Assembly: GCF_900537065.1 (NCBI RefSeq)
Contig: NZ_UNRC01000001.1
Location: 310,001 to 374,000 of the forward strand
Direction: 5' to 3'
Source of the DNA: Sphingorhabdus sp. Alg239-R122
Lineage (GTDB): Bacteria > Pseudomonadota > Alphaproteobacteria > Sphingomonadales > Sphingomonadaceae
DNA length: 64,000 nucleotides
The notes beneath the pieces were generated by a model. The model saw only the letters and a program-made list of their open reading frames with translations. It was not told where the DNA came from and made no database searches. Both the position numbers and the translations under genes were made by a program. Within the stretch, counting starts at the first letter, position 1, and each line of letters begins with the position of its first letter. Below are positions 1-64,000 of the stretch, piece after piece.

Positions 1-2
1 AT

Positions 3-1613
3 ATGAATGGCGATGGCCTGCCCGAACTCTTTGTGTCCACCATTATGAATGGTGATTATATTTTCTATAATCAGGGGGGTGATTTTAATACCCGCGAGAT
101 GGTTCAGCTTTCCAAACCATCGCCGGCAGTCATCAACAGCTTCGCCTTTGCCGATATGGATCAAGATGGAGATGTCGATCTCATCGCTGGTAAATGGGGG
201 CCACGCGGCATAGCAGAAGGATGGAAATTACGTCCATTGCATATCCGCAACCAGATATTCTGGAACCTTGGTAACAAACAGTTTGAAATGCAGATAATGC
301 CCGGCGTACCCGGCCAAACACTCAGCAGTATCATCAGCGACTTTAACGGCGATGGCTATCTGGATTATTTCAATGCGGATGATGCGGGTTTTTCAGACGG
401 AGTCACTTTTTTCGGAAAGAATGGAGTTATTAGGGAATCTGGCATCGAAACCCAGCCCTTTCCCTATCACACTCGCTCCAGCATGAGCTATGATCAGGGC
501 GACTGGAACGGGGATTTACGCACCGATTATTATGGTGCGCAAATTGCCATAGGAACCGCGGGAAATGTCAACAAAACCCGGCCTTCACGGAACCGGACCA
601 TATTTGAAATATGTGCGCAGTTCGGAAAAGATCTGAAATGGGGTGAAACTCACATCAAAGCCTGCGCGCAGGATTTGCTATCCATGGATGCTGTGCGCAG
701 TTCCAAAAGCGGTAAAGGCCTGGACAGCTGCAAACGCCCGATTCTGGCAAGAGACAGAGCCCTATGCGGCGCAGCCAGCATCTTTCCCGACCATGAAAAT
801 AGTAGCCGCACAAGATCTGGTGATACGGAAAGGTTCAAGAGCTGTGAGAAGCTGCTGGAGCATATACCCGTCATCAAGATTCATTGTGCATCACTTTTAA
901 CGCCAGCTGATCCACCTATTAGTAAAGAGAAAATGCGCCAGCTATTCCGGCCCGGCTTTACTAATGGCAACATATTGATGACCGCTGCTCCAGATGGCAG
1001 CTTCGTAGATGCAGGCGGCAATGCGAATGTCCGCTCCCCTGGCTGGAGTTGGAACAGCAAGTTTATTGACCTTGATCAGGATAGCCGGCTCGATCTTCTT
1101 GTTATGACAGGCATCTGGCTCAATTCCGCATCGTCGACCACTAACATATTCTATCACAATAATGGCCAAGCTTTTACTGAGGCAACAACACAGTACGGGT
1201 TTTATGACCTGGCCCCTTCATACAGCTATGTCTCGCTCGATTATGACCGCGATGGCGATATTGATATTGTGCGCGATAACGCTTCGCTTCGCATGATCCT
1301 ACACCGCAATGACAAACCTGCAGGACCAGCCCTTTTTGTGAAACTGCGCGACAGTAAAGGCAATAGTCAGGGCATTGGTGCACACGTAGCGATCTGTGTT
1401 GATGGTGAAACCACTGCAAAGCCTGGAAAGTGTCAAATACGCAATATCAAAGCCAGCGGTGGGTATATGTCAAGCGATCCAATCCGAGCTCATTTCGGTT
1501 TGGGAAAGGCCAGATCCGTGTCACTTATCGAGGTAAAGTGGTCTGATGGCGAGTCGACAAGAATTTTACCAAAACAGCTTTTGGCAGGCCAAATCACGAT
1601 CCGGAAAAACTAG
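3..1613 (+). CDS. FG-GAP/VCBS repeat protein with C-terminal ASPIC/UnbV domain, 5' end outside window
   Basis: The frame is open to the left edge, so this is the C-terminal 536 residues or more of a larger protein. It contains several calcium-loop-like FG-GAP/VCBS motifs (NGDGLPELF, DMDQDGDVDL, DFNGDGYLDY, DLDQDSRLDL, DYDRDGDIDI). The last ~90 residues match the ASPIC/UnbV pattern of CRTAC1-like proteins (GIGAHV, then SSDPIRAHFGLG, then VKWSDGE). Such proteins are usually exported beta-propellers that bind partners or carbohydrate; the function here is unknown. About residues 190-320 form an insertion rich in Cys and basic residues that does not look like a propeller blade. It converges on the ABC exporter gene with a 13-base gap, so the two are not one transcript. 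The first ATG in the window is probably internal. Confidence 0.8.
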   Translation: MNGDGLPELFVSTIMNGDYIFYNQGGDFNTREMVQLSKPSPAVINSFAFADMDQDGDVDLIAGKWGPRGIAEGWKLRPLHIRNQIFWNLGNKQFEMQIMPGVPGQTLSSIISDFNGDGYLDYFNADDAGFSDGVTFFGKNGVIRESGIETQPFPYHTRSSMSYDQGDWNGDLRTDYYGAQIAIGTAGNVNKTRPSRNRTIFEICAQFGKDLKWGETHIKACAQDLLSMDAVRSSKSGKGLDSCKRPILARDRALCGAASIFPDHENSSRTRSGDTERFKSCEKLLEHIPVIKIHCASLLTPADPPISKEKMRQLFRPGFTNGNILMTAAPDGSFVDAGGNANVRSPGWSWNSKFIDLDQDSRLDLLVMTGIWLNSASSTTNIFYHNNGQAFTEATTQYGFYDLAPSYSYVSLDYDRDGDIDIVRDNASLRMILHRNDKPAGPALFVKLRDSKGNSQGIGAHVAICVDGETTAKPGKCQIRNIKASGGYMSSDPIRAHFGLGKARSVSLIEVKWSDGESTRILPKQLLAGQITIRKN

Positions 1614-1626
1614 CCAAATAGCGTAA

Positions 1627-3402
1627 TTATTCTTGAACGATGACATGGCCATCTTGCGTTATAGACAGGGAATAATTGGAAAATTTAGCTGGCTGCGCAG
1701 AATGACTAATAAGAATGACTGGTTTTCTCTGCGCAATTTTTGCGAGATTTTTGACAATTATACCCTCCACTGCGGAGTCGACGGCAGAGGTGGCCTCATC
1801 AACTATCAATATCGATGAGGGGCGCAGCAAAGCCCTTGCCAAGCATAAGCGTTGCCTCTCACCACCCGACAGACGATTGCCGCCATCCTGTAGTGCATGA
1901 TCAAGTCCATCTGACAGGCCTTTCACAAGATCGCCTGCAGCTGCTGCTTCCAAAGCAACCCATATTTCCCGCTCGGTTACTTCAGCATTGGGCCAGCACA
2001 GGTTTTCACGTACACTCGCAGCAAATAGAAAGGGTTCCTGCGGAACGAAAGCAATTTGTGATTGCCACGCCACTCGATTGGCCTTGCTGAGTTCAACATC
2101 CCCAATAGTGATGGTGCCAGCAGATGCTAGCTGCAGACCAGCGATCAGTTCGGCGAATGTTGATTTGCCTGCTCCTGATGGCCCCTCCACATGAATAAGT
2201 CCATGTGCTGGCAATGTGATACCTTCTACATATAACAGTTGAGTGTCAGCGCTATCGGACATGGCCGAAACACGGATATTTGTCAGTTTGATAGCGCCAT
2301 TATGGTTTAATCCGTTCGTACCACCCGCATCTTGAATCGCTATATCCTCCTTGGCATCTTCCAGCTTCTTTCGGATACTTTGGGCCGCGGTGAACGCCGG
2401 CAGTGCATAGGAAATACTTTGCATGCCGGAAAATAGGGTCAGAAGGCCAGGCATAAGGCGTATGACAATGGCTCCCATTACCAGCAATTCTGCACCTGAT
2501 AGGCTGAGCAGACCGTATCCGCTCAACAAAAGGATGACGGCTGTACAGGCACCTATCATTTCTATGATGCGTCGCATCCGCCCCTGTTGCCGTACAAATT
2601 GCACAGACACTGCCCTTGCAGCGTCTATTCGCATATTGAAGCGCCGCGCAAAGAGATCGCCTGCCTGATATGCCTTGGCAGTTTTCAGGCCATCAAGAAA
2701 ACGTGTCATTTCATCCATTATAAAGCGATTACTTTTGGTCATCGCCTCACCAAGCCGCCTGCTTCGCCTGCTCCATCGCAATCCTGCTATTGCAGCTATG
2801 CCGCTGATTATTGCCAGCAATAAACCTATGCCCCAGTGCACAATGAAGCCCGATGCCAGATAAATAACCACCATCACGAGCATTATGCCAGCCTGCGAAA
2901 TAAAACGGACTGCCAATGACATTCTGGCAATGTTCGTGGTCATGTTATCCAGTAAATGTGCTCGCTGCACCCGTTTTATGGCTGTCCATTCCGCATTTGC
3001 CAGTGCAGCGAAAATTTCTTTCCGGAAATGATCAACATAACCCTGTGATAATTCACTTAGAAGCGCATCGCGCCGCAAGAGTATCACAGCGCGCAACAAA
3101 ATTATGAAAAGAAAGGCAATGCATAGAAATGCAAGTTGTTGCAATGTGTTACCAAGCCCGAGAGATGCAAACAGCTGTTCCGCAATACCGGCCACAGGGC
3201 TGTTTGAACTCGCCCCCGAAAAAGCCAGATCCGCAATTGGCAAGAGCAAGATAAGGCCTGCACCTTCAACAATGCTTCCAAGAGTTACAATAATCAAAGC
3301 AGGTACAAGCCGCGGCCCAGCATAATCGCGGATTGATGCAAGCATGGCGTTCCAGTCTGCCATGTTAGCTTTACCCGTCTGAGCTCCTGCCCGTCGCGTC
3401 AC
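1627..3402 (-). CDS. ABC exporter, fused permease and ATPase (peptide/lipid exporter type)
   Basis: A 591-residue half-transporter. About six hydrophobic segments span residues ~30-340, followed by a nucleotide-binding domain with Walker A GPSGAGKS (407-414), signature LSGGE (511-515), Walker B ILIVDEAT (531-538) and an H-loop His in ILISHS. It would work as a homodimer in the inner membrane. No N-terminal C39 peptidase domain is present. The start overlaps the stop of the upstream B2-like gene by 4 bases, implying translational coupling, so the likely cargo is whatever the upstream pair modifies. In lasso-peptide clusters the equivalent D protein exports the mature peptide; that role is inferred from context only. 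A lipid or drug substrate cannot be excluded. Confidence 0.85.
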   Translation of the reverse strand: MTRRAGAQTGKANMADWNAMLASIRDYAGPRLVPALIIVTLGSIVEGAGLILLLPIADLAFSGASSNSPVAGIAEQLFASLGLGNTLQQLAFLCIAFLFIILLRAVILLRRDALLSELSQGYVDHFRKEIFAALANAEWTAIKRVQRAHLLDNMTTNIARMSLAVRFISQAGIMLVMVVIYLASGFIVHWGIGLLLAIISGIAAIAGLRWSRRSRRLGEAMTKSNRFIMDEMTRFLDGLKTAKAYQAGDLFARRFNMRIDAARAVSVQFVRQQGRMRRIIEMIGACTAVILLLSGYGLLSLSGAELLVMGAIVIRLMPGLLTLFSGMQSISYALPAFTAAQSIRKKLEDAKEDIAIQDAGGTNGLNHNGAIKLTNIRVSAMSDSADTQLLYVEGITLPAHGLIHVEGPSGAGKSTFAELIAGLQLASAGTITIGDVELSKANRVAWQSQIAFVPQEPFLFAASVRENLCWPNAEVTEREIWVALEAAAAGDLVKGLSDGLDHALQDGGNRLSGGERQRLCLARALLRPSSILIVDEATSAVDSAVEGIIVKNLAKIAQRKPVILISHSAQPAKFSNYSLSITQDGHVIVQE

Positions 3403-3869
3403 ATGGTTGCCTTGCTCTTAGATCGAAAACTGTGAAACCCGTCACGTTCTTCCTGGCCGGTAAGGCATTCATCCCCAAGCATTAGCCAGGCATGAAAATC
3501 AAAGGGTTTTTCATCAGCTCCGCGGCGCGCACCGATAAATAATTGCGTGTCTATACCCCGCCGCAACAGCATCCATCGCGCAGCCATAGCCTGGGGCAGA
3601 CACACAGCGCGAAAAGGTACCATCATAGCAGCACGCCGTACATGGCGGCCAATTGCACGGGCACGCACAAAGCTTGCAGTATTATAGGTTTCCGATGATG
3701 CAGGCTTCCCTTGCCCTGCACTTATGACGCCTAGCGTTTTTCGCCAGAATTTAAATGGCACCATCAAAACAAGAAACCGCGCAAGAAAAAGCATTATGCA
3801 CGCCTCTATCATCACCAGAATCCGGCGGACCTTTTGTATAAGGGAGAGGTTGCGCTTTTTGCTCAACAA
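3399..3869 (-). CDS. Lasso peptide biosynthesis B2-like protein (transglutaminase-like cysteine protease)
   Basis: 156 residues, the usual size of a stand-alone B2 (Transglut_core3) protein. The expected catalytic pattern is visible: Cys90 in RAVCLPQA, His126 in FDFHAWLML and Asp133 just after it. A basic N-terminus and a hydrophobic stretch (about 16-40) precede the domain, as in many B2 proteins. Known B2 enzymes cleave the leader peptide from a lasso precursor held by an RRE (B1) protein. Here neither a B1 gene nor a cyclase gene is adjacent. It lies between a nucleotidyltransferase gene (70-base gap) and an ABC exporter (4-base overlap). Family assignment is firm; actual peptide processing is inference. 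Confidence 0.85.
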   Translation of the reverse strand: MLSKKRNLSLIQKVRRILVMIEACIMLFLARFLVLMVPFKFWRKTLGVISAGQGKPASSETYNTASFVRARAIGRHVRRAAMMVPFRAVCLPQAMAARWMLLRRGIDTQLFIGARRGADEKPFDFHAWLMLGDECLTGQEERDGFHSFRSKSKATM

Positions 3870-3939
3870 GCATCTTTCCGTAGATTGTTTACGAGGGCCT
3901 TAGTTATCATTGGTACGAATAATTGTAAAATCGGATGTG

Positions 3940-4959
3940 CTATAGGCGAGTCACAAATGGACGCAGTAGCCGCTGCCCACAATAGCGTTTCAAATTTATG
4001 CCATGGTCGAATATGTAATATTCTGCGAATGGAAAACCCACTCTTAGGGCATCTGGCTTATGTCGGTGCAGCATATCCGAAAATCCGTTAAGCAGCCTGG
4101 ATATTTTTTTCGGGTCTCCATGCCTTACGGCCTCTTTTTGCCAGGCAGAAGTCAGAGCGCCAGGAAACAAGCTTTCGGTAAATTGCAAACTAGCCGCAAC
4201 TGCGCTCAAACACCCATATCTTTCGGCTAAGCTGAACAGGGCGGATGCCTGACTGTCATTCAGTTTACGAAGCAACAAACAAATATCCACGAGCCATTTC
4301 AAGCGCGGCCAGTTCGCCGATGCTCCATGCATTACAAGATATAACTGGTAATGAGTATTATCTATGGATGGAGCAGCTTCATCACCTGCCGAGCCTATAA
4401 AATCATCCGTAAAACGTTCAGGTTCTGCAAGAAGCAACCGTTCATGCAACTCCAGCTGCTGTTCTGTCTTGGGATCAATAAATGCAACATCCTTGGTGAC
4501 TTTCACGTGCGTGTGCCGAAGAAATTCAAGGCGAGGTTTACGTGAAACATATCCAGAGGAGCCCAGCAATTTCAATGCATCGACAATATCTTCTGGTCTT
4601 ATCAAAATATCTATATCCTTGGACGAACGCGCCTCTGGATATACATATAGCTGCTTCGCAAGCGGATCTCCCTTCAAGATAATATATCTAATGCCTGTTT
4701 GCTGAAACAGTTTAGAAACCTGCTGCAATGCGGCTTTGCGTCGCAAATATGCCTTGCTAAACTGAATCGGCAAATCATTCTTCGCCATACCGGTACCAGG
4801 TATCAAAGCCGTGTGAAGCAACCCAGCAACCCTATGCCGGTTTAATGCGAAATGTTGCAATTCATCCGATATCGCACTCAACGCGAACTTACGTCCCATG
4901 CCCATGACAGGGCGTAGACGATCACAAAGTTCAGGCAGAAGCTTTTGGCTATCCATCAT
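3940..4959 (-). CDS. Nucleotidyltransferase family protein (NTP_transf_5 type)
   Basis: 339 residues. The nucleotidyltransferase core is seen as a LKG motif (95-97) followed by RSSKDIDILI (111-120), where Asp115 and Asp117 would bind metal. A glutamate/aspartate-rich segment follows (DPKTEQQLELHERL), and the C-terminal half is alpha-helical. This family is poorly characterised but recurs in lasso-peptide and related RiPP clusters, where it probably nucleotidylates a peptide or small molecule; its substrate here is unknown. It is the first gene of a minus-strand operon with the B2-like protease and the ABC exporter. An extended -10 promoter lies about 70 bases upstream. The start is one of two adjacent ATGs. 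Confidence 0.8.
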   Translation of the reverse strand: MMDSQKLLPELCDRLRPVMGMGRKFALSAISDELQHFALNRHRVAGLLHTALIPGTGMAKNDLPIQFSKAYLRRKAALQQVSKLFQQTGIRYIILKGDPLAKQLYVYPEARSSKDIDILIRPEDIVDALKLLGSSGYVSRKPRLEFLRHTHVKVTKDVAFIDPKTEQQLELHERLLLAEPERFTDDFIGSAGDEAAPSIDNTHYQLYLVMHGASANWPRLKWLVDICLLLRKLNDSQASALFSLAERYGCLSAVAASLQFTESLFPGALTSAWQKEAVRHGDPKKISRLLNGFSDMLHRHKPDALRVGFPFAEYYIFDHGINLKRYCGQRLLRPFVTRL

Positions 4960-4988
4960 CCAACCGACGTTATGGGAGTCAGTTTAAA

Positions 4989-5009
4989 CGGGCAAGCTTT
5001 CAAAGCCCG
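4989..5009 (-). other. Imperfect hairpin in the leader of the nucleotidyltransferase operon
   Basis: The minus strand reads CGGG-CTTT-G-AAAG-CTTG-CCCG: two stacked 4-bp stems separated by a one-sided bulge, followed by only three T residues. It lies between the predicted start site and the ATG. It could be a weak terminator for the tRNA-Ser transcript or a leader structure; the stem is short, so either role is uncertain. Confidence 0.3.
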
Positions 5010-5029
5010 GCATTCAGTTAAATCAGCCT

Positions 5030-5038
5030 ATTATAGCA
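5030..5038 (-). promoter_or_regulatory. Extended -10 promoter element of the nucleotidyltransferase/B2/ABC operon
   Basis: On the minus strand the sequence is TGCTATAAT, a perfect -10 hexamer with an upstream TG. No TTGACA-like -35 box lies 16-18 bases upstream, which is typical of extended -10 promoters. Transcription would start near 5023, leaving a leader of about 64 bases before the nucleotidyltransferase ATG. It lies about 18 bases past the tRNA-Ser 3' end, so the operon probably has its own promoter rather than reading through from the tRNA. Confidence 0.5.
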
Positions 5039-5055
5039 GTTCATTGGTGACAAAA

Positions 5056-5145
5056 TGGCGGAGAGACAGGGATTCGAACCCTGGGTAGGCGCGAGCCCAC
5101 AACGGTTTTCGAGACCGCCCCGTTCGACCACTCCGGCACCTCTCC
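5056..5145 (-). tRNA. tRNA-Ser(CGA)
   Basis: A 90-base class II tRNA with a long variable arm, CCA encoded in the DNA and discriminator G. The acceptor stem pairs GGAGAGG with TCTCTCC, the anticodon loop is CTCGAAA (anticodon CGA), and the T loop is GGTTCGAATCC. Its 3' end faces the nucleotidyltransferase/B2/ABC operon, the orientation expected if the tRNA 3' end had served as an integration site for the block on the left. Confidence 0.95.
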
Positions 5146-5233
5146 GCATGTTCGCGGTGGCATAGGGTCGGTCGAACCGCCAGCGCGAAGCGGCGCATTA
5201 GCGTATCATTTGCGCCTTGCCAAGGGTTGAAAG

Positions 5234-5261
5234 CTTGCGCTCACATGATTGCGACCTTAAA
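5234..5261 (+). promoter_or_regulatory. Possible heat-shock (sigma-32-like) promoter of hspQ
   Basis: CTTG at 5234-5237 is followed after exactly 17 bases by CCTTAAA (5255-5261), a partial match to the alphaproteobacterial sigma-32 pattern CTTG-N17-CYTATNT. If used, transcription would start within a few bases of the hspQ ATG at 5270, giving a leaderless or nearly leaderless mRNA. That would fit the absence of a Shine-Dalgarno sequence there. The -10 match is poor, so this is tentative. Confidence 0.3.
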
Positions 5262-5269
5262 TCGTGTGT

Positions 5270-5650
5270 ATGGAAGCTGCAAACGACAAAAAACTGACCC
5301 GTGAGGATATTGACGCCATGCCACCCAAGGCCGAAGCGCGCTTTTCCATTGGTGCTGTCGTGCGCCACCGCATGTTCGATTTTCGCGGTGTTGTGTTCGA
5401 CGTTGATCCAGTGTTTGCGAATAGCGAGGAATGGTATGAATCTATTCCAGAACATATCCGTCCAGCAAAAAACCAGCCTTATTACCACCTGTTCGCCGAA
5501 AATCTGGAGAATAGTTATATTGCCTATGTGAGTCAGCAAAACCTGTTGGATGACAGTGAATCCGGACCGGTCGAACATCCAGACGTCCAAGCTTTATTTC
5601 AGGAATTTGATGATGGGCACTATAAGCTCCTGCCCATTATGCACCATTAG
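5270..5650 (+). CDS. hspQ: HspQ/YccV-like heat-shock, hemimethylated-DNA-binding family protein
   Basis: A 126-residue protein with the YccV-like SH3-type barrel: FSIGAVVRHRMFDFRGVVFDVDP, then EEWYES and a conserved KNQPYYHLFAENLENSYIAYVSQQNL block, with a short acidic tail. HspQ proteins in Enterobacteria are heat-inducible and act as a specificity enhancer of Lon and a stabiliser of mutant DnaA; transfer of that role to this organism is inference. The ATG at 5270 is preferred over the GTG at 5264. No ribosome-binding site precedes either. It converges with the ABC-2 permease gene with a two-base gap. Confidence 0.88.
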   Translation: MEAANDKKLTREDIDAMPPKAEARFSIGAVVRHRMFDFRGVVFDVDPVFANSEEWYESIPEHIRPAKNQPYYHLFAENLENSYIAYVSQQNLLDDSESGPVEHPDVQALFQEFDDGHYKLLPIMHH

Positions 5651-5652
5651 GT

Positions 5653-6537
5653 TCAGGACTTGATTTTCCAGCCTGAACGCAACAGCAGATAGGCAGTCGC
5701 GGCGAGCAATACATTGACGCATAACACTACAATCATGCCAGTCGCTATATTAGAATCCGTTTCACCCAGAAAACCGTATCTGAAGCCCGAAATCACATAG
5801 AAGAACGGGTTGAACTGGCTCACCGTCTGAAAGGCGGGGGCGAGTTTATCGATAACGTAAAATGTGCCTGATAACAGCGCCAACGGTGCCACAACGAAGT
5901 TAGTGACAGCCGCAGCATGATCGAACTTTTCCGCCCATATGGATGTTATCAGACCCATGAAGGCGAGCATCGCAGAACCCATAAGGCCGAAATATATGAC
6001 AGCCCAGAGATGTATCACGGATACGCTGACACCTGGCCATAGAAACATGGCAAGCCAGACGGACGCACCAACGCACAATGCGCGGGTCACAGCGCCGCCG
6101 ATCAGCGCGACCATCATTTCTACAATAGAAAGCGGCGGCATCAGATAATCAACGATCGTCCCCTGAATCTTGCCAACCAGCAGCGAAAAACTGGAATTGG
6201 CAAATGCGTTCTGCATCATGCCCATAACAATAAGGCCAGGCGCTATGAATGAGGAAAAAGGAACGCCCAGCACAGTACGCCCTTCGCGGCCAAGCGCCAC
6301 CGTAAAAATGACCAGAAACAACAATGTGGTAACTGCTGGTGCCCAGACAGTCTGCAACTGTACTTTCAGGAAGCGGAGCACTTCCTTTAAATACAGTGTT
6401 TTCAGCCCGCCCCAATTGACATTGTGAATTACAGGTTTCCCAAACTCACGCAGCGCAGGTAGTGCGCCAGAAGGTAAAAATTCACCTGCCTGCGCTTTTT
6501 CAGGAGAAACTTTATCACTGGAAGGTTGAACGTTCAT
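5653..6537 (-). CDS. ABC-2 type transporter permease
   Basis: 294 residues with about six membrane segments in the ABC-2 permease arrangement: LLFLVIFTVALGRE, then a periplasmic loop, FIAPGLIVMGMMQNAF, SIVEMMVALIGGAVTRAL, and a C-terminal ISGFRYGFLGETD segment. This pattern is typical of NodJ/YadH-like export permeases that pair with a separate ATPase. No ATPase gene is adjacent, so the partner is encoded elsewhere or the pair is split. I chose the ATG at 6537 because the longer reading frame up to 6723 would overlap the gcrA start and adds 62 residues that look non-coding. Divergent from gcrA. Confidence 0.85.
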   Translation of the reverse strand: MNVQPSSDKVSPEKAQAGEFLPSGALPALREFGKPVIHNVNWGGLKTLYLKEVLRFLKVQLQTVWAPAVTTLLFLVIFTVALGREGRTVLGVPFSSFIAPGLIVMGMMQNAFANSSFSLLVGKIQGTIVDYLMPPLSIVEMMVALIGGAVTRALCVGASVWLAMFLWPGVSVSVIHLWAVIYFGLMGSAMLAFMGLITSIWAEKFDHAAAVTNFVVAPLALLSGTFYVIDKLAPAFQTVSQFNPFFYVISGFRYGFLGETDSNIATGMIVVLCVNVLLAATAYLLLRSGWKIKS

Positions 6538-6600
6538 GCCGTTCGGCCTATTTAGAGTTGTAAAGCTTTGCAAGGGCGATTTTGAAGGAATTTTATACCA

Positions 6601-7287
6601 ATGGCATGGACGGATGAACGCATCGACCAGTTGAAGGCGATGTGGGAAGAGGGGCTGACAGCCAGCCAGATAGCAGAAAAATTGGGTGGTGTAAGCCGTA
6701 ACGCTGTGATTGGCAAGGCACACCGGCTCGGCCTGAAATCGCGTCCTTCTCCTGTTAAGTCAGGCGGTAAGGGCAAAAAAGCCGCGCCAAGGAAAAAGGC
6801 AGCACCTAAAAAGAAGGCCGCCCCCAAGGCAGCAGCGAAAGTACCTGCAGCAAAAGCCAGTACAGCCAAACCCGCTGCGCCCGCGGCGAAACCAGCAGCA
6901 CCCACGCCCAATGCAAGTGTACCGAACCCGGCAGCCGCAAATAAGGACATGCCACGCATTGTTTCGGTCGGCCCCGGCGGATTTCTGCGTCAGGGTCCAG
7001 GTGACCAGCAGGCACCTATTCCGCCTGCCCCGCCCCGCCGTCTGGTGCCAGCACGCCCTAGCCCGGAAATTGCCGACAAGACCAGCCTGCTGGATCTTAG
7101 CGAGAAAGTATGCCGCTGGCCCATGGGACACCCCGGCGAACCTGATTTCCACTTTTGCGGCGCTGATGTGAATCCAGGCTTCCCTTATTGTGTGGAGCAT
7201 TGTGGCCGTGCCTATCAGGCACAATTGCCACGCGGCACACGCCGTCCGCCTCCGCCTCTGCCCTTTGGCGGCCCGCGCGTCAGATAA
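6601..7287 (+). CDS. gcrA: Cell-cycle regulator GcrA
   Basis: 228 residues. The N-terminal ~50 residues are the GcrA sigma-70-binding/helix-turn-helix module (MAWTDERIDQLKAMWEEG, SASQIAEKLG-like LTASQIAEKLGG, RNAVIGKAHRLGL). The C-terminus has the conserved CRWPMGHPG, FHFCGA and YCVEHCGRAYQ block with paired Cys/His. GcrA is a sigma-70 cofactor that activates promoters carrying CcrM-methylated GANTC sites. Between the two domains lies a long Lys/Ala/Pro-rich linker (about 52-110) that makes this protein noticeably longer than the Caulobacter form. AAGGA precedes the ATG by about 11 bases. It sits upstream of parE in the same direction. Confidence 0.93.
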   Translation: MAWTDERIDQLKAMWEEGLTASQIAEKLGGVSRNAVIGKAHRLGLKSRPSPVKSGGKGKKAAPRKKAAPKKKAAPKAAAKVPAAKASTAKPAAPAAKPAAPTPNASVPNPAAANKDMPRIVSVGPGGFLRQGPGDQQAPIPPAPPRRLVPARPSPEIADKTSLLDLSEKVCRWPMGHPGEPDFHFCGADVNPGFPYCVEHCGRAYQAQLPRGTRRPPPPLPFGGPRVR

Positions 7288-7372
7288 CTCCGCATAGAGC
7301 TATATTTGTAATCCACAACGCAATGCCAAACAGGCCTTGCGCGCGCGAGTCCGGCTATTCTATAGCCGTGCC

Positions 7373-9358
7373 ATGAGTGATGACCTGTTTGCCGGAACCG
7401 GCGATAAGACCAGTGACCAAGGATATGATGCCTCTTCGATTGAAGTGTTGGAGGGGCTTGAGCCGGTAAGGCGCCGCCCGGGCATGTATATTGGTGGTAT
7501 AGACGACCGCGCTTTACACCATCTTGCTGCCGAAGTGCTCGATAACTCCATGGACGAGGCAGTCGCCGGCCATGCAAGCCGGATCGAAGTGACACTGGAA
7601 GCAGGAAACCGCCTGACAATCACTGATAATGGCCGCGGCATTCCTGTTGAAGAACATCCCAAATATCCTGGCAAGTCAGCACTCGAAGTCATTCTCACCA
7701 CGCTTCATTCAGGCGGCAAGTTTTCGGACAAGGCCTATGCGACAAGCGGTGGCCTACATGGTGTTGGCGTGTCGGTTGTGAATGCTTTATCAAGCGAGAC
7801 AATTGTCAAGGTCGCTCGTAACAAGGAAGCTTTTGAACAGTATTTCGCCAAAGGGCATGCAACAACGAAGCTCAAAAAAACAGGTGCGGCCCCTAACAAA
7901 CGCGGCACAAGCATCAGTTTTGTACCCGATACCGAAATTTTTGGTGAAAAGGCCCTGTTCCGCCCGAAACGGCTATTCCAGCTGGCCCGGTCCAAGGCAT
8001 ACCTGTTTGCGGGAGTCGAAATCCGCTGGAAATGTGATCCTGAACTTACCGGCGAAGATATACCTGCTGAGGCTGTCTTTCAATTTCCAGGTGGTCTTGC
8101 CGATCATTTGCGTGAACAGCTTTCAGGCCGCGAATGTGTGACAGCCGAATTCTTCAAGGGCAGTCAGGATTTCCCTGAAGGCATTGGGCGCGTCGAATGG
8201 GCCGTGGCCTGGCCGTTATGGAGCGAAGGCAGCTATAGCTGGTACTGCAACACCATCCCGACGCGCGATGGCGGAACACATGAAAATGGTATGCGCGCAG
8301 CTTTGGTCAAGGCAATGCGGTCCTTCGGCGAACTCATCGGCACTAAAAAAGCTTCACAGCTTGTTGCCGATGATATCATGAACGGCTGCGAGCTCATGCT
8401 TTCGGTCTTTATCCGCGATCCGCAATTCCAGAGCCAGACCAAGGATCGCCTTACCTCACCTGAAGCCGCACGGCTTGTCGAAAATGCCGTACGCGATCAT
8501 TTTGATCATTTCCTGACTGACAATATGGAACGCGGCAAAGCGTTGCTTGGCTTCATGATGGACCGGATGGAAGAACGGCTCAAACGCAAGGCCGAACGGG
8601 AAATCAAGCGTAAAACTGCCACCAGTGCACGCAAGCTGCGCCTGCCAGGCAAGCTCACCGATTGCACCGGTGACGGCGATGGCGAAACCGAAATCTATAT
8701 TGTCGAGGGTGACAGCGCGGGCGGCAGCGCCAAACAGGCGCGTGACCGCAAGACACAGGCGATTCTACCAATCCGTGGCAAGATTCTGAATGTGGCCTCT
8801 GCCACTTCCGCAAAAATTCTGGGCAATCAGGAAATTGCCGATCTTATTCAGGCACTGGGCTGCGGGACCCGCCAGGATTGCGATCCTGCGAACCTGCGTT
8901 ATGATCGTATCATCATCATGACCGATGCCGATGTTGATGGCGCACATATCGCGACACTGCTAATGACATTCTTTTTCCAGGAAATGTCGCAAATCGTGCG
9001 CGAAGGACATCTCTATCTGGCACAGCCCCCTCTGTTCCGTCTGGTCAGTGGTAGTCAGAGCTATTACGCCCGCGATGAAGCGCATCGCCGAGAGCTTGAA
9101 GCTACTGTCCTGAAAGGCAAAAAGGTCGAGGTTAACCGCTTCAAAGGGTTGGGAGAAATGAACCCGGCACAGCTCAAGGAAACAACCATGGATCCATCTT
9201 CACGGTCCCTGCTGCGCATCACCCTGCCGCGTGAATATGAAGAGCGCGCGGGCGTAAAGGATCTGGTCAACCGGTTGATGGGCAAACATGCCGAACACCG
9301 TTTCCAGTTCATACAAGACAATGCAGCTACGCTGGATGAAGACAAAATCGACGCTTGA
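7373..9358 (+). CDS. parE: DNA topoisomerase IV subunit B
   Basis: 661 residues, the length of alphaproteobacterial ParE rather than the longer GyrB. The GHKL ATPase domain shows EVLDNSMDEA, DNGRGIP and GGLHGVGVSVVNALS. The TOPRIM domain shows IVEGDSAGGSA, PIRGKILNVASA and DADVDGAHI, with a typical RFKGLGEMNP-like end. With ParC it decatenates sister chromosomes, using ATP. The ATG at 7373 (MSDDLF) is preferred over an upstream ATG at 7337 because the family begins close to the GYDASSIEVLEGLE block. Confidence 0.93.
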   Translation: MSDDLFAGTGDKTSDQGYDASSIEVLEGLEPVRRRPGMYIGGIDDRALHHLAAEVLDNSMDEAVAGHASRIEVTLEAGNRLTITDNGRGIPVEEHPKYPGKSALEVILTTLHSGGKFSDKAYATSGGLHGVGVSVVNALSSETIVKVARNKEAFEQYFAKGHATTKLKKTGAAPNKRGTSISFVPDTEIFGEKALFRPKRLFQLARSKAYLFAGVEIRWKCDPELTGEDIPAEAVFQFPGGLADHLREQLSGRECVTAEFFKGSQDFPEGIGRVEWAVAWPLWSEGSYSWYCNTIPTRDGGTHENGMRAALVKAMRSFGELIGTKKASQLVADDIMNGCELMLSVFIRDPQFQSQTKDRLTSPEAARLVENAVRDHFDHFLTDNMERGKALLGFMMDRMEERLKRKAEREIKRKTATSARKLRLPGKLTDCTGDGDGETEIYIVEGDSAGGSAKQARDRKTQAILPIRGKILNVASATSAKILGNQEIADLIQALGCGTRQDCDPANLRYDRIIIMTDADVDGAHIATLLMTFFFQEMSQIVREGHLYLAQPPLFRLVSGSQSYYARDEAHRRELEATVLKGKKVEVNRFKGLGEMNPAQLKETTMDPSSRSLLRITLPREYEERAGVKDLVNRLMGKHAEHRFQFIQDNAATLDEDKIDA

Positions 9359-9432
9359 TCGCGTCAGTCGTTGATTGCCGGTTATTTAGCTATACTGCAT
9401 TTGAAATACAGAAATAATTCGGGAGAAATGTA

Positions 9433-10746
9433 ATGAGACATGCAATGACCGCTTTGGCCGCCGCAGCAATTATGTCATTGTCGGCCACCGCCCTTGTTCC
9501 AGACGCATTTGCTCAACAAGAGATGAAAGTTTCCGAGCAGCTTTCAACTGCTTCTGAACAGCTTATTGCCCTGTTGAAAGGCGAAGGCAAGCCTGAGGAC
9601 GTGTTTGCTCCTGCATTTCTAAATGCTGTTCCGCCTGCACAGTTCAATGCAATGACAAAACAGCTCACCTCACAATTTGGGCCTGTGCTCAGTATGAAAA
9701 ACCTGGCCTCCGTCAATGAAACGACCGCCAACATTCAAATTGAATTTGAAAAAGCAATTGGCAATGGCGTGATGTCTGTAAGTGCCGATGCGCCATATCT
9801 GATCAATGGCCTGCGCCTGACGGGCTTTGACACGAAAGAAGATAGTTTTGACAAGGTAAAAGCCGATTTTGAAGCCTTGCAAGGAGATGCCGGTTTCACT
9901 GTTTCAAAACTGTCAGGCGATACAATTGAACCAATATATGCTCACAAAGCCGATACCGGTTTTGCTGTTGGCTCCACATTCAAGCTCTATGTGCTTTCCG
10001 AGCTTGCGCGGCAGGTGCAGGCAGGATCACGTAAATGGAGCGATGTTGTTACGATCGACCGTAAGTCCTTCCCTTCTGGCATCAGCCAGAACTGGCCAGG
10101 TAGCGCACCTGTTACGTTGCAGACGCTTGCAACACTTATGATTTCGATCAGTGACAATACCGCCACCGATGTACTGATCCACGAGTTGGGGCGTGATAAT
10201 GTTGGTGCATTGCTGACAGCAACAGGACACAGCAATCCTGACAATACCCTTCCTTTCCTCACCACTGTCGAGGCATTTTCCTTAAAGGACAAGGACCAGA
10301 AAGACCTGCTGGAACGCTTTGTTGCGGGGTCAGAGGATGAACAGGCTGCCATACTGGAAGAAGCAGGGGGGCGGCTTACGCTTGATAATGTCAACCTGAC
10401 TGATCTGGCAAGTGAAACCCCGCGCCATATCGATACAGTGGAATGGTTTGTATCACCCAATGATACGGTAAAGCTTTTCAACTACATGGTAAAACAGGGC
10501 GATAAAACCGCCCTGGATGTCATGGCCGTGAATGACGGCCTTCCCGAAGGCGATAGGAAAGATTGGAAATATATCGGCTTCAAGGGTGGGTCAGAACCCG
10601 GGGTCGTCAGCCTGAATTACCTGATGAAAGACAAGACAGGCGACTGGTATGTTGTAGCCGGTAGCTGGAATGATACGGAAAAAGCAGTGGATACCCAGAC
10701 ATTAGTACTGCTGATGTCGCGGCTTGCATCGCTTGCCGCTGAATAA
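9433..10746 (+). CDS. Exported serine hydrolase of the class A beta-lactamase-like family
   Basis: 437 residues with a Sec signal peptide (cleavage after about AFA at 25-27). Residues ~30-145 form a small alpha+beta domain of the kind seen before PF13354 hydrolases. The catalytic part has S181-T-F-K184 (SxxK), S240-D-N and K384-G-G. That places it in the penicillin-recognising serine enzyme superfamily, probably a periplasmic beta-lactamase-like hydrolase or peptidase. I do not see the ExxLN omega loop of true class A beta-lactamases, so resistance should not be assumed. A GGGAGAAA-like ribosome site precedes the start. It stands alone between parE and recG. Confidence 0.8.
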   Translation: MRHAMTALAAAAIMSLSATALVPDAFAQQEMKVSEQLSTASEQLIALLKGEGKPEDVFAPAFLNAVPPAQFNAMTKQLTSQFGPVLSMKNLASVNETTANIQIEFEKAIGNGVMSVSADAPYLINGLRLTGFDTKEDSFDKVKADFEALQGDAGFTVSKLSGDTIEPIYAHKADTGFAVGSTFKLYVLSELARQVQAGSRKWSDVVTIDRKSFPSGISQNWPGSAPVTLQTLATLMISISDNTATDVLIHELGRDNVGALLTATGHSNPDNTLPFLTTVEAFSLKDKDQKDLLERFVAGSEDEQAAILEEAGGRLTLDNVNLTDLASETPRHIDTVEWFVSPNDTVKLFNYMVKQGDKTALDVMAVNDGLPEGDRKDWKYIGFKGGSEPGVVSLNYLMKDKTGDWYVVAGSWNDTEKAVDTQTLVLLMSRLASLAAE

Positions 10747-10748
10747 CA

Positions 10749-12806
10749 TCAACCGCTTCTAAGCAGCATTGCACCCACGTCGCGTTCAAATAGGTAAAGC
10801 GCGACACGCGCCGCCTGTCCGCGTTCGCTGTCCAGCCCGCCATCGCGATCGATTAACAATCGGGCGTCATCGTTGGCGGTTGGCGCGAACCTGACCACTT
10901 GTTCGGCGCTGGCGGTGCGGAATGCATTATCACCGGACTGGCGTGTGCCGAGCACCTCACCACCCCCGCGTAGCCGCAAATCTTCTTCGGCCAGATGGAA
11001 CCCGTCCTGTGATTCCCGCATCAGCGCAAGCCGTTCACGCGCTGTTTCACTCAGGCCATTGCCGCGCAGTAGCAGGCATACCGACTTTCCGCTCCCCCGC
11101 CCGACACGTCCGCGCAATTGGTGTAGCTGTGCAAGGCCGAAACGTTCTGCCGCTTCTATAATCATGAGTGTGGAATTCGGAACATCAACGCCAACCTCAA
11201 TCACCGTGGTGGACACCAGCACCATGATTTTACCACTCACGAAATCCTCCATCACGGCGTCTTTGAGCTCCGGCTTCATCTGCCCATGAACCAGCCCGAC
11301 CTTCTCGCCAAAGCGGGCCTTGAGCTGCGCGGCGCGTTCTTCCGCCGCGGCGAGATCACTGCTCTCGCTCTCCGCCACAAGTGGGCATACCCAATAGGCC
11401 TGCCCATCTTTTTCAATATGCCTGCCCAGTCCGGCTATCACTTCATCTAGGCGTTCCCCGGATATCACCCGTGTATCAATGGACTGACGCCCCGGCGGTA
11501 GTTCATCAAGGCGCGACACATCCATTTCACCATATTGGCTGAGCGTTAACGTGCGCGGGATTGGCGTTGCCGTCATGGCCAGAAAATGCGGTGTCATGCG
11601 TCCTTTTTTGGACAGCATCAGCCGTTGACTCACGCCGAAGCGGTGCTGCTCATCAATGATTGTCAGCGCCAGATCCTTATACTGCACCGCTTCCTGAAAA
11701 ATCGCGTGTGTGCCAATCACGATATGGATGGAACCATTGGCAATACCCATCAATGTCGCTTCGCGCGCCTTGCCCTTATCCCGCCCCGTCAGGATGGCGA
11801 CGTTGACTGGCAAACCTTGTAGCAGTCTGGAAATGCTTTCGTAATGCTGCCGCGCCAATATTTCGGTGGGTGCGAGCAAAGCGCCCTGTTTGCCGCATTC
11901 CACCCCTGCCAGCAGCGCCATCACGGCAACAATTGTCTTGCCTGAACCGACATCACCCTGCAGCAGGCGGAGCATCGGCGTTTCCTGCTCCAGGTCACCT
12001 TGTATCTCGTTAATCGCGTGCTTTTGCGCGCCGGTCAGTTCAAACGGCAGCGGCAGTGCATCACGCAAACTACCATCGCCTATCAGCGGCGTGCCTTTCC
12101 TGCCCCGATTAGCCGCACGCACCAACATCAATGCCAGCTGGTTCGCAAAAACCTCATCATAGGCAAGCCGGTCACGTGCCCGTTCGTTTTCTCCGCCATG
12201 TGTCAGGGCGAGCGCATCATTCCAGCTGGGCCAGCCATGTTTTTCCATCAGGGTGGGTTCAATCCATTCAGGCAGTTCGGGTGTTTCCGCCATGGCATTC
12301 GTAATCAGTCCCGCAAGGCGTTTCTGGGTCATACCATCTGCCAGCGGATAGACCGGCTCACTGGTTTCTACCTGCCCGGCTTCCTTCGGCTCGACCACAT
12401 AGTCGGGATGCACCATTTGCAAAATTTCGCCATAAATTTCGAGTTTGCCAGCAATTATCTTTTTTTCATCAAGCGGTAGTTGCTTGCGCGCCCAACCGGT
12501 GTTGCGGCCAAAATAAATCAATGAGATATGATTGCCTATCGCATCCACCGCCTGCACCCGGTAAGGGCCGCGATTATAGGCAGATTTATATTCGGTGGGC
12601 AGGATTTCCACGATTATATGTTCACCAGGTTCTGCCTGCTCGAGATTTTCGATTCGCTTGCGCTCTACAAACCCTGTCGGCAGATGATAGACAAAATCAC
12701 GCACTCGCCCCAGCCCAAGCCGGTCCAACGGCTTGGACAATTTGGGTCCAACCCCCTTCAAGCTCTCCGCATCTGCGAATAATGGATTGAGTATCGTCGG
12801 TCGCAT
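10749..12806 (-). CDS. recG: ATP-dependent DNA helicase RecG
   Basis: 685 residues. The N-terminal wedge/OB domain (LKGVGPKLSKPLDRLGLGRVRD, YRVQAVD) is followed by a superfamily 2 helicase core with Walker A GDVGSGKT, the DExH-like box IIDEQHRFGV, TATPIPRTL and QLRGRVGRG. RecG remodels stalled forks and branch-migrates Holliday junctions. I placed the start at the second in-frame ATG (MRPTILNPL); an upstream ATG at 12830 adds eight residues and neither has a clear ribosome-binding site. It is divergent from sdhE, with its 3' end two bases from the serine hydrolase stop. Confidence 0.95.
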   Translation of the reverse strand: MRPTILNPLFADAESLKGVGPKLSKPLDRLGLGRVRDFVYHLPTGFVERKRIENLEQAEPGEHIIVEILPTEYKSAYNRGPYRVQAVDAIGNHISLIYFGRNTGWARKQLPLDEKKIIAGKLEIYGEILQMVHPDYVVEPKEAGQVETSEPVYPLADGMTQKRLAGLITNAMAETPELPEWIEPTLMEKHGWPSWNDALALTHGGENERARDRLAYDEVFANQLALMLVRAANRGRKGTPLIGDGSLRDALPLPFELTGAQKHAINEIQGDLEQETPMLRLLQGDVGSGKTIVAVMALLAGVECGKQGALLAPTEILARQHYESISRLLQGLPVNVAILTGRDKGKAREATLMGIANGSIHIVIGTHAIFQEAVQYKDLALTIIDEQHRFGVSQRLMLSKKGRMTPHFLAMTATPIPRTLTLSQYGEMDVSRLDELPPGRQSIDTRVISGERLDEVIAGLGRHIEKDGQAYWVCPLVAESESSDLAAAEERAAQLKARFGEKVGLVHGQMKPELKDAVMEDFVSGKIMVLVSTTVIEVGVDVPNSTLMIIEAAERFGLAQLHQLRGRVGRGSGKSVCLLLRGNGLSETARERLALMRESQDGFHLAEEDLRLRGGGEVLGTRQSGDNAFRTASAEQVVRFAPTANDDARLLIDRDGGLDSERGQAARVALYLFERDVGAMLLRSG

Positions 12807-12866
12807 GGCTATCGAACCTGATATGCGCATGTCGGGCGCGCAACAAGCCCTGCAAGCAATTTACAT

Positions 12867-13154
12867 ATGGATTTTGACCGGAGAATAAACGTGGACCGCG
12901 AAACTGAGCTCAAGAAACTGCATTTTCGCGCTTGGCACCGCGGTACGCGTGAGGCTGATTTCATGATCGGCGGCTTCCTGGATCGTTATGGCGCGTCGTG
13001 GAACGAAGAGCAGATTGCCTGGTTTGACGAACTTCTCAAACATGATGATGTCGATATCATGGCCTGGGCCATCGGGACACAGCCGGTTCCGGCGGAATTT
13101 ACGGGTGAAATGATGAATGCCATGCAAAAACTCGATTATATCGAAACCACCTGA
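12867..13154 (+). CDS. sdhE: Succinate dehydrogenase assembly factor 2 (SdhE)
   Basis: 95 residues with the SdhE signature RGTREAD (RGxxE) near residue 27, followed by DFMIGGFLD and LLKHDDVDIMAWAIG. SdhE helps attach FAD covalently to the flavoprotein subunit of succinate dehydrogenase. The gene is directly upstream of mfd, with an 18-base gap, on the same strand. A recG / sdhE-mfd divergent arrangement recurs in alphaproteobacteria as far as I recall. Confidence 0.92.
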   Translation: MDFDRRINVDRETELKKLHFRAWHRGTREADFMIGGFLDRYGASWNEEQIAWFDELLKHDDVDIMAWAIGTQPVPAEFTGEMMNAMQKLDYIETT

Positions 13155-13171
13155 AAAGTGCAGGACGACAC

Positions 13172-16100
13172 GTGACTGATATCCAGAAAATCCTGAACGC
13201 GGATGCGCCATTGACACTTGCGTCTGTGGGCGATGGCGCTTTGCCGCTGGTATTGTCCGATATCGCCCGCATGTCCAAGGGACGCACTGTCTATATCGCG
13301 CCCGATGATGCGATGATGCAGGCGGTTGCTGATGCAACCACATATTTCGCGCCGGAGCTCAAGACTATATTGTTTCCGGCATGGGACTGCCTGCCCTATG
13401 ACCGGGCATCCCCGACGCTTTCCATCAGTGCTCAGCGGCTCGCTGCACTGTTTGAGCTTCAGGACAAGCCTGACGACCGTACGCTTGTAATCACTACAGT
13501 CAATGCGGTGTCGCAACGCGTGCTTACCCCATTCCGCATGCGGCAGGGCACATTGAAACTTGCCCCCGGTACAGTGATTGACCGTGACGAGCTTACGGCC
13601 ATCCTCCACCGTCAGGGTTATGTCCGCACAGATACGGTCGCGGACTCTGGCGAATTTGCGATCCGCGGTAATCTGGTTGATCTCACACCTTCCGGGCTGA
13701 ATTTTGGTTTGCGCCTTGATTTCTTTGGCGATGAAATTGAAACGTTGCGCGCTTTTGATGTCTCGACACAGCGGTCGATCAAAAGGCTCGACAAGCACCT
13801 ACTGCTCCCTGCTTCCGAAGCCTTATTGGATGAGGATAATATCAAGCGCTTCCGCGGCAATTATCGCACGATTTTTGGCGCTGAAAGCACCACAGATCCG
13901 CTCTACCAAGCCATTTCAGAGGGACGCCGCCTTGCCGGTATGGAGCATTGGCTTCCTCTGATGGAAGAGAAGATGGCAACGCTGTTCGACTATCTGGGGC
14001 CAGATGATGTCATTACCTGTCATGCCGCCAGTAAAGCGGCATCCGAGCAGCGTTTTGAAGCCATTGCCGATTATCACGCCAACCGCCGCGACGCATTAGA
14101 AGGTGGTTCAGGTGGCTACAGGCCCATAGAATCGGAAAAGCTATATCTGTTGCAGCAGGAATATCTGAACGCACTGGAAAGCCATAAAGCACACAGATTT
14201 AGCGGATTTGATGAACCCGAATCCGATACCACATTGCATTTCGGTTTTGGCAATAGCCGGTCTTTCGCCCCTGAACGTGCTCGTAATGCCAACGTCTATG
14301 AGGCTGTGACCGGCCATATCGCCAGCAACAACCGAAAAGCCATTATCGCCAGCTACAGTGCGGGTGCACGTGACCGGCTTGCTGGATTGTTGCAGGAACA
14401 TGGTCTTGCAAGACCGGTTATTACGGACGGCTGGCAGGAAGCTCAGGGATTGGCAGCCAATCATGATGCCGCGCTGACCGTGCTGCCACTGGAAAACGGA
14501 TTTGTGACCGATACGCTGGAACTGCTTACCGAGCAGGATATTCTGGGCGACCGCCTTATCAAACGCAGACGCCGCAAGAAAGATGCCGAAGCCTTTTTAT
14601 CCGAGCTGTCGGCAATGTCCGAAGGTGATCTGGTCGTGCATATGGAACATGGCATTGGCCGCTATGATGGCCTCATGTCGATTCCTGTAGGCAAAAGCCC
14701 GCATGATTGCGTCGCGCTGACCTATGCGGGCGGTGATAAATTATACGTCCCAGTCGAAAATATCGACGTGTTGAGCCGCTATGGCAGTGAAAGCGATGGC
14801 GCGGCGCTCGACAAGCTGGGCGGTGAAGCGTGGCAGCGGCGCAAGTCGAAAATGAAAGAGCGCATCCGCGCCATTGCCGGAGAGCTCCTGAAAACTGCCG
14901 CTGCACGCGCATTGAACGCAGCCGAGCGCGCAACTATAGAACCCAATCTCTATGCCAGTTTTGCCGACCGCTTCCCGTATCAGGAAACCGAAGATCAGGA
15001 ACGCGTTATCGGCGAAGTGCTCGATGACCTTAGTTCCGGTAAGCCTATGGACCGACTGGTATGCGGCGATGTCGGGTTCGGAAAAACCGAAGTCGCCATG
15101 CGCGCCGCCTTTGTAGCCGCTATGTCAGGCATGCAAGTGGCCATTATAGCCCCGACCACCCTGCTTGCACGGCAACATTACAGTAATTTCGTTGAGCGCT
15201 TCAAAGGCTTCCCACTCAATATCGGTCGCCTGTCCCGCCTGGTCCCCGTAGCAGAGGCCAAGCGCACGAAAGAAGGCATGGCGGACGGCACAATTGACAT
15301 CTGCATCGGCACCCATGCCCTGCTTGCCAAGACCATCAGTTTCAAGCATCTCGGCCTTGTCATTGTTGACGAGGAACAGCGTTTCGGCGTTGTGCATAAA
15401 GAACGACTGAAAGCGCTCAAGAATAACGTACACATGCTGACACTGACAGCAACACCCATTCCGCGCACATTGCAAATGGCGATGACGGGGCTACGCGAAC
15501 TGTCAGTTATACAGACGCCGCCGGTCGATAGGCTTGCCATCCGGACCTATGTGATGCCATGGGATCAGATGGTGATCCGCGAAGCATTGCTGCGTGAGCA
15601 TTATCGCGGCGGACAGAGTTTTTTTGTGGTGCCGCGCATATCCGACATGGCTGAAATTCAGGATTTCCTGAAAGCCTATGTACCTGAAATCAAGGTAGTC
15701 AGCGCACATGGCCAGATGACCCCGACCGAAGTTGAGGAACGCATGTCCGCGTTTTACGACCGCAAGTTTGACGTATTGCTATCCACCACCATTGTTGAAA
15801 GCGGCCTCGATATCCCGAGTGCGAATACACTCATCATTCACCGCGCTGACCGCTTCGGCCTGGCCCAGCTTTATCAGCTGCGCGGGCGCGTCGGGCGGTC
15901 TAAAACACGCGCCTATGCCTATTTCACCGTGCCGGAAAACCGTGTTCTCACCGAGACCGCCGACAAGCGGCTCAAGGTGCTGGGTGATCTCGACAGCTTG
16001 GGCGCTGGGTTCCAACTTGCCAGCCATGACCTTGATATCCGCGGCGCAGGCAATCTGGTTGGTGACGAGCAATCCGGCCATATCCGCGAGGTGGGCTTCG

Positions 16101-16636
16101 AACTTTACCAATCACTGCTGGAAGACGCGATAATCGAGGCCAAGGCCGGGCAGGCAGGCCTCAAGCAACATACAGAAACATTCTCACCGCAAATTTCGGT
16201 TGATGCGCCGATTATGATCCCTGAAGATTACGTGCCTGACCTAGCCGTGCGTATGGCGCTTTATCGCCGCATGAATGACCTGCTCGACAAGGGTGCAATC
16301 GAAGGCTTTGCCGCCGAGATGATCGACCGGTTCGGTGATCTGCCTGATGCGACTGCGAACCTGCTCAAAATTATAGAAATTAAGCAAAACGCGATTGTTG
16401 CTTCAGTCTCAAAAATTGATGTGGGGCCGCGCGGCGCATTGGTAACGTTCCATAAAGACCATTTCCCCCATCCTGAAGGTCTGCTGCGCTATGTAGACAG
16501 ATTGAACGGCGTTGCCAAACTGCGACCGGATATGAAACTGATGATAAATCGTGCCTGGAACGATCCCAAAAGCCGCCTCAACGGCCTGATTCAGCTATCC
16601 AAAGGTCTGGCTAGTATTATCCTGAAGCAGAAATAG
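13172..16636 (+). CDS. mfd: Transcription-repair coupling factor Mfd
   Basis: 1154 residues starting with GTG. It contains the UvrB-homology region, the RNA polymerase interaction domain (about 480-560, GDLVVHMEHGIGRY and LTYAGGDKLYVPVENID), and the helicase motor with Walker A GDVGFGKTE, the DEEQRFGV box, TATPIPRTL and a QLRGRVGR motif. The C-terminal TRCF domain follows. Mfd removes stalled RNA polymerase and recruits UvrA for strand-specific repair. It probably shares a transcript with sdhE and converges with the GGDEF/EAL gene two bases away. Confidence 0.96.
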   Translation: MTDIQKILNADAPLTLASVGDGALPLVLSDIARMSKGRTVYIAPDDAMMQAVADATTYFAPELKTILFPAWDCLPYDRASPTLSISAQRLAALFELQDKPDDRTLVITTVNAVSQRVLTPFRMRQGTLKLAPGTVIDRDELTAILHRQGYVRTDTVADSGEFAIRGNLVDLTPSGLNFGLRLDFFGDEIETLRAFDVSTQRSIKRLDKHLLLPASEALLDEDNIKRFRGNYRTIFGAESTTDPLYQAISEGRRLAGMEHWLPLMEEKMATLFDYLGPDDVITCHAASKAASEQRFEAIADYHANRRDALEGGSGGYRPIESEKLYLLQQEYLNALESHKAHRFSGFDEPESDTTLHFGFGNSRSFAPERARNANVYEAVTGHIASNNRKAIIASYSAGARDRLAGLLQEHGLARPVITDGWQEAQGLAANHDAALTVLPLENGFVTDTLELLTEQDILGDRLIKRRRRKKDAEAFLSELSAMSEGDLVVHMEHGIGRYDGLMSIPVGKSPHDCVALTYAGGDKLYVPVENIDVLSRYGSESDGAALDKLGGEAWQRRKSKMKERIRAIAGELLKTAAARALNAAERATIEPNLYASFADRFPYQETEDQERVIGEVLDDLSSGKPMDRLVCGDVGFGKTEVAMRAAFVAAMSGMQVAIIAPTTLLARQHYSNFVERFKGFPLNIGRLSRLVPVAEAKRTKEGMADGTIDICIGTHALLAKTISFKHLGLVIVDEEQRFGVVHKERLKALKNNVHMLTLTATPIPRTLQMAMTGLRELSVIQTPPVDRLAIRTYVMPWDQMVIREALLREHYRGGQSFFVVPRISDMAEIQDFLKAYVPEIKVVSAHGQMTPTEVEERMSAFYDRKFDVLLSTTIVESGLDIPSANTLIIHRADRFGLAQLYQLRGRVGRSKTRAYAYFTVPENRVLTETADKRLKVLGDLDSLGAGFQLASHDLDIRGAGNLVGDEQSGHIREVGFELYQSLLEDAIIEAKAGQAGLKQHTETFSPQISVDAPIMIPEDYVPDLAVRMALYRRMNDLLDKGAIEGFAAEMIDRFGDLPDATANLLKIIEIKQNAIVASVSKIDVGPRGALVTFHKDHFPHPEGLLRYVDRLNGVAKLRPDMKLMINRAWNDPKSRLNGLIQLSKGLASIILKQK

Positions 16637-16638
16637 AT

Positions 16639-18276
16639 TTACTGCTCGGACAGCACAAAATTTTCAAAGTCCTCTGGTGCAAGCGCACGCGCACGCAAAA
16701 ACCCCTGGTAATACTGGCATCCTTCACCTTGCAAAGCGGTGAGCTGTTCTTCTGTTTCAACACCTTCCGCTATGACTTCAAGTTCCAGCGATTGCGCTAG
16801 CGCTATGATGGAACGTACGATGATCCGGTCCCGCACACTACCTGCAATATCTCCCGTCATGGCATGGTCCAGCTTGATGTAATCCAGCGGCAGCGATTTG
16901 AGGTAAAGGAAATTGGAATAGCCTGTCCCAAAATCATCAATTGCAATTTTTACATCCAATTCTCGTAACCCTGATAGCAGTTCCGCCGCACCATCCAAAT
17001 TACCGATCAATGCGGATTCGGTAATTTCCAGCGTTAAACGCCCTGCATCAAAACCCGATAATTCCAATGCCTCCCGCAATGTTTCCATATATCGGGGAGA
17101 CGCTAGCTCTTCTGCTGTTACATTCAGTGATAGCCGTAAGTTCGTCATGGTTTCCGGCCATTTTGCAGCCTGTTGCATCGCAAGCATTCCAATATGCGTA
17201 GATAAATGCTCAGTAAAATCAGTGCGCTCTGCCAGCGCAAATAACACCGCTGCACCAATTTTCCCAAATTCATGATGTTCCCACCGGGCAAGTGCTTCCG
17301 CGCCGACTATACGGCCATCCTTTACGGAAAACTGCGGCTGGAAGCTAATCTTGATCTGGTCATTATCTATGGCCCGCATAAGATCGGACTCAAGCTGATA
17401 TCCATGTTCCGGAATACCGTCAGCCGCGCGATCGGCCCACTTGATGTTCTGCACGCTGCCACGCTGCGCTTGTTTCAGCGCAGAAACCAGACGGCCGATA
17501 TAGGATTGCGCATTCTCGCTAGGCGCAACTTTGGCAAGAGATGCCCGCGCAGTCAGCCGGATTACTTGTCCTTCCAGAACTACGGGTTGGGACACGAGTT
17601 CCAGCAGCTCTGCAGCTATAAACTGCCATTGTCTTCGCGTGATAGGGCCTTGTGCCGCGATCAGGAAATCCCTTCCTCCGAACCGTGCAACAAGTGCGTT
17701 TTTGCCTATCGTTTCATCCACAAATGCCCGTATGCGCTGCGCAATGGTTTCAAGCAGCATATCGCCGGAATTTGGACCGAAAGCCGTATTGACTGTTTCA
17801 AACCGGCGTAAACCACACATGATGGCAAACACATCTTGTTTTCCATCCTCCAACCATGTCTGAAGCTGTTCACCCGCGCCATAAGCGTCAGGCAAGCCGG
17901 TAAGGTGATCGTTGCCGCTTGATCGCAGTGAAATAGGCTTGTTATCCAGAAAAGACTTTATCGCCTCCATTTGCGCTTCTAACAGCGCTTCACTGATCGG
18001 TGTTGCGATGATATGCGTGGCACACACACCCGCCGCTGCTGCTAAGGAGGCGGGGTTTTCGATGTCTATAATGGCAAGAATCGCATGCGGTACTTTTTTG
18101 AGCCCATGCAGCAGTTCAGCATCATCTGCGTTTTTATGCAGATCAATAATTGCACAATAATTGTAAGTGACGTCGTCAATGGTCGTTGCAATCGCTGGTC
18201 GGGCAAGCCGGACAGCTTTGCCCAACCCTAAAAACCGGAACTGATGCGTATGTTCTTTATCTGGTAGTCGTGACAA
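16639..18276 (-). CDS. GGDEF/EAL protein, probable c-di-GMP phosphodiesterase
   Basis: 545 residues. Residues ~1-110 form an alpha/beta region resembling a degenerate receiver domain. The GGDEF domain (~125-275) has the degenerate signature GGRDF (200-204), so cyclase activity is doubtful. The EAL domain (~295-540) retains E327-A-L329, LSLNVTAEEL, LEITES, IDDFGTGYSNF, YIKLD, AEGVETEEQ and YYQGF, all needed for c-di-GMP hydrolysis. It is most likely a cytoplasmic phosphodiesterase whose GGDEF part senses GTP. No membrane segment or signal peptide is visible. It stands alone. Confidence 0.88.
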   Translation of the reverse strand: MSRLPDKEHTHQFRFLGLGKAVRLARPAIATTIDDVTYNYCAIIDLHKNADDAELLHGLKKVPHAILAIIDIENPASLAAAAGVCATHIIATPISEALLEAQMEAIKSFLDNKPISLRSSGNDHLTGLPDAYGAGEQLQTWLEDGKQDVFAIMCGLRRFETVNTAFGPNSGDMLLETIAQRIRAFVDETIGKNALVARFGGRDFLIAAQGPITRRQWQFIAAELLELVSQPVVLEGQVIRLTARASLAKVAPSENAQSYIGRLVSALKQAQRGSVQNIKWADRAADGIPEHGYQLESDLMRAIDNDQIKISFQPQFSVKDGRIVGAEALARWEHHEFGKIGAAVLFALAERTDFTEHLSTHIGMLAMQQAAKWPETMTNLRLSLNVTAEELASPRYMETLREALELSGFDAGRLTLEITESALIGNLDGAAELLSGLRELDVKIAIDDFGTGYSNFLYLKSLPLDYIKLDHAMTGDIAGSVRDRIIVRSIIALAQSLELEVIAEGVETEEQLTALQGEGCQYYQGFLRARALAPEDFENFVLSEQ

Positions 18277-18451
18277 TTATCCCTACCCCTTCAAGGTCTT
18301 TTCAAATTCTGTCCGCATATACCTCATAAAACCTTTTCATGACGTTACGCATCATTTTTCTGTATCATTGCCATGCCGCGTTACACAGCATATCATCATG
18401 GCAACACGTCAGTATTGCAGCGAATATCAATTATCAGGGACGAATATCCAT

Positions 18452-19237
18452 ATGAACAGCATGCAGGATGAGAAAATTGCCTTGCTTGTGTCTCCGACAC
18501 ATCGTGCACAGGAAGCCGCACAGGTAATCCGTAACGACCATGACTGGGTCGATATGGCCGAGGCTGATCGCGCAATAGTATTGGGCGGTGATGGTTTCAT
18601 GCTGCAGGTATTGCACCAGATGATCGATAAGGGCCGGATCATACCGGTTTATGGCATGAACCTGGGTACCGTTGGATTCCTGATGAACCTGTGGGATGGT
18701 AGCAAAAACCTGTTCGACTGTCTTAATAAAGCCAAACCATTTGACGTTGTGCCATTACGCACCGAAGTAACCACCATGTCCGGCGAAAGGCGTGTATTTT
18801 CAGCCATTAACGAAGTCTCGCTGCTGCGCGAAACCCGCCAGACGGCGAAACTCGAAGTAATTGTCAATGGAATGACCAAAATACCCGAACTTGCCTGTGA
18901 CGGTGTGCTTGTGGCAACGCCTGCCGGCTCCACAGCCTACAATCTTTCTGCCAACGGCCCCATCCTGCCTTTAGGCAGCTCAATGCTGGCACTCACGCCG
19001 ATCAGCCCCTTCCGCCCACGCCGATGGAAAGGCGCTATCCTTGCCGACACCGCTAAAATTGGTTTCCGTGTTCGCGAAGGGCAAAAACGACCTGTTCTTG
19101 CAGTTGCAGATCAAAAAGAACTACGTGATGTCAGTGAAATTCAGGTTGAAATTGACCCCAGCAAACGTCTCACGCTATTATTCGACCCCAACCATAGCCT
19201 AGATGAACGCATAGCAATGGAGCAGTTTCTGGTATAA
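18452..19237 (+). CDS. nadK: NAD kinase
   Basis: 261 residues with the NAD kinase motifs GGDGFML, MNLGTVGFLMN, ELACDGVLVATPAGSTAYNLSANGP and a C-terminal DPNHSLDERI. The enzyme phosphorylates NAD to NADP using ATP or polyphosphate. I chose the ATG at 18452 (MNSMQDEKIALLV): it has AGGGA about 11 bases upstream, and the 28 residues before it in the longer frame lack family similarity. A second ATG nine bases later is also possible. A single-gene unit. Confidence 0.92.
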   Translation: MNSMQDEKIALLVSPTHRAQEAAQVIRNDHDWVDMAEADRAIVLGGDGFMLQVLHQMIDKGRIIPVYGMNLGTVGFLMNLWDGSKNLFDCLNKAKPFDVVPLRTEVTTMSGERRVFSAINEVSLLRETRQTAKLEVIVNGMTKIPELACDGVLVATPAGSTAYNLSANGPILPLGSSMLALTPISPFRPRRWKGAILADTAKIGFRVREGQKRPVLAVADQKELRDVSEIQVEIDPSKRLTLLFDPNHSLDERIAMEQFLV

Positions 19238-19339
19238 TCCAGCATGCTCAAATGCTCTGCATCACCGCCCGATTAACAAAAATACACCGATGTGCATTTT
19301 ATGAGTTTACGGACCAGATATCCGTTGCTATAGGCCCAT

Positions 19340-19422
19340 TCGTCTGTTCGAAAGCACAGAACACTCCCCGGTAGCTCAGCGGTAGAGCCTCCGACTGTTA
19401 ATCGGATGGTCGTCTGTTCGAA
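19340..19422 (+). repeat. 13-bp direct repeat, second copy inside tRNA-Asn
   Basis: TCGTCTGTTCGAA occurs at 19340-19352 and again at 19410-19422, where it forms part of the variable region and T arm of tRNA-Asn. The copies are 70 bases apart. The upstream copy lies outside the tRNA and is not preceded by tRNA-like sequence, so it looks like a fragment of a duplicated or rearranged tRNA 3' part. Chance is unlikely but not excluded. Confidence 0.6.
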
Positions 19423-19439
19423 TCAGACCCGGGGAGCCA
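19365..19439 (+). tRNA. tRNA-Asn(GTT)
   Basis: 75 bases including an encoded CCA. The acceptor stem TCCCCGG pairs with CCGGGGA, the D arm is AGCTCAGCGGTAGAGC, the anticodon loop is CTGTTAA (anticodon GTT), and the T loop is CTGTTCGAATCAG. The sequence is the typical proteobacterial tRNA-Asn. Confidence 0.95.
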
Positions 19440-19506
19440 TTTTTCACACATAATTGACCTATATGACTGCCTATATCAGGCATCGGCTTTTTGTGCCCTT
19501 TTGCAT

Positions 19507-19543
19507 ATAGAGATGGCGGCCATTTGCTGACCGCCATCTCTAT
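19507..19543. terminator. 13-bp perfect hairpin between tRNA-Asn and secA
   Basis: ATAGAGATGGCGG (19507-19519) pairs perfectly with CCGCCATCTCTAT (19531-19543) across an 11-base loop. It sits 28 bases past the secA stop and 67 bases past tRNA-Asn, where both transcripts converge. No long U tract follows on either strand, so it may be a processing/stability element or an atypical bidirectional terminator. Confidence 0.55.
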
Positions 19544-19570
19544 TTCGTCAATATATTAAGAACGGCAATA

Positions 19571-22309
19571 TTAGACGTTCTTGCCATGGCAATGTTTGTA
19601 CTTACGGCCCGAACCGCACGGACATGGGGCATTGCGGCTGATATCCTGATCCGCATATGGATTATCTGCACCTAGCGGTGCGGCGGGTGCCGATTGGCGC
19701 GGTGGCAGGGCTGTGCTGATCGTGTCCAAAGTCCCGCCATCAACATCATTGGAATTATCTTCGCCGGTTAACGGGTCAATATGCGTTGTCAGGAAATCAG
19801 GCAATTCAGGCAATTCCGGAACCTCTGGTTCCTGAATACGGAAGTCACTGGTCATGACTGTCTTGGTTACATTTTCACGGATGACAGCCAACATACGCTC
19901 GAACAGACCGAATGCTTCCTGTTTATATTCATTGATCGGTGTTTTTTGCGCATAGGCACGCAGGAAAACCACCTGACGCAGTGCATCTAGAGTCGCTAAA
20001 TGTTCTTTCCAGTGATGATCAAGCTGTTGTAACAATATGGATTTTTCAATCTGATGCCAAATGCTCTCATCGATCTCACTGGTCTGCTTTTTAAGCTTTT
20101 CTTCGGTCATCTCGGCAATGCGTTCCTCAATGATTTGAGGTTCCAACGTGTCCTCTTCCATCCAGCCATCAAGATCAGGCTGAAGATTCAGGACATCGCC
20201 GACACGTTCTTTCAGACCTTCTATATTCCACTGTTCAGGATAGGATCCCGGCGGGCAGGCTTCGATCACCAACGCATTGACGGTATCACGCCACATATCG
20301 TCAACGACATCATCCACCTGATCAGCATCCATGATTTCCGCGCGTTGTTCATAGATAACCTTGCGCTGGTCATTCATGACGTCATCATATTCAACCACCT
20401 GCTTACGCACGTCATAGTTACGCGCTTCAACTTTTTTCTGCGCTGTTTCAATAGCTTTAGACAACCATTTCGAACCAATCGCTTCGCCATCATCCAGGTT
20501 TTTATTCATCATCTTGCTGAACAATGTGTCAGGGCCGAAAATACGCAGCAAGTCATCTTCAAGGCAGAGATAGAAACGGCTAAGCCCCGGGTCACCCTGA
20601 CGGCCTGAGCGGCCGCGCAGCTGGTTATCGATACGGCGGCTCTCGTGCCGCTCCGTACCCAGCACGAACAGGCCCCCTGCCTGCTTCACTTTTTCACGTT
20701 CTTCACCGACTTCAGCAGTCAGTTTTTCGATAGCCGCATCGCGTTCCGGCCCTTCAGTTATATCGGCCAATTCTTCTTCGATACGGAAATCGAGATTACC
20801 ACCCAACTGAATATCAGTACCGCGGCCCGCCATATTGGTAGCGATTGTAACGGCATTCAGCCTGCCTGCCTGTGCCACAATATGTGCTTCACGCTCATGT
20901 TGTCGTGCGTTCAGCACTTCATGTGTCACACCCTCTTTATCCAAGAAGTCGGACAAAAGTTCAGATTTTTCAATTGATACCGTACCCACCAAAATAGGCT
21001 GACCAATGTCATATTTTTCCTTGATGGCCTTGGCGATGGCTTGAAACTTGTCCATCGTATTCTTGTAGAATTCGTCTTCTTCGTCAATCCGCTGCACTGG
21101 TACGTTGGTGGGGATTGTAACCACATTCATTTTATAGATTTCATAAAATTCGGCCGCTTCAGTGGCGGCGGTGCCGGTCATGCCCGACAATTTGGGGTAC
21201 ATGCGGAAATAATTCTGGAAAGTAATTGATGCCAGAGTTTGGTTTTCAGGCTCTATGTTCACGCCTTCCTTCGCTTCCACCGCCTGGTGCAAGCCATTGG
21301 ACCAGCGGCGGCCATCCATCATGCGACCCGTGAATTCGTCAATGATCACAACTTTATCATCCTTGACGATATAGTCCGTATCACGCTTGAACATCACATT
21401 CGCTTTCAACGCCTGGTCAAGATGGTGCACGACCTGTGTATTTTCAAAATCATAGAGGTTACTGCCTTCAAGCAAGCCAGCGGCTTCAAGCAGGCGCTCC
21501 GCTTTTTCCGTGCCATCTTCAGTCAGCTGAACATTGCGTGTCTTTTCATCTTTTTCATAATCTTCTTCAGTGATGTCCTGAACAATCTTATTTACTGCGA
21601 TATAAAGGTCCGATTTGTCATCAGTCGGACCGGAAATGATAAGCGGTGTTCGCGCTTCGTCAATCAGGATCGAATCAACCTCATCGACAATTGCGAAATT
21701 AAACGGGCGCTGCACCATCTGGCTGCGCTCGTGTTTCATATTATCGCGCAGATAGTCGAAACCAAGCTCATTGTTGGTGGCGTAGGTGATATCCGCCTCA
21801 TAGGCCTCGCGGCGCTCATGCTCAGCCATATTGGGAACAATAACACCCGTGGTGAGACCCAGGAATGAATAGACCTGCGACATCCATTCCGCGTCACGGC
21901 GGGCCAGATAGTCATTGACCGTCACAACATGAACACCCTTGCCTTCAATCGCGTTGAGATAACAGGCAAGCGTCGCAACGAGCGTTTTGCCCTCACCCGT
22001 CCGCATTTCGGAAATTTCCCCACGGTGCAGGGCGATACCGCCAATCATCTGTACATCGAAATGGCGCATGCCAAGCGCGCGAACCGATGCTTCGCGTACG
22101 GTTGCAAATGATTCTGACAGGATATCGTCAAGCTTTTGACCGTCAGCTAGCGCAGCGCGAAACTTATCAGTTTGCGCGCGCAATTCATCATCGCTGAGCG
22201 CTTTGATCTGTGGCTCAAACGCGTTAATGCTGTCCACGGTTTTCTGGAGTGATTTTACGTAACGGTCATTGGATGACCCAAAAATGGATTTGGCTAGGCC
22301 GCCGAGCAT
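19571..22309 (-). CDS. secA: Preprotein translocase ATPase SecA
   Basis: 912 residues, the normal SecA length. Walker A is [11 protein letters not shown], the Walker B region is [20 protein letters not shown], and a second nucleotide-binding fold shows [11 protein letters not shown] and [17 protein letters not shown]. The C-terminal zinc-binding SEC-C motif [14 protein letters not shown] ends the protein. SecA drives post-translational export through SecYEG. No other gene shares its transcript. Confidence 0.98.
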
Positions 22310-22439
22310 GGCAATTTCCTGTAATCTGGTCCCGAAAGCAGCAATATGCTAAATTTTACGTGGGATATGGTGATTTTGAAGGCGATGTAGGATCAGCCCC
22401 GTGCCGTGTCAATAAACGGCCAGAGCTATTTTCCGCCGG

Positions 22440-22907
22440 TCAGGGTGCGCCTTCTTCCAGCTCATGCTTGTCACCTATCACAAACCACACGGGCAATTGT
22501 GCCCATACTGCCTTTTTGTTACCGGCATCGTCGATTTTAACAGGTGAAGGTACAGTAAGAAGCACAGCCCGGCAGGCAACCTGGTCCAACTGCGGATACC
22601 CGCTACTGACAAGAATTTGGCAGTCTACTGCTGTACCGTCTTCCAGAAACCTGAATTTGACCACAGAGCGGCCTTCAAGGTCATCGTGGACAGGACCCTC
22701 GGCATACATTGCCCCGGCACGCTGCATAACGCGCAGGCTCCACTGTTTCGCTGCTATACGGAAATTCAGCCCGTTTTGTTCGGTCTCGCTGTTTGTCGCA
22801 GCCTTGTCTGAGCCTGCCAGCGCCTGCCCCAACGTTTCCGAAGGCTGCGCGGAAACACCCACAGCCTGCAGGAAAAGGATAACAAAACTGGCAAGATATA
22901 ATTTCAA
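22440..22907 (-). CDS. Exported protein with TonB C-terminal-like domain
   Basis: From a possible TTG start at 22907 this gives 155 residues beginning with a clear signal peptide (LYLASFVILFLQAVGVSA, cleavage before QPSET). The C-terminal part (GRSVVKFRFLEDGTAVDCQILVSSGYPQLD, then ACRAVLL) has the TonB/TolA-like pattern: a beta-hairpin, 'ssGYPqLDq.Ac' and a helix. Such small exported TonB-domain proteins are common in sphingomonads and their role is unknown. The longer frame with an ATG at 23048 would overlap argJ on the opposite strand by 77 bases, so I prefer the shorter start. Start choice is uncertain. Confidence 0.65.
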   Translation of the reverse strand: MKLYLASFVILFLQAVGVSAQPSETLGQALAGSDKAATNSETEQNGLNFRIAAKQWSLRVMQRAGAMYAEGPVHDDLEGRSVVKFRFLEDGTAVDCQILVSSGYPQLDQVACRAVLLTVPSPVKIDDAGNKKAVWAQLPVWFVIGDKHELEEGAP

Positions 22908-22971
22908 ACCAAAATGGCCCCAATGGAAGCTGCCTGTTAAAGTGACTGGCGTTCTAGCATAGGCTGGATTA

Positions 22972-24213
22972 ATGACAACTTTAATGTCTGATAAAAAATC
23001 CCCCCTCGCACCTGACAGCTTCCCGGAATTGCCAGAAATCAACGGCATATCACTTCATATTGCCAAGGCAGGGTATAAGGATTGGGATCGCGCAGACCTC
23101 ACCTATGCTGTATTTGACCGCGATACGGCTGTTGCAGGCGTTTTAACACAAAGCAAATGTGCTTCACCAGAGGTGGAATGGTGCCGTGAAGCTCTTAAAG
23201 GCGGCAAAGCCCGGGCGTTGGTGGTCAATGCCGGTAATGCCAATGCTTTTACAGGCAATCGCGGCCGTACGGCTGTTCAAGCCATCGCTAAACAGACTGC
23301 AGGGTATATTGGATGCACCGAAAAGCAGGTGTTTATCTCGTCAACCGGTGTGATCGGCGTGCCATTGCCTATCGATATTGCTGAGGCTGGACTACAGAAA
23401 GCTTATACAGCTGAAAAGTGTGGGTGGGAAAATGCGGCAGCGGCTATCAGTACTACCGATACTTTTCCAAAAGGCGCATCAACACACGCCTTTGTAGATG
23501 GCAAAAAGGTTCACCTGGCAGGCATCATCAAGGGTTCCGGCATGATTGCACCCGATATGGCAACAATGCTCGGTTATATTTTTACCGATACCGCAATTTC
23601 GTCCCAATTGCTGCAGGATATGCTGAACGCCGCCAACCGGGAAACATTTTCCTGTATTACAGTTGATAGCGACACATCCACCAGCGACACGGTGCTTGCC
23701 TTTGCGACTGGCGCGGCAGGCAATGCCCCGCTTGAGACAATGGACAGCGCCGGAGCAGATGCTTTTGCCGCCGCTTTAACCGATTTGTGCAGGCAGCTCT
23801 CACATCTTGTCGTGCGCGACGGTGAAGGGGCCAGCAAGTTCATCGAAATCTGCGTTAGCGGCGCTGTTTCAGACAGCAGTGCACATAGAGTTGCCAAGGC
23901 AATTGCCAATTCGCCTCTGGTTAAGACCGCAATCGCTGGTGAAGATGCCAATTGGGGCCGCGTTGTCATGGCTATTGGCAAGGCGGGTGAACCAGCAGAG
24001 CGGGACAGCCTGTCTATCGCGTTTGGCGGTACCGAAGTTGCGAAAGACGGGATGGTTGTCGATGGCTATGACGAAGCGCCTGTTACACGGCATTTACAGG
24101 GGCAAGATATCCGAATTGATGTGGGCCTGGCACTGGGCAAGGGCCATGCGACAGTATGGACTTGCGACCTGACGCACGGATATATTTCGATTAATGCCGA
24201 TTATCGGAGCTGA
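22972..24213 (+). CDS. argJ: Bifunctional ornithine acetyltransferase / N-acetylglutamate synthase
   Basis: 413 residues with the ArgJ hallmarks: VNAGNANAFTGNRG, the self-cleavage site in KGSGMIAPDMATMLGYIFTD where the Thr becomes the nucleophile, DGEGASKF-like RDGEGASKFIEI, and VKTAIAGEDANWGRVVMAIGKAG. It recycles the acetyl group from N-acetylornithine to glutamate in arginine biosynthesis. A second ATG five codons on (MSDKKSPLAP) could be the real start. The inositol-monophosphatase-family gene follows after 4 bases. Confidence 0.95.
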   Translation: MTTLMSDKKSPLAPDSFPELPEINGISLHIAKAGYKDWDRADLTYAVFDRDTAVAGVLTQSKCASPEVEWCREALKGGKARALVVNAGNANAFTGNRGRTAVQAIAKQTAGYIGCTEKQVFISSTGVIGVPLPIDIAEAGLQKAYTAEKCGWENAAAAISTTDTFPKGASTHAFVDGKKVHLAGIIKGSGMIAPDMATMLGYIFTDTAISSQLLQDMLNAANRETFSCITVDSDTSTSDTVLAFATGAAGNAPLETMDSAGADAFAAALTDLCRQLSHLVVRDGEGASKFIEICVSGAVSDSSAHRVAKAIANSPLVKTAIAGEDANWGRVVMAIGKAGEPAERDSLSIAFGGTEVAKDGMVVDGYDEAPVTRHLQGQDIRIDVGLALGKGHATVWTCDLTHGYISINADYRS

Positions 24214-24217
24214 TGAT

Positions 24218-25012
24218 ATGCATTCGCTTTACCAGCCTGTGCTTGATATTGTCCGTGAAGCTGCGGAAACACAGATATTGCCGTTTTTTCGAACGCTGGA
24301 AGACAAGGATATCCAGGAAAAATCACCCGGTGATCTCGTAACAGTGGCGGACCGTGGAAGTGAAATTTTTCTAAGCGAAAAACTCGCCACGTTACTGCCC
24401 GAAGCCAGCGTCATTGGCGAGGAAGCCGTCGCGGCAAATGCCAGCCTTATGGACAATATTGGCGCTGATGCCGCATGGATTATCGATCCAATCGATGGCA
24501 CAGGAAACTTCGCTGCAGGCCGTGCGCCATTCGGAATATTGATTGCACTCGCTGAGGCAGGTGAAACAGTGGCAGGCTGGCTCTACGACCCGCTGACCCA
24601 GCGGATTTGCCATGCGCATTTCGGACACGGCGCCTATATTGATGGTGAAAAAATTGTTGCCCGGGAGAGCGGTGAAGATATGCCAATAGCCGCGCTTTCC
24701 ACACTTTTTCTGGAAGAGGAAGGCCGCAAAAAAGTTATACGCAAGGCGGAAGGCCATTTCCGGCTTGTTGATATTCCGCGCTGCGCCGCTGAACAATATC
24801 CGCGGCTGGTGCTCGGAACCAATGATGTTTCGATTTTTGAACGCACCTTGCCCTGGGATCATGCCGCAGGCATTTTATTCCTGAATGAAGCGGGCGGGAA
24901 AGCTGCCCGAGCTGACGACAGTCCCTATAAAGTAGCCGATCAGCGGACTGGGTTAATTGGTGCCGCCTCACCCCGATTGTGGGACAAGGCGGCACGAATA
25001 TTGTCTAATTAG
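24218..25012 (+). CDS. Inositol monophosphatase family protein
   Basis: 264 residues with the family metal-site motifs: GEEA after VI, WIIDPIDGTGNF (the classic DPxDGTxNF), and LPWDHAAGILFLNEAGG near the C-terminus. Members hydrolyse inositol phosphate, histidinol phosphate, PAP or fructose-1,6-bisphosphate; the exact substrate cannot be read from the sequence. The ATG at 24218 has GGAG 8 bases upstream and lies just past the argJ stop, so translational coupling with argJ is likely. It converges with trxA six bases away. Confidence 0.85.
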   Translation: MHSLYQPVLDIVREAAETQILPFFRTLEDKDIQEKSPGDLVTVADRGSEIFLSEKLATLLPEASVIGEEAVAANASLMDNIGADAAWIIDPIDGTGNFAAGRAPFGILIALAEAGETVAGWLYDPLTQRICHAHFGHGAYIDGEKIVARESGEDMPIAALSTLFLEEEGRKKVIRKAEGHFRLVDIPRCAAEQYPRLVLGTNDVSIFERTLPWDHAAGILFLNEAGGKAARADDSPYKVADQRTGLIGAASPRLWDKAARILSN

Positions 25013-25018
25013 AAAGGC

Positions 25019-25345
25019 TTAAGCTGATAAAGCTCCTTCAAGCCATTCTTTGAGTTGACTTTTAGGTGCCGCGCCCACTTTTGTTTCGACAATCTCACCC
25101 TTGTTGAACAGGATCATGGTGGGAATGCCGCGCACGCCATATTTGCCGGGTGCTTCGGGGCTGTCATCTATGTTGACCTTGGCAATAGTGACCTTGCCTT
25201 GAAGTTCATCACTGATTTCTTCCAGCGCGGGGCCGATCATTTTGCACGGGCCGCACCATTCTGCCCAGAAATCCACCAGTACGGGGCCTTCCGCTTCCAG
25301 CACGTCGCCTGCAAAACTCTCATCTGTCACTGCTACTGTCGCCAT
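25019..25345 (-). CDS. trxA: Thioredoxin
   Basis: 108 residues, a single thioredoxin fold with the active site W30-CGPC-K, the cis-proline loop [13 protein letters not shown] and [12 protein letters not shown] at the C-terminus. It reduces cytoplasmic protein disulfides using electrons from thioredoxin reductase. A GGAGCGATATT ribosome site precedes the ATG. It is the gene downstream of addA on the same strand, but a gap of about 107 bases suggests its own promoter. Confidence 0.96.
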
Positions 25346-25452
25346 AATATCGCTCCTTGTTCGTTTCGACCTTAACCTAGTTATCCTGTCCGTGCATCAC
25401 AATGGGGCAGCGGGAAACTTATTATTCACACGTCCCTAATCCAGCTTTTGCA

Positions 25453-28400
25453 CTAATCCAGCTTTTGTGCCGCCAGCAATTTTTCGGGCAGAGTGAACAT
25501 ATGTGGCCTCTGTGTATATAATATACCTGCCGACACGGTACGGCCGGGGTAAATCTGCCGCAACACCGCTGCATAGGCCGCCATTTGCCGGATATAAGCC
25601 ACAGGAATTTTTTCAAGTAATACAGGCGGGTATCGTGACGTTTTGAAGTCAGCTACGAAGATATGATCGTCATTGACTAACAGCCGGTCGACTGTTCCTG
25701 AAACAACACGCTCTCCCACGCATGCGGCCAGCGGCACTTCCGCGAGCGCCTCAGGCCCGAACAGCCCTGCCCATTCGCCATCGCGCACCACCGACAGCAC
25801 ATTGTCCACCATATCCCGGCGTTGCTGTGCGTCGGCAATCCGTCCCTGTTTCTCCAGCCACGCAAGTGCCGCAGCTTCGCGTTCATCATCGGGCAATTCA
25901 GGCAGGCGCTCAAACAGGCTGTGCAGCATCCGCCCGCGTTCCATTGCGGCCCGGTCCGCCTGCTCCATAACGGGTGGATCGGCGGCGTCATCGCGCATCG
26001 CCGACGGCACCAACGGACGGGGCGGCTGCCCCGGATCGGCCGCAGGCTGCATTACCCAATCGGGCAAGACGACCTCTGGGGCCATTGTCTTGCCTTGTGC
26101 ATCCCCTGCTTGCACCTCGCTTTGTGCATTTTCGGCCACATTGGCCGCCGCGACGTAATGATGCGCACCCAGCCAGATATCATCCGCCGCCTGCTCTTCG
26201 CCCAGCCTCGCAAATGTGTCCTGTATTTTCGCGTACCAGCTATTGGCCGGAATGGCATCGCCGCGCCCGCTTTGCGCACCCACCATATATAGCCGCTCCT
26301 CCGCACGCGTCATCGCAACGTAAAGCAGCCGCCAATGTTCGGCCATGTCGCTCGCCTGCGATGCCGCATAGGCTTCCCCCGGCGGTCCCAGCATTTCTGT
26401 CTTGCGCAAGCCAAAAACAGGCAACTCCCGCACACCATCAATTTTCCAGCCAAAGCTGCGGTCGGGCGTCGCCGCCGGGTCGGTGCAGCAATCAGCAAGT
26501 ATGACGACCGGTGCCTGCAATCCCTTGGCCCCATGCACCGTCATCACGCGCAGTTCATCCGCCGTATCGCTGACCTCACGCTTGATTTCCTCGTCCGAAC
26601 TTTCAAACCAGTGCAGGAATTGCTGCAAACCCGGCACATGGTTTTTTTCATAATCCAGCGCAGCGTTCAGCAACTCGTCAAGCGGATCAATGACTTCACG
26701 GCCAAGCCGCGCGATCAGCTTTGCCCGCGCGCCAATTTCTCCCGTTAATATCCATTCCAGGAACTGGTACGGCGTGGTGTAATCGGCGCGCTGCAATATC
26801 GCATGCAATACTGTCAGTTCTGCAGCATCCACAGTGTCGCGCAAATGGCTCCATAAACCTGCATGTTTGTCCCGATAAGCGCGTTCGAGCAGCTGTTCCT
26901 GCGTCCAGCCCATAATCGGTGAAACCAGCAGGTTGGCAAGATTAAGATCATCATGTGGCTGCAAGGCAAACCGTACCGCAGCGAGCAGGTCCTGCACGCC
27001 CAGCGGTTGGCCAAGGCGTAGCCGGTCAATACCGGCCACCGGAATATCACGCGCATAAAGCCGCGCAACAATGAGCGCCGCCAGATCGGTACGCCGGCGC
27101 ACCAGCACCATGAAATCACCGGGCCGCGCCCAGCGTTTTTCCTTGTGCAGCCACAGCCCATTTTTCAGCCAGACGGCAATCTGCCGTGCCAACCTGTCCG
27201 CCAGAAGGCGATTGGGCTTGGACAGCCATTGTTCCGCATCATTGCCAATATCGCGCCCATCATCGCTGTCATCCGCCGCCGAAACCGCATTCCATAAAGT
27301 CACCTGTCCGGGGCGGTCATCGCCCGCATGACGCGGCGGATCTTCTGGCAGGTTCAGCGAGGCGGGTTCAATCACCGAAATCGCGGTATCGACAAAATCA
27401 AGTATCGGCTGAGCCGAGCGGAAACTGTGCGCCAATGTGAGATCGGAGAGCCGCATGTCCGATCCTTTTGCGGCATCGCGGAAATGCCGCCGCGCCCATT
27501 CATAGTTGAGCGGGCTTGTCCCCTGAAACCCGAAGATCGCCTGTTTGAAGTCGCCCACGGTGAACAGGGTGCGGATACGCCCTTCCTTAGCCCCTTCCCC
27601 TGCAAAAAAATCACCCGCCAGGCTTTCGACAATCCGCCATTGCCTCAGATTAGTGTCCTGCGCTTCATCAATCAGGATATGGTCGAACTGCCGGTCAAGC
27701 TTGTAGCGGATCCAGTCCGCCATGCCGCTTTCGGACAAAAGGCCTGCCGCAATGCGGATTAGGTCGTCAAAATCAACCACCGCTTCACGCTGCTTGGCGT
27801 GCCTGTACGCAAAGGCAAAGGCGCGCCCAGCCTCGAGCGCACGGGAGAATATATCGGCCAGTTCAATAAGCGCGCGTTTTTCGGCAATGGCGATCAGTGC
27901 AGTGACTATATCATGCGCTTGCACATCATAATCGGGGTTGGCTTTCAGTAATCCTGCCGAAGTCTTACGCGGTGTGCCCGCCTGGGTCAGGAAAACGCTC
28001 AGCACCGCATCAAGCCCTGCAAGCCGCTCAGATGGTGAAGTGGCGGTCCAGTGGTGGATTTTGTCCGCCGCTGCAATCCCGGTTTTCGTACCCCATGCCA
28101 TATTGTCCGCAGCTAGCGCTTTTAACGCCTCCACATCCAGCGCCGCATCGCTGCACATCTCGGCAAGGCCGCCACCATCCTCGGCCCGGTCCAGTCCGAA
28201 CAGCGCATTGACGCGCGGGGGCAGGTCACCAATCCATGCGTCCTGCCCCTGCCAGATATCGACCGCACCCGCACAGCGCAGCAGGAATTTCTCGCTTGCA
28301 TCCTCGCCCATGCGCACGCTGAGCATGGCGATATTGTCGAGCAACCGCTGGTCGCCATTCGCTTCGGCTTCGGCCAGCATGTCCACCAGCGCTGCACGCA

Positions 28401-28878
28401 CCAGCAGTTTCTGGTCACGTTCCTCCATGGCTTTGAACCCAGGCACAATGTCCGCTTCAAGTGGGAAAGCGGCAAGCAGTGTCTGGCAGAAGCTATGGAT
28501 TGTCTGGATACGCAGTCCCCCGCCCGGTGCATCCAGCACGGTCGCGAATAATGTACGCGCATGGGCCAGCGCCTCGGGTCCAAAAGGTGCCCCAATGGCG
28601 CGCAGGTCAGCGGCAAGCTGCGCATCGTCCATCTGCACCCAACTGGCGAGCACGGCGTTGATGCGGTTCGCCATTTCGGTGGCCCCTGCCTTGGTAAAAG
28701 TCAGGCACAGTATATGTTCAGGCTTGATATGGGGCCGCAGCAGCAGGCGGAAAACGCGTGCAGACAATACCTGTGTCTTACCCGTACCGGCAGATGCGCT
28801 TAGCCAGATACTTTCGCTGGGTGCCACCGCCTTTTCCTGATTATCCAGCAGGGGAAATATCTTGCCGCTGCCGCTCAT
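25453..28878 (-). CDS. addA: Double-strand break repair helicase-nuclease AddA
   Basis: 1141 residues. A UvrD-like helicase core begins with Walker A ASAGTGKTQVLSARVFRLLL, followed by LCLTFTKAGATEMANRI, LIDEAQDTN, VGDFKQAIFGFQG and RVMTVHGAKGLQAPVVILAD. The C-terminal RecB-type nuclease domain has GTVDRLL and VADFKTSR. With AddB it resects broken DNA ends for RecA loading. It overlaps the addB stop by four bases (ATGA), so it is translationally coupled as the last gene of the divL-to-addA operon. Confidence 0.95.
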   Translation of the reverse strand: MSGSGKIFPLLDNQEKAVAPSESIWLSASAGTGKTQVLSARVFRLLLRPHIKPEHILCLTFTKAGATEMANRINAVLASWVQMDDAQLAADLRAIGAPFGPEALAHARTLFATVLDAPGGGLRIQTIHSFCQTLLAAFPLEADIVPGFKAMEERDQKLLVRAALVDMLAEAEANGDQRLLDNIAMLSVRMGEDASEKFLLRCAGAVDIWQGQDAWIGDLPPRVNALFGLDRAEDGGGLAEMCSDAALDVEALKALAADNMAWGTKTGIAAADKIHHWTATSPSERLAGLDAVLSVFLTQAGTPRKTSAGLLKANPDYDVQAHDIVTALIAIAEKRALIELADIFSRALEAGRAFAFAYRHAKQREAVVDFDDLIRIAAGLLSESGMADWIRYKLDRQFDHILIDEAQDTNLRQWRIVESLAGDFFAGEGAKEGRIRTLFTVGDFKQAIFGFQGTSPLNYEWARRHFRDAAKGSDMRLSDLTLAHSFRSAQPILDFVDTAISVIEPASLNLPEDPPRHAGDDRPGQVTLWNAVSAADDSDDGRDIGNDAEQWLSKPNRLLADRLARQIAVWLKNGLWLHKEKRWARPGDFMVLVRRRTDLAALIVARLYARDIPVAGIDRLRLGQPLGVQDLLAAVRFALQPHDDLNLANLLVSPIMGWTQEQLLERAYRDKHAGLWSHLRDTVDAAELTVLHAILQRADYTTPYQFLEWILTGEIGARAKLIARLGREVIDPLDELLNAALDYEKNHVPGLQQFLHWFESSDEEIKREVSDTADELRVMTVHGAKGLQAPVVILADCCTDPAATPDRSFGWKIDGVRELPVFGLRKTEMLGPPGEAYAASQASDMAEHWRLLYVAMTRAEERLYMVGAQSGRGDAIPANSWYAKIQDTFARLGEEQAADDIWLGAHHYVAAANVAENAQSEVQAGDAQGKTMAPEVVLPDWVMQPAADPGQPPRPLVPSAMRDDAADPPVMEQADRAAMERGRMLHSLFERLPELPDDEREAAALAWLEKQGRIADAQQRRDMVDNVLSVVRDGEWAGLFGPEALAEVPLAACVGERVVSGTVDRLLVNDDHIFVADFKTSRYPPVLLEKIPVAYIRQMAAYAAVLRQIYPGRTVSAGILYTQRPHMFTLPEKLLAAQKLD

Positions 28879-31874
28879 GTTTCCTCATCCGTAACCAGGC
28901 GGCCATACCATTCATCAAGCCGCATTAACTGGTCATAATCATTGTAGCTTGGCAGATCGGGGTTGAGTTTTGCCGTGAAAGGTTCTGCACCCAGTAGCCA
29001 GCGGTCAATCGCATCGATCAGATATTCTTCGGTTTTCTGTATGAATTCCTCACGCAGCAGGCCCGTGCGTTTGCGGCTTTCCTTGATGGGTTCGTCCCGG
29101 TAACCAAAACCGCCTGCTTTGTTCTTCGCCAGTGACCAATATTCAAACGCCTGCGGATCGCCCGATATGCCCTTAAAACCGCTGCGCTCCGCTATCATGC
29201 CCAGCAGGCCAAGCTGCAGCGCAAACCCTGCCTCAACCTGCGAACCGCTGGGTGGACTCCCGGTTTTATAATCGATAATGGCAAGTTTTTTGCCATCTGC
29301 GAGGCGGTCTATCCGGTCGACCTTACCCGATATGCGCACACCTTTGACAGTCATGTCACCCCAAATTTCCGCTACACACACTTCGCGGCCTTCTACCATT
29401 AAACGCTGTGTTTCCTCGGCAATCCAGTGGATCGCCGCCATCAGGCGCGGCCGCCACAATGTACGCAGCAGCGCATTGGCAGAACCCGACATCAGCAATG
29501 CCTCCGCCCGCGCGACAAGCTTGACAGGATCAAGCCCATCCTCTTTTTTCCATGCTTCGAGTATCTCGTGCACCGCGCTACCGCGCCATGCCGGACTAGG
29601 TGGCGCATCGACCATGTCCAGCGCGGCAAGGTGCAATATCTTGCGCGCATAAAATGCAAACGGGTCGGCGCGCAGCCGGTCAAGATCAGTGACAGCGATA
29701 TCAACGCGCCGCTGCGCCGCACCGGGCATGGGTCTGGGCTGTTCCATACGGCTCGCGGGCAATTGACGGTCAAGCGCACGGGCCAGATGCAGCGCCTCTT
29801 CGTCCATCTGCAACCGTGTACCCGACATCGCCTGTAAACGCAGGAAAAAGCGCGAGGCCACGGCAGGACCAGAGGCCTCGCGCCGTGCCCGAGTCAGAAT
29901 AACGTGCGGTGCACCCATCGCACCGGCCAGGTCATGCGCAGCAAGCCCAATGCGGAATTCAGGCGGCGCAAGGCCAATTTCACGGGCAATACGCGGCGAA
30001 AGCAACGGATCAATATCAGGTGTCTGCGGCCAGTTCCCCTCATTCAAGCCGCCGCAGATGACAAGGTCTGCCTGTTGCAGCCGCGCTTCCAGCAGGCCGT
30101 AAATCGCGACATGAGGGTGCTTGCCATAGGCAGGGCGGATCGCGGTTTCATCGGTGAAACTGCGTAAAATAGCTGGCCCATATCTGGGTTCCATGGCAAG
30201 TTTCACCTGTGCCGCCTCGGCCTCTATTTCGCTCAGCATATCAGCAGCTCCGCGCCCGGCCACACCCGACCATATCCGCGTCCCGCAAAGCGCCGTGGCG
30301 GTGTCCCGTAGCGCAGAGAGATAGTCGCTAAGCTGCGTTCCACCCGCCTTGCCGAGCACGATGACGGGTTGCATCAATTCCTCTACGCTGTCCAACCATG
30401 CCAGCAATTCTTCGCGTGCCTTAGCATCAGGCAGAGCGCGCTTGGCATCAGTGATAGCCTGACGCAGCGCTGCAAACCCGCCAGTGCGACGCGGACCTCG
30501 CAACGCAAGGTCGAACCTGCGCACCTGCCGCAGCCACTGCGCACGATCATCGCCAGACTGCACGAGCGGATGCTTGAACAGACCCAGCAGAGATACAGGC
30601 GCGAAATCCTCGCTGATGCATTCGGCCAGCGTAATGAGCAGGACGCCTTCAGGCACAACCGACAGCGCCTGCCCTGCACTGTCATCGGCATCGATATTCC
30701 ACCGTTTCAGATGCGCAGATACACGCGCTGCAAGTTGCCGGTCTGGCGTCACCACCGCGATCCGGTCTCCCTTTACTTCAAGCGCTTCACGTACGCGAAT
30801 AGAGATGGCAAGCGCCTCTTCCTCAGGATTGGCGGCTTCGATCACTTTAAGCTGGCTGACACTGCGCGCACGGGCATCTAGGCCGCGCCAATGACTGCTT
30901 TCCTCGGCGGGCAGGAAAATATTGCTAATGACATGCGCACGCTGTGCGGGTGCATCGCTCTGGCCTGAACGAGCCCAACGCATCACTTCATCGCGGTTCA
31001 CTCCCATGCGGTGCAGCAGCAGTTTAAGATGGTATTGCGGGTGCGTCACTACACCCACCGCAGGACGGGGTACATCGGGGCCGAATTCAACCGGCTCCAG
31101 CGTATCCCAGATATCATTATCCAGCGCCAGATCCAGATCGGGCAGCACCACCATCCCGTGCCGCATAAAAGCGATGGTTTTCTGGAGCGTTGCGATGGCC
31201 GGTGCAGCGGTGGTAATGCCAACCGCGATGATGGGGTACTGTGCCGGCTGCGTGTCCCATTTCCGCGCCGCGTGACGCAGCAGCCGGTTCCGCCTGTCCG
31301 CCGCATCGATCATACCAAGCGATGCGAGTTTTTTTTGCCAAGCCCCATGCACGCCTTCAAAAAAATTGAGTGATGTTCGCCAGTGATCGGCAAGCTCATC
31401 GGCAATATCTATCTCACCAAGCCGTGCGGGCGGGATCTCCTCGACCAGCAGGCTGTCAATCGTCGCTGCGACTTCACGCGCGAGCCGCAGCTTTTCTGTC
31501 GGTGAAAGCTCACCCTTCAGCAAATGCCCCGCCTCACCAATAATTTCGGTGAGCGCAAACAGTCTTTGCACAGGTTCCACCGCGGGCGGGATATCAGGCC
31601 CAGCGCCTATATTGTCGAGCGCACTGCCAAGTGACTCAGCAAGATCAATATCACCCACTGCCACCATGCGCGGCAGCAGCAACCCCTGTTCCGCCTGCCG
31701 CACAAATGCCTCTGTAATGGCGCGACCCGCGCGCTGGTTCGGCACCAGCAAGGTCAGGCGGGCAAGCTCACCCGTTTCCTTGCCAAACCGCGCGATAAGG
31801 CCCGTGGCAAGCGCATCGGCAAATCCCCGGTGTGCCGGAATGGAATAGACAGAAGCGCGGGTGCCATCAGCCAC
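28875..31874 (-). CDS. addB: Double-strand break repair protein AddB
   Basis: 999 residues, starting with GTG at 31874 and overlapping the murU stop by eight bases. The N-terminal part is a degenerate helicase fold (LLVPNQRAGRAITEAF). The C-terminal nuclease domain has GKVDRIDRL and AIIDYKTGSPP, the RecB-type catalytic residues. I did not find the four-Cys iron-sulfur staple of the Bacillus form; that matches the alphaproteobacterial AddB subtype. It works as a heterodimer with AddA. Confidence 0.92.
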   Translation of the reverse strand: MADGTRASVYSIPAHRGFADALATGLIARFGKETGELARLTLLVPNQRAGRAITEAFVRQAEQGLLLPRMVAVGDIDLAESLGSALDNIGAGPDIPPAVEPVQRLFALTEIIGEAGHLLKGELSPTEKLRLAREVAATIDSLLVEEIPPARLGEIDIADELADHWRTSLNFFEGVHGAWQKKLASLGMIDAADRRNRLLRHAARKWDTQPAQYPIIAVGITTAAPAIATLQKTIAFMRHGMVVLPDLDLALDNDIWDTLEPVEFGPDVPRPAVGVVTHPQYHLKLLLHRMGVNRDEVMRWARSGQSDAPAQRAHVISNIFLPAEESSHWRGLDARARSVSQLKVIEAANPEEEALAISIRVREALEVKGDRIAVVTPDRQLAARVSAHLKRWNIDADDSAGQALSVVPEGVLLITLAECISEDFAPVSLLGLFKHPLVQSGDDRAQWLRQVRRFDLALRGPRRTGGFAALRQAITDAKRALPDAKAREELLAWLDSVEELMQPVIVLGKAGGTQLSDYLSALRDTATALCGTRIWSGVAGRGAADMLSEIEAEAAQVKLAMEPRYGPAILRSFTDETAIRPAYGKHPHVAIYGLLEARLQQADLVICGGLNEGNWPQTPDIDPLLSPRIAREIGLAPPEFRIGLAAHDLAGAMGAPHVILTRARREASGPAVASRFFLRLQAMSGTRLQMDEEALHLARALDRQLPASRMEQPRPMPGAAQRRVDIAVTDLDRLRADPFAFYARKILHLAALDMVDAPPSPAWRGSAVHEILEAWKKEDGLDPVKLVARAEALLMSGSANALLRTLWRPRLMAAIHWIAEETQRLMVEGREVCVAEIWGDMTVKGVRISGKVDRIDRLADGKKLAIIDYKTGSPPSGSQVEAGFALQLGLLGMIAERSGFKGISGDPQAFEYWSLAKNKAGGFGYRDEPIKESRKRTGLLREEFIQKTEEYLIDAIDRWLLGAEPFTAKLNPDLPSYNDYDQLMRLDEWYGRLVTDEET

Positions 31875-32583
31875 CGCGCAGAAATTCCTCAGTGGGCTTC
31901 AGCGCGGCCGGGGTACCAACATCAAACCAGAAACTCTGATGCACCACACCGTGGAGACGCCCCTCGGCAATGGCGCGGTCCCAGAATATGTTGGTCGAAA
32001 ACTTATCCTGCGGCGGATCGACAATAAACTTTTTGGACATAAGCTGAATACCGGTAAACACGAATGGGGCAACTTTACGCGGTATACGCCGCGATAATCT
32101 GCCATCATTGCCAAGCACGAAATCGCCCTGGCCCTTATAATTATGCGCCCTCTGGTGAGGAACCAGCAATAACAAAGCATCCATCCTGTCCGCGTCCCAA
32201 TGTTCACTCAGCTGTGCAAATACGTTTTGCGGGCCATCAAGCCAGACATTGTCCGAATTCAGACAGAAAAACGGATCATCCTCAATCAGCGGCAGTGCCT
32301 TGATGAGGCCGCCACCGGTCTCGAGCAATTGCTCGCGCTCGTCGGAAATCCTGATATCCATCGGATAGGACAACCCTTCCAGATGTGCCTCAAGCGAATC
32401 CGCCAGATAATGGACATTGACGACAACATTGCAGATACCCGCATCCCACAATTTATCGAAACAGTGATCGATCAGCGGTTTGCCTGCCAGATGGACCAGC
32501 GGCTTTGGCCGGGTCGCGGTGAGCGGACGCATCCGTTTGCCCATGCCGGCAGCCATTACCATCGCCGTTTTCGATACCATCAT
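31867..32583 (-). CDS. murU: N-acetylmuramate alpha-1-phosphate uridylyltransferase (MurU-like)
   Basis: 238 residues with the nucleotidyltransferase signature MVMAAGMGKRMRPLTATRPKPLVHLAGKPLI, then NVHYLAD and DERE-like ISDEREQLLETGGG, LNSDNVW. In Pseudomonas and Caulobacter, MurU makes UDP-MurNAc from MurNAc-1-phosphate produced by AmgK, a recycling route that bypasses MurA and fosfomycin. Adjacency to an AmgK-like kinase with a four-base overlap supports this assignment over the general hexose-1-phosphate class. Confidence 0.85.
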   Translation of the reverse strand: MMVSKTAMVMAAGMGKRMRPLTATRPKPLVHLAGKPLIDHCFDKLWDAGICNVVVNVHYLADSLEAHLEGLSYPMDIRISDEREQLLETGGGLIKALPLIEDDPFFCLNSDNVWLDGPQNVFAQLSEHWDADRMDALLLLVPHQRAHNYKGQGDFVLGNDGRLSRRIPRKVAPFVFTGIQLMSKKFIVDPPQDKFSTNIFWDRAIAEGRLHGVVHQSFWFDVGTPAALKPTEEFLRGG

Positions 32584-33560
32584 GGCTGAAACTCCCCCCC
32601 CAAAACCTTACCTTGGCCGCGCACTTCAGCAGGAATATTGGTATCAAACCATGCGCGCACTTCCGTCAATGCTGGGTGTGCAAGATCTCGTTCCAGCGCT
32701 TCCCATACGCGCGGGATAAAGGAAAGATAACGCGGCTTGCCGTCACGCTTCCACAGCCGCACAAAAATACCGACAATCTTCAAATTCCGCTGTGCACCCA
32801 AAATGTGATAAGCGGTGCGGAAATCCTCGCTCATGCCAGTATTGTTACAGTAATAATCCAGCATGTCTGCTTCCAGCGCAGGCGCCACATCGCGCCGGGC
32901 ATCCTGTAACAGCGAAACAAGATCATAGGCCGCATGACCGACCAGTGCATCCTGAAAATCGAGCAAACCCTGTCCATTTTCAAGCAGCATGATGTTTTCC
33001 GCATGATAATCACGCAATACGGTCACGCCCGGATCTTGCTGTGCCAAAACAGACTCCAGTGCCCTATTCCAGATATTGGCATAATCACTCGTATCGACCT
33101 GCAGGCCCCGTGCCGGGCAATACCACTCAGTAAACAACGCCAGTTCCTGCTGGTAAAAATCGAGGTCATAGGGCGGGCAATCCGCAGGCGGGCGATCATG
33201 TAGCGCAATCAGCGTATCAATGGCCTCACGGTATACACCGCGTTCGGCATCTTCATTGGCATCAACATATTCACGCATCCGCCGGTCGCCAAAATCTTCG
33301 AGCAGCACTAGCCCTGCTTCGGCATCCGCCGCCAATATATCCGGCGCATTCAGATCATGCGCGCACAGATATTCGGCAATATGTAAAAATGGCTTCGGGT
33401 CTTCATCGGGCGGTGGCGCATCCATCAATATGGCTTTGCCCTGATTGCCATTCACCCGGAAATAACGGCGGCCAGACGCATCTCCATCAATCGGGTCAAG
33501 CACGCTACCCCCCCAATTCGCTTGTTCAAGAAACCTGCCAATATGCTCTGGTATATCCAT
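32580..33560 (-). CDS. amgK: Anomeric MurNAc/GlcNAc kinase (AmgK-like phosphotransferase)
   Basis: 326 residues of the aminoglycoside phosphotransferase (APH) fold: a nucleotide-binding N-lobe (DASGRRYFRV), the catalytic loop VLRDYHAENIMLL and the metal-binding LLDFQDALVGH. AmgK phosphorylates the anomeric hydroxyl of MurNAc and GlcNAc for cell-wall recycling. The pairing with murU is what distinguishes it from other APH-fold kinases. Two bases separate it from tsaE upstream, and its stop overlaps murU by four bases. Confidence 0.85.
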   Translation of the reverse strand: MDIPEHIGRFLEQANWGGSVLDPIDGDASGRRYFRVNGNQGKAILMDAPPPDEDPKPFLHIAEYLCAHDLNAPDILAADAEAGLVLLEDFGDRRMREYVDANEDAERGVYREAIDTLIALHDRPPADCPPYDLDFYQQELALFTEWYCPARGLQVDTSDYANIWNRALESVLAQQDPGVTVLRDYHAENIMLLENGQGLLDFQDALVGHAAYDLVSLLQDARRDVAPALEADMLDYYCNNTGMSEDFRTAYHILGAQRNLKIVGIFVRLWKRDGKPRYLSFIPRVWEALERDLAHPALTEVRAWFDTNIPAEVRGQGKVLGGEFQP

Positions 33561-33562
33561 TC

Positions 33563-34006
33563 CTATGTCAGCCTGTCCGTCCAGTTTTCATTCATTTTCA
33601 CATTAAGGTACCGCCCGCCCTGTTCGGCAAAATCGATGTGAATGGCAAGTGCATTTTCACCCAGTAAATGTGCTGCTTTTTCGGGCCATTCCACAATGAT
33701 AACACCATCCACAGTGGCATCATCCAGCCCAAGCTCATACAGTTCCGCGCTGTTTTCAATGCGGTAAAAATCGGCATGGACGGTGGGAATGCGCGTATCG
33801 GGCGGCGCATAATATTGCACGATAGAAAAACTTGGGCTCGGCACTTCACCGCTGTGCCCCAGGCCCAGCAATATACCGCGTGCCATAGTTGTTTTGCCTG
33901 TACCCAGTTCCCCGTGCAGTTTGATGACATCGCCCACTTGCAATGCCTCACCCAGCTTTTGCCCGAATGCCTGCATCTCGCCTGCATCTTTCACATGCCT
34001 TTTCAT
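33563..34006 (-). CDS. tsaE: tRNA threonylcarbamoyladenosine biosynthesis ATPase TsaE
   Basis: 147 residues with Walker A GELGTGKTTMARGIL, the family SPSFSIVQYY stretch, HADFYRIENSAELYELGLDD and VIIVEWPEKA. TsaE is the ATPase of the TsaBDE complex that adds the threonylcarbamoyl group to A37 of ANN-decoding tRNAs. The ATG overlaps the divL stop by four bases, so it is translated with divL. Confidence 0.94.
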   Translation of the reverse strand: MKRHVKDAGEMQAFGQKLGEALQVGDVIKLHGELGTGKTTMARGILLGLGHSGEVPSPSFSIVQYYAPPDTRIPTVHADFYRIENSAELYELGLDDATVDGVIIVEWPEKAAHLLGENALAIHIDFAEQGGRYLNVKMNENWTDRLT

Positions 34007-36345
34007 GGCAGTGTCAGGGTGACCACAGTTCCCTCTCCCTGCCGCGAGATAATGTCGAATATGCCGCCCTGCGCCTCCACAAGCTGTTTGGCCAGTGGCA
34101 GGCCCAGCCCGCTATTATGTTGCTTGTCCTCCACATCCCGTTCAGACGCAATTCCGCCCAGTATCGCGGCCACAGCCTGCATATCCATACCCGGTCCGTT
34201 GTCAGAAATGACAATCTGCGTCTGACTATCCTTGGGTGCAGCGTGGATTAATATACGCCCTTTTTCCTGTGTATATTCAAGTGCATTGTCCAATATATTG
34301 CCGATTGCCTGTGCAAGCCTTTTTTCATCACCGCGCAGCGTGGCAAGTTCGGGATCAAGCTGGATATCAAGGTCGATATGCTTGGCCTCGACCGTCTCTT
34401 CCCGGCTATTGGCAAGTTCCGCAAGAAACTCGGCAACTTCAATATCGGTCTGTACAAGCGGCATGGCGCCCGCCTCACTCTGGCTGAGATCAAGGACATT
34501 TTCTATCTGTCCGCTGAGCCGGTCGACCGAATCGAGTATGGCATCTACATATTCCTGCGCCTGCCCAGGCAGCGGCCCGGCTATGCCGCTCGACAGCATT
34601 TCCGCAAAGCCGCCAATGGAAGTGAGTGGCGTGCGGAATTCGTAACTCATATTCGCCAGGAATTTGCCCTTGATCGAATCCGCTTCAACCAGTGCATCGT
34701 TACGCTCCCGCAGCGCTTGTTCGATCTGCTGGCTGTCAGAGATATCGAGCATGGTCAGCATCGCATTGCCATCGGGCAAGGGGATGCCGGCAAATTCGAA
34801 ACAACGTCCATCGGAAAGGATAATCCGGCCATTGCGTTGGTTCCGGTCCAGTGTAGCGGCGCGGATAATGTCCCGCAGCGCCGCAATCTGCGCTGGACGC
34901 TGCAATCTGGGCGCCAGCATTTTCATCAATTCGTCGACGCGTGGATGTTCAGCCAAGCTGTCTTCTTCAATCGACCATATCCGCATGAAACGGCGGTTCC
35001 ACAGGTGCAATCGGCCATCGGGAGAAAACACCGCCAGCGCTTCGAACAGACTGTCAAACATGGCAGTGCGCACCCGCAGCAGGGTATCGCGCGCACTGGC
35101 CAGCTGTACCTGCTCGGTCCTGTCTTCAAATATCAGCAGCAATCCGCCATCGGGCGTTGGTTGCGCAATGGCACGCAAATGCGTTCCGTCAGGCAGAAGC
35201 CAATTATCTTCAATCGCTTCAGTGCTGGTGAACCAGGCACGTTTTTGTCCTTTCCATTCCGGAAAATCACGCACTTCGGGCACACAACCCGCTTCACGCA
35301 TCCGGTCAAGTATCCGGTCAAATTCAGGGGAGTTATTCACCCATTGCGGCCGCAACGAGAAAATGCGCTGAAATGGCTGGTTGCAAAATACTAACGCCTT
35401 TTCGCTGTCAAATTGCGCAACGCCCGCTGACATATTGTCCAGCATGTCACGCTGGGCACGGCGAAACTGACCAAATTCATTTTTCAGGCTTTCCAGCTCC
35501 TGCACATTGATCGCATATCCCGCGACACCCATTTCCCCGAGTGGCAAGTCGACAACGCGCATAACCTGCCGCTTGCCGTCAATCGTGGTGGCCACAGTGC
35601 GTTCCACCATACGTTCGTCCGACCGGGCCTTCGCGGCCACCGCTGCGGGCGTCAGGCCATCTACGGTTTCAACGAGCTCCATATTGTCAGCCACGACCTG
35701 CTTGGCATCCGCGCCATCCACCGCTTTCACATAAGCCGAATTGACCAATGTGATATTGCCGTCCGTGTCACGGTGCCACATTGGCATGGGCGCAGCTTCG
35801 ATCAAGGTCGAAAGCGACGAAAATGCCGTTTCGGCATGACTCAGGCGCGATTGCAGTGATTCGATATTTTCCTGACTTTCGGTATCATCGAAAATCCACA
35901 GAAGCGCCGCTCCCAAGGGCGCTATTTGCGGGTCGGCTTGATGCCCTTTGATACGCAAGCTTTTGCGCGAAGATTTGACGTTTATCTTGGTGGTAAAGGG
36001 CCGCGCGGTCTTCTGCGCAGCAGTAATATGGCCCTGCACTTCCTGCAGATCATCCTCACTCCAGCCTGTATCCCCGCGTGAAAGGTCAGAAAAATAGGGC
36101 GGCAAGCCATCCAGACCGAACCAGCGAGCCAATCGCTCCGGCCCCTCTATCCGTCCATCGGTCCGCACCAGCAGCGGCAAGGCGGGCGCTTCGTCGAGCA
36201 TTTTGCCCAGCCTGCGCGAATGGCGCAGTGTTGCCTGCGCGCGGCGGCGTACCGAAAGCCCGCTGCTAACTGCCCAGATGCCACCCACAACCCATGCAGC
36301 GAGCAGCAGGCCTAGGAAAAATACGGCGCTATCGGATAATGTCAC
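34003..36345 (-). CDS. divL: DivL-like PAS-domain tyrosine 'histidine kinase'
   Basis: 780 residues. One N-terminal membrane segment (7-29) is followed by a long PAS-rich region (~50-540) and then HisKA and HATPase domains. In the HisKA H-box the phosphoacceptor His is replaced by Tyr568 (NMSYEFRTPLTS), the hallmark of DivL. The ATPase domain keeps the N box (NILDNALEY), G1 (DNGPGM) and G2 (GLGLPLAK). In Caulobacter DivL acts through the hybrid kinase CckA to control CtrA and division asymmetry. Orthology rests on the Tyr, length, topology and the downstream tsaE; a non-DivL pseudokinase is the alternative. First gene of the operon running to addA. Confidence 0.8.
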   Translation of the reverse strand: MTLSDSAVFFLGLLLAAWVVGGIWAVSSGLSVRRRAQATLRHSRRLGKMLDEAPALPLLVRTDGRIEGPERLARWFGLDGLPPYFSDLSRGDTGWSEDDLQEVQGHITAAQKTARPFTTKINVKSSRKSLRIKGHQADPQIAPLGAALLWIFDDTESQENIESLQSRLSHAETAFSSLSTLIEAAPMPMWHRDTDGNITLVNSAYVKAVDGADAKQVVADNMELVETVDGLTPAAVAAKARSDERMVERTVATTIDGKRQVMRVVDLPLGEMGVAGYAINVQELESLKNEFGQFRRAQRDMLDNMSAGVAQFDSEKALVFCNQPFQRIFSLRPQWVNNSPEFDRILDRMREAGCVPEVRDFPEWKGQKRAWFTSTEAIEDNWLLPDGTHLRAIAQPTPDGGLLLIFEDRTEQVQLASARDTLLRVRTAMFDSLFEALAVFSPDGRLHLWNRRFMRIWSIEEDSLAEHPRVDELMKMLAPRLQRPAQIAALRDIIRAATLDRNQRNGRIILSDGRCFEFAGIPLPDGNAMLTMLDISDSQQIEQALRERNDALVEADSIKGKFLANMSYEFRTPLTSIGGFAEMLSSGIAGPLPGQAQEYVDAILDSVDRLSGQIENVLDLSQSEAGAMPLVQTDIEVAEFLAELANSREETVEAKHIDLDIQLDPELATLRGDEKRLAQAIGNILDNALEYTQEKGRILIHAAPKDSQTQIVISDNGPGMDMQAVAAILGGIASERDVEDKQHNSGLGLPLAKQLVEAQGGIFDIISRQGEGTVVTLTLP

Positions 36346-36419
36346 CTGTGCCCGTACCTTATCAGAAAATTAGAATTCATGCCTTCGCCTTACCTAGCGC
36401 GCATGGACCATACAGGCCA

Positions 36420-36461
36420 ATAAAAAATGGCTCGCCGAAATGTCCGGCGAGCCATTATTTT
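36420..36461 (-). terminator. Rho-independent terminator after ahcY
   Basis: AATGGCTCGCCG (36426-36437) pairs perfectly with CGGCGAGCCATT (36445-36456), a 12-bp stem with a seven-base loop. On the minus strand it is followed by TTTTTTATT, as expected for termination of the ahcY transcript 17 bases past its stop. It would separate ahcY from divL downstream on the same strand. Confidence 0.85.
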
Positions 36462-36477
36462 CATCAGCTGATATCGA

Positions 36478-37875
36478 TTAGTAGCGGTAGGCGTCCGTCT
36501 TGAACGGCCCTTCCACAGGAACATCGATATAATCGGCCTGTTCCTCGGACAGTTCGGTGAGTTGCACGCCCAGTTTGTCAAGGTGCAGACGCGCCACTTT
36601 CTCGTCCAGATGCTTGGGCAGGACATAGACCTGGTTTTCATACTGATCGCTGCGCAGCCACAGTTCGATCTGCGCCAGCACCTGGTTGGTGAAGCTGGCA
36701 GACATGACGAAGCTGGGGTGGCCCGTGGCATTACCCAGGTTAAGCAGGCGGCCCTGTGACAACAGGATCATACGGTTGCCATCCGGGAATTCGATCATGT
36801 CAACCTGTGGCTTGATCTCGGTCCATTTCAGGTTCGACAGCGCGCCGACCTGAATTTCATTATCAAAGTGGCCGATATTGCCGACAATCGCCATGTCTTT
36901 CATCGCACGCATATGGTCGATGGTGATAACGTCTTTGTTACCCGTTGTAGTGATGAAGATGTCAGCCGTCGGTGCGACGTCCTCCAGCTTTTGCACATCA
37001 AAACCGTCCATGGCGGCCTGAAGCGCGCAGATCGGATCGATTTCGGTGACAACAACGCGGGCACCAGCACCTTTCAAAGAGGCTGCGGAGCCTTTGCCGA
37101 CATCGCCATAACCACACACAACAGCCACTTTACCGGCCATCATCACGTCTGTACCGCGGCGGATGCCGTCGACCAGCGATTCCTTACAGCCATATTTATT
37201 GTCAAATTTCGACTTGGTGACACTGTCATTCACGTTGATCGCCGGAAAAGGCAACAGACCTTTTTTGGCCAGATCATAAAGGCGGTGCACACCTGTGGTG
37301 GTTTCTTCAGACACGCCCTTAATCGCTTCAACCGTCTTGGTCAGATAGCCGGGTGATTTTTCCAGGCGCTCTTTGAGCACCTTGGCGAAAGCTTCTTCTT
37401 CTTCATTGGTGGGAGTGAACAGTTCTTCACCCGCTTCAACGCGCGCGCCCCAAAGCGCATACATAGTCGCATCACCGCCATCGTCGAGGATCAGGTTACA
37501 TGTTTCGCCTGATTCTGCGCCCCAGTCGAAAATACGGTCCACATATTGCCAATATTCTTCCAGAGTTTCGCCTTTGATGGCGAAAACTGGAATGCCCTGA
37601 TCCGCAATCGCAGCTGCAGCATGATCCTGTGTCGAATAAATGTTGCATGATGCCCAACGCACTTCCGCGCCCAGCGCAATCAGCGTTTCAATCAGAACCG
37701 CTGTCTGGATCGTCATGTGCAGCGAACCAGTGATTTTCGAGCCTTTCAGCGGCTTTTCTTCACCATATTCTTCACGAATGGCCATCAGGCCCGGCATTTC
37801 GGTTTCGGCGATCGCAATTTCATTGCGGCCATATTCGGCAAGCGAAATATCTTTTACGATATAGTCATTGGACAC
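36478..37875 (-). CDS. ahcY: Adenosylhomocysteinase
   Basis: 465 residues with a GTG start and a strong ribosome site (TAAGGAG eight bases upstream). The NAD-binding motif is [18 protein letters not shown], and conserved blocks such as [21 protein letters not shown] and [13 protein letters not shown] are present. The C-terminus ends in KTDAYRY, as in bona fide SAH hydrolases. It splits S-adenosylhomocysteine to adenosine and homocysteine, relieving product inhibition of methyltransferases. A leader hairpin lies just upstream and a terminator downstream, so it is a single-gene unit. Confidence 0.98.
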
Positions 37876-37903
37876 AGGGTAATCTCCTTAAAGCAGGTAC
37901 TGC

Positions 37904-37930
37904 GCATGGTGGGGCAATGCCTCGCCATGC
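37904..37930 (-). other. Leader hairpin upstream of ahcY
   Basis: GCATGG pairs with CCATGC, enclosing a second short stem GGC-ATT-GCC. It lies 29 bases upstream of the ahcY GTG, on the transcribed strand. There is no poly-U tract. It does not match my recollection of the SAH riboswitch consensus. It may be a regulatory leader structure or chance. Confidence 0.35.
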
Positions 37931-38131
37931 AATTGGCGCCCTCCATAACGGACAGAACCTGTGTAATCAAACGAAACTTGGATAAGATATAAAGAATTCT
38001 TTATATGATAAATTGCCGACAGTTTATAATCTGGAAACAGAAAATCCTGGTTGAAAATAACCTGCATCATCACAAGATAGGGCAGGCAATAATTTATCAC
38101 TCCCACAGCCTCTTACCGAAAGGATTTTTCC

Positions 38132-38608
38132 ATGATCTCCCAAGGCGACAAACTCCCCAGCGCAAACCTTGTCAAAGCAACAGAAAACGGCCCTGAGCAG
38201 GTTGCCACCGATGATTATTTCGCTGGCAGGAAGGTGGCACTTTTTTCCGTCCCAGGCGCTTTCACCCCAACTTGCTCTGCAAAACATTTGCCGGGCTTTG
38301 TTGAAAAAGCGGAAGAGCTCAAGGCCCAAGGAGTTGAAGAAATTGCCTGCACCGCCGTGAATGACGCCTTTGTGATGAACGCATGGAAAGATGCCGCCGG
38401 ATCGGAAGCTGTCACCATGCTAGCCGATGGCAATGCAGACTTTGTCAAGCAGCTCGGCCTGGAAATGGATGGCAGCGGTTTCGGCATGGGCACACGCGGC
38501 CAGCGTTTCTCCATGGTGGTGAACGATGGCATGGTGGAACAGCTCCACGTCGAAGCGCCCGGTGATTTCAAGGTCAGTTCAGCGGAATATATGCTCGAAA
38601 ACATGTAA
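38132..38608 (+). CDS. Peroxiredoxin (Prx5 type)
   Basis: 158 residues with the peroxidatic Cys48 in VPGAFTPTCSAKHLPGF and the Prx5-typical downstream blocks ACTAVNDAFVMNAW and GTRGQRFSMVVNDG. These enzymes reduce hydrogen peroxide and organic hydroperoxides using glutaredoxin or thioredoxin. AAAGGA sits about nine bases before the ATG. It is divergent from ahcY across 256 bases and ends in a bidirectional terminator. Confidence 0.92.
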   Translation: MISQGDKLPSANLVKATENGPEQVATDDYFAGRKVALFSVPGAFTPTCSAKHLPGFVEKAEELKAQGVEEIACTAVNDAFVMNAWKDAAGSEAVTMLADGNADFVKQLGLEMDGSGFGMGTRGQRFSMVVNDGMVEQLHVEAPGDFKVSSAEYMLENM

Positions 38609-38626
38609 CCATTCGGACAATACGAA

Positions 38627-38666
38627 CAAAAAGGCCTGCGAGACATTCATCTCACAGGCCTTTTTG
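38627..38666. terminator. Bidirectional terminator between peroxiredoxin and folE
   Basis: AAAAAGGCCTG pairs with CAGGCCTTTTT, with an inner GAGA/TCTC stem. A-tract and T-tract flank the stem on both sides, so it can terminate the peroxiredoxin transcript rightward and the folE transcript leftward. Confidence 0.85.
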
Positions 38667-38704
38667 TCGAAAATATTGACAGTCGCGGGTGTGCCGCCCT
38701 TTGC

Positions 38705-39319
38705 CTAATATCCCATAAGGCTGAGCACTTCTTCCCGGCTACGTGCATCATCCAGAAAACATCCGAGCAGACGCGAGGTCATCATTCTAACGCCCGGTGT
38801 CCTGACGCCTCTTGCTGTCATACAGCTATGACTCGCACATATGACTACGGCGACACCCTGGGGCTTTAGATGATCCCAAATACATTGCGCGACTTCTGCT
38901 GTAAGACGTTCCTGTACCTGTAAACGCCGCGCATAACCGTTTAATACCCGCGCCAGCTTCGATATGCCGACAACGCGTTCCGATGGCATATAGGCGATGG
39001 ACGCAGTGCCGATAATCGGTGCCATATGGTGCTCGCAATGCGACTGGAATGGGATATCCTTCAGCAGAACCAGCTCATCATAACCACCGACTTCTTCAAA
39101 TGTACGCTGCAAGTGCACCGCAGGGTCATCATCATAGCCCTGACAATATTCTTTCCAGGCCCGCGCAACCCGTTTTGGTGTATCAAGCAAACCTTCACGC
39201 CCTGGATCGTCACCTGACCATCTGATCAATGTCCGGATCGCGTCCTGAACATCATCAGGCACAGGAATTTTTGATTTCCTCCCCAGATTCTCGTCGCTAT
39301 CCATTTCATCTGGCTGCAT
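38705..39319 (-). CDS. folE: GTP cyclohydrolase I
   Basis: 204 residues with the zinc and active-site motifs FQSHCEHHMAPIIG, GISKLARVLNGYARRLQVQERLT and CASHSCMTARGVRTPG. It converts GTP to dihydroneopterin triphosphate, the first step of folate synthesis. The N-terminal ~20 residues are acidic and variable. It is a single-gene unit ending in the shared terminator. Confidence 0.96.
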   Translation of the reverse strand: MQPDEMDSDENLGRKSKIPVPDDVQDAIRTLIRWSGDDPGREGLLDTPKRVARAWKEYCQGYDDDPAVHLQRTFEEVGGYDELVLLKDIPFQSHCEHHMAPIIGTASIAYMPSERVVGISKLARVLNGYARRLQVQERLTAEVAQCIWDHLKPQGVAVVICASHSCMTARGVRTPGVRMMTSRLLGCFLDDARSREEVLSLMGY

Positions 39320-39470
39320 TGTCTGCCCCCTTGTTCAATATCCTGACAAGATAGGCAGGCTTGCCAAATGAAACAAGGCATCAATGGATGCTCACGTAGC
39401 AACAAAGCGCAATTTTCCTCTTATCGGTGCATCGCATCGATTGAAACTTGAGTTCATAAAAAGAGGAAAA

Positions 39471-39547
39471 TGGTGCGCCCGGAGCGATTCGAACGCCCGG
39501 CCCCCAGATTCGTAGTCTGGTGCTCTATCCAGCTGAGCTACGGGCGC
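39471..39547 (-). tRNA. tRNA-Arg(ACG)
   Basis: 77 bases with encoded CCA. The acceptor stem GCGCCCG pairs with CGGGCGC, the anticodon loop is CTACGAA (anticodon ACG), the T loop is GTTCGAATC, and the discriminator is A. A34 would be edited to inosine by TadA. Neither flank carries a gene over about 150 bases and nothing else is evident there. Confidence 0.95.
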
Positions 39548-39699
39548 GCACTTAATTTTCAAACGATTATCCGCAAAATCAGGATGGTCGTTTATGCAGC
39601 CACAGTGTTTGATAACCAAGCATTGTGTCTGCGTTGGGCGGAACTAGCGATTGTATGGACGCCTTGCAACCGATATTTTACCGGTTTTGCCATTTTTAC

Positions 39700-40110
39700 C
39701 TAAATCCACCTTTGCAGCGCCTGCACAAGTGGCCTGTCGGCGGGTGGCATCGGCAGCTTCTCCATCTCCTGCACCTCCGTCCAGATGATATCGGCAGCAT
39801 GCAGTGCTTTTATTTCCCCCGTCCATCGCCGGCATATATATAAGAGTAGCACAAGGTGCCCGTCCCCCAATGCATCGCTTGCAAAGCAGGTAGGGGTCAG
39901 ATCGGCTATATTGACTGTGACACCCAATTCCTCATCTAGTTCGCGTACCAACGCATCTTCCGGAGTTTCCCCTGCTTCTATCTTCCCACCCGGGAATTCC
40001 CAAAGTCCTGCCATTGAAGTTGTTTGCGGCCGTTTTTGCAGCAACACTTTGCCATCTACATCCACAAATGCCGCAGCCACCACGTGGAGCAATGTCGGAT
40101 TTTTTTGCAA
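39700..40110 (-). CDS. mutT: Nudix hydrolase, MutT-like (8-oxo-dGTP diphosphatase)
   Basis: 136 residues. A complete Nudix box GGKIEAGETPEDALVRELDEELGV (GX5EX7REUXEEXGU) follows the MutT-like opening VAAAFVDVDGKVLLQKRPQTTSMAGLWEFPGG. MutT removes 8-oxo-dGTP from the nucleotide pool, preventing A-to-C changes. The substrate is inferred from similarity; other Nudix substrates are possible. Divergent from the Flp pilin pair. Confidence 0.85.
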   Translation of the reverse strand: MQKNPTLLHVVAAAFVDVDGKVLLQKRPQTTSMAGLWEFPGGKIEAGETPEDALVRELDEELGVTVNIADLTPTCFASDALGDGHLVLLLYICRRWTGEIKALHAADIIWTEVQEMEKLPMPPADRPLVQALQRWI

Positions 40111-40190
40111 TTTATTTCACTCCATCAACTTTTCATTAAACTTTTTGCCAGAAAACGGGGTTGTTAGAAATGAGGGGCAAAGGAAAATCA

Positions 40191-40367
40191 ATGTTCAATA
40201 CATTCAGAAAGCTCAGCACCGATAAAAAAGGTGCCACTGCGATCGAATATGGGTTGATTGCGGCGCTGATAGCCATCGCAATGATTTCCGGCCTTATTGT
40301 ACTGGGTCAGGAAACGTCAAACACAATGAACGCTGTTTCAGAAGGGTTTGACAGAAACGACAACTGA
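40191..40367 (+). CDS. Flp family type IVb pilin (first of two)
   Basis: 58 residues. The basic leader ends in KKG, the prepilin peptidase (TadV/CpaA) cleavage site, followed by ATAIEYGLIAALIAIAMISG with the Flp-defining Glu-Tyr pair. The mature peptide would be about 44 residues, mostly hydrophobic. The ATG at 40191 has AAAGGA seven bases upstream; the longer frame from a TTG at 40161 is not needed. Flp pilins polymerise into adhesive Tad pili. No tad assembly genes are in the window. Confidence 0.9.
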   Translation: MFNTFRKLSTDKKGATAIEYGLIAALIAIAMISGLIVLGQETSNTMNAVSEGFDRNDN

Positions 40368-40490
40368 CTGGTGCGGATTTTCCTTTTTGGATTAAGAATT
40401 TGTAAGGAATTTCTAGCTAAACCGACGATAGTCAATCCGTTTAATATCGTTTTGACCGGGTAATATGAAGTGAAACCTAAGGAGACCAAA

Positions 40491-40676
40491 ATGTCATATG
40501 TAAAGAATCTTATCGCTGATAAAAAAGGCGCTACTGCAATTGAATACGGCCTGATTGCTGCTCTGATCGCAGTTGCTGCTATTACAGCAATGCAGGGCCT
40601 TGGCAACCAGCTGACCGACACATTCGGCACAACGGCTGCTGAAATGAAAGAAGGCACCGATAAAGCCAATAACTAA
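40491..40676 (+). CDS. Flp family type IVb pilin (second of two)
   Basis: 61 residues with the same leader and cleavage site (ADKKG then ATAIEYGLIAALIA) as the pilin 123 bases upstream; the N-terminal halves are almost identical while the C-terminal tails differ. A strong ribosome site AAGGAG precedes the ATG at 40491. The 123-base gap allows separate expression. A strong terminator follows. It is probably the major pilin, given the better ribosome site, but that is inference. Confidence 0.92.
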   Translation: MSYVKNLIADKKGATAIEYGLIAALIAVAAITAMQGLGNQLTDTFGTTAAEMKEGTDKANN

Positions 40677-40698
40677 TCGGTAATTGGTTAAAGACAAG

Positions 40699-40731
40699 AA
40701 AGGCGGCAGTGAAAACTGCCGCCTTTTTTAT
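40699..40731 (+). terminator. Rho-independent terminator after the Flp pilins
   Basis: AAAGGCGGCAGT pairs with ACTGCCGCCTTT around a GAAA tetraloop, followed by a T tract on the plus strand. It starts 22 bases past the second pilin stop. It could also act for the M48 gene on the other strand through its A tract, since that gene ends at 40764. Confidence 0.9.
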
Positions 40732-40763
40732 TTTATCCTATGTCCGCAGAAAGAATGCGGGCT

Positions 40764-42269
40764 TTAGTATGTCACGACTTTCACGCGCTGTCCTGCACGC
40801 AGTTGCGCATTACGTGACAACCCGTTCAACGCAAGGAAGCGCTCTGTCTGCAACTGAGTATAGGCCATACGCCGTGCAAAACCCGAAACGGTGTCGCCGG
40901 ATTTGACAGTGACAACATCCAGCTTGCGCGGTTTGATCTGCGCCGCTTCATTTGCGCTCAAGCGGCGCATGCTTGAATACATGCTATTAAACGTCTGCCC
41001 GCGACCCGCAGGCGTGATCGTCACAAAGTGCAGCGCCCTACTTTTTGAAAACTCATAGGCAAAGACAGCTACATCCACCTGTTGCTGGCCATTATTTACC
41101 CGAGCCGTGGAATAGGCCGCGGGTAAGCCATTGACCGTTGTTGACTGGATATTGCCATAGTTGAGTTGCGTCTTGTCACCGCCCACTTTTTTGAACGCGC
41201 TTTCCACATAGTTACGCAAATTGCCGTTATATGGCAGCAAGGTCAGCTGTCCTTGCCCACTCTGACCGGTAATGCCAACTGCCGTCGTGGTGTTTTGCAG
41301 ACCGAATCCAGTTGGCGCAGTGAAGGTAAAACGCATGTCCGGATGCAGGAATGTCGTGCCTTCGACAACGCCTTGTTGAGGGTCATCGCCGTAAAGAACA
41401 CCGTCAATCCTGTTCAAAAAGACTTCGCGGTTACGCACGCCGCTCGAATTCGCACCTGCTTTTTGCAGCGCGCGACTTACGCGTTTCGCCGGATCCGGGT
41501 GCGTACTGGCCCACGCGGGCACATTGCGTGCTTCGCGGCCCGAAACACGTGCATCAATCGAGCTTTGCGCGGCAAGGGAAGCCAGCATGCTGGATAGTGC
41601 CTTTGGATCATATCCTGCAGAATTGAGATACTGGATCCCCAGATCATCCGCTTCGGTTTCCTGATTGCGTGAATATTTGAGCGTTAACAGCTGGCTGCCG
41701 GTTCCAAAAAGCTGCTGCCCCAGACGCCCTGCAGCCGAATTGCCCAGCAAAACAGCAGAGGCTATCTGGCCAATCGCACCAAAGATGCTGTTGCGCTGCG
41801 CCCTTTTCTGGCGTTTTTGCGAGTGTCGGGCCGCGACATGGCCGACTTCATGACCCAGAACGCCAGCCAGCTCAGCTTCATCATTCATAAGTGCGAGAAG
41901 CTGGCGCGTTACATAAACATAACCACCCGGAATCGCGAAAGCATTGTTCACCGGTGAATTGAGCAGTGTAACTGTAAAATCGCTGCGCGCATTCCCCAGG
42001 CCGGACTGCACGGCAATATTCTTACCCACAGTTTCGACATAGGCTGCCTGCGGCGCATCAAAGCTACCACCATATTGCGAAACAAGCTGCGGATGATACT
42101 GGTCACCCAGTTTTTTTTCTTCCGCTGTAATGCTTTTAACTTGCTGCGGCGCATTTGATGACGCTGATTGCGACGAAGCTGATTGCGTTCCCCCGGTGCC
42201 TGAGCCCATGCAAGCCGCCAGCATGAGTGTAGATGTAGCCGTTGCCATTGTCACAAATTTGCGTGCCAT
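40764..42269 (-). CDS. M48 family metalloprotease lipoprotein with C-terminal LysM
   Basis: 501 residues. The N-terminus is a lipoprotein signal (LMLAAC lipobox). The protease domain has the zinc motif HEVGHVAARH and a downstream NQETEADDLG Glu ligand, as in BepA/YfgC-like periplasmic proteases. The C-terminal ~50 residues form a LysM domain (VKSGDTVSGFARRMAY to RAGQRVKVV) that would bind peptidoglycan. This suggests an outer-membrane-anchored quality-control protease held near the wall. AGGAAA lies before the ATG. Single-gene unit. Confidence 0.9.
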   Translation of the reverse strand: MARKFVTMATATSTLMLAACMGSGTGGTQSASSQSASSNAPQQVKSITAEEKKLGDQYHPQLVSQYGGSFDAPQAAYVETVGKNIAVQSGLGNARSDFTVTLLNSPVNNAFAIPGGYVYVTRQLLALMNDEAELAGVLGHEVGHVAARHSQKRQKRAQRNSIFGAIGQIASAVLLGNSAAGRLGQQLFGTGSQLLTLKYSRNQETEADDLGIQYLNSAGYDPKALSSMLASLAAQSSIDARVSGREARNVPAWASTHPDPAKRVSRALQKAGANSSGVRNREVFLNRIDGVLYGDDPQQGVVEGTTFLHPDMRFTFTAPTGFGLQNTTTAVGITGQSGQGQLTLLPYNGNLRNYVESAFKKVGGDKTQLNYGNIQSTTVNGLPAAYSTARVNNGQQQVDVAVFAYEFSKSRALHFVTITPAGRGQTFNSMYSSMRRLSANEAAQIKPRKLDVVTVKSGDTVSGFARRMAYTQLQTERFLALNGLSRNAQLRAGQRVKVVTY

Positions 42270-42368
42270 GATATTTCCTCCATTTATCCTCTCTTAATGA
42301 CAGGACCTTATCTGAAAACAAGCGCTGGCAAACCAAAAAGTTCCTTTTTTCCGTAAGATGGAAAAAGT

Positions 42369-43316
42369 TTACAATTCCCCGAGCGAGAGGAATTTCTGAT
42401 GCCGAGCTTGCAAAAGCTCGCTGTCGGACAGCCCCGACAGCTCATCAAGATGCTTTAATATAGCGGTTTTGAGAGCCACACAGGCCTGTTCATGGTCGCG
42501 GTGTGCGCCCCCCACAGGCTCCGGGACAATCTCGTCAATAACACCCAGTTTTTTCAGGTCCGCTGCAGTCACTTTCATCGCGGTTGCCGCTTCACTCGCC
42601 TTGTCCGCCGTGCGCCACAATATCGACGCGCAGCCTTCCGGTGAAATAACAGAATAAACGGCATGCTCATACATCAACACACGTTCAGCAGATGCAAGAG
42701 CAACTGCACCGCCTGAACCGCCTTCCCCAACAATACACGCCACCATGGGTACATGCAAACTGAGGCAGGTCTGGGTCGAGCGCGCGATTGCCTCGGCCTG
42801 GCCGCGTTCTTCCGCCTCAATTCCCGGAAAAGCGCCAGATGTATCCACCAGCGTCACGACCGGCAGGTGAAAGCGGTCAGCCAGTTCCATCAGGCGGATG
42901 GCCTTGCGATATCCTTCAGGCTTTCCCATACCGAAATTATGCTTGATCCGGCTTTCGGTGGTATTTCCCTTTTCATGGCCAATAACCATGACGCGGCGGC
43001 CATCGATTTTGGCAAATCCGCCCATGATTGCCTGGTCGTCGCCAAAAGCCCGGTCACCGGCCAGTGGTTCAAACTCTTCAAAAATATGGGTAATATAGTT
43101 CTGGAAATGCGGACGTTGCGGGTGACGAGCCACTTGTGTTTTCTGCCATGGTGTCAATGACTTATATGTAGATTTTAATAAACGCTCTGATTTTTTCTGT
43201 AACCGTTTGAGGTCAGCGGCTATGTCCAGCTCGCCATTATCAGCGGTTTCCTGTAATTCGGAAATCCGTTCATCCAGTTCGGCAATGGGTTTTTCAAATT
43301 CAAGATAGCTTGTCAT
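42369..43316 (-). CDS. accA: Acetyl-CoA carboxylase carboxyltransferase subunit alpha
   Basis: 315 residues with the AccA start YLEFEKPIAELDERI and conserved blocks RPHFQNYI, GGFAKIDGRRVMVIGHEKG, NFGMGKPEGYRKAIRLM, LVDTSGAFPGIEAEERGQAEAIA and IVGEGGSGGAVALA. With AccD it forms the carboxyltransferase that makes malonyl-CoA. It lies downstream of xerD on the same strand with a gap of 89 bases. Confidence 0.97.
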   Translation of the reverse strand: MTSYLEFEKPIAELDERISELQETADNGELDIAADLKRLQKKSERLLKSTYKSLTPWQKTQVARHPQRPHFQNYITHIFEEFEPLAGDRAFGDDQAIMGGFAKIDGRRVMVIGHEKGNTTESRIKHNFGMGKPEGYRKAIRLMELADRFHLPVVTLVDTSGAFPGIEAEERGQAEAIARSTQTCLSLHVPMVACIVGEGGSGGAVALASAERVLMYEHAVYSVISPEGCASILWRTADKASEAATAMKVTAADLKKLGVIDEIVPEPVGGAHRDHEQACVALKTAILKHLDELSGLSDSELLQARHQKFLSLGEL

Positions 43317-43405
43317 ATCAATCCTGTAATATTTGTAACGGGGTTAGAACGCACCAGCCTGTGCGTCAATGCGCAGCGGCCATCATGCACAGATAAAAGC
43401 CGTTC

Positions 43406-44299
43406 TCATGGCCGTATTTTGGTCAGTGGATGCCGGGCATTTACCAATTCCACCAGGCGCTTGCTGTCCACGTGCGTATAGATTTGCGTCGTGGATATGT
43501 CAGCATGACCGAGCAACGTCTGCAGCACCCGCAAATCAGCACCACCCTCAAGTAAATGTGTCGCAAATGCGTGGCGCAGAACATGCGGACTAACGGTGGC
43601 TGGATCAATGCCCGCTTCGGCGGCGAGTTCCTTTACCATCTGGTACAGGCGAATACGTGACAAATGCCCGGCACGTGAAGGAAACAGCCACTTGCTGTCT
43701 TCTGGCAATGTTGCCCGCCAGCGCGCCACCGCCGCCCGTGCGCGCTTCGATATCGGCACCATCCGCTGATGGCCGCCCTTACCTTTGATCGCCAGCAAAG
43801 GCCGATCTGATAAAAATGCATTATAAGGCAGTTCCACCAGCTCACTTGCGCGGAGCCCGGAACCATAAAGCAACTCAATCAGCGCCAATAGCCGCAAATC
43901 CTTGTCACCAGCCTTGGGATTACCCGCTTTCGCCTCGAGAATTGCGAAAATCCTGTCCATGTCATCCCTGCCCAGCACTTTGGGTAGGCTCTGACGTGCA
44001 CCTGGCTTAGGCAATGCACTGGATGGATCATCCGCAATTATCGCCTCATCGACCAGGTAGCCAAAATATTGCCGCAGCGCTGATGTCTTACGCGCCAGTG
44101 TACTCGCCGCCAGTCCTGACCATGACGCTACCAGTTTTTCAATATCTTGCCGCTTTGCCTGTGTCAGCCCGGCAGCCAGTATATCCGACGCACCTTCCAG
44201 GTCGCGTCTGTACGCAGCAAGAGTGTTGACACTGGAACCGCGTTCGACCGCCATCATTTCCAGGAAATTATCAATCAGGACTGTATCATCATGCGTCAT
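43406..44299 (-). CDS. xerD: Site-specific tyrosine recombinase XerD
   Basis: 297 residues, typical Xer length. Catalytic residues are visible: R150 (GSGLRASEL), K174 (IKGKGGHQR), H239 and R242 (HVLRHAFATHLLEGGADLRVLQ), H265 (LLGHADIS) and Y274 (TQIYTHV). The LEGGADLRVLQTLLGHADISTTQ stretch fits XerD better than XerC. With XerC it resolves chromosome dimers at dif. It is the only tyrosine recombinase in the window and is a housekeeping gene, not a mobile-element integrase. Confidence 0.92.
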   Translation of the reverse strand: MTHDDTVLIDNFLEMMAVERGSSVNTLAAYRRDLEGASDILAAGLTQAKRQDIEKLVASWSGLAASTLARKTSALRQYFGYLVDEAIIADDPSSALPKPGARQSLPKVLGRDDMDRIFAILEAKAGNPKAGDKDLRLLALIELLYGSGLRASELVELPYNAFLSDRPLLAIKGKGGHQRMVPISKRARAAVARWRATLPEDSKWLFPSRAGHLSRIRLYQMVKELAAEAGIDPATVSPHVLRHAFATHLLEGGADLRVLQTLLGHADISTTQIYTHVDSKRLVELVNARHPLTKIRP

Positions 44300-44327
44300 A
44301 TGTTACTTTTTTGCGCACAGGTTTAAG

Positions 44328-46229
44328 CTATCCGCGCGCTATCGCCTCGGCCGCTATCATCCGTGCCTCTGCGTTCAAACCCACTTTGTTCAGCGCGCTG
44401 ACAATATGGTAGAGGTGCGTTGCCGACATTTTTGACCAATCCGCCCCCTGCATGCCGGCCCCTGCGAGCAATGCGACATGCGCAGCTTCACCGGTATCCG
44501 CCGCCCTTGTTATTGCGCGTGCCCAGCGTGAAGTGCTTTCCAGATTTATTTCGAGTTTTTCTGCAAAACTGTCACGGTCTTCGCCTGAAATACGCTCCAG
44601 ACCAGCAAGTGCAGCCAGCAGGAAACCGCTCTTGCGGCTTTCTTCGCTATAATCATTGTCGTAATAATCATCGAGCGCGTCATAGCTTTCAGCATTTGCA
44701 GGTTCCGGGTTGGCAATGGCCAGCATTGCCCATCCATCGCTACCGTTTTCGACTGTACCGCTCCATCGCATGGCGTTACGGTCAAACCCGGCGCTAAGCA
44801 TGGATGCGATCAGCCGTGAAGCTTCTTCGCTATAATCAGGAGACACTGGAAAGCGCGCCGCGGCATGTGATGTCAGCACAAGCATGGCATAAACTGCACT
44901 GGGATCGCTCGAACGGCCCCAGATACTCGTCATCGAACTAAGTCGGGTCGACATGTCCTGATTGGCATATGCATTGCGCAGCAATGCCGCCTGGGCACGA
45001 ACATTATCGGCGGTTTCACCGCTCGCGTAAGCGGCACTGTACAAGTCAACCATGGCCCGGCTCGACAGTACGCCCATAGCCGCGGCAACATCCGCAGACG
45101 CAATTCTCTCTTCAATTGGGGACATGGGCGCTATTGCCTGCCAAGCGCGGTATTTGACATCGGCCTTGTTAAAAAGTTCGATTGGCGGCTGGATACCTGT
45201 GGCCAGCGCCAGGCCGTAACGCCATGGCGTCAATTCATTCACATCATCCCATTTGATGGTGACAGCGCGGCGGCCATTTACCCCTGCCCCAACTGCTTTT
45301 TCTGCAAGCAACAAGTCGATTTGCGACGCTTTTTCCTGACGGTTAAGCCGGTCAATACGCGATGTCGCTGCGCTTTGCTCTCCAGAAAATGACGAGCATA
45401 TAGCCCGGCTCATATCCCATTTCACATCATCCGATGCTTCAGAGCCACCTGCGACAATCGGGCACAGCCCGCTGGGGTCAGCATTGGCAAGATACGTGTC
45501 CATGGCCACTCGGTACAGGCGGGCATTGAAATTACGCGTGTCCACATTTTGTAACATCATCCGCGCATTGGCTGTCTCACCCATTTTCAACAATAATGCC
45601 GCGCGGGCAGCAGCCCAGTCTGCACCATTGACGCCGCCAGGTGTCTGTACCTGCGAAACCAACGCGCGGCGCAGCAATATTGATCCCCAGCGCGACAGAA
45701 CTGGCCCATCAATATTGTTGATCAGCTTGGTAAGATACTGACCATCCGTCGTCGCGAAACTATCATTTGGGAAACCGCCCTGATCAATGCCGATTATCCC
45801 GATCTGATCAAGCGAACGCTGCGCGCGCGTAGGCAGGTCATAGATAACACGAGCCGATGTGAATTCTTCCGATGTGTCTTCGGGCAGCTCTTCTACACTC
45901 GCCACCGGTGAAGGTGATGACGCATCTGCCGGCGCACTATCAGGCACATTGTTATCCGATGGTGCTGGTACAGGCGTGACAGGATTGGCCGGTGCCACCT
46001 GCGGCCCTGTGGATGGCGCAGGAGACGGAGCCGGTGACTGTGAAGGTGCAGGCGAAGGCTCGGGAGTTGGTGAAGGAGCAGGCGCGGGAGCCGGGTCGCC
46101 AAATCCTGGTGGCAACAGCGATTCGGGTGCGTCTTCAGCCTGTCCCTGTAGTGCGCTATATGCCGGCACGGTCAGTGCGGCAAAAGCAAGGCCGCAAAAT
46201 AACAGGGATTTGTAACGCGGAGTCTGCAT
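44328..46229 (-). CDS. Exported proline-rich protein of unknown function
   Basis: 633 residues beginning with a Sec signal peptide (cleavage near AYSA, residue 25). Residues ~45-110 are a Pro/Ala/Ser low-complexity linker (PSPTPEPSPAPSQSPAPS). The remaining ~500 residues appear all-helical, with repeated Ala/Leu-rich stretches suggestive of a solenoid or TPR-like array. I do not recognise a domain; similar proteins seem to sit between xerD and aroK in sphingomonads. The ATG overlaps the stop of the small membrane protein upstream by one base, so the two are co-translated. Likely periplasmic, linker possibly crossing or binding the cell wall. Confidence 0.75.
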   Translation of the reverse strand: MQTPRYKSLLFCGLAFAALTVPAYSALQGQAEDAPESLLPPGFGDPAPAPAPSPTPEPSPAPSQSPAPSPAPSTGPQVAPANPVTPVPAPSDNNVPDSAPADASSPSPVASVEELPEDTSEEFTSARVIYDLPTRAQRSLDQIGIIGIDQGGFPNDSFATTDGQYLTKLINNIDGPVLSRWGSILLRRALVSQVQTPGGVNGADWAAARAALLLKMGETANARMMLQNVDTRNFNARLYRVAMDTYLANADPSGLCPIVAGGSEASDDVKWDMSRAICSSFSGEQSAATSRIDRLNRQEKASQIDLLLAEKAVGAGVNGRRAVTIKWDDVNELTPWRYGLALATGIQPPIELFNKADVKYRAWQAIAPMSPIEERIASADVAAAMGVLSSRAMVDLYSAAYASGETADNVRAQAALLRNAYANQDMSTRLSSMTSIWGRSSDPSAVYAMLVLTSHAAARFPVSPDYSEEASRLIASMLSAGFDRNAMRWSGTVENGSDGWAMLAIANPEPANAESYDALDDYYDNDYSEESRKSGFLLAALAGLERISGEDRDSFAEKLEINLESTSRWARAITRAADTGEAAHVALLAGAGMQGADWSKMSATHLYHIVSALNKVGLNAEARMIAAEAIARG

Positions 46230-46399
46230 CAGGCCTGCTCTATGTCACTTATCTCAATGGGCTGTTCAATCTGTTCGACCGGCTGCTCCCCACCCCAGAA
46301 GTAAAGCAGGTAGAAAAAGCCGATAATGAGCGCCAATGCGATTATCCATTTAAGTGCAGCGGGGCTGCGGCGTTTCTTGCGTTCGTTCAAAATTGTCAT
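46229..46399 (-). CDS. Small single-pass membrane protein
   Basis: 56 residues from the ATG at 46399: a basic N-terminus (ILNERKKRRS), one membrane segment (WIIALALIIGFFYLLYFW) and a short acidic tail rich in Glu and Gln (QPVEQIEQPIEISDIEQA). The topology predicts N-in, C-out. The longer frame to 46468 lacks a reason for its extra 23 residues. Its stop overlaps the ATG of the proline-rich exported protein (TGATG), implying a joint function. No family recognised. Divergent from aroK. Confidence 0.7.
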   Translation of the reverse strand: MTILNERKKRRSPAALKWIIALALIIGFFYLLYFWGGEQPVEQIEQPIEISDIEQA

Positions 46400-46500
46400 G
46401 TCTTCATCCGGACTTGCTAGATTTGGCAGGCACTGGCCAGTAAATAATATATGACAGCGCTCTTGCACACTGCCCTAGCGCATCTATACGCTGACGGGCA

Positions 46501-47067
46501 ATGAACGAAAAGCGCAAAGCCACAGAAAATTACAGGCCCGATGACCTGACAATCGATAGACCCATCATATTGGTGGGCCTGATGGGTGTTGGCAAATCCA
46601 CCGTTGGCCGCCGTCTTGCCGCCATGCTGAAGCTGGATTTCGTCGATGCTGACAACGAAATTGAAGACGCCGCCGCGATGTCGATTGCCGAAATTTTTGA
46701 AGAATTTGACGAAGAATATTTTCGTGATGGCGAACGACGTGTGATCGCCCGCCTGATTGAGGACCGTCCGCAAGTCATCGCCACAGGTGGCGGCGCTTTC
46801 ATTAATGACGAAACGCGTGCGCTCATACTTGAGCGCGGCATAGCCGTATGGCTGGACGCCAATATTGACACCCTGGTTGAGCGCGTGAATCGCCGCGACA
46901 CACGCCCGCTGCTACGGGGCGGCAATGCACAGGAAATTCTGACCGACCTGGCAAAAAAAAGAAACCCGTTTTATGCCAAGGCGCATGTGCACGTAACAAG
47001 CCAAACAGGCCCGCATAACCGCATGGCAAAGGAAATCATAAAGGCGATCCAAGAATGGAAATCATAA
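46501..47067 (+). CDS. aroK: Shikimate kinase
   Basis: 188 residues with Walker A GLMGVGKSTVGRRLA, substrate-binding DADNEIE and FRDGERRVI, the TGGGAF loop and the RPLLRGG lid. It phosphorylates shikimate at position 3 in the aromatic amino acid pathway. An N-terminal extension of about 20 residues precedes the core. The 3' end overlaps aroB by 13 bases. Confidence 0.95.
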   Translation: MNEKRKATENYRPDDLTIDRPIILVGLMGVGKSTVGRRLAAMLKLDFVDADNEIEDAAAMSIAEIFEEFDEEYFRDGERRVIARLIEDRPQVIATGGGAFINDETRALILERGIAVWLDANIDTLVERVNRRDTRPLLRGGNAQEILTDLAKKRNPFYAKAHVHVTSQTGPHNRMAKEIIKAIQEWKS

Positions 47068-48164
47068 ATGTCGCGCTGGGCGGGCGCAGTTATAACGTCC
47101 ATATTGAAAATGGCGCACTTGCCAACATTGCGGCCTTGCTGGAACCTTATACAGCACAGCGCCGCCTGCTTTTCATCACTGACGCGAATGTTCACGACCT
47201 TTACTGGCAGCGTATACGTGAAAGCCTGTCCGCAGCAGGCGTGAATGCAGAGGTTTTCATCCTGCCCGCAGGGGAAGCCAGCAAAAGCTGGCAGAATCTG
47301 GAGGCTATATGCGACTGGCTGATCCGCGAAGGTACGGAACGCGCCGATCATATCGTCGCATTGGGCGGCGGTGTGATCGGTGACATTGCCGGTTTCGCCA
47401 GCGCCATCGTGAAACGGGGCTGTAATTTTGTACAAATCCCGACCACATTGCTGGCGCAGGTAGATAGCAGTGTGGGCGGGAAAACCGCGATTAACAGCGA
47501 GACGGGGAAGAATCTGGTGGGTCTGTTTCACCAGCCCGCGTTTGTTCTTATCGACCCCGACATGTTGGATACATTACCTGAGCGGGAGCTTCGTGCAGGC
47601 TATGCTGAAGTGGTCAAATATGGTCTGATTGGCGATGCAGATTTTTTTGCTTGGTGCGAAGGAAATGGTGGTGCATTGCTCGCAGGCGACAAGGCGGCAC
47701 GTATCAGGGCAATATCACACAGCATCAACGCCAAGGCGCAGATTGTGTCGGAGGATGAACGCGAGCTTAGCGGCCGCCGTGCATTGCTCAACCTTGGGCA
47801 TACATTCGGCCATGCGCTGGAAGCGGAAACCGGTTTTGGTGACATATTGATCCACGGGGAAGCTGTCGCGGCAGGCATGGCCCTGGCCGCCCGGTATTCG
47901 GTACGTAGAGGCTATATCGGACACACCGAAGCGGAACGCATTGCGCATCATCTGGTGCAAAGCGGCTTGCCCGCTAGTCTCGGCGATATTGCCATGCAGA
48001 CCACCGGCACAGCTCTGGCCGCGCACATGCAGCATGACAAGAAAGTTGTTCAGGGCGATGTACCGCTGTTGCTAATGCGCTCCATCGGTGACACTTTTCT
48101 GTCACAGGGCACCGATTTGGCTGATGTTGCCGCTTTTCTGGGTGACGAGCTGGCAAACACCTGA
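47055..48164 (+). CDS. aroB: 3-dehydroquinate synthase
   Basis: 369 residues with NAD-binding GGGVIGDIAGFAS, FVQIPTTLLAQVDSSVGGKTAIN, GLFHQPAFVLIDPD and LLNLGHTFGHALE zinc ligands. It converts DAHP to 3-dehydroquinate, the step two before shikimate. It starts inside aroK (13-base overlap), so the pair forms one coupled unit. The Kef-type antiporter gene converges on it 16 bases away. Confidence 0.96.
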   Translation: MEIINVALGGRSYNVHIENGALANIAALLEPYTAQRRLLFITDANVHDLYWQRIRESLSAAGVNAEVFILPAGEASKSWQNLEAICDWLIREGTERADHIVALGGGVIGDIAGFASAIVKRGCNFVQIPTTLLAQVDSSVGGKTAINSETGKNLVGLFHQPAFVLIDPDMLDTLPERELRAGYAEVVKYGLIGDADFFAWCEGNGGALLAGDKAARIRAISHSINAKAQIVSEDERELSGRRALLNLGHTFGHALEAETGFGDILIHGEAVAAGMALAARYSVRRGYIGHTEAERIAHHLVQSGLPASLGDIAMQTTGTALAAHMQHDKKVVQGDVPLLLMRSIGDTFLSQGTDLADVAAFLGDELANT

Positions 48165-48180
48165 TACCGAACAGGCTAGC

Positions 48181-49983
48181 TTAATCGCTGCCCTTGACGC
48201 TCTGTTCATTTTCGATGGTTTCCATATCAAAACCGGCGGACATATCGCCGCCAAAACTCATATGCAGCCCCGCTTTCATATCGCCCGCCTCATGCTGCAT
48301 TTTCAGGCGTTCCAGGTCCCGGCGGCGGAATTCATTGACCAGACCATTTACCTTGTCCTTGGCTAGACCGTATTTCAGTAATGCATCACGGCCCATTTTG
48401 ATTGCTGATTCCATCAATTCGCGTTGAGCGCCATCAATATCTGTACCTTTAAGCCGCAGCAGATGCATCCGGTCAAACGCACGTACATAAATCATCGCAT
48501 TTGGAAAGCTCGTTGCAATAGGCCCAATCTGCTCCGGCCCAAAATCACGTCCATCCATGCAGAAAAATAGCATGCACGCTTCTTCCGCCCCTGCCTTGCG
48601 CAGCAAGTCAACACGCGTGCCGTCGCCGTAAAAGACCTTGCGGCCATATTCGCTGCTCGTATCAATTTGCTCAGGTTTTGAATCGATCAATGTCACTGAA
48701 ATATCCGCACCTGCGCATATCTGCGAAACTGTCTGGCCAAAACGGCCATGGCCGACAACAATGGCACTGGAACGCGGGGCCTTTTCAGGATCCTCAATAT
48801 CAGAGCGAACCGAAGATTTGACACCGCCCAACCTTTTCGCAAGCAGCATGAGGAAAGGCGTGGTTGCCATCGATAGTGTGATTACCGCGCCAAACAGGCT
48901 GGAAGCCTCACTTTCGATAAGCATTGCAGTTTCAGCCGCTGCAAACAGCACGAAGCCGAATTCACCGCCCTGACTCAAAAGCAGGCCCAGCACAAAAGCT
49001 GGCTGACTTTTCATGCCAAATGCCTTACCCAAACCAAAGATAATCGCGACCTTGATGGCAATCAGCAAAGCCGCCATGCCGACCACAAATGCCGGGTTAT
49101 CCCAGATTACACTCAAATCGAGCATCATACCTACGCCCATGAAAAACAGGCCGAGCAGAATCGAGCGGAACGGGTCGATATCGGCTTCGAGTTCGTGCCG
49201 GAAAGGGGAATCTGCCAGCATGACGCCGGCAACAAATGCGCCCAGCGCAGGCGACAGCCCCAGATAATTCATCAAAGCAGCACTGCCAAACACCGCAAAG
49301 AGGCCCGCAACGATAAACAGTTCACGCTCAGCCACACGGCCGATCAGTTTGAGCATCGGCGCAAGTATATAACGCCCCGTCAGAACAAGGCCGATAACCG
49401 CCAGCGCTGAATAAAGAGCAATGAGCCAGCCTGCTGTTCCTTCTCCTTCTACTGGTGCACGCGACAGCGCGGCGACTATGGTCAGGAGCGGAACAATCGA
49501 AATATCCTGAAACAGCAGAATGGAAAAAGCCTTTCGCCCTGCCGGGGTATTGAGCCGCCCTTCCGATTTAAGTAATGGCAGCACCTGCGCCGTGGATGAC
49601 AGCGCAAGCGGCAGGCCGATTACCAAAGCCGCCTGCCATGTGAAATTGGTCAGCAGGTAAACCGCCGCGAATATCGCGATACCGCACAGTATCACCTGCG
49701 ACATGCCAAGCCCGAATATATCACGCTTCATGCGCCAAAGCTGCGATGGTGCGAGCTCTAAGCCAACCAGGAAGAGCAGCAGGATAATACCCAATTCGGC
49801 AAAGCCCACGATCGTTTCCGCATCATCGACCAGGCCCAGTACTTCTGGACCAATAAGCATACCAGCAACCAGATAGCCCAGCACCGCGCCAATCCCGAAC
49901 TTGCGGAATATCAGGACGAAAAAAAGTGCCGCGGCAAGAAGTATGAACCCCGACAGAAACATGTCTGCATGGCCATGTTCCAT
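48181..49983 (-). CDS. CPA2-family cation:proton antiporter (Kef type) with TrkA-N domain
   Basis: 600 residues. The N-terminal ~390 form about 12 membrane segments of the Na+/H+ exchanger family (LIGPEVLGLV, GLPLALSSTAQVLPLL, AFVAGVMLADSPFRHELEADIDPF). A TrkA-N (RCK) domain follows with the Rossmann motif IVVGHGRFGQTVSQI and a helical tail. By analogy it is a glutathione- or nucleotide-gated K+/H+ antiporter like KefB/KefC. The ATG at 49983 (MEHGHADMF) has AGGAAAAGG upstream and lies two bases past the stop of the scaffold gene. Confidence 0.9.
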   Translation of the reverse strand: MEHGHADMFLSGFILLAAALFFVLIFRKFGIGAVLGYLVAGMLIGPEVLGLVDDAETIVGFAELGIILLLFLVGLELAPSQLWRMKRDIFGLGMSQVILCGIAIFAAVYLLTNFTWQAALVIGLPLALSSTAQVLPLLKSEGRLNTPAGRKAFSILLFQDISIVPLLTIVAALSRAPVEGEGTAGWLIALYSALAVIGLVLTGRYILAPMLKLIGRVAERELFIVAGLFAVFGSAALMNYLGLSPALGAFVAGVMLADSPFRHELEADIDPFRSILLGLFFMGVGMMLDLSVIWDNPAFVVGMAALLIAIKVAIIFGLGKAFGMKSQPAFVLGLLLSQGGEFGFVLFAAAETAMLIESEASSLFGAVITLSMATTPFLMLLAKRLGGVKSSVRSDIEDPEKAPRSSAIVVGHGRFGQTVSQICAGADISVTLIDSKPEQIDTSSEYGRKVFYGDGTRVDLLRKAGAEEACMLFFCMDGRDFGPEQIGPIATSFPNAMIYVRAFDRMHLLRLKGTDIDGAQRELMESAIKMGRDALLKYGLAKDKVNGLVNEFRRRDLERLKMQHEAGDMKAGLHMSFGGDMSAGFDMETIENEQSVKGSD

Positions 49984-49985
49984 CT

Positions 49986-50411
49986 TCAGCCTTTTCCTTC
50001 GTCCATGGCAGCAAGCGCAGCGCGCCACGGCAATAACACTGAATCCCGGCGCGCCGGATAATCATGCGCTGACATGAGCATGTCTGCCTCTGGCCATGTC
50101 CCGGGACGCCCTATCTTGCCGTGTAGATAGTCCGACAATGCCTGTCCGGCAGCATCAATTTCGCTGCGACTGCGTCCTTTTATATGACGCGTCAGCACCG
50201 CTGCGGATGCCTGCCCCAACGCGCAGGCCTGCGCCTTCACACCTATATCTGATATCCGCTTTTCCTGATCGACAGATAGCGATATCCATACCACACTGCC
50301 GCATGTTTTGGATCGCATTTCCACCTTGCGGGGCATCGCCGTGTCAAAAGGATAATCCGCGAGGGCCATCGCCGCCTGCAGAATTTCGCGCGTATAAAGT
50401 GGTTTAGTCAT
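49986..50411 (-). CDS. NifU/IscU-like iron-sulfur scaffold family protein, third Cys absent
   Basis: 141 residues of the NifU N-terminal fold. Two of the three cluster-ligand cysteines are in place: Cys37 in SKTCGSVV and Cys63 in ACALGQASAA. The position of the third, in the PAR..(C)..LPW segment, is occupied by Ser124 (PARRDSVLLPW). It may be a low-affinity scaffold, a carrier, or have lost cluster function. It overlaps cvpA by four bases upstream and precedes the Kef antiporter by two, so it belongs to a cvpA-led run of minus-strand genes. Distant from any isc or suf genes here. Confidence 0.8.
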   Translation of the reverse strand: MTKPLYTREILQAAMALADYPFDTAMPRKVEMRSKTCGSVVWISLSVDQEKRISDIGVKAQACALGQASAAVLTRHIKGRSRSEIDAAGQALSDYLHGKIGRPGTWPEADMLMSAHDYPARRDSVLLPWRAALAAMDEGKG

Positions 50412-50932
50412 TCCTCTGCTTCCGCTTCCGTATCACGCCCCCTGCCGCGTCGTTTATCGACATAGGCAATCACGGCATTGCTCGTGGCGTTAAGCAGGGT
50501 ATAGGTGCGCGACTGTGTCATCCAGTCGGGGCGTTCTTGCGCGGAATATACGGTTTCATAACCAATGGTCAGAAGCATAAAGCCCGCGGTGGCCATGGCC
50601 AACCCCTTAAGCGCACCAAAACCAAAACCCAACACCCGGTCAATCGGCCCCAGCAGGGATGACCGGGTTTTACCGCCCACATAGCCTGCAACGAACTTAC
50701 CAATTACATAGGTGACAATAAACACGGCAGCATAACCAAGCACCGATGCCCCGCCCTCAGTCCCGATTATACCGGCAAGGAAAGCAGCAACAGGCTCATA
50801 AAACAGCCAAATGGCGGCAATCGCGAATATCCAGGCGAGCAGCGACAGCACTTCCTGCACAAAGCCGCGCATGAAGCCGAATATAGCTCCGCCACCCAGC
50901 AGCAGGAGAACAATGATATCAAGTGCCGTCAT
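50408..50932 (-). CDS. cvpA: CvpA family membrane protein
   Basis: 174 residues with four predicted membrane segments: LDIIVLLLLGGGAIFGFMRG, LSLLAWIFAIAAIWLF, SVLGYAAVFIVTYVIGKFV and LGFGFGALKGLAMATAGFMLL. The pattern matches CvpA, named for colicin V production in E. coli but now tied to envelope homeostasis. The C-terminal tail is charged. It lies 11 bases downstream of radA and overlaps the scaffold gene by four bases. Confidence 0.88.
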   Translation of the reverse strand: MTALDIIVLLLLGGGAIFGFMRGFVQEVLSLLAWIFAIAAIWLFYEPVAAFLAGIIGTEGGASVLGYAAVFIVTYVIGKFVAGYVGGKTRSSLLGPIDRVLGFGFGALKGLAMATAGFMLLTIGYETVYSAQERPDWMTQSRTYTLLNATSNAVIAYVDKRRGRGRDTEAEAEE

Positions 50933-50943
50933 TATGGGCGTGA

Positions 50944-52311
50944 CTAGTCACGCCCAAGCAAATGGTCAACGAGATTTGCAAGCTTTTGCATATGTTGCAG
51001 TTTCATCTCACCGCCATGCTTTGTACTGGAAGACGGCATAATGGCGCTGTCAAAACCCAGTTTAGCCGCTTCACGCAGGCGCAATGCCTCATGCGACACG
51101 GGTCTGATTTCCCCGGAAAGCGCGACTTCGCCAAACAATATGCTACCGCCCGGCAGCGGTTTTTCGGCAAGAGCAGAGATGAGTGCACCTGCAACTGCCA
51201 TATCCGCCGCCGGGTCGGAAACTTTATATCCGCCCGCAATGTTCAGATAGACTTCGCATGACGAAAAGCTGAGACCGCAGCGCGATTCGAGCACGGCCAA
51301 TATCATCGCCAGCCTACCGCTATCCCAGCCCACAACAGCTCGGCGCGGGGTGGCTCCGCTGGCCAGACGCACGGTGAGCGCCTGTATTTCAACCAGAACG
51401 GGCCGTGTCCCCTCCAGTGCGGGGAAAACAGCTGTGCCAGCAACATCATCGCTCCGATCGCTCAGGAACAGTGCTGATGGGTTGCTGACTTCAGTCAGTC
51501 CTTCTTCACGCATCGAAAACACACCGATTTCGTCCGTCGCGCCAAAACGGTTCTTGATTGCCCGCAATATCCGGTATTGGTGGCTGCGCTCGCCCTCAAA
51601 GCTCATCACAGTATCCACCATATGTTCAAGCACACGCGGCCCCGCAATATTGCCGTCTTTCGTGACATGGCCAACCAGCACCATCGCCGCACCGCTTTGC
51701 TTGGCATAACGGATCAGTTCATGCGCAGAGGCCCGAACCTGACTGACGGTACCGGGTGCGCCTTCAATCTGATCGCTGTGCATGGTCTGAATTGAATCGA
51801 TGACAAGAAAATCGGGAACATCATCCTTCCCCAGGGTTGTCAGTATGTCACGCACCGATGTTGCCGACGCCAATTTGAGCGGCGCATCACCCAGCCCAAG
51901 CCGCCGCGCGCGCAGCCGCACCTGATCAGCGGCCTCTTCGCCGCTGATATAGACAACATTCAGACCGCGTTTTGCCAGATTGGCGGACGCCTGCAGCAGC
52001 AATGTCGACTTGCCGATACCCGGATCACCGCCCATCAGCGTTGCAGACCCAGCAACCAGACCCCCGCCCAGCGCAATGTCAAATTCAGCTATCCCTGTTT
52101 CCTGCCGAGGCGGAAGTTCCACATCACCATCCAAAGCCACTAACTCAACCGCACGGCCGCCGCCCTGCAAATCATGCTTGGCAGAAAAAACGGTTGGTGC
52201 GGCTTCCTCTGCCAATGTATTCCATTCGCCGCAATCCGCGCATTGCCCCTGCCACCTGTACGATACACTGCCGCACTGCTGACACACATATTTTTTCTTT
52301 GCTTTGGCCAT
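50944..52311 (-). CDS. radA: DNA repair protein RadA (Sms)
   Basis: 455 residues. An N-terminal C4 zinc finger (CQQCGSVSYRWQGQCADCG) leads into a RecA-like core with Walker A GGDPGIGKSTLLLQ, Walker B-like FLVIDSIQTM and the RadA-specific IKNRFGATDEIG. The C-terminal part is the Lon-protease-like domain (DPAADMAVAGALISAL). It drives branch migration of recombination intermediates. First gene of the radA-cvpA-scaffold-Kef run; divergent from the patatin gene. Confidence 0.96.
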   Translation of the reverse strand: MAKAKKKYVCQQCGSVSYRWQGQCADCGEWNTLAEEAAPTVFSAKHDLQGGGRAVELVALDGDVELPPRQETGIAEFDIALGGGLVAGSATLMGGDPGIGKSTLLLQASANLAKRGLNVVYISGEEAADQVRLRARRLGLGDAPLKLASATSVRDILTTLGKDDVPDFLVIDSIQTMHSDQIEGAPGTVSQVRASAHELIRYAKQSGAAMVLVGHVTKDGNIAGPRVLEHMVDTVMSFEGERSHQYRILRAIKNRFGATDEIGVFSMREEGLTEVSNPSALFLSDRSDDVAGTAVFPALEGTRPVLVEIQALTVRLASGATPRRAVVGWDSGRLAMILAVLESRCGLSFSSCEVYLNIAGGYKVSDPAADMAVAGALISALAEKPLPGGSILFGEVALSGEIRPVSHEALRLREAAKLGFDSAIMPSSSTKHGGEMKLQHMQKLANLVDHLLGRD

Positions 52312-52392
52312 AACATGCCCATATCAGAACAAAAATAGAACATCAATGCCTTATAGCTTGCGTGAAGCGCAGCATGATGGCACTAAATATCT

Positions 52393-54720
52393 ATGCGCCA
52401 ACGTGAACTTCGCATAGCCCTTATCTGCTACGGTGGTATCAGCCTCGCCGTCTATATGCACGGCATTACCAAAGAAGTCTGGCGGCTTGCCCGGGCGAGC
52501 CGTAATTTTCATGATGGAACCCCGAAAGCAGAGGGCAGTCAAGGCGTATATCGCGACCTGTTTGAGCATATTGCCCGTAAAAAAGGGCTGAAAATGCGAT
52601 TCCTGCCCGATATTATTACAGGTGCGAGTGCGGGCGGTATCAATGGTGTATTCCTGGCGCAGGCCATTGCCACCGGACAATCACTTGAACCGCTCACCCG
52701 GCTCTGGCTCGACTGTGCTGATATTGATGTACTGCTTGACCCTGATGCGCGGCCATTCTCGCGTTTTTCCAAGTTTTGGGCGCAGCCGATCGCGTGGTTT
52801 GCCCTGTCCCGCAAGGGCGGGGCCGTGGAGCGGACAGTTGCCAAAGAAACACAAGGAGAAGTGAAGAGCAAAATGTCGAGTCTCATTCGCGCACGCTGGT
52901 TTGCCCCACCCTTTAGCGGCACGGGATTTTCAACCCTGCTATACAATGCCACCGAAGCCATGGCGGAAAGCGAAGAGGGCCCGAAACTGCTTCCGGACGG
53001 ACAGCCGCTCGACCTGTTTGTAACTGTCACCGATTTTCACGGACACTTGCAACATTTGCGGCTGCACAGCCCGCGCAATGTGGTGGAGACCGAGCATCGC
53101 CTCACCATTGGCTTTCGCAAAATCGTGGGCAGTGGCCGTCGCCTCGCCGAACGGCCCGAACTGGTGTTCGCTGCGCGGGCCACGGCAAGTTTTCCGGGCG
53201 CTTTTCCTGCTTTCAATGTCAAAGAGATTGATAAGGTCGTGGCCCGCAAGCAGGAAGAATGGCCGAACCGCGATGTGTTCCTGAAACGCATATTGCCGCG
53301 GCAATATGCCATGGGCACGGCGGAAGATGCGGTTCTGATCGATGGTTCGGTTCTGGCCAATGCACCGTTTTCACAGGCCGTATCGGCACTACGCAACCGC
53401 CCTGCCCACCGCGAAATTGACCGCCGCTTTGTTTATATTGATCCCAAACCAGATTTTCAGAATATTGAGCAGCAAAAGGATGGCAGCCTACCCGGGAGCG
53501 AAGGGCCTCCCGGATTTTTCTCAACCATATTCGGGGCAATTTCAGACATTCCCCGTGAGCAACCCATCCGTGACGATTTGGAGCTGATCGAGGCGCGGTC
53601 CAACCGGATATTGCGTATGCGGCAGATTACACAGGCACTGCGCAGTGAAGTCGAGGCTGCTGTCAACAAACTGTTCGGGCGCACATTTTTCCTGAACAGC
53701 CCGACCACGAAGCGGCTTATCGCGTGGCGGCGCAAGGCGCAGCAAAAGGCGGCAACACAGGCCGGTTATACCTATTCTTCATACGGTCATATCAAACTGG
53801 CCGGGATTGCAGATGAGATCGCGGCAACTTTACTATGTGCCTATTCAGGAACGGACAAGCCCCGGCAAAGTGACATTCGCGACCGTATCATGGCGGAACT
53901 CACATTGCGCGGCCTGGGTTCGATCGCCGATGACAAGGGCGGCGCAACCGATGAAGCGATAACTTTTTTCCGTACCCATGATCTTGGTTTTCGCATCCGG
54001 CGCCTGCGCTTTCTCGCCCGCCGCCTGTCCGAAGATATTGCCGCAAATGATGCGGTCCCTGGCGATGCGGTAGTGGCAATGCAGGACACAATCTATGCAT
54101 GCCTGTCCCGGTATCTGGAACGCGAAGGCTGCGGGCAGGACGGCAAGGATTTCAGCGATTTGGCCAAAACTGCATTCACCTCTCCCGCCAGGGCAATTGA
54201 CGAATTGGGACAGCGCCGGGACCTGATCACGATTGACGCAATTGTCGATGAGAAAATTGCCACGGCGCTTGAATTGCTGCCCAAGGAAGAACGGCGGTCA
54301 CTTCTGCTCGCCTATCTGGGCTTTCCTTTTTATGACATTGCCACATTGTCGCTATTGCAGGGCGAAGGGTTGAATGAATTCGATCCTATAAAAGTCGACC
54401 GCATTTCCCCCGATGATGCACAGGCCATTCGTGCTGGCGGCGCTGAGGCCACACTTAAAGGCATAGAATTTAACAGCTTTGGCGCATTTTTTAGCCGCGC
54501 CTACCGCGAAAATGACTATCTGTGGGGTCGTTTGCACGGAGCGGAGCGTATGATCGATCTGATTACCACCTCATTGGAATCCAATGACACACTGGAAGCA
54601 CAGACCGTCAAAGCTTTCAAGAAAGCCGTTTTCCTCGCCATACTGGATGAGGAAGCGGACCTGAACGCAGATCCTTCGTTAATCCCGGCCATTCGCGGGG
54701 AAATAGAGGAACGGCTGTAA
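52393..54720 (+). CDS. Patatin-like phospholipase, long form with DUF3376-type C-terminus
   Basis: 775 residues. The patatin domain opens with CYGGISLAVYMHGITKEVWRL (oxyanion hole region) and has the nucleophile elbow GASAGGINGVFLAQ and the Asp motif DGSVLANAPF. The catalytic Ser-Asp dyad is therefore complete. Residues after ~340 form a long helical region typical of the patatin-related family found in alphaproteobacteria and actinobacteria. No signal peptide is seen, so it is probably cytoplasmic or membrane-associated and cleaves phospholipid acyl chains. Single-gene unit; converges with the MBL gene four bases away. Confidence 0.88.
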   Translation: MRQRELRIALICYGGISLAVYMHGITKEVWRLARASRNFHDGTPKAEGSQGVYRDLFEHIARKKGLKMRFLPDIITGASAGGINGVFLAQAIATGQSLEPLTRLWLDCADIDVLLDPDARPFSRFSKFWAQPIAWFALSRKGGAVERTVAKETQGEVKSKMSSLIRARWFAPPFSGTGFSTLLYNATEAMAESEEGPKLLPDGQPLDLFVTVTDFHGHLQHLRLHSPRNVVETEHRLTIGFRKIVGSGRRLAERPELVFAARATASFPGAFPAFNVKEIDKVVARKQEEWPNRDVFLKRILPRQYAMGTAEDAVLIDGSVLANAPFSQAVSALRNRPAHREIDRRFVYIDPKPDFQNIEQQKDGSLPGSEGPPGFFSTIFGAISDIPREQPIRDDLELIEARSNRILRMRQITQALRSEVEAAVNKLFGRTFFLNSPTTKRLIAWRRKAQQKAATQAGYTYSSYGHIKLAGIADEIAATLLCAYSGTDKPRQSDIRDRIMAELTLRGLGSIADDKGGATDEAITFFRTHDLGFRIRRLRFLARRLSEDIAANDAVPGDAVVAMQDTIYACLSRYLEREGCGQDGKDFSDLAKTAFTSPARAIDELGQRRDLITIDAIVDEKIATALELLPKEERRSLLLAYLGFPFYDIATLSLLQGEGLNEFDPIKVDRISPDDAQAIRAGGAEATLKGIEFNSFGAFFSRAYRENDYLWGRLHGAERMIDLITTSLESNDTLEAQTVKAFKKAVFLAILDEEADLNADPSLIPAIRGEIEERL

Positions 54721-54724
54721 GGCG

Positions 54725-55696
54725 CTATTCCTGCGCGTTTTCCAGGCTCTTCCAAATGGCCTCTACAAAGGCATCGCCTTTGATAAAAGCATTCGGGTTG
54801 GTATCATAATCTGCGGCCGGCTTCATCGCCTGAATCTCTGTCAGAGATTTTCCTGCATCGCGCGCAGATTTCACAGCACCAACCACATTCTCCAGCATAT
54901 CGCGATATGCCATCAGGTCCGCTTTGGTTGCCATGGGGCCATGTCCGGGGATGACTTTCGTATCATCATTAATCATTTCCAAGGCCATATTGGCCGCTTC
55001 GAGCATACCCACGGCGTTGCCACCACTATTTGTATCGATAAATGGCAAGGTGACTTTATTGAAATACAGATCTCCCATGTGGAGCACATTGGCTTTTTCC
55101 CAATATACGATGGAATCACCGTCAGTATGCCCTGATGGCATATGCTTCACATGCACCATATCACCGTTCAGGTGCAGCTTGATGCCATCTGCATAAGTAA
55201 TGACAGGCAAAGCTTCTGCTGGAGAGGCCGGGTCGTTACCACGGCCAGAAGTCTGCTCGCCCGCCATACGAATACGCACATTGTCATGTGCCATGATAAG
55301 CGCGCCTTCCTTGCCGAAATTCTCATTCCCGCCGCTATGGTCAAAATGCCAATGTGTGTTGATAAGGAATTTGACCGGCGCTGCTCCCAAATCTGCTATT
55401 GCTGTCTGGATTTTACCAGTAAGAGGCGCGAATTGATCATCAATAAGCACTGTGCCATCCTCGCCATGGCTCACACCAATGTTGCCGCCCGCACCAAATA
55501 ACACGGCAACACCTGGTGCCAATTCTTCGGATTTAATCTGCACAGCCGCGAACCGGTCTCGTTGGGGAGTTGCCTTTTTAGCTTCCGCCTTTTCAGCTTT
55601 GGTTTTTTCCTGAGCGCTCAAATCCGCACAACCCGTCAAAATAACCGGGGCAGACATTAGAGCAAGCAAGGGCACAGCAAAACGATACAGTTTCAT
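54725..55696 (-). CDS. MBL-fold metallo-hydrolase lipoprotein
   Basis: 323 residues with a lipoprotein signal (VILTGC lipobox). The zinc motif is NTHWHFDHSGGN (HxHxDH), with further ligands in HMPSGHTDGDS and VIPGHGPMA. This is the metallo-beta-lactamase superfamily, of the branch holding quinoprotein-associated and lactonase-like hydrolases; beta-lactamase activity is not implied. A Lys/Glu/Ala-rich spacer follows the lipobox. It would be anchored in the periplasm. Confidence 0.85.
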   Translation of the reverse strand: MKLYRFAVPLLALMSAPVILTGCADLSAQEKTKAEKAEAKKATPQRDRFAAVQIKSEELAPGVAVLFGAGGNIGVSHGEDGTVLIDDQFAPLTGKIQTAIADLGAAPVKFLINTHWHFDHSGGNENFGKEGALIMAHDNVRIRMAGEQTSGRGNDPASPAEALPVITYADGIKLHLNGDMVHVKHMPSGHTDGDSIVYWEKANVLHMGDLYFNKVTLPFIDTNSGGNAVGMLEAANMALEMINDDTKVIPGHGPMATKADLMAYRDMLENVVGAVKSARDAGKSLTEIQAMKPAADYDTNPNAFIKGDAFVEAIWKSLENAQE

Positions 55697-55849
55697 GGGG
55701 CGGATATCCTCTCAAATAGAACGCGATTGGTAGTTATTCGCGCGAAACGATCGGCCGGTTACAGCCAACTATCAATTCAGGTAACACAGTTTGTCGCATC
55801 AGTGAAAGTCAGGTGCAATATTTCTGGTAAAACAGGAATTGAGGCTGGC

Positions 55850-56974
55850 TTAACCTGCCAGTGCATCCTTGATCTTGTCAAAAAAGCTCTTGCTGTTCGG
55901 GCTTTCATCACCGGTTTCGGTTTCCTGAAACTCGCGCAGCAATTCTTTTTGCCGCGAGGACAGCCGTGTCGGTGTCTCGACATCTATCTGCACCACCATA
56001 TCACCATGGCCGCGGCCCTGAAGCACAGGCATGCCTGCGCCGCGCTGGCGCAGCTGTTTGGTAGACTGGATACCGGCGGGAATCGATAGCTTATGTGTTT
56101 TGCCATCCAGACCCGGAATCTCGATTTCACCGCCCAATGCTGCTGTCGTAAAGCTGATCGGCGCACGCGTGAAGAGCGTCGTGCCATCACGCTCAAACAG
56201 CGCATGCCCGGCAATATGGATGAATATGTACAAATCGCCGGCAGGCGCACCGCGCGGCCCGGCCTCGCCTTTGCCGCTCAAACGGATGCGAGTACCATTA
56301 TCGACACCAGGTGGAATTTCCACCTCCAGTGTCTGGGTTTCGTCCACCCTGCCCTCACCGCCGCAATTACGGCATGGACTTTCGATCACTTCACCGCGGC
56401 CATGGCAGCTGCCACAGGTACGTTCGACCACGAAAAAGCCCTGCTGTGCCCGCATCTTACCGCTGCCGCCGCATAGGTTACAGGTGCGCACACCGGTGCC
56501 CGGCTCCGCACCCTGACCACCGCACGGTTCACATGTGCTGGCTATATCGACTTCAATTTCTGTGGATTTGCCATCATAGGCATCTTCCAGTGAAATTTCC
56601 ATATCATAGCGCAAGTCTGCCCCGCGCTGCGGCCCGCGCCTCTGGCCGCCAAATCCGCCACCAGCACCGCCGCCAAAAATGGTTTCGAATATATCACCAA
56701 TATCACTAAAACCCTGCTGCCCCGCACCGCCGCCAAAGCCGCCATTTTCAAAAGCCGCATGACCATATTGGTCATAGGCCGCACGTTTTTGCGGGTCTTT
56801 CAGGCATTCATAGGCCTGGCTGATTTCTTTAAACTTCGCCTCAGCGTCCGCATCACCGGGATTGCGATCGGGATGCCATTTCATTGCCAGCTTGCGATAG
56901 GATGACTTGAGCGCCGCCCCGTCGCAATCACGCGCAACGCCCAGAAGGTCATAATAATCAGTTTGGGTAGCCAT
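55850..56974 (-). CDS. dnaJ: Chaperone DnaJ
   Basis: 374 residues with a J domain (YYDLLGV, the HPD motif in KWHPDRNPG), a Gly/Phe-rich linker (~75-110), four CxxCxGxG zinc repeats (CEPCGGQG, CNLCGGSG, CGSCHGRG, CRNCGGEG) and the C-terminal substrate-binding domain. It delivers unfolded clients to DnaK and stimulates its ATPase. The ATG at 56974 (MATQTDYYDLLG) is preferred over one 57 bases upstream. Downstream of dnaK, with a hairpin in between. Confidence 0.97.
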   Translation of the reverse strand: MATQTDYYDLLGVARDCDGAALKSSYRKLAMKWHPDRNPGDADAEAKFKEISQAYECLKDPQKRAAYDQYGHAAFENGGFGGGAGQQGFSDIGDIFETIFGGGAGGGFGGQRRGPQRGADLRYDMEISLEDAYDGKSTEIEVDIASTCEPCGGQGAEPGTGVRTCNLCGGSGKMRAQQGFFVVERTCGSCHGRGEVIESPCRNCGGEGRVDETQTLEVEIPPGVDNGTRIRLSGKGEAGPRGAPAGDLYIFIHIAGHALFERDGTTLFTRAPISFTTAALGGEIEIPGLDGKTHKLSIPAGIQSTKQLRQRGAGMPVLQGRGHGDMVVQIDVETPTRLSSRQKELLREFQETETGDESPNSKSFFDKIKDALAG

Positions 56975-57021
56975 ATGTACAATACTTCCCGGAGCAATAT
57001 GCTCAAAACCTGAAACCGAAA

Positions 57022-57058
57022 ATACCGCCATTCCCGGTCGGGCTGGGAATGGCGGTAT
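57022..57058 (-). terminator. 14-bp hairpin between dnaK and dnaJ
   Basis: ATACCGCCATTCCC (57022-57035) pairs perfectly with GGGAATGGCGGTAT (57045-57058) across a nine-base loop. On the minus strand it is followed by TTTTC. It begins 18 bases past the dnaK stop, well placed to terminate most transcripts so that dnaK is made in excess over dnaJ, or to stabilise the dnaK mRNA 3' end. Confidence 0.7.
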
Positions 57059-57076
57059 CTCTATTTGCCAGACTGC

Positions 57077-58999
57077 TTAGTCTTTTTTGTCTTCGTCTTC
57101 ATCGACTTCCGAAAATTCCGCGTCAACCACATCATCTTCGGCTGCCTGAGCCGCGGCATCAGCCTGCGCAGCGTCATCGCCGCCGCCACTAGCCTGTTCC
57201 TGCTCATAAATCGCCTGACCCAGCTTCATGGCGACCTGCGCCAATGCCTCCGTCTTGGTTTTCATGGCATCAAGATCTTCTGCTTCAATCGCGGTTTTTG
57301 TCTCCGCAACCGCTGCCTCGATTTCAGACTTCAGCGCAGCGTCGACTTTGTCACCATGCTCTTCCAACTGCTTTTCCGTGGTGTGGACGAGACTGTCTGC
57401 ATTATTCTTGGTCTCGGCGGCTTCACGGCGCTGTTTGTCATCGTCAGCAAACTGTTCCGCGTCCTGAACCATCTGCTCGATATCATCATCGGACAGACCA
57501 CCAGAGGCCTGGATCTTGATCTGCTGTTCCTTGCCCGTACCCTTGTCTTTGGCAGACACGTTGACGATACCGTTGGCATCAATGTCAAATGTCACCTCGA
57601 TCTGAGGTACACCGCGCGGTGCAGGCGGAATGCCGACCAGGTCAAACTGACCAAGCATCTTATTGTCTGCCGCCATTTCACGCTCACCCTGGAAAACCCG
57701 GATAGTCACTGCCTGCTGGTTGTCATCAGCAGTTGAATAGACCTGGCTTTTCTTCGAAGGAATGGTCGTGTTGCGGTCAATCATGCGGGTGAACACACCA
57801 CCCAGTGTTTCGATACCCAACGACAATGGCGTAACGTCGAGCAGCAGCACGTCTTTCACATCGCCCTGCAGCACACCTGCCTGAATAGCTGCGCCCATGG
57901 CTACCACTTCGTCAGGGTTCACACCTGTATGCGGTTCCTTGCCGAAAAAGTCTTTCACAACTTCACGCACGCGCGGCATGCGGGTCATACCGCCGACCAT
58001 AACGACATCATCAATTTCATCGGATTTCATGCCCGCGTCTTTCAACGCTTTTTTGCATGGTTCGAGTGTGCGTTTAATCAGATCACCGACCATTTTTTCA
58101 AGGTCAGAGCGGCTGATACTTTTCACAAGGTGCTTCGGGCCATTCTGGTCTGCCGTAATAAACGGCAGATTGACTTCGGTCGTCTGCGCTGAAGACAGTT
58201 CAATTTTCGCTTTTTCCGCAGCTTCTTTCAAGCGCTGCAATGCAAGCTTGTCTTTCGTCAGATCAATGCTTTCGGCTTTTTTGAAATCTGCTGCAAGAAA
58301 TTCAACGATTTTCGCGTCAAAATCTTCACCACCCAAAAAGGTGTCACCATTGGTTGATTTAACCTCGAACACGCCATCACCAATTTCCAGGATGGAAATA
58401 TCAAATGTACCGCCGCCAAGGTCATAGACAGCGATTGTTTTGCCGTCATTCTTGTCGAGACCGTAGGCCAAAGCTGCCGCTGTTGGTTCGTTGATGATAC
58501 GTAAAACTTCCAGGCCAGCAATTTTACCAGCATCTTTCGTTGCCTGGCGCTGTGCGTCGTTAAAATAAGCAGGTACGGTAATCACGGCCTGTGTCACGGT
58601 TTCACCGAGATAGCTTTCGGCAGTTTCCTTCATTTTTTGTAGCGTGAATGCGGAAATCTGCGACGGGGAATAATCTTCACCCGCTGCTTTTACCCATGCG
58701 TCACCGTTGGAACCCTTGACGATTTCGTAAGGAACCAGCTCCATGTCCTTTTTCGTCATCGGGTCATCAAAGCGGCGGCCGATAAGGCGCTTCACCGCAA
58801 AAATTGTTCCATCAGGGTTGGTCACCGCCTGGCGTTTTGCCGGCTGACCAATAAGGCGTTCACCGTCCTTTGTGAAAGCAACGATCGAAGGCGTTGTGCG
58901 TGCGCCTTCCGAATTTTCGATAACTTTGGGTTTGCCGCCGTCCATGACTGCAACGCAGCTGTTTGTCGTACCCAAATCAATGCCAATTACTTTTGCCAT
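57077..58999 (-). CDS. dnaK: Chaperone DnaK (Hsp70)
   Basis: 640 residues with the actin-like ATPase domain ([45 protein letters not shown]), the interdomain linker [16 protein letters not shown] and the substrate-binding domain, ending in an acidic [15 protein letters not shown] tail. It refolds proteins and titrates RpoH. The upstream sequence carries a sigma-32-type promoter about 80 bases before the ATG. Transcribed towards dnaJ. Confidence 0.98.
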
Positions 59000-59082
59000 A
59001 TATTCCTCAAGTCTAAAATATTAAGTCCTCCAGGTGGTTCACCCCATTATGGCGACGATCCACCCACCCCTTATGAAAAGCG

Positions 59083-59109
59083 ATATAGGTGCGCTTTTGC
59101 TTGGCACAA
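59083..59109 (-). promoter_or_regulatory. Sigma-32 (RpoH) type heat-shock promoter of dnaK
   Basis: Minus-strand CTTG (59109-59106) is followed after exactly 17 bases by CCTATAT (59089-59083). This matches the alphaproteobacterial heat-shock consensus CTTG-N17-CYTATNT at every defined base. Transcription would start near 59076, about 77 bases before the dnaK ATG. I found no CIRCE inverted repeat near it. Confidence 0.75.
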
Positions 59110-59180
59110 GGATTGGGAAGCCTTAGAGACAAGTTCAAGGGGCAAATAATATGTTTTTATGGAAAAAGGACCTGTAATTG

Positions 59181-59714
59181 ATGAATTCCAAATGGTTTGT
59201 AGCCGCCGTGACGGGCGTTGCTCTTTCTGCATGTGGCCCTGCACAGATACTGGGGGCGGATGATGCGATTGTGAAACTCTCTCCCATTGAAGGCAATCCC
59301 AGTGCCGGTTACCTTACATTAAGGGGTGGCAGCGAAGACACGCAGCTAGTGGAAATATCGTCGAAACAGGCCGAGCGTATTGAATTGCACGAAACCATAA
59401 AAGAAAATGGCCTTTCCAAAATGCAGTCACTTGAAAACGTCGATGTCCCTGCTGGAGAAAATGTTGCTTTTGAGCCCGGCGGAAAGCATCTTATGATTTG
59501 GGGTGTCAATAAAGGGGCCGCCCAAAAGGGCGAGATAAAACTGCTCGTAAAGTTTGCCAATGGGGAAATTTTCAGAATACCCGCCAAAATAGAGCATATG
59601 GGCACAAGCCAGAGCATGCATGATGGGATGGACCATGGCGAAATGGATCACGGCAAGAACGATAATGATAACGAAGCCATGACGTCAGATACTGGTGAGC
59701 AAACCACCGAGTGA
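59181..59714 (+). CDS. PCu(A)C-family periplasmic copper chaperone lipoprotein
   Basis: 177 residues. The signal ends in a lipobox-like LSAC, then a PCu(A)C fold follows: NPSAGYLTLRGG, a ligand His in ELHET, Met in LSKMQSLENVDVPAGENVAFEPGG and KHLMIWG (HxM). The C-terminal tail is His/Met/Asp-rich (MHDGMDHGEMDHG), a likely extra copper-binding segment. Relatives deliver Cu(I) to cytochrome oxidase. The ATG at 59181 has AAGGA upstream. First of four plus-strand genes. Confidence 0.85.
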   Translation: MNSKWFVAAVTGVALSACGPAQILGADDAIVKLSPIEGNPSAGYLTLRGGSEDTQLVEISSKQAERIELHETIKENGLSKMQSLENVDVPAGENVAFEPGGKHLMIWGVNKGAAQKGEIKLLVKFANGEIFRIPAKIEHMGTSQSMHDGMDHGEMDHGKNDNDNEAMTSDTGEQTTE

Positions 59715-59736
59715 ACCAGAAACGGATAATCCCAGC

Positions 59737-60201
59737 ATGACATCACGGTTGCTAACACAGCGGGAAAAGGCGCTTGTCGCATCGGTTTTTGGCGATGCGA
59801 TTGCACTAGAGCATGTTGAAATATGCAATCACAAATGGTTCCCGTTCCAACCGGTGAGGACAGTAATGGCCCCGCGCGGACATATCCATTTTCATCCTAG
59901 AGGCGACCTTTTTAAACCGGATTACGCACAGGAAAGCCTTGGCCTTCAGGGGCTTTTCATCCATGAAATGGTGCATGTGTGGCAGCATCAAAAAGGCATT
60001 TTCCTGCCGCTCAAACGTCATCCGTTCTGCCGTTATCACTATACACTCAAACCTGGCTGGCGGCTGGAGCGTTATGGTATTGAACAGCAGGCTGAAATTG
60101 TCCGGCACGCATTCCTGCTGCGCGAAGGCGCGCTGATTGCAGGCGCCCCGCCATTGGAACAATATCTCGGCATATTGCCGTTTTCAGGATTTAAGGCATG
60201 A
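59737..60201 (+). CDS. Predicted zincin-like protein with HExxH motif
   Basis: 154 residues from the ATG at 59737, where sphingomonad relatives appear to begin. A GTG at 59695 would overlap the copper chaperone by 20 bases. It contains FIHEMVHVWQHQ, an HExxH zinc motif (H76, E77, H80), preceded by a strand GHIHFHPRGDL and followed by RYGIEQQAEIV, where the Glu could be the third ligand. This arrangement is that of small minimal metallopeptidases. Similar proteins are sometimes labelled 'vgr related', without experimental support that I know of. No signal peptide is visible. Its stop overlaps the next gene (ATGA). Confidence 0.65.
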   Translation: MTSRLLTQREKALVASVFGDAIALEHVEICNHKWFPFQPVRTVMAPRGHIHFHPRGDLFKPDYAQESLGLQGLFIHEMVHVWQHQKGIFLPLKRHPFCRYHYTLKPGWRLERYGIEQQAEIVRHAFLLREGALIAGAPPLEQYLGILPFSGFKA

Positions 60202-60773
60202 GCGAGTTTGGGTTCATATTTTCACTCTACAGCCTGCTACTCAGCTTCTCACTTGTTGAATTGCTAAGCGGACTTGGCCGGTGTGTGGAGGAGACACTGC
60301 ATCCTCGTGATAGCGATGACAAGCAATTCAGGCTTGGCCTCCTGACCCCCTTGCTTGGTATCTTTGTTTTACTCGACCTTCTGTCATTTTGGTCTGCTGC
60401 ATGGACCACGCGCGACCTGCTGGAAGTAAACGGGGTGACACTTATGTCAGTTCTGGTGTTTGCGAGCAGTTATTTCCTGGCGGCCTATATGGTCTTTCCA
60501 TCACAGCCCGCAAAACATGAAAACCTGGACGATCATTATTTCCGTGTTCGCCGTATTGTTATTGGTATCCTGCTCGTGCTGGTCGTATGTCAGCTCGGGT
60601 TTTATTGGGCACAGCCAGAACTTGCGGCACGGCTCAATAATCCGCTCGCTTTATCACTGACAGCTATCCTCATCATATTGATGCTGGCGACAATGTTATT
60701 TCGCAGCGTCAAATTGAATGTCGTCATTCTTGTGGCTCTTATTGCCCGCTATCTCATCGTTTACGCGATCTGA
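60198..60773 (+). CDS. Multi-pass membrane protein of unknown function
   Basis: 191 residues with about five or six hydrophobic segments: FIFSLYSLLLSFSLVELLSG, LLTPLLGIFVLLDLLSFW, LMSVLVFASSYFLAAYMVF, IVIGILLVLVVCQLGFYW, and two in the C-terminal third. A cytoplasmic loop carries the acidic/basic stretch HPRDSDDKQF. No family is recognised. It overlaps the zincin-like gene by four bases and is followed by the MATE gene after four bases, so all three are probably one transcript. Confidence 0.7.
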   Translation: MSEFGFIFSLYSLLLSFSLVELLSGLGRCVEETLHPRDSDDKQFRLGLLTPLLGIFVLLDLLSFWSAAWTTRDLLEVNGVTLMSVLVFASSYFLAAYMVFPSQPAKHENLDDHYFRVRRIVIGILLVLVVCQLGFYWAQPELAARLNNPLALSLTAILIILMLATMLFRSVKLNVVILVALIARYLIVYAI

Positions 60774-60777
60774 TCAT

Positions 60778-62157
60778 ATGACTGAACGCAATAAATTGTG
60801 GGCAGGTGAACTATCCAAAACGATAAAACTCGCCTGGCCGCTTATCCTCTCCAATCTCACTTTCTCACTTATCGGCGCGACCGATGTATTGATGATCGGT
60901 TGGCTCGGCGCAGAAGAACTGGCGGGCGCTTCGCTGGGCTTCAACCTTGCCATGCTGGCGGCGATATCTTCCATGGGCGTGATGACCGCGAGCGCGCCCA
61001 TGATGGCGAGTGAAATCGGCCGCAAGTGGAACAGCGTGCGCGATGTACGGCGCACGTTCCGGCAAAGTTTCTGGGTCGCCATCACCATTATGGTGCCCGT
61101 CTGGCTGATCCTGTGGAACGCTGAAGCAATACTGCTCACGCTGGGGCAATTGCCTGAACTCGCTGCAAAGGCGCAAACCTATGTACGCATCTATATGTTT
61201 TCGATCCTCCCCTTCCTGTTCACCATTGTGATACGCAATTTCATTTCGGCACTGGAACGACCGAGATGGGCGATGGTGATTGGCATGCTGGGTGTGCTGG
61301 CCAATATCGCTTTCAACTATGTGCTTATATTCGGCAAACTCGGCTTTCCCGCGCTCGGTATTGTCGGTGCAGGCATAGGCAGCATCCTGACCAATTTGGT
61401 GATGTTTGCAGGCATGGCAATCGTGCTAACCACTGACAGGCAATTTCGCCGTTACCGCTTGTTTGGCAATTTCTGGCGCGTGGATTGGGAGCGGTATCGT
61501 AGCGTCTGGAAGCTTGGTCTTCCTATCGGTGTTACCTTTGCGCTGGAAGGCGGCGTGTTCAGCGCGGCTGTGCTGCTAATGGGTCTTATCGATACGCTTT
61601 CCGTGGCTGCGCACGCCATCGCGCTGCAAATCGCCTCGCTCAGCTTTATGGTGCCGATGGGTATCGCGCAGGCAGCAACGGTGCGGGTTGGCATCGGCTA
61701 TGGCAGGAAAGACAATGCCCTGATCCACCGCGCGGGCTGGACAGCCTTTGTGCTGGGAACAGGCTTCATGACACTGACGGCCGCGATTATCTGGATTTTT
61801 CCGGAGCCTCTGGCGGGCCTGTTTATTGATTATGACAACCCACAATCAACGGCAGTGCTCGCGCTGGCAGTCAAGTTCCTCGCCATTGCAGCATTGTTCC
61901 AGATTGTCGATGGCGCGCAGGTGGTGGGCGCAGGGATGCTGCGCGGACTGCACGACACCACCCTGCCAATGGTTTTCGCCGCATTCGGCTACTGGATTGT
62001 CGGCATCGGTGTAGGTGCAGGCCTTGCCTTCTGGGCCGACTGGCGCGGTGAAGGCCTATGGGCAGGACTTGCTGCAGGACTGGGTGTGGTGGCCGTGCTG
62101 ATGCTTGTAAGGTGGGTTATGCGGGCGCGGTTAGGATTGTTGCCGAAAGCTGGTTAA
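60778..62157 (+). CDS. MATE family efflux transporter (NorM-like)
   Basis: 459 residues with 12 predicted membrane segments in two MatE repeats: WPLILSNLTFSLIGATDVLMIGWLG in the first and LGLPIGVTFALEGGVFSAAVLLMG in the second. Such proteins use Na+ or H+ gradients to expel organic cations. The ATG at 60778 (MTERNKLWAGEL) is preferred; the frame upstream to 60718 overlaps the previous gene. Substrate is unknown. Confidence 0.9.
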   Translation: MTERNKLWAGELSKTIKLAWPLILSNLTFSLIGATDVLMIGWLGAEELAGASLGFNLAMLAAISSMGVMTASAPMMASEIGRKWNSVRDVRRTFRQSFWVAITIMVPVWLILWNAEAILLTLGQLPELAAKAQTYVRIYMFSILPFLFTIVIRNFISALERPRWAMVIGMLGVLANIAFNYVLIFGKLGFPALGIVGAGIGSILTNLVMFAGMAIVLTTDRQFRRYRLFGNFWRVDWERYRSVWKLGLPIGVTFALEGGVFSAAVLLMGLIDTLSVAAHAIALQIASLSFMVPMGIAQAATVRVGIGYGRKDNALIHRAGWTAFVLGTGFMTLTAAIIWIFPEPLAGLFIDYDNPQSTAVLALAVKFLAIAALFQIVDGAQVVGAGMLRGLHDTTLPMVFAAFGYWIVGIGVGAGLAFWADWRGEGLWAGLAAGLGVVAVLMLVRWVMRARLGLLPKAG

Positions 62158-62191
62158 CCTTTGCTTGATGAATCCTTTCTAAAACAGTGAT

Positions 62192-62695
62192 ATGCTGCAA
62201 ACACCGATACAATCAGACATTGCTCTCGAGCCGTGTGAATTCACTCTGCTTGATCGGGCTTATGCAATCCGTGGTGAATATCTTGATCATTGTGCCAAAG
62301 TAGAAGACTGGATTTGCAAGGCACTTAGGCACGCCGACGGTATGGGAATCAAAATTAAGCAGCCATATCTCTTTGGCCAAAAGCTGAAGGCGGCCATAGA
62401 TTTGGCCCAACAAACGCCAAACCCCTTTCGAAAACCGGAAGCAGTTTTAAAGCGCTTAAAGGAATTTCAAAGCTATGCAGACATGAGAGGTTGGTTAGGC
62501 CATGCCATAATAACAGTTGCGCAAAGTGAGCAGGGTGAAGAACTGATTATTTTTATAAAGCCTGGTTCAAACGATGCCATTCCAGGCCACGAAGCGAAAT
62601 GTATCAGCTTTATCCACGCCAAAACAATCAACTCATCCCTGAAAGGGTTGGCTAAACTAATCTGCGATCAAAACATAAAGGCAATCAAAGCTTAA
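62192..62695 (+). CDS. Hypothetical protein, no recognised family
   Basis: 167 residues, no signal peptide or membrane segment. The N-terminal half is helical with acidic and aromatic residues (EYLDHCAKVEDWICKALRHADG), then KQPYLFGQKLKAAIDLA, and the C-terminal half has a strand-rich part (GHAIITVAQSEQGEELIIFIKPG). It has five Cys, not in a zinc-like spacing. By eye its codons are more AT-rich than the neighbouring MATE and grpE genes, which might reflect recent gain. It converges on grpE with a four-base overlap at the stops. Confidence 0.65.
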   Translation: MLQTPIQSDIALEPCEFTLLDRAYAIRGEYLDHCAKVEDWICKALRHADGMGIKIKQPYLFGQKLKAAIDLAQQTPNPFRKPEAVLKRLKEFQSYADMRGWLGHAIITVAQSEQGEELIIFIKPGSNDAIPGHEAKCISFIHAKTINSSLKGLAKLICDQNIKAIKA

Positions 62696-63300
62696 TCCGG
62701 TTTTTTCGCCACGCCAACCATCGCTGCCCGCAGCAATCGTTCCTTATACATATAACCGGCCTGCATTTCCTGCACGATCGTGCCCGGCTCTTCCTCATCG
62801 CTCGGGATTTCGATCATTGCCTGGTGCTGGTTGGGGTCGAGCGGCATGCCTTTGGCAGGAATACGGGTAACGCCATGCTTGCCAAACACCGTGTCGAGCT
62901 CACGGTGGGTGGCCTGAAGGCCGGTAATCAGGCCCTTCCACTTTTCCTCGTCACGAATTTCTTCAGGGATAGCGTCCATTGCCCGGGCAAGGTTATCCGC
63001 CACTGACAGGATATCACGCGCAAACGGGGTCGCCGCATAGGCTTTTGCATCCTGCGCATCTTTTTCCAGGCGGCGGCGGACATTCTGCGCTTCGGCATGC
63101 GCATAGAGCGTTGCCTGCTTGGCCTCGGCCAGTTCATTTTCCAGCTCGGCTATGCGCGCCTCCAGATCTTGCGCGCCTCCGTCAGCCTTGGCATCGCTTT
63201 CTTCGCGCAGTTCTTCCGGAACACCTTCCAGTTCAGCTTCTACAGCAACATCTTTTTCGGGTGCATCTTTTATATCGTCTTTTTTTGTTTCGTCGCTCAT
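62692..63300 (-). CDS. grpE: Nucleotide exchange factor GrpE
   Basis: 202 residues. An acidic variable N-terminus (~1-45) leads to a long coiled coil (DLEARIAELENELAEAKQATLYAHAEAQNVRRRLEKD), then the conserved ARDILSVADNLARAMDAIP and the beta-wing GVTRIPAKGMPLDPNQHQAMIE, AGYMYKERLLRAAMVGVAKKP. It releases ADP from DnaK. It follows hrcA by 19 bases on the same strand. Confidence 0.97.
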   Translation of the reverse strand: MSDETKKDDIKDAPEKDVAVEAELEGVPEELREESDAKADGGAQDLEARIAELENELAEAKQATLYAHAEAQNVRRRLEKDAQDAKAYAATPFARDILSVADNLARAMDAIPEEIRDEEKWKGLITGLQATHRELDTVFGKHGVTRIPAKGMPLDPNQHQAMIEIPSDEEEPGTIVQEMQAGYMYKERLLRAAMVGVAKKPD

Positions 63301-63319
63301 TTCGCGTAAAAATTCCTGC

Positions 63320-64000
63320 TTATGATTTCATGAGTCTGGTAAGACTTTTCGCTGTGAAATCTACCATGGGGACCACGCGCGCGTAATTCAAGCGTGTCGG
63401 ACCAATAACACCAACGACACCGACCACACGGCCCTCCCCGTCCTTATAGGGCGAAGCGATCACCGATGAACCCGATAATGAAAACAGCTTGTTTTCCGAA
63501 CCGATGAATATCTTGGTCGCTGATGCCTCACGGGCATTGTCGAGCAGCTGGGCAATATCTTCCATTTCCTCAAGTTCATTGAGGAGTGTGCGCACCCGTT
63601 CAAGGTCGTGCACAGCTTCATTGTCGAGCAGGTTGGCCTGCCCCCGCACAATCAGTACGGGCCTGTTGGCACCATCTTTTGACCAAGTCGCGAGCCCCTT
63701 GCGGATAAGCTCGCTGCTCGCCTTGTCAAGCTGTGCCTTGCCGGCCTCAATCTCGCTGCCAATTTCCTTGAGCGCGCTGACCAGATTCTTGCCGTTCAGC
63801 CGGTGTGTTGCATAATTGCTGGCTTCAACGAGCGCACCATCGCTGGTCGCCGGATCAATATCGACCACACGGTTTTCCACGCTGCCATCATCGCCCACCA
63901 GTACGGCCAATGCCTGTGCAGCGGATAAACGCACAAAACTGCATTGGCGCAATACCGGTTCCTTGTTCGGAACCATAACTATGCCTGCACAAGCGGAAAG
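63320..64000 (-). CDS. hrcA: Heat-inducible transcription repressor HrcA, 5' part outside window
   Basis: The C-terminal ~226 residues of HrcA; the frame is open to the right edge (…LSACAGIVMVPNKEP), so the DNA-binding winged helix lies outside. The seen part includes NGKNLVSALKEIGSEI, the IFIGSENKLFSL block and the end VVGVVGVIGPTRLNYARVVPMVDFTAKSL, typical of HrcA. It represses chaperone genes through CIRCE operators. The hrcA-grpE pair is about 3.7 kb from dnaKJ on the same strand. Confidence 0.95.
   Translation of the reverse strand, partial: LSACAGIVMVPNKEPVLRQCSFVRLSAAQALAVLVGDDGSVENRVVDIDPATSDGALVEASNYATHRLNGKNLVSALKEIGSEIEAGKAQLDKASSELIRKGLATWSKDGANRPVLIVRGQANLLDNEAVHDLERVRTLLNELEEMEDIAQLLDNAREASATKIFIGSENKLFSLSGSSVIASPYKDGEGRVVGVVGVIGPTRLNYARVVPMVDFTAKSLTRLMKS

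Follow-up and report, generated by a model that had tools for sequence, protein, structure and literature searches.

A predicted DivL pseudo-histidine kinase of Sphingorhabdus sp. Alg239-R122 and the joint absence of its DHp domain and DivK in other Sphingomonadaceae

DivL is a disabled kinase that probably helps to time the bacterial cell cycle. In Caulobacter, the DHp domain of DivL bears a tyrosine (Tyr550) and senses phosphorylated DivK (DivK~P), as described in the DivL passages of Childers et al. (2014; PMC4211667). The same passages report that DivL has no kinase activity and keeps its N, G1, F, and G2 boxes, that its nucleotide sites either cannot be reached or have no room for ATP, and that there is one natural exception among the DivLs with an alanine at the tyrosine site. 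The fate of this domain has been linked to that of DivK. According to a statement in Brilli et al. (2010; PMC2877005), given there as data not shown, a DivL without kinase domain always goes together with the absence of DivK, and a section of that article describes degeneration or loss of DivJ-PleC-DivK in the Sphingomonadales. Excerpts of a further article (PMC9430884) describe the same progression for the Rhodobacterales, with degenerate long DivLs in two cases and one species that has a short DivL plus DivK. Because the relevant parts of both articles report it, the principle that DivL and DivK are lost together is already known. Within-genus loss of the DHp domain and counts for the Sphingomonadaceae were not found in the open PMC literature among the matches listed.

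The window analyzed in this study is a stretch of 64,000 nucleotides (G000:C1:310001-374000) from the genome of Sphingorhabdus sp. Alg239-R122 (G000; 2.5 Mb, 99.96% complete). It contains a gene (Table 1) that the original prediction described as a DivL-type kinase with a tyrosine at the phosphoacceptor site and intact ATP-binding motifs, with gcrA in the same window. The sequence reading agrees with the tyrosine, since the H-box reads NMSYEFRTPL with a TAC codon at residue 568, and gcrA was indeed found in the window by its Pfam domain. All five Pfam domains of the protein score over their cut-offs. Three of these are PAS domains, and the predicted secondary structure contains four PAS-like units. 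A hydrophobic segment at the N-terminus probably represents a membrane anchor. The ATP-binding part reads LDNALEYT (N box), SDNGPGM (G1 box), and SGLGLPLA (G2 box), and no clear F box was seen. The presence of the three boxes and the title of PDB entry 4q20, which says ‘tyrosine kinase’, would suit a tyrosine kinase that is active and phosphorylates itself at Tyr568. We consider such an activity quite improbable, as intact ATP motifs do not imply an active enzyme: Caulobacter DivL keeps its motifs and is reported, in the passages mentioned above, to be kinase-inactive with nucleotide sites unfit for ATP (PMC4211667).

Table 1. Position of divL, its domains, and its neighbors in the window, along with features at other sites. 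Positions are those of the window unless a contig or locus is given; residues are those of the window DivL.
Feature	Position	Strand	Remarks
gcrA	6601..7224	+	Pfam PF07750, 3.2e-24
ORF, 999 aa, downstream of divL	28875-31874		Presumably addB-like
NTP transferase	31867..32583	-	Conserved neighbor
APH-type phosphotransferase	32580..33560	-	Conserved neighbor
tsaE	33563..34006	-	Pfam TsaE; its start overlaps the divL stop
divL	34003..36345	-	780 aa, GTG start; four PAS-like units, DHp, CA
CA (ATP-binding), residues 672-780	34006..34332	-	Pfam PF02518; N, G1, and G2 boxes seen
DHp (HisKA), residues 559-626	34468..34671	-	Pfam PF00512; segment absent in congener G001
TAC codon, Tyr568 replacing the phospho-His	34642..34644	-	Minus strand ATG AGT TAC GAA TTC
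PAS_4, residues 430-537	34735..35058	-	Pfam PF08448
PAS_7, residues 302-414	35104..35442	-	Pfam PF12860
PAS, residues 178-270	35536..35814	-	Pfam PF00989
Hydrophobic N-terminal segment, residues 7-26	36268..36327	-	Seen in the sequence; putative membrane anchor
ahcY, upstream of divL	36478..37875	-	Directly before tsaE in 11/17 genomes without divL match
His-less kinase, 526-aa frame, outside the window	G000:C1:253911-255488	-	HATPase_c, no HisKA hit; also L056, L219
divK of the same genome	C10:30296-30655		VEDN, MDIQLP, TAY, and SKP present
DHp-less divL of G001	L002 4001-6082; L013		

The assignment to DivL is supported by the best PDB match, by the grouping in a tree, and by the conservation of the tyrosine. 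Caulobacter DivL (4q20) comes first among 56 PDB sequence matches (E ≤ 0.001) with an E-value of 8.2e-33, the next entry having 6.6e-25, and its tyrosine aligns opposite Tyr568. The predicted structure of the window DivL also ranks 4q20_B first (Z 21.9, 177 residues, rmsd 3.1, 30% identity), a rank that is tied within 1 with ZraS and RetS; the predicted structures have a low inter-domain confidence (pTM 0.29), and the DHp domain is poor in the window model. In a tree of 60 DHp-CA rows, one branch (88/87) parts all DivLs, including that of Caulobacter (represented by its DHp-CA part only), from 30 other kinases, two of which (L056 and L057) are themselves His-less. No grouping of the window kinase with ordinary PAS histidine kinases was seen in this tree, and the decayed DivL of genome G015, discussed below, sits inside the DivL group.

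Among 82 NCBIfam matches, the best 25 are to models of kinases in general, such as PnpS and PhoR; none of these reaches its cut-off or names DivL. Together with the generic HisKA and HATPase_c hits, they would also fit an ordinary PAS sensor histidine kinase whose histidine was recently mutated or is missing through a sequencing error. This explanation is rejected by the DHp-CA tree and by the tyrosine in close relatives, and we give it a negligible chance: Caulobacter DivL and all DHp-bearing orthologs from the eight family codes covered have the tyrosine, and the tsaE locus is conserved. For the Sphingomonadaceae, 133 divL loci were available, namely those of the 132 out of 149 genomes that match at 1e-40 (seven first-look candidates scored per genome) and that of G001, a genome outside this draw. 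The tyrosine is present in 129 of these loci, and the other four (G001, G015, G059, and G138) have no DHp domain. Another 12 loci, drawn from seven further family codes of the order, have it without exception, which brings the total to 141 out of 141 DHp-bearing DivLs, none with a histidine at this site; among them is a congener DivL that is 95% identical to the window DivL. Since every DHp-bearing DivL examined has the tyrosine, a chance read or sequencing slip is excluded for Tyr568. The letters ‘E’ (G001) and ‘H’ (G138) in the tyrosine column were rejected as substitutions, being misaligned letters of proteins in which the DHp domain is missing.

The gene order around divL is conserved as well: a tsaE match lies beside divL on the same strand at all 133 Sphingomonadaceae loci (126 within a simple gap window and seven outside it). 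The gene itself is split over two frames in G043, lies on two contigs in G130, and contains an in-frame TGA in G009. Judged from its sequence, the window gene is an ordinary sphingomonad DivL and its identification is routine. It confirms a Caulobacter-type DivL in this sphingomonad, and its interest lies in the natural experiment found around divL in related genomes.

The own genome of the window encodes DivK (Table 1), a CckA-like frame of 824 aa with PAS, HisKA, HATPase_c, and receiver domains, and a CtrA with 79% identity to its typed Caulobacter counterpart. Genome G001, of the same genus, encodes a DivL that is 80% identical over residues 1-538, after which the DHp domain is missing in frame. 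Its CA domain is decayed, with DHS for DNA, DNASG for DNGPG, and AGGLPF for SGLGLPL, so that the N, G1, and G2 boxes are lost. The frame is open for 710 codons. In the AlphaFold prediction, what is left of the CA domain still folds, as do the PAS domains; the new linker has low confidence. No second DivL was found in G001 with a DHp-CA query (the best other match has 27% identity), and a sequence search gave no DivK match at E ≤ 1e-16; G000 and G002 have DivK. CckA is kept in G001, with 83% identity over 805/806 residues, as is a CtrA with 79% identity to the typed Caulobacter CtrA. These three congeneric genomes, two with DivK and a full DivL and one in which no DivK was found and the DHp domain is missing, form a clean set on the role of this domain. 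The DivLs of G015, G059, and G138 are also without DHp domain and have a decayed CA domain, and no DivK match was found in these genomes at 1e-28; that of G138 is a weak receiver match with 36% identity.

In addition, 17 of the 149 Sphingomonadaceae genomes have no divL match at 1e-40. Eleven of these have ahcY and then tsaE with no divL match between them; in G034 and G119, the stretch examined contains tsaE and no ahcY. In G150 (L086), a divL remnant of about 72 codons is found between ahcY and tsaE and DivK is present, which makes this genome a counter-example to the co-loss. For 14 genomes, the loss of divL is thus supported by the locus itself. The remaining three were not counted as losses: G106 has no tsaE match, the contig of G129 ends in tsaE, and G156 has a weak tsaE match in an assembly of 320 contigs. 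In the co-loss tree, G129 carries no score, and G106 and G156 are not included.

At 1e-28, 22 of the 149 genomes gave no DivK match, with up to 29 candidates scored per genome; all candidates were scored in a DivK search of 30 genomes and, with the DHp-CA query, in G005 and G015. Two of the 22 were taken as G153 and G156 from the 30-genome search. G123 and G138 were counted as DivK-less because their matches are weak (35–36% identity, 1e-20 and 1e-17), the accepted copies having at least 65% identity. Both traits were scored in 143 genomes, G001 included, of which 120 have both the DHp domain and DivK, 17 have neither, five have the DHp domain only, and one has DivK only. In other words, 18 genomes are without DivL or its DHp domain, and 17 of them are without DivK. 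The five genomes with a DHp domain and no DivK match are G031, G036, G070, G071, and G096, with G036 and G096 being only 66–67% complete. The DivL of G071 (L097) combines a Tyr-bearing DHp domain with a degenerate G2 box, in a genome with no match to DivK or to the His-less kinase described below, and possibly represents an intermediate state of decay.

The association between DHp domain and DivK has a Fisher p of 1e-16, which takes no account of kinship. Kinship was followed in a TsaE+APH tree of 154 rows; G038, G122, G137, G148, G156, G021, and G027 were left out of it because their sequences are short. A DHp-less DivL without DivK needs three changes on the tree (at least two on starred branches), and the absence of DivL without DivK also three. 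With the DHp domain as first trait there are six independent pairs; on average, DivK follows the DHp domain in 4.8 of them, and it goes against it in none (median p 0.0625, range 0.0625–0.25). With DivK as first trait there are seven pairs, 4.5 of which change the same way (median p 0.125). The phylogenetic support for the co-loss is suggestive, not significant.

CckA and CtrA were searched in 40 genomes. CckA (E ≤ 1e-90, 25 first-look candidates scored) is present in 32 of them; at this threshold none was found in G015, G044, G052, G114, G123, G126, and the incomplete G036 and G096. Eight DivL-less genomes (G005, G034, G077, G086, G110, G119, G147, and G153) have a CckA match that starts only from about residue 304, in frames of 520–594 aa with 43–48% identity and E-values of 1e-110 to 1e-134. 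These short matches may represent a CckA without N-terminal sensor part or another hybrid kinase, the latter because two further hybrid kinases of G130, where the true CckA is in two pieces, match the same stretch (from about residue 309, 38–40%, about 1e-91). CtrA (1e-60) was found in 36 of the 40 genomes and not in G015, G052, G123, and G096. Its identity to that of Caulobacter is 50–66% in 11 of the genomes where divL loss is visible, 77–79% in G106, G129, G150, and G156, and 46% in G036. G138 and G153 have three CtrA-like matches each, one of those in G138 being partial.

In 13 of the 14 genomes with visible divL loss (all but G150), CckA is short or was not detected and CtrA is diverged or was not detected, and the independent events are few (p 0.06–0.13). 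These findings would fit a DivL in which the link between DHp domain and DivK is an accident of ancestry, a few lineages having shed much of the CtrA network for unrelated reasons. However, G001, G059, and G138, without DHp domain and DivK, keep the PAS part beside a full-length CckA and a CtrA that is 77–79% identical to that of Caulobacter, and the same association is reported for the Rhodobacterales in parts of the two articles cited above (PMC2877005, PMC9430884). We therefore regard an accident of ancestry as rather unlikely. The pattern in these three genomes fits a modular DivL, in which the DHp domain would tend to go with DivK while the PAS part stays with CckA and CtrA. G015 (L092) has a persisting DHp-less DivL of 626 codons and, at the thresholds given, no CckA and no CtrA, so that an explanation by which the PAS part is kept for CckA fails in this genome.

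The genome of the window encodes a second kinase without phospho-His (Table 1), the neighbor of which we take to be a citrate-synthase-like gene. The family matches in 122 genomes at 1e-50 (11 first-look candidates scored per genome), and 97 copies were read. In 88 of them, the aligned site holds a residue other than histidine (proline in 52, arginine in nine, alanine in six, and others; serine in G000). Six copies have the canonical SHELRTP (G009, G014, G054, G066, G070, and G099), two have a histidine in an otherwise lost H-box (G038 and G122), and one is doubtful (G036). The 88 His-less copies conserve the CA residues (Asn in 87, the G1 Asp in 88, and the G2 Gly in 88), and their H-box has Arg at H+3 in 78, Pro at H+5 in 87, Thr at H+4 in four, and Glu at H+1 in none. 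A Pfam scan of 14 members gave HATPase_c in all and HisKA in 12 (at 0.01), the copy of G000 not being one of these 12. With G038 and G122 counted as lost, the histidine label needs two changes on the tree; one of them would be due to the doubtful long row of G036, which is one of the seven His rows.

This second kinase tends to travel with DivK. Among the 149 genomes, 118 have both, 18 neither, nine only DivK, and four only the kinase, with seven names of the genomes without the kinase being obtained by subtraction. About five independent pairs change the same way and 0.1–0.3 the opposite way (median p 0.0625). G001 has no second-kinase match between its flanking genes, which are direct neighbors there, their frames about 100 bp apart. 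Basal sphingomonad members keep SHELRTPLNAIIGFA, which presumably is PleC/DivJ-like in look. The NCBIfam model for DivJ gives the His-bearing member L236 176.6 bits at a cut-off of 1000, with HrmK (199.1), TorS (196.1), and PRK15347 (189.4) scoring higher; it is the fourth-best model for L236 and the sixth for the copy of G000, all below cut-off. Since DivJ stays below its cut-off and three models score higher, a kinship with PleC/DivJ is weakly indicated. Nothing on point for a His-less sphingomonad kinase was found in titles and abstract openings of the open PMC literature among the matches listed. As the histidine is gone, this protein is unlikely to be a plain DivK kinase; judged from the preserved ATP site and from the Arg and Pro of its H-box, it may be an ATP-dependent reader of DivK or a partner working on the histidine of another protein. 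Its tendency to occur with DivK raises the question of what phosphorylates DivK in sphingomonads.

Taken together, we consider it probable (roughly 85%) that the window gene encodes DivL, a probably membrane-anchored multi-PAS pseudo-histidine kinase that would act on CckA and CtrA~P. The Tyr-bearing DHp domain would transfer no phosphate and instead dock DivK~P; via the PAS domains, the bound state would then set CckA between kinase and phosphatase, resulting in the control of CtrA~P. The signaling through CckA that was originally predicted is thus presumed for this organism by analogy with Caulobacter. More tentatively, the DivK branch of the CtrA network in the core Sphingomonadaceae might work with two acceptor-less kinases, the Tyr-bearing DivL and the His-less one, which is perhaps derived from PleC/DivJ. 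Both would serve to read DivK or to gate it, and not to phosphorylate it in the usual manner. The His-less kinase, DivK, and the DHp domain would then be shed together, as is seen within the genus of the window.

Compared to known systems, the window DivL shares the H-box tyrosine, the DHp-CA fold, and the preceding PAS domains with Caulobacter crescentus DivL (4q20; PMC4211667, DivL passages), and in both organisms the DivK, CckA, and CtrA genes are present in the same genome. In contrast, the two proteins are only 30% identical over the structurally aligned part, and the function of the sphingomonad protein is read here from its sequence. The sphingomonad DivKs are mostly 45–59% identical to Caulobacter DivK, and 66–74% in seven basal genomes. 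The second kinase differs from the PleC, DivJ, and PdhS kinases in that the phospho-His is gone in 88 of 97 copies, while the CA domain is kept. With the short kinase-less DivLs of the Rhodobacterales, as described in parts of PMC2877005 and PMC9430884, the DHp-less DivLs of G001, G015, G059, and G138 have in common that the pseudokinase part is gone where DivK is absent. They differ in that a decayed CA domain remains after the loss of the DHp domain, and in that both states of DivL occur within the genus of the window.
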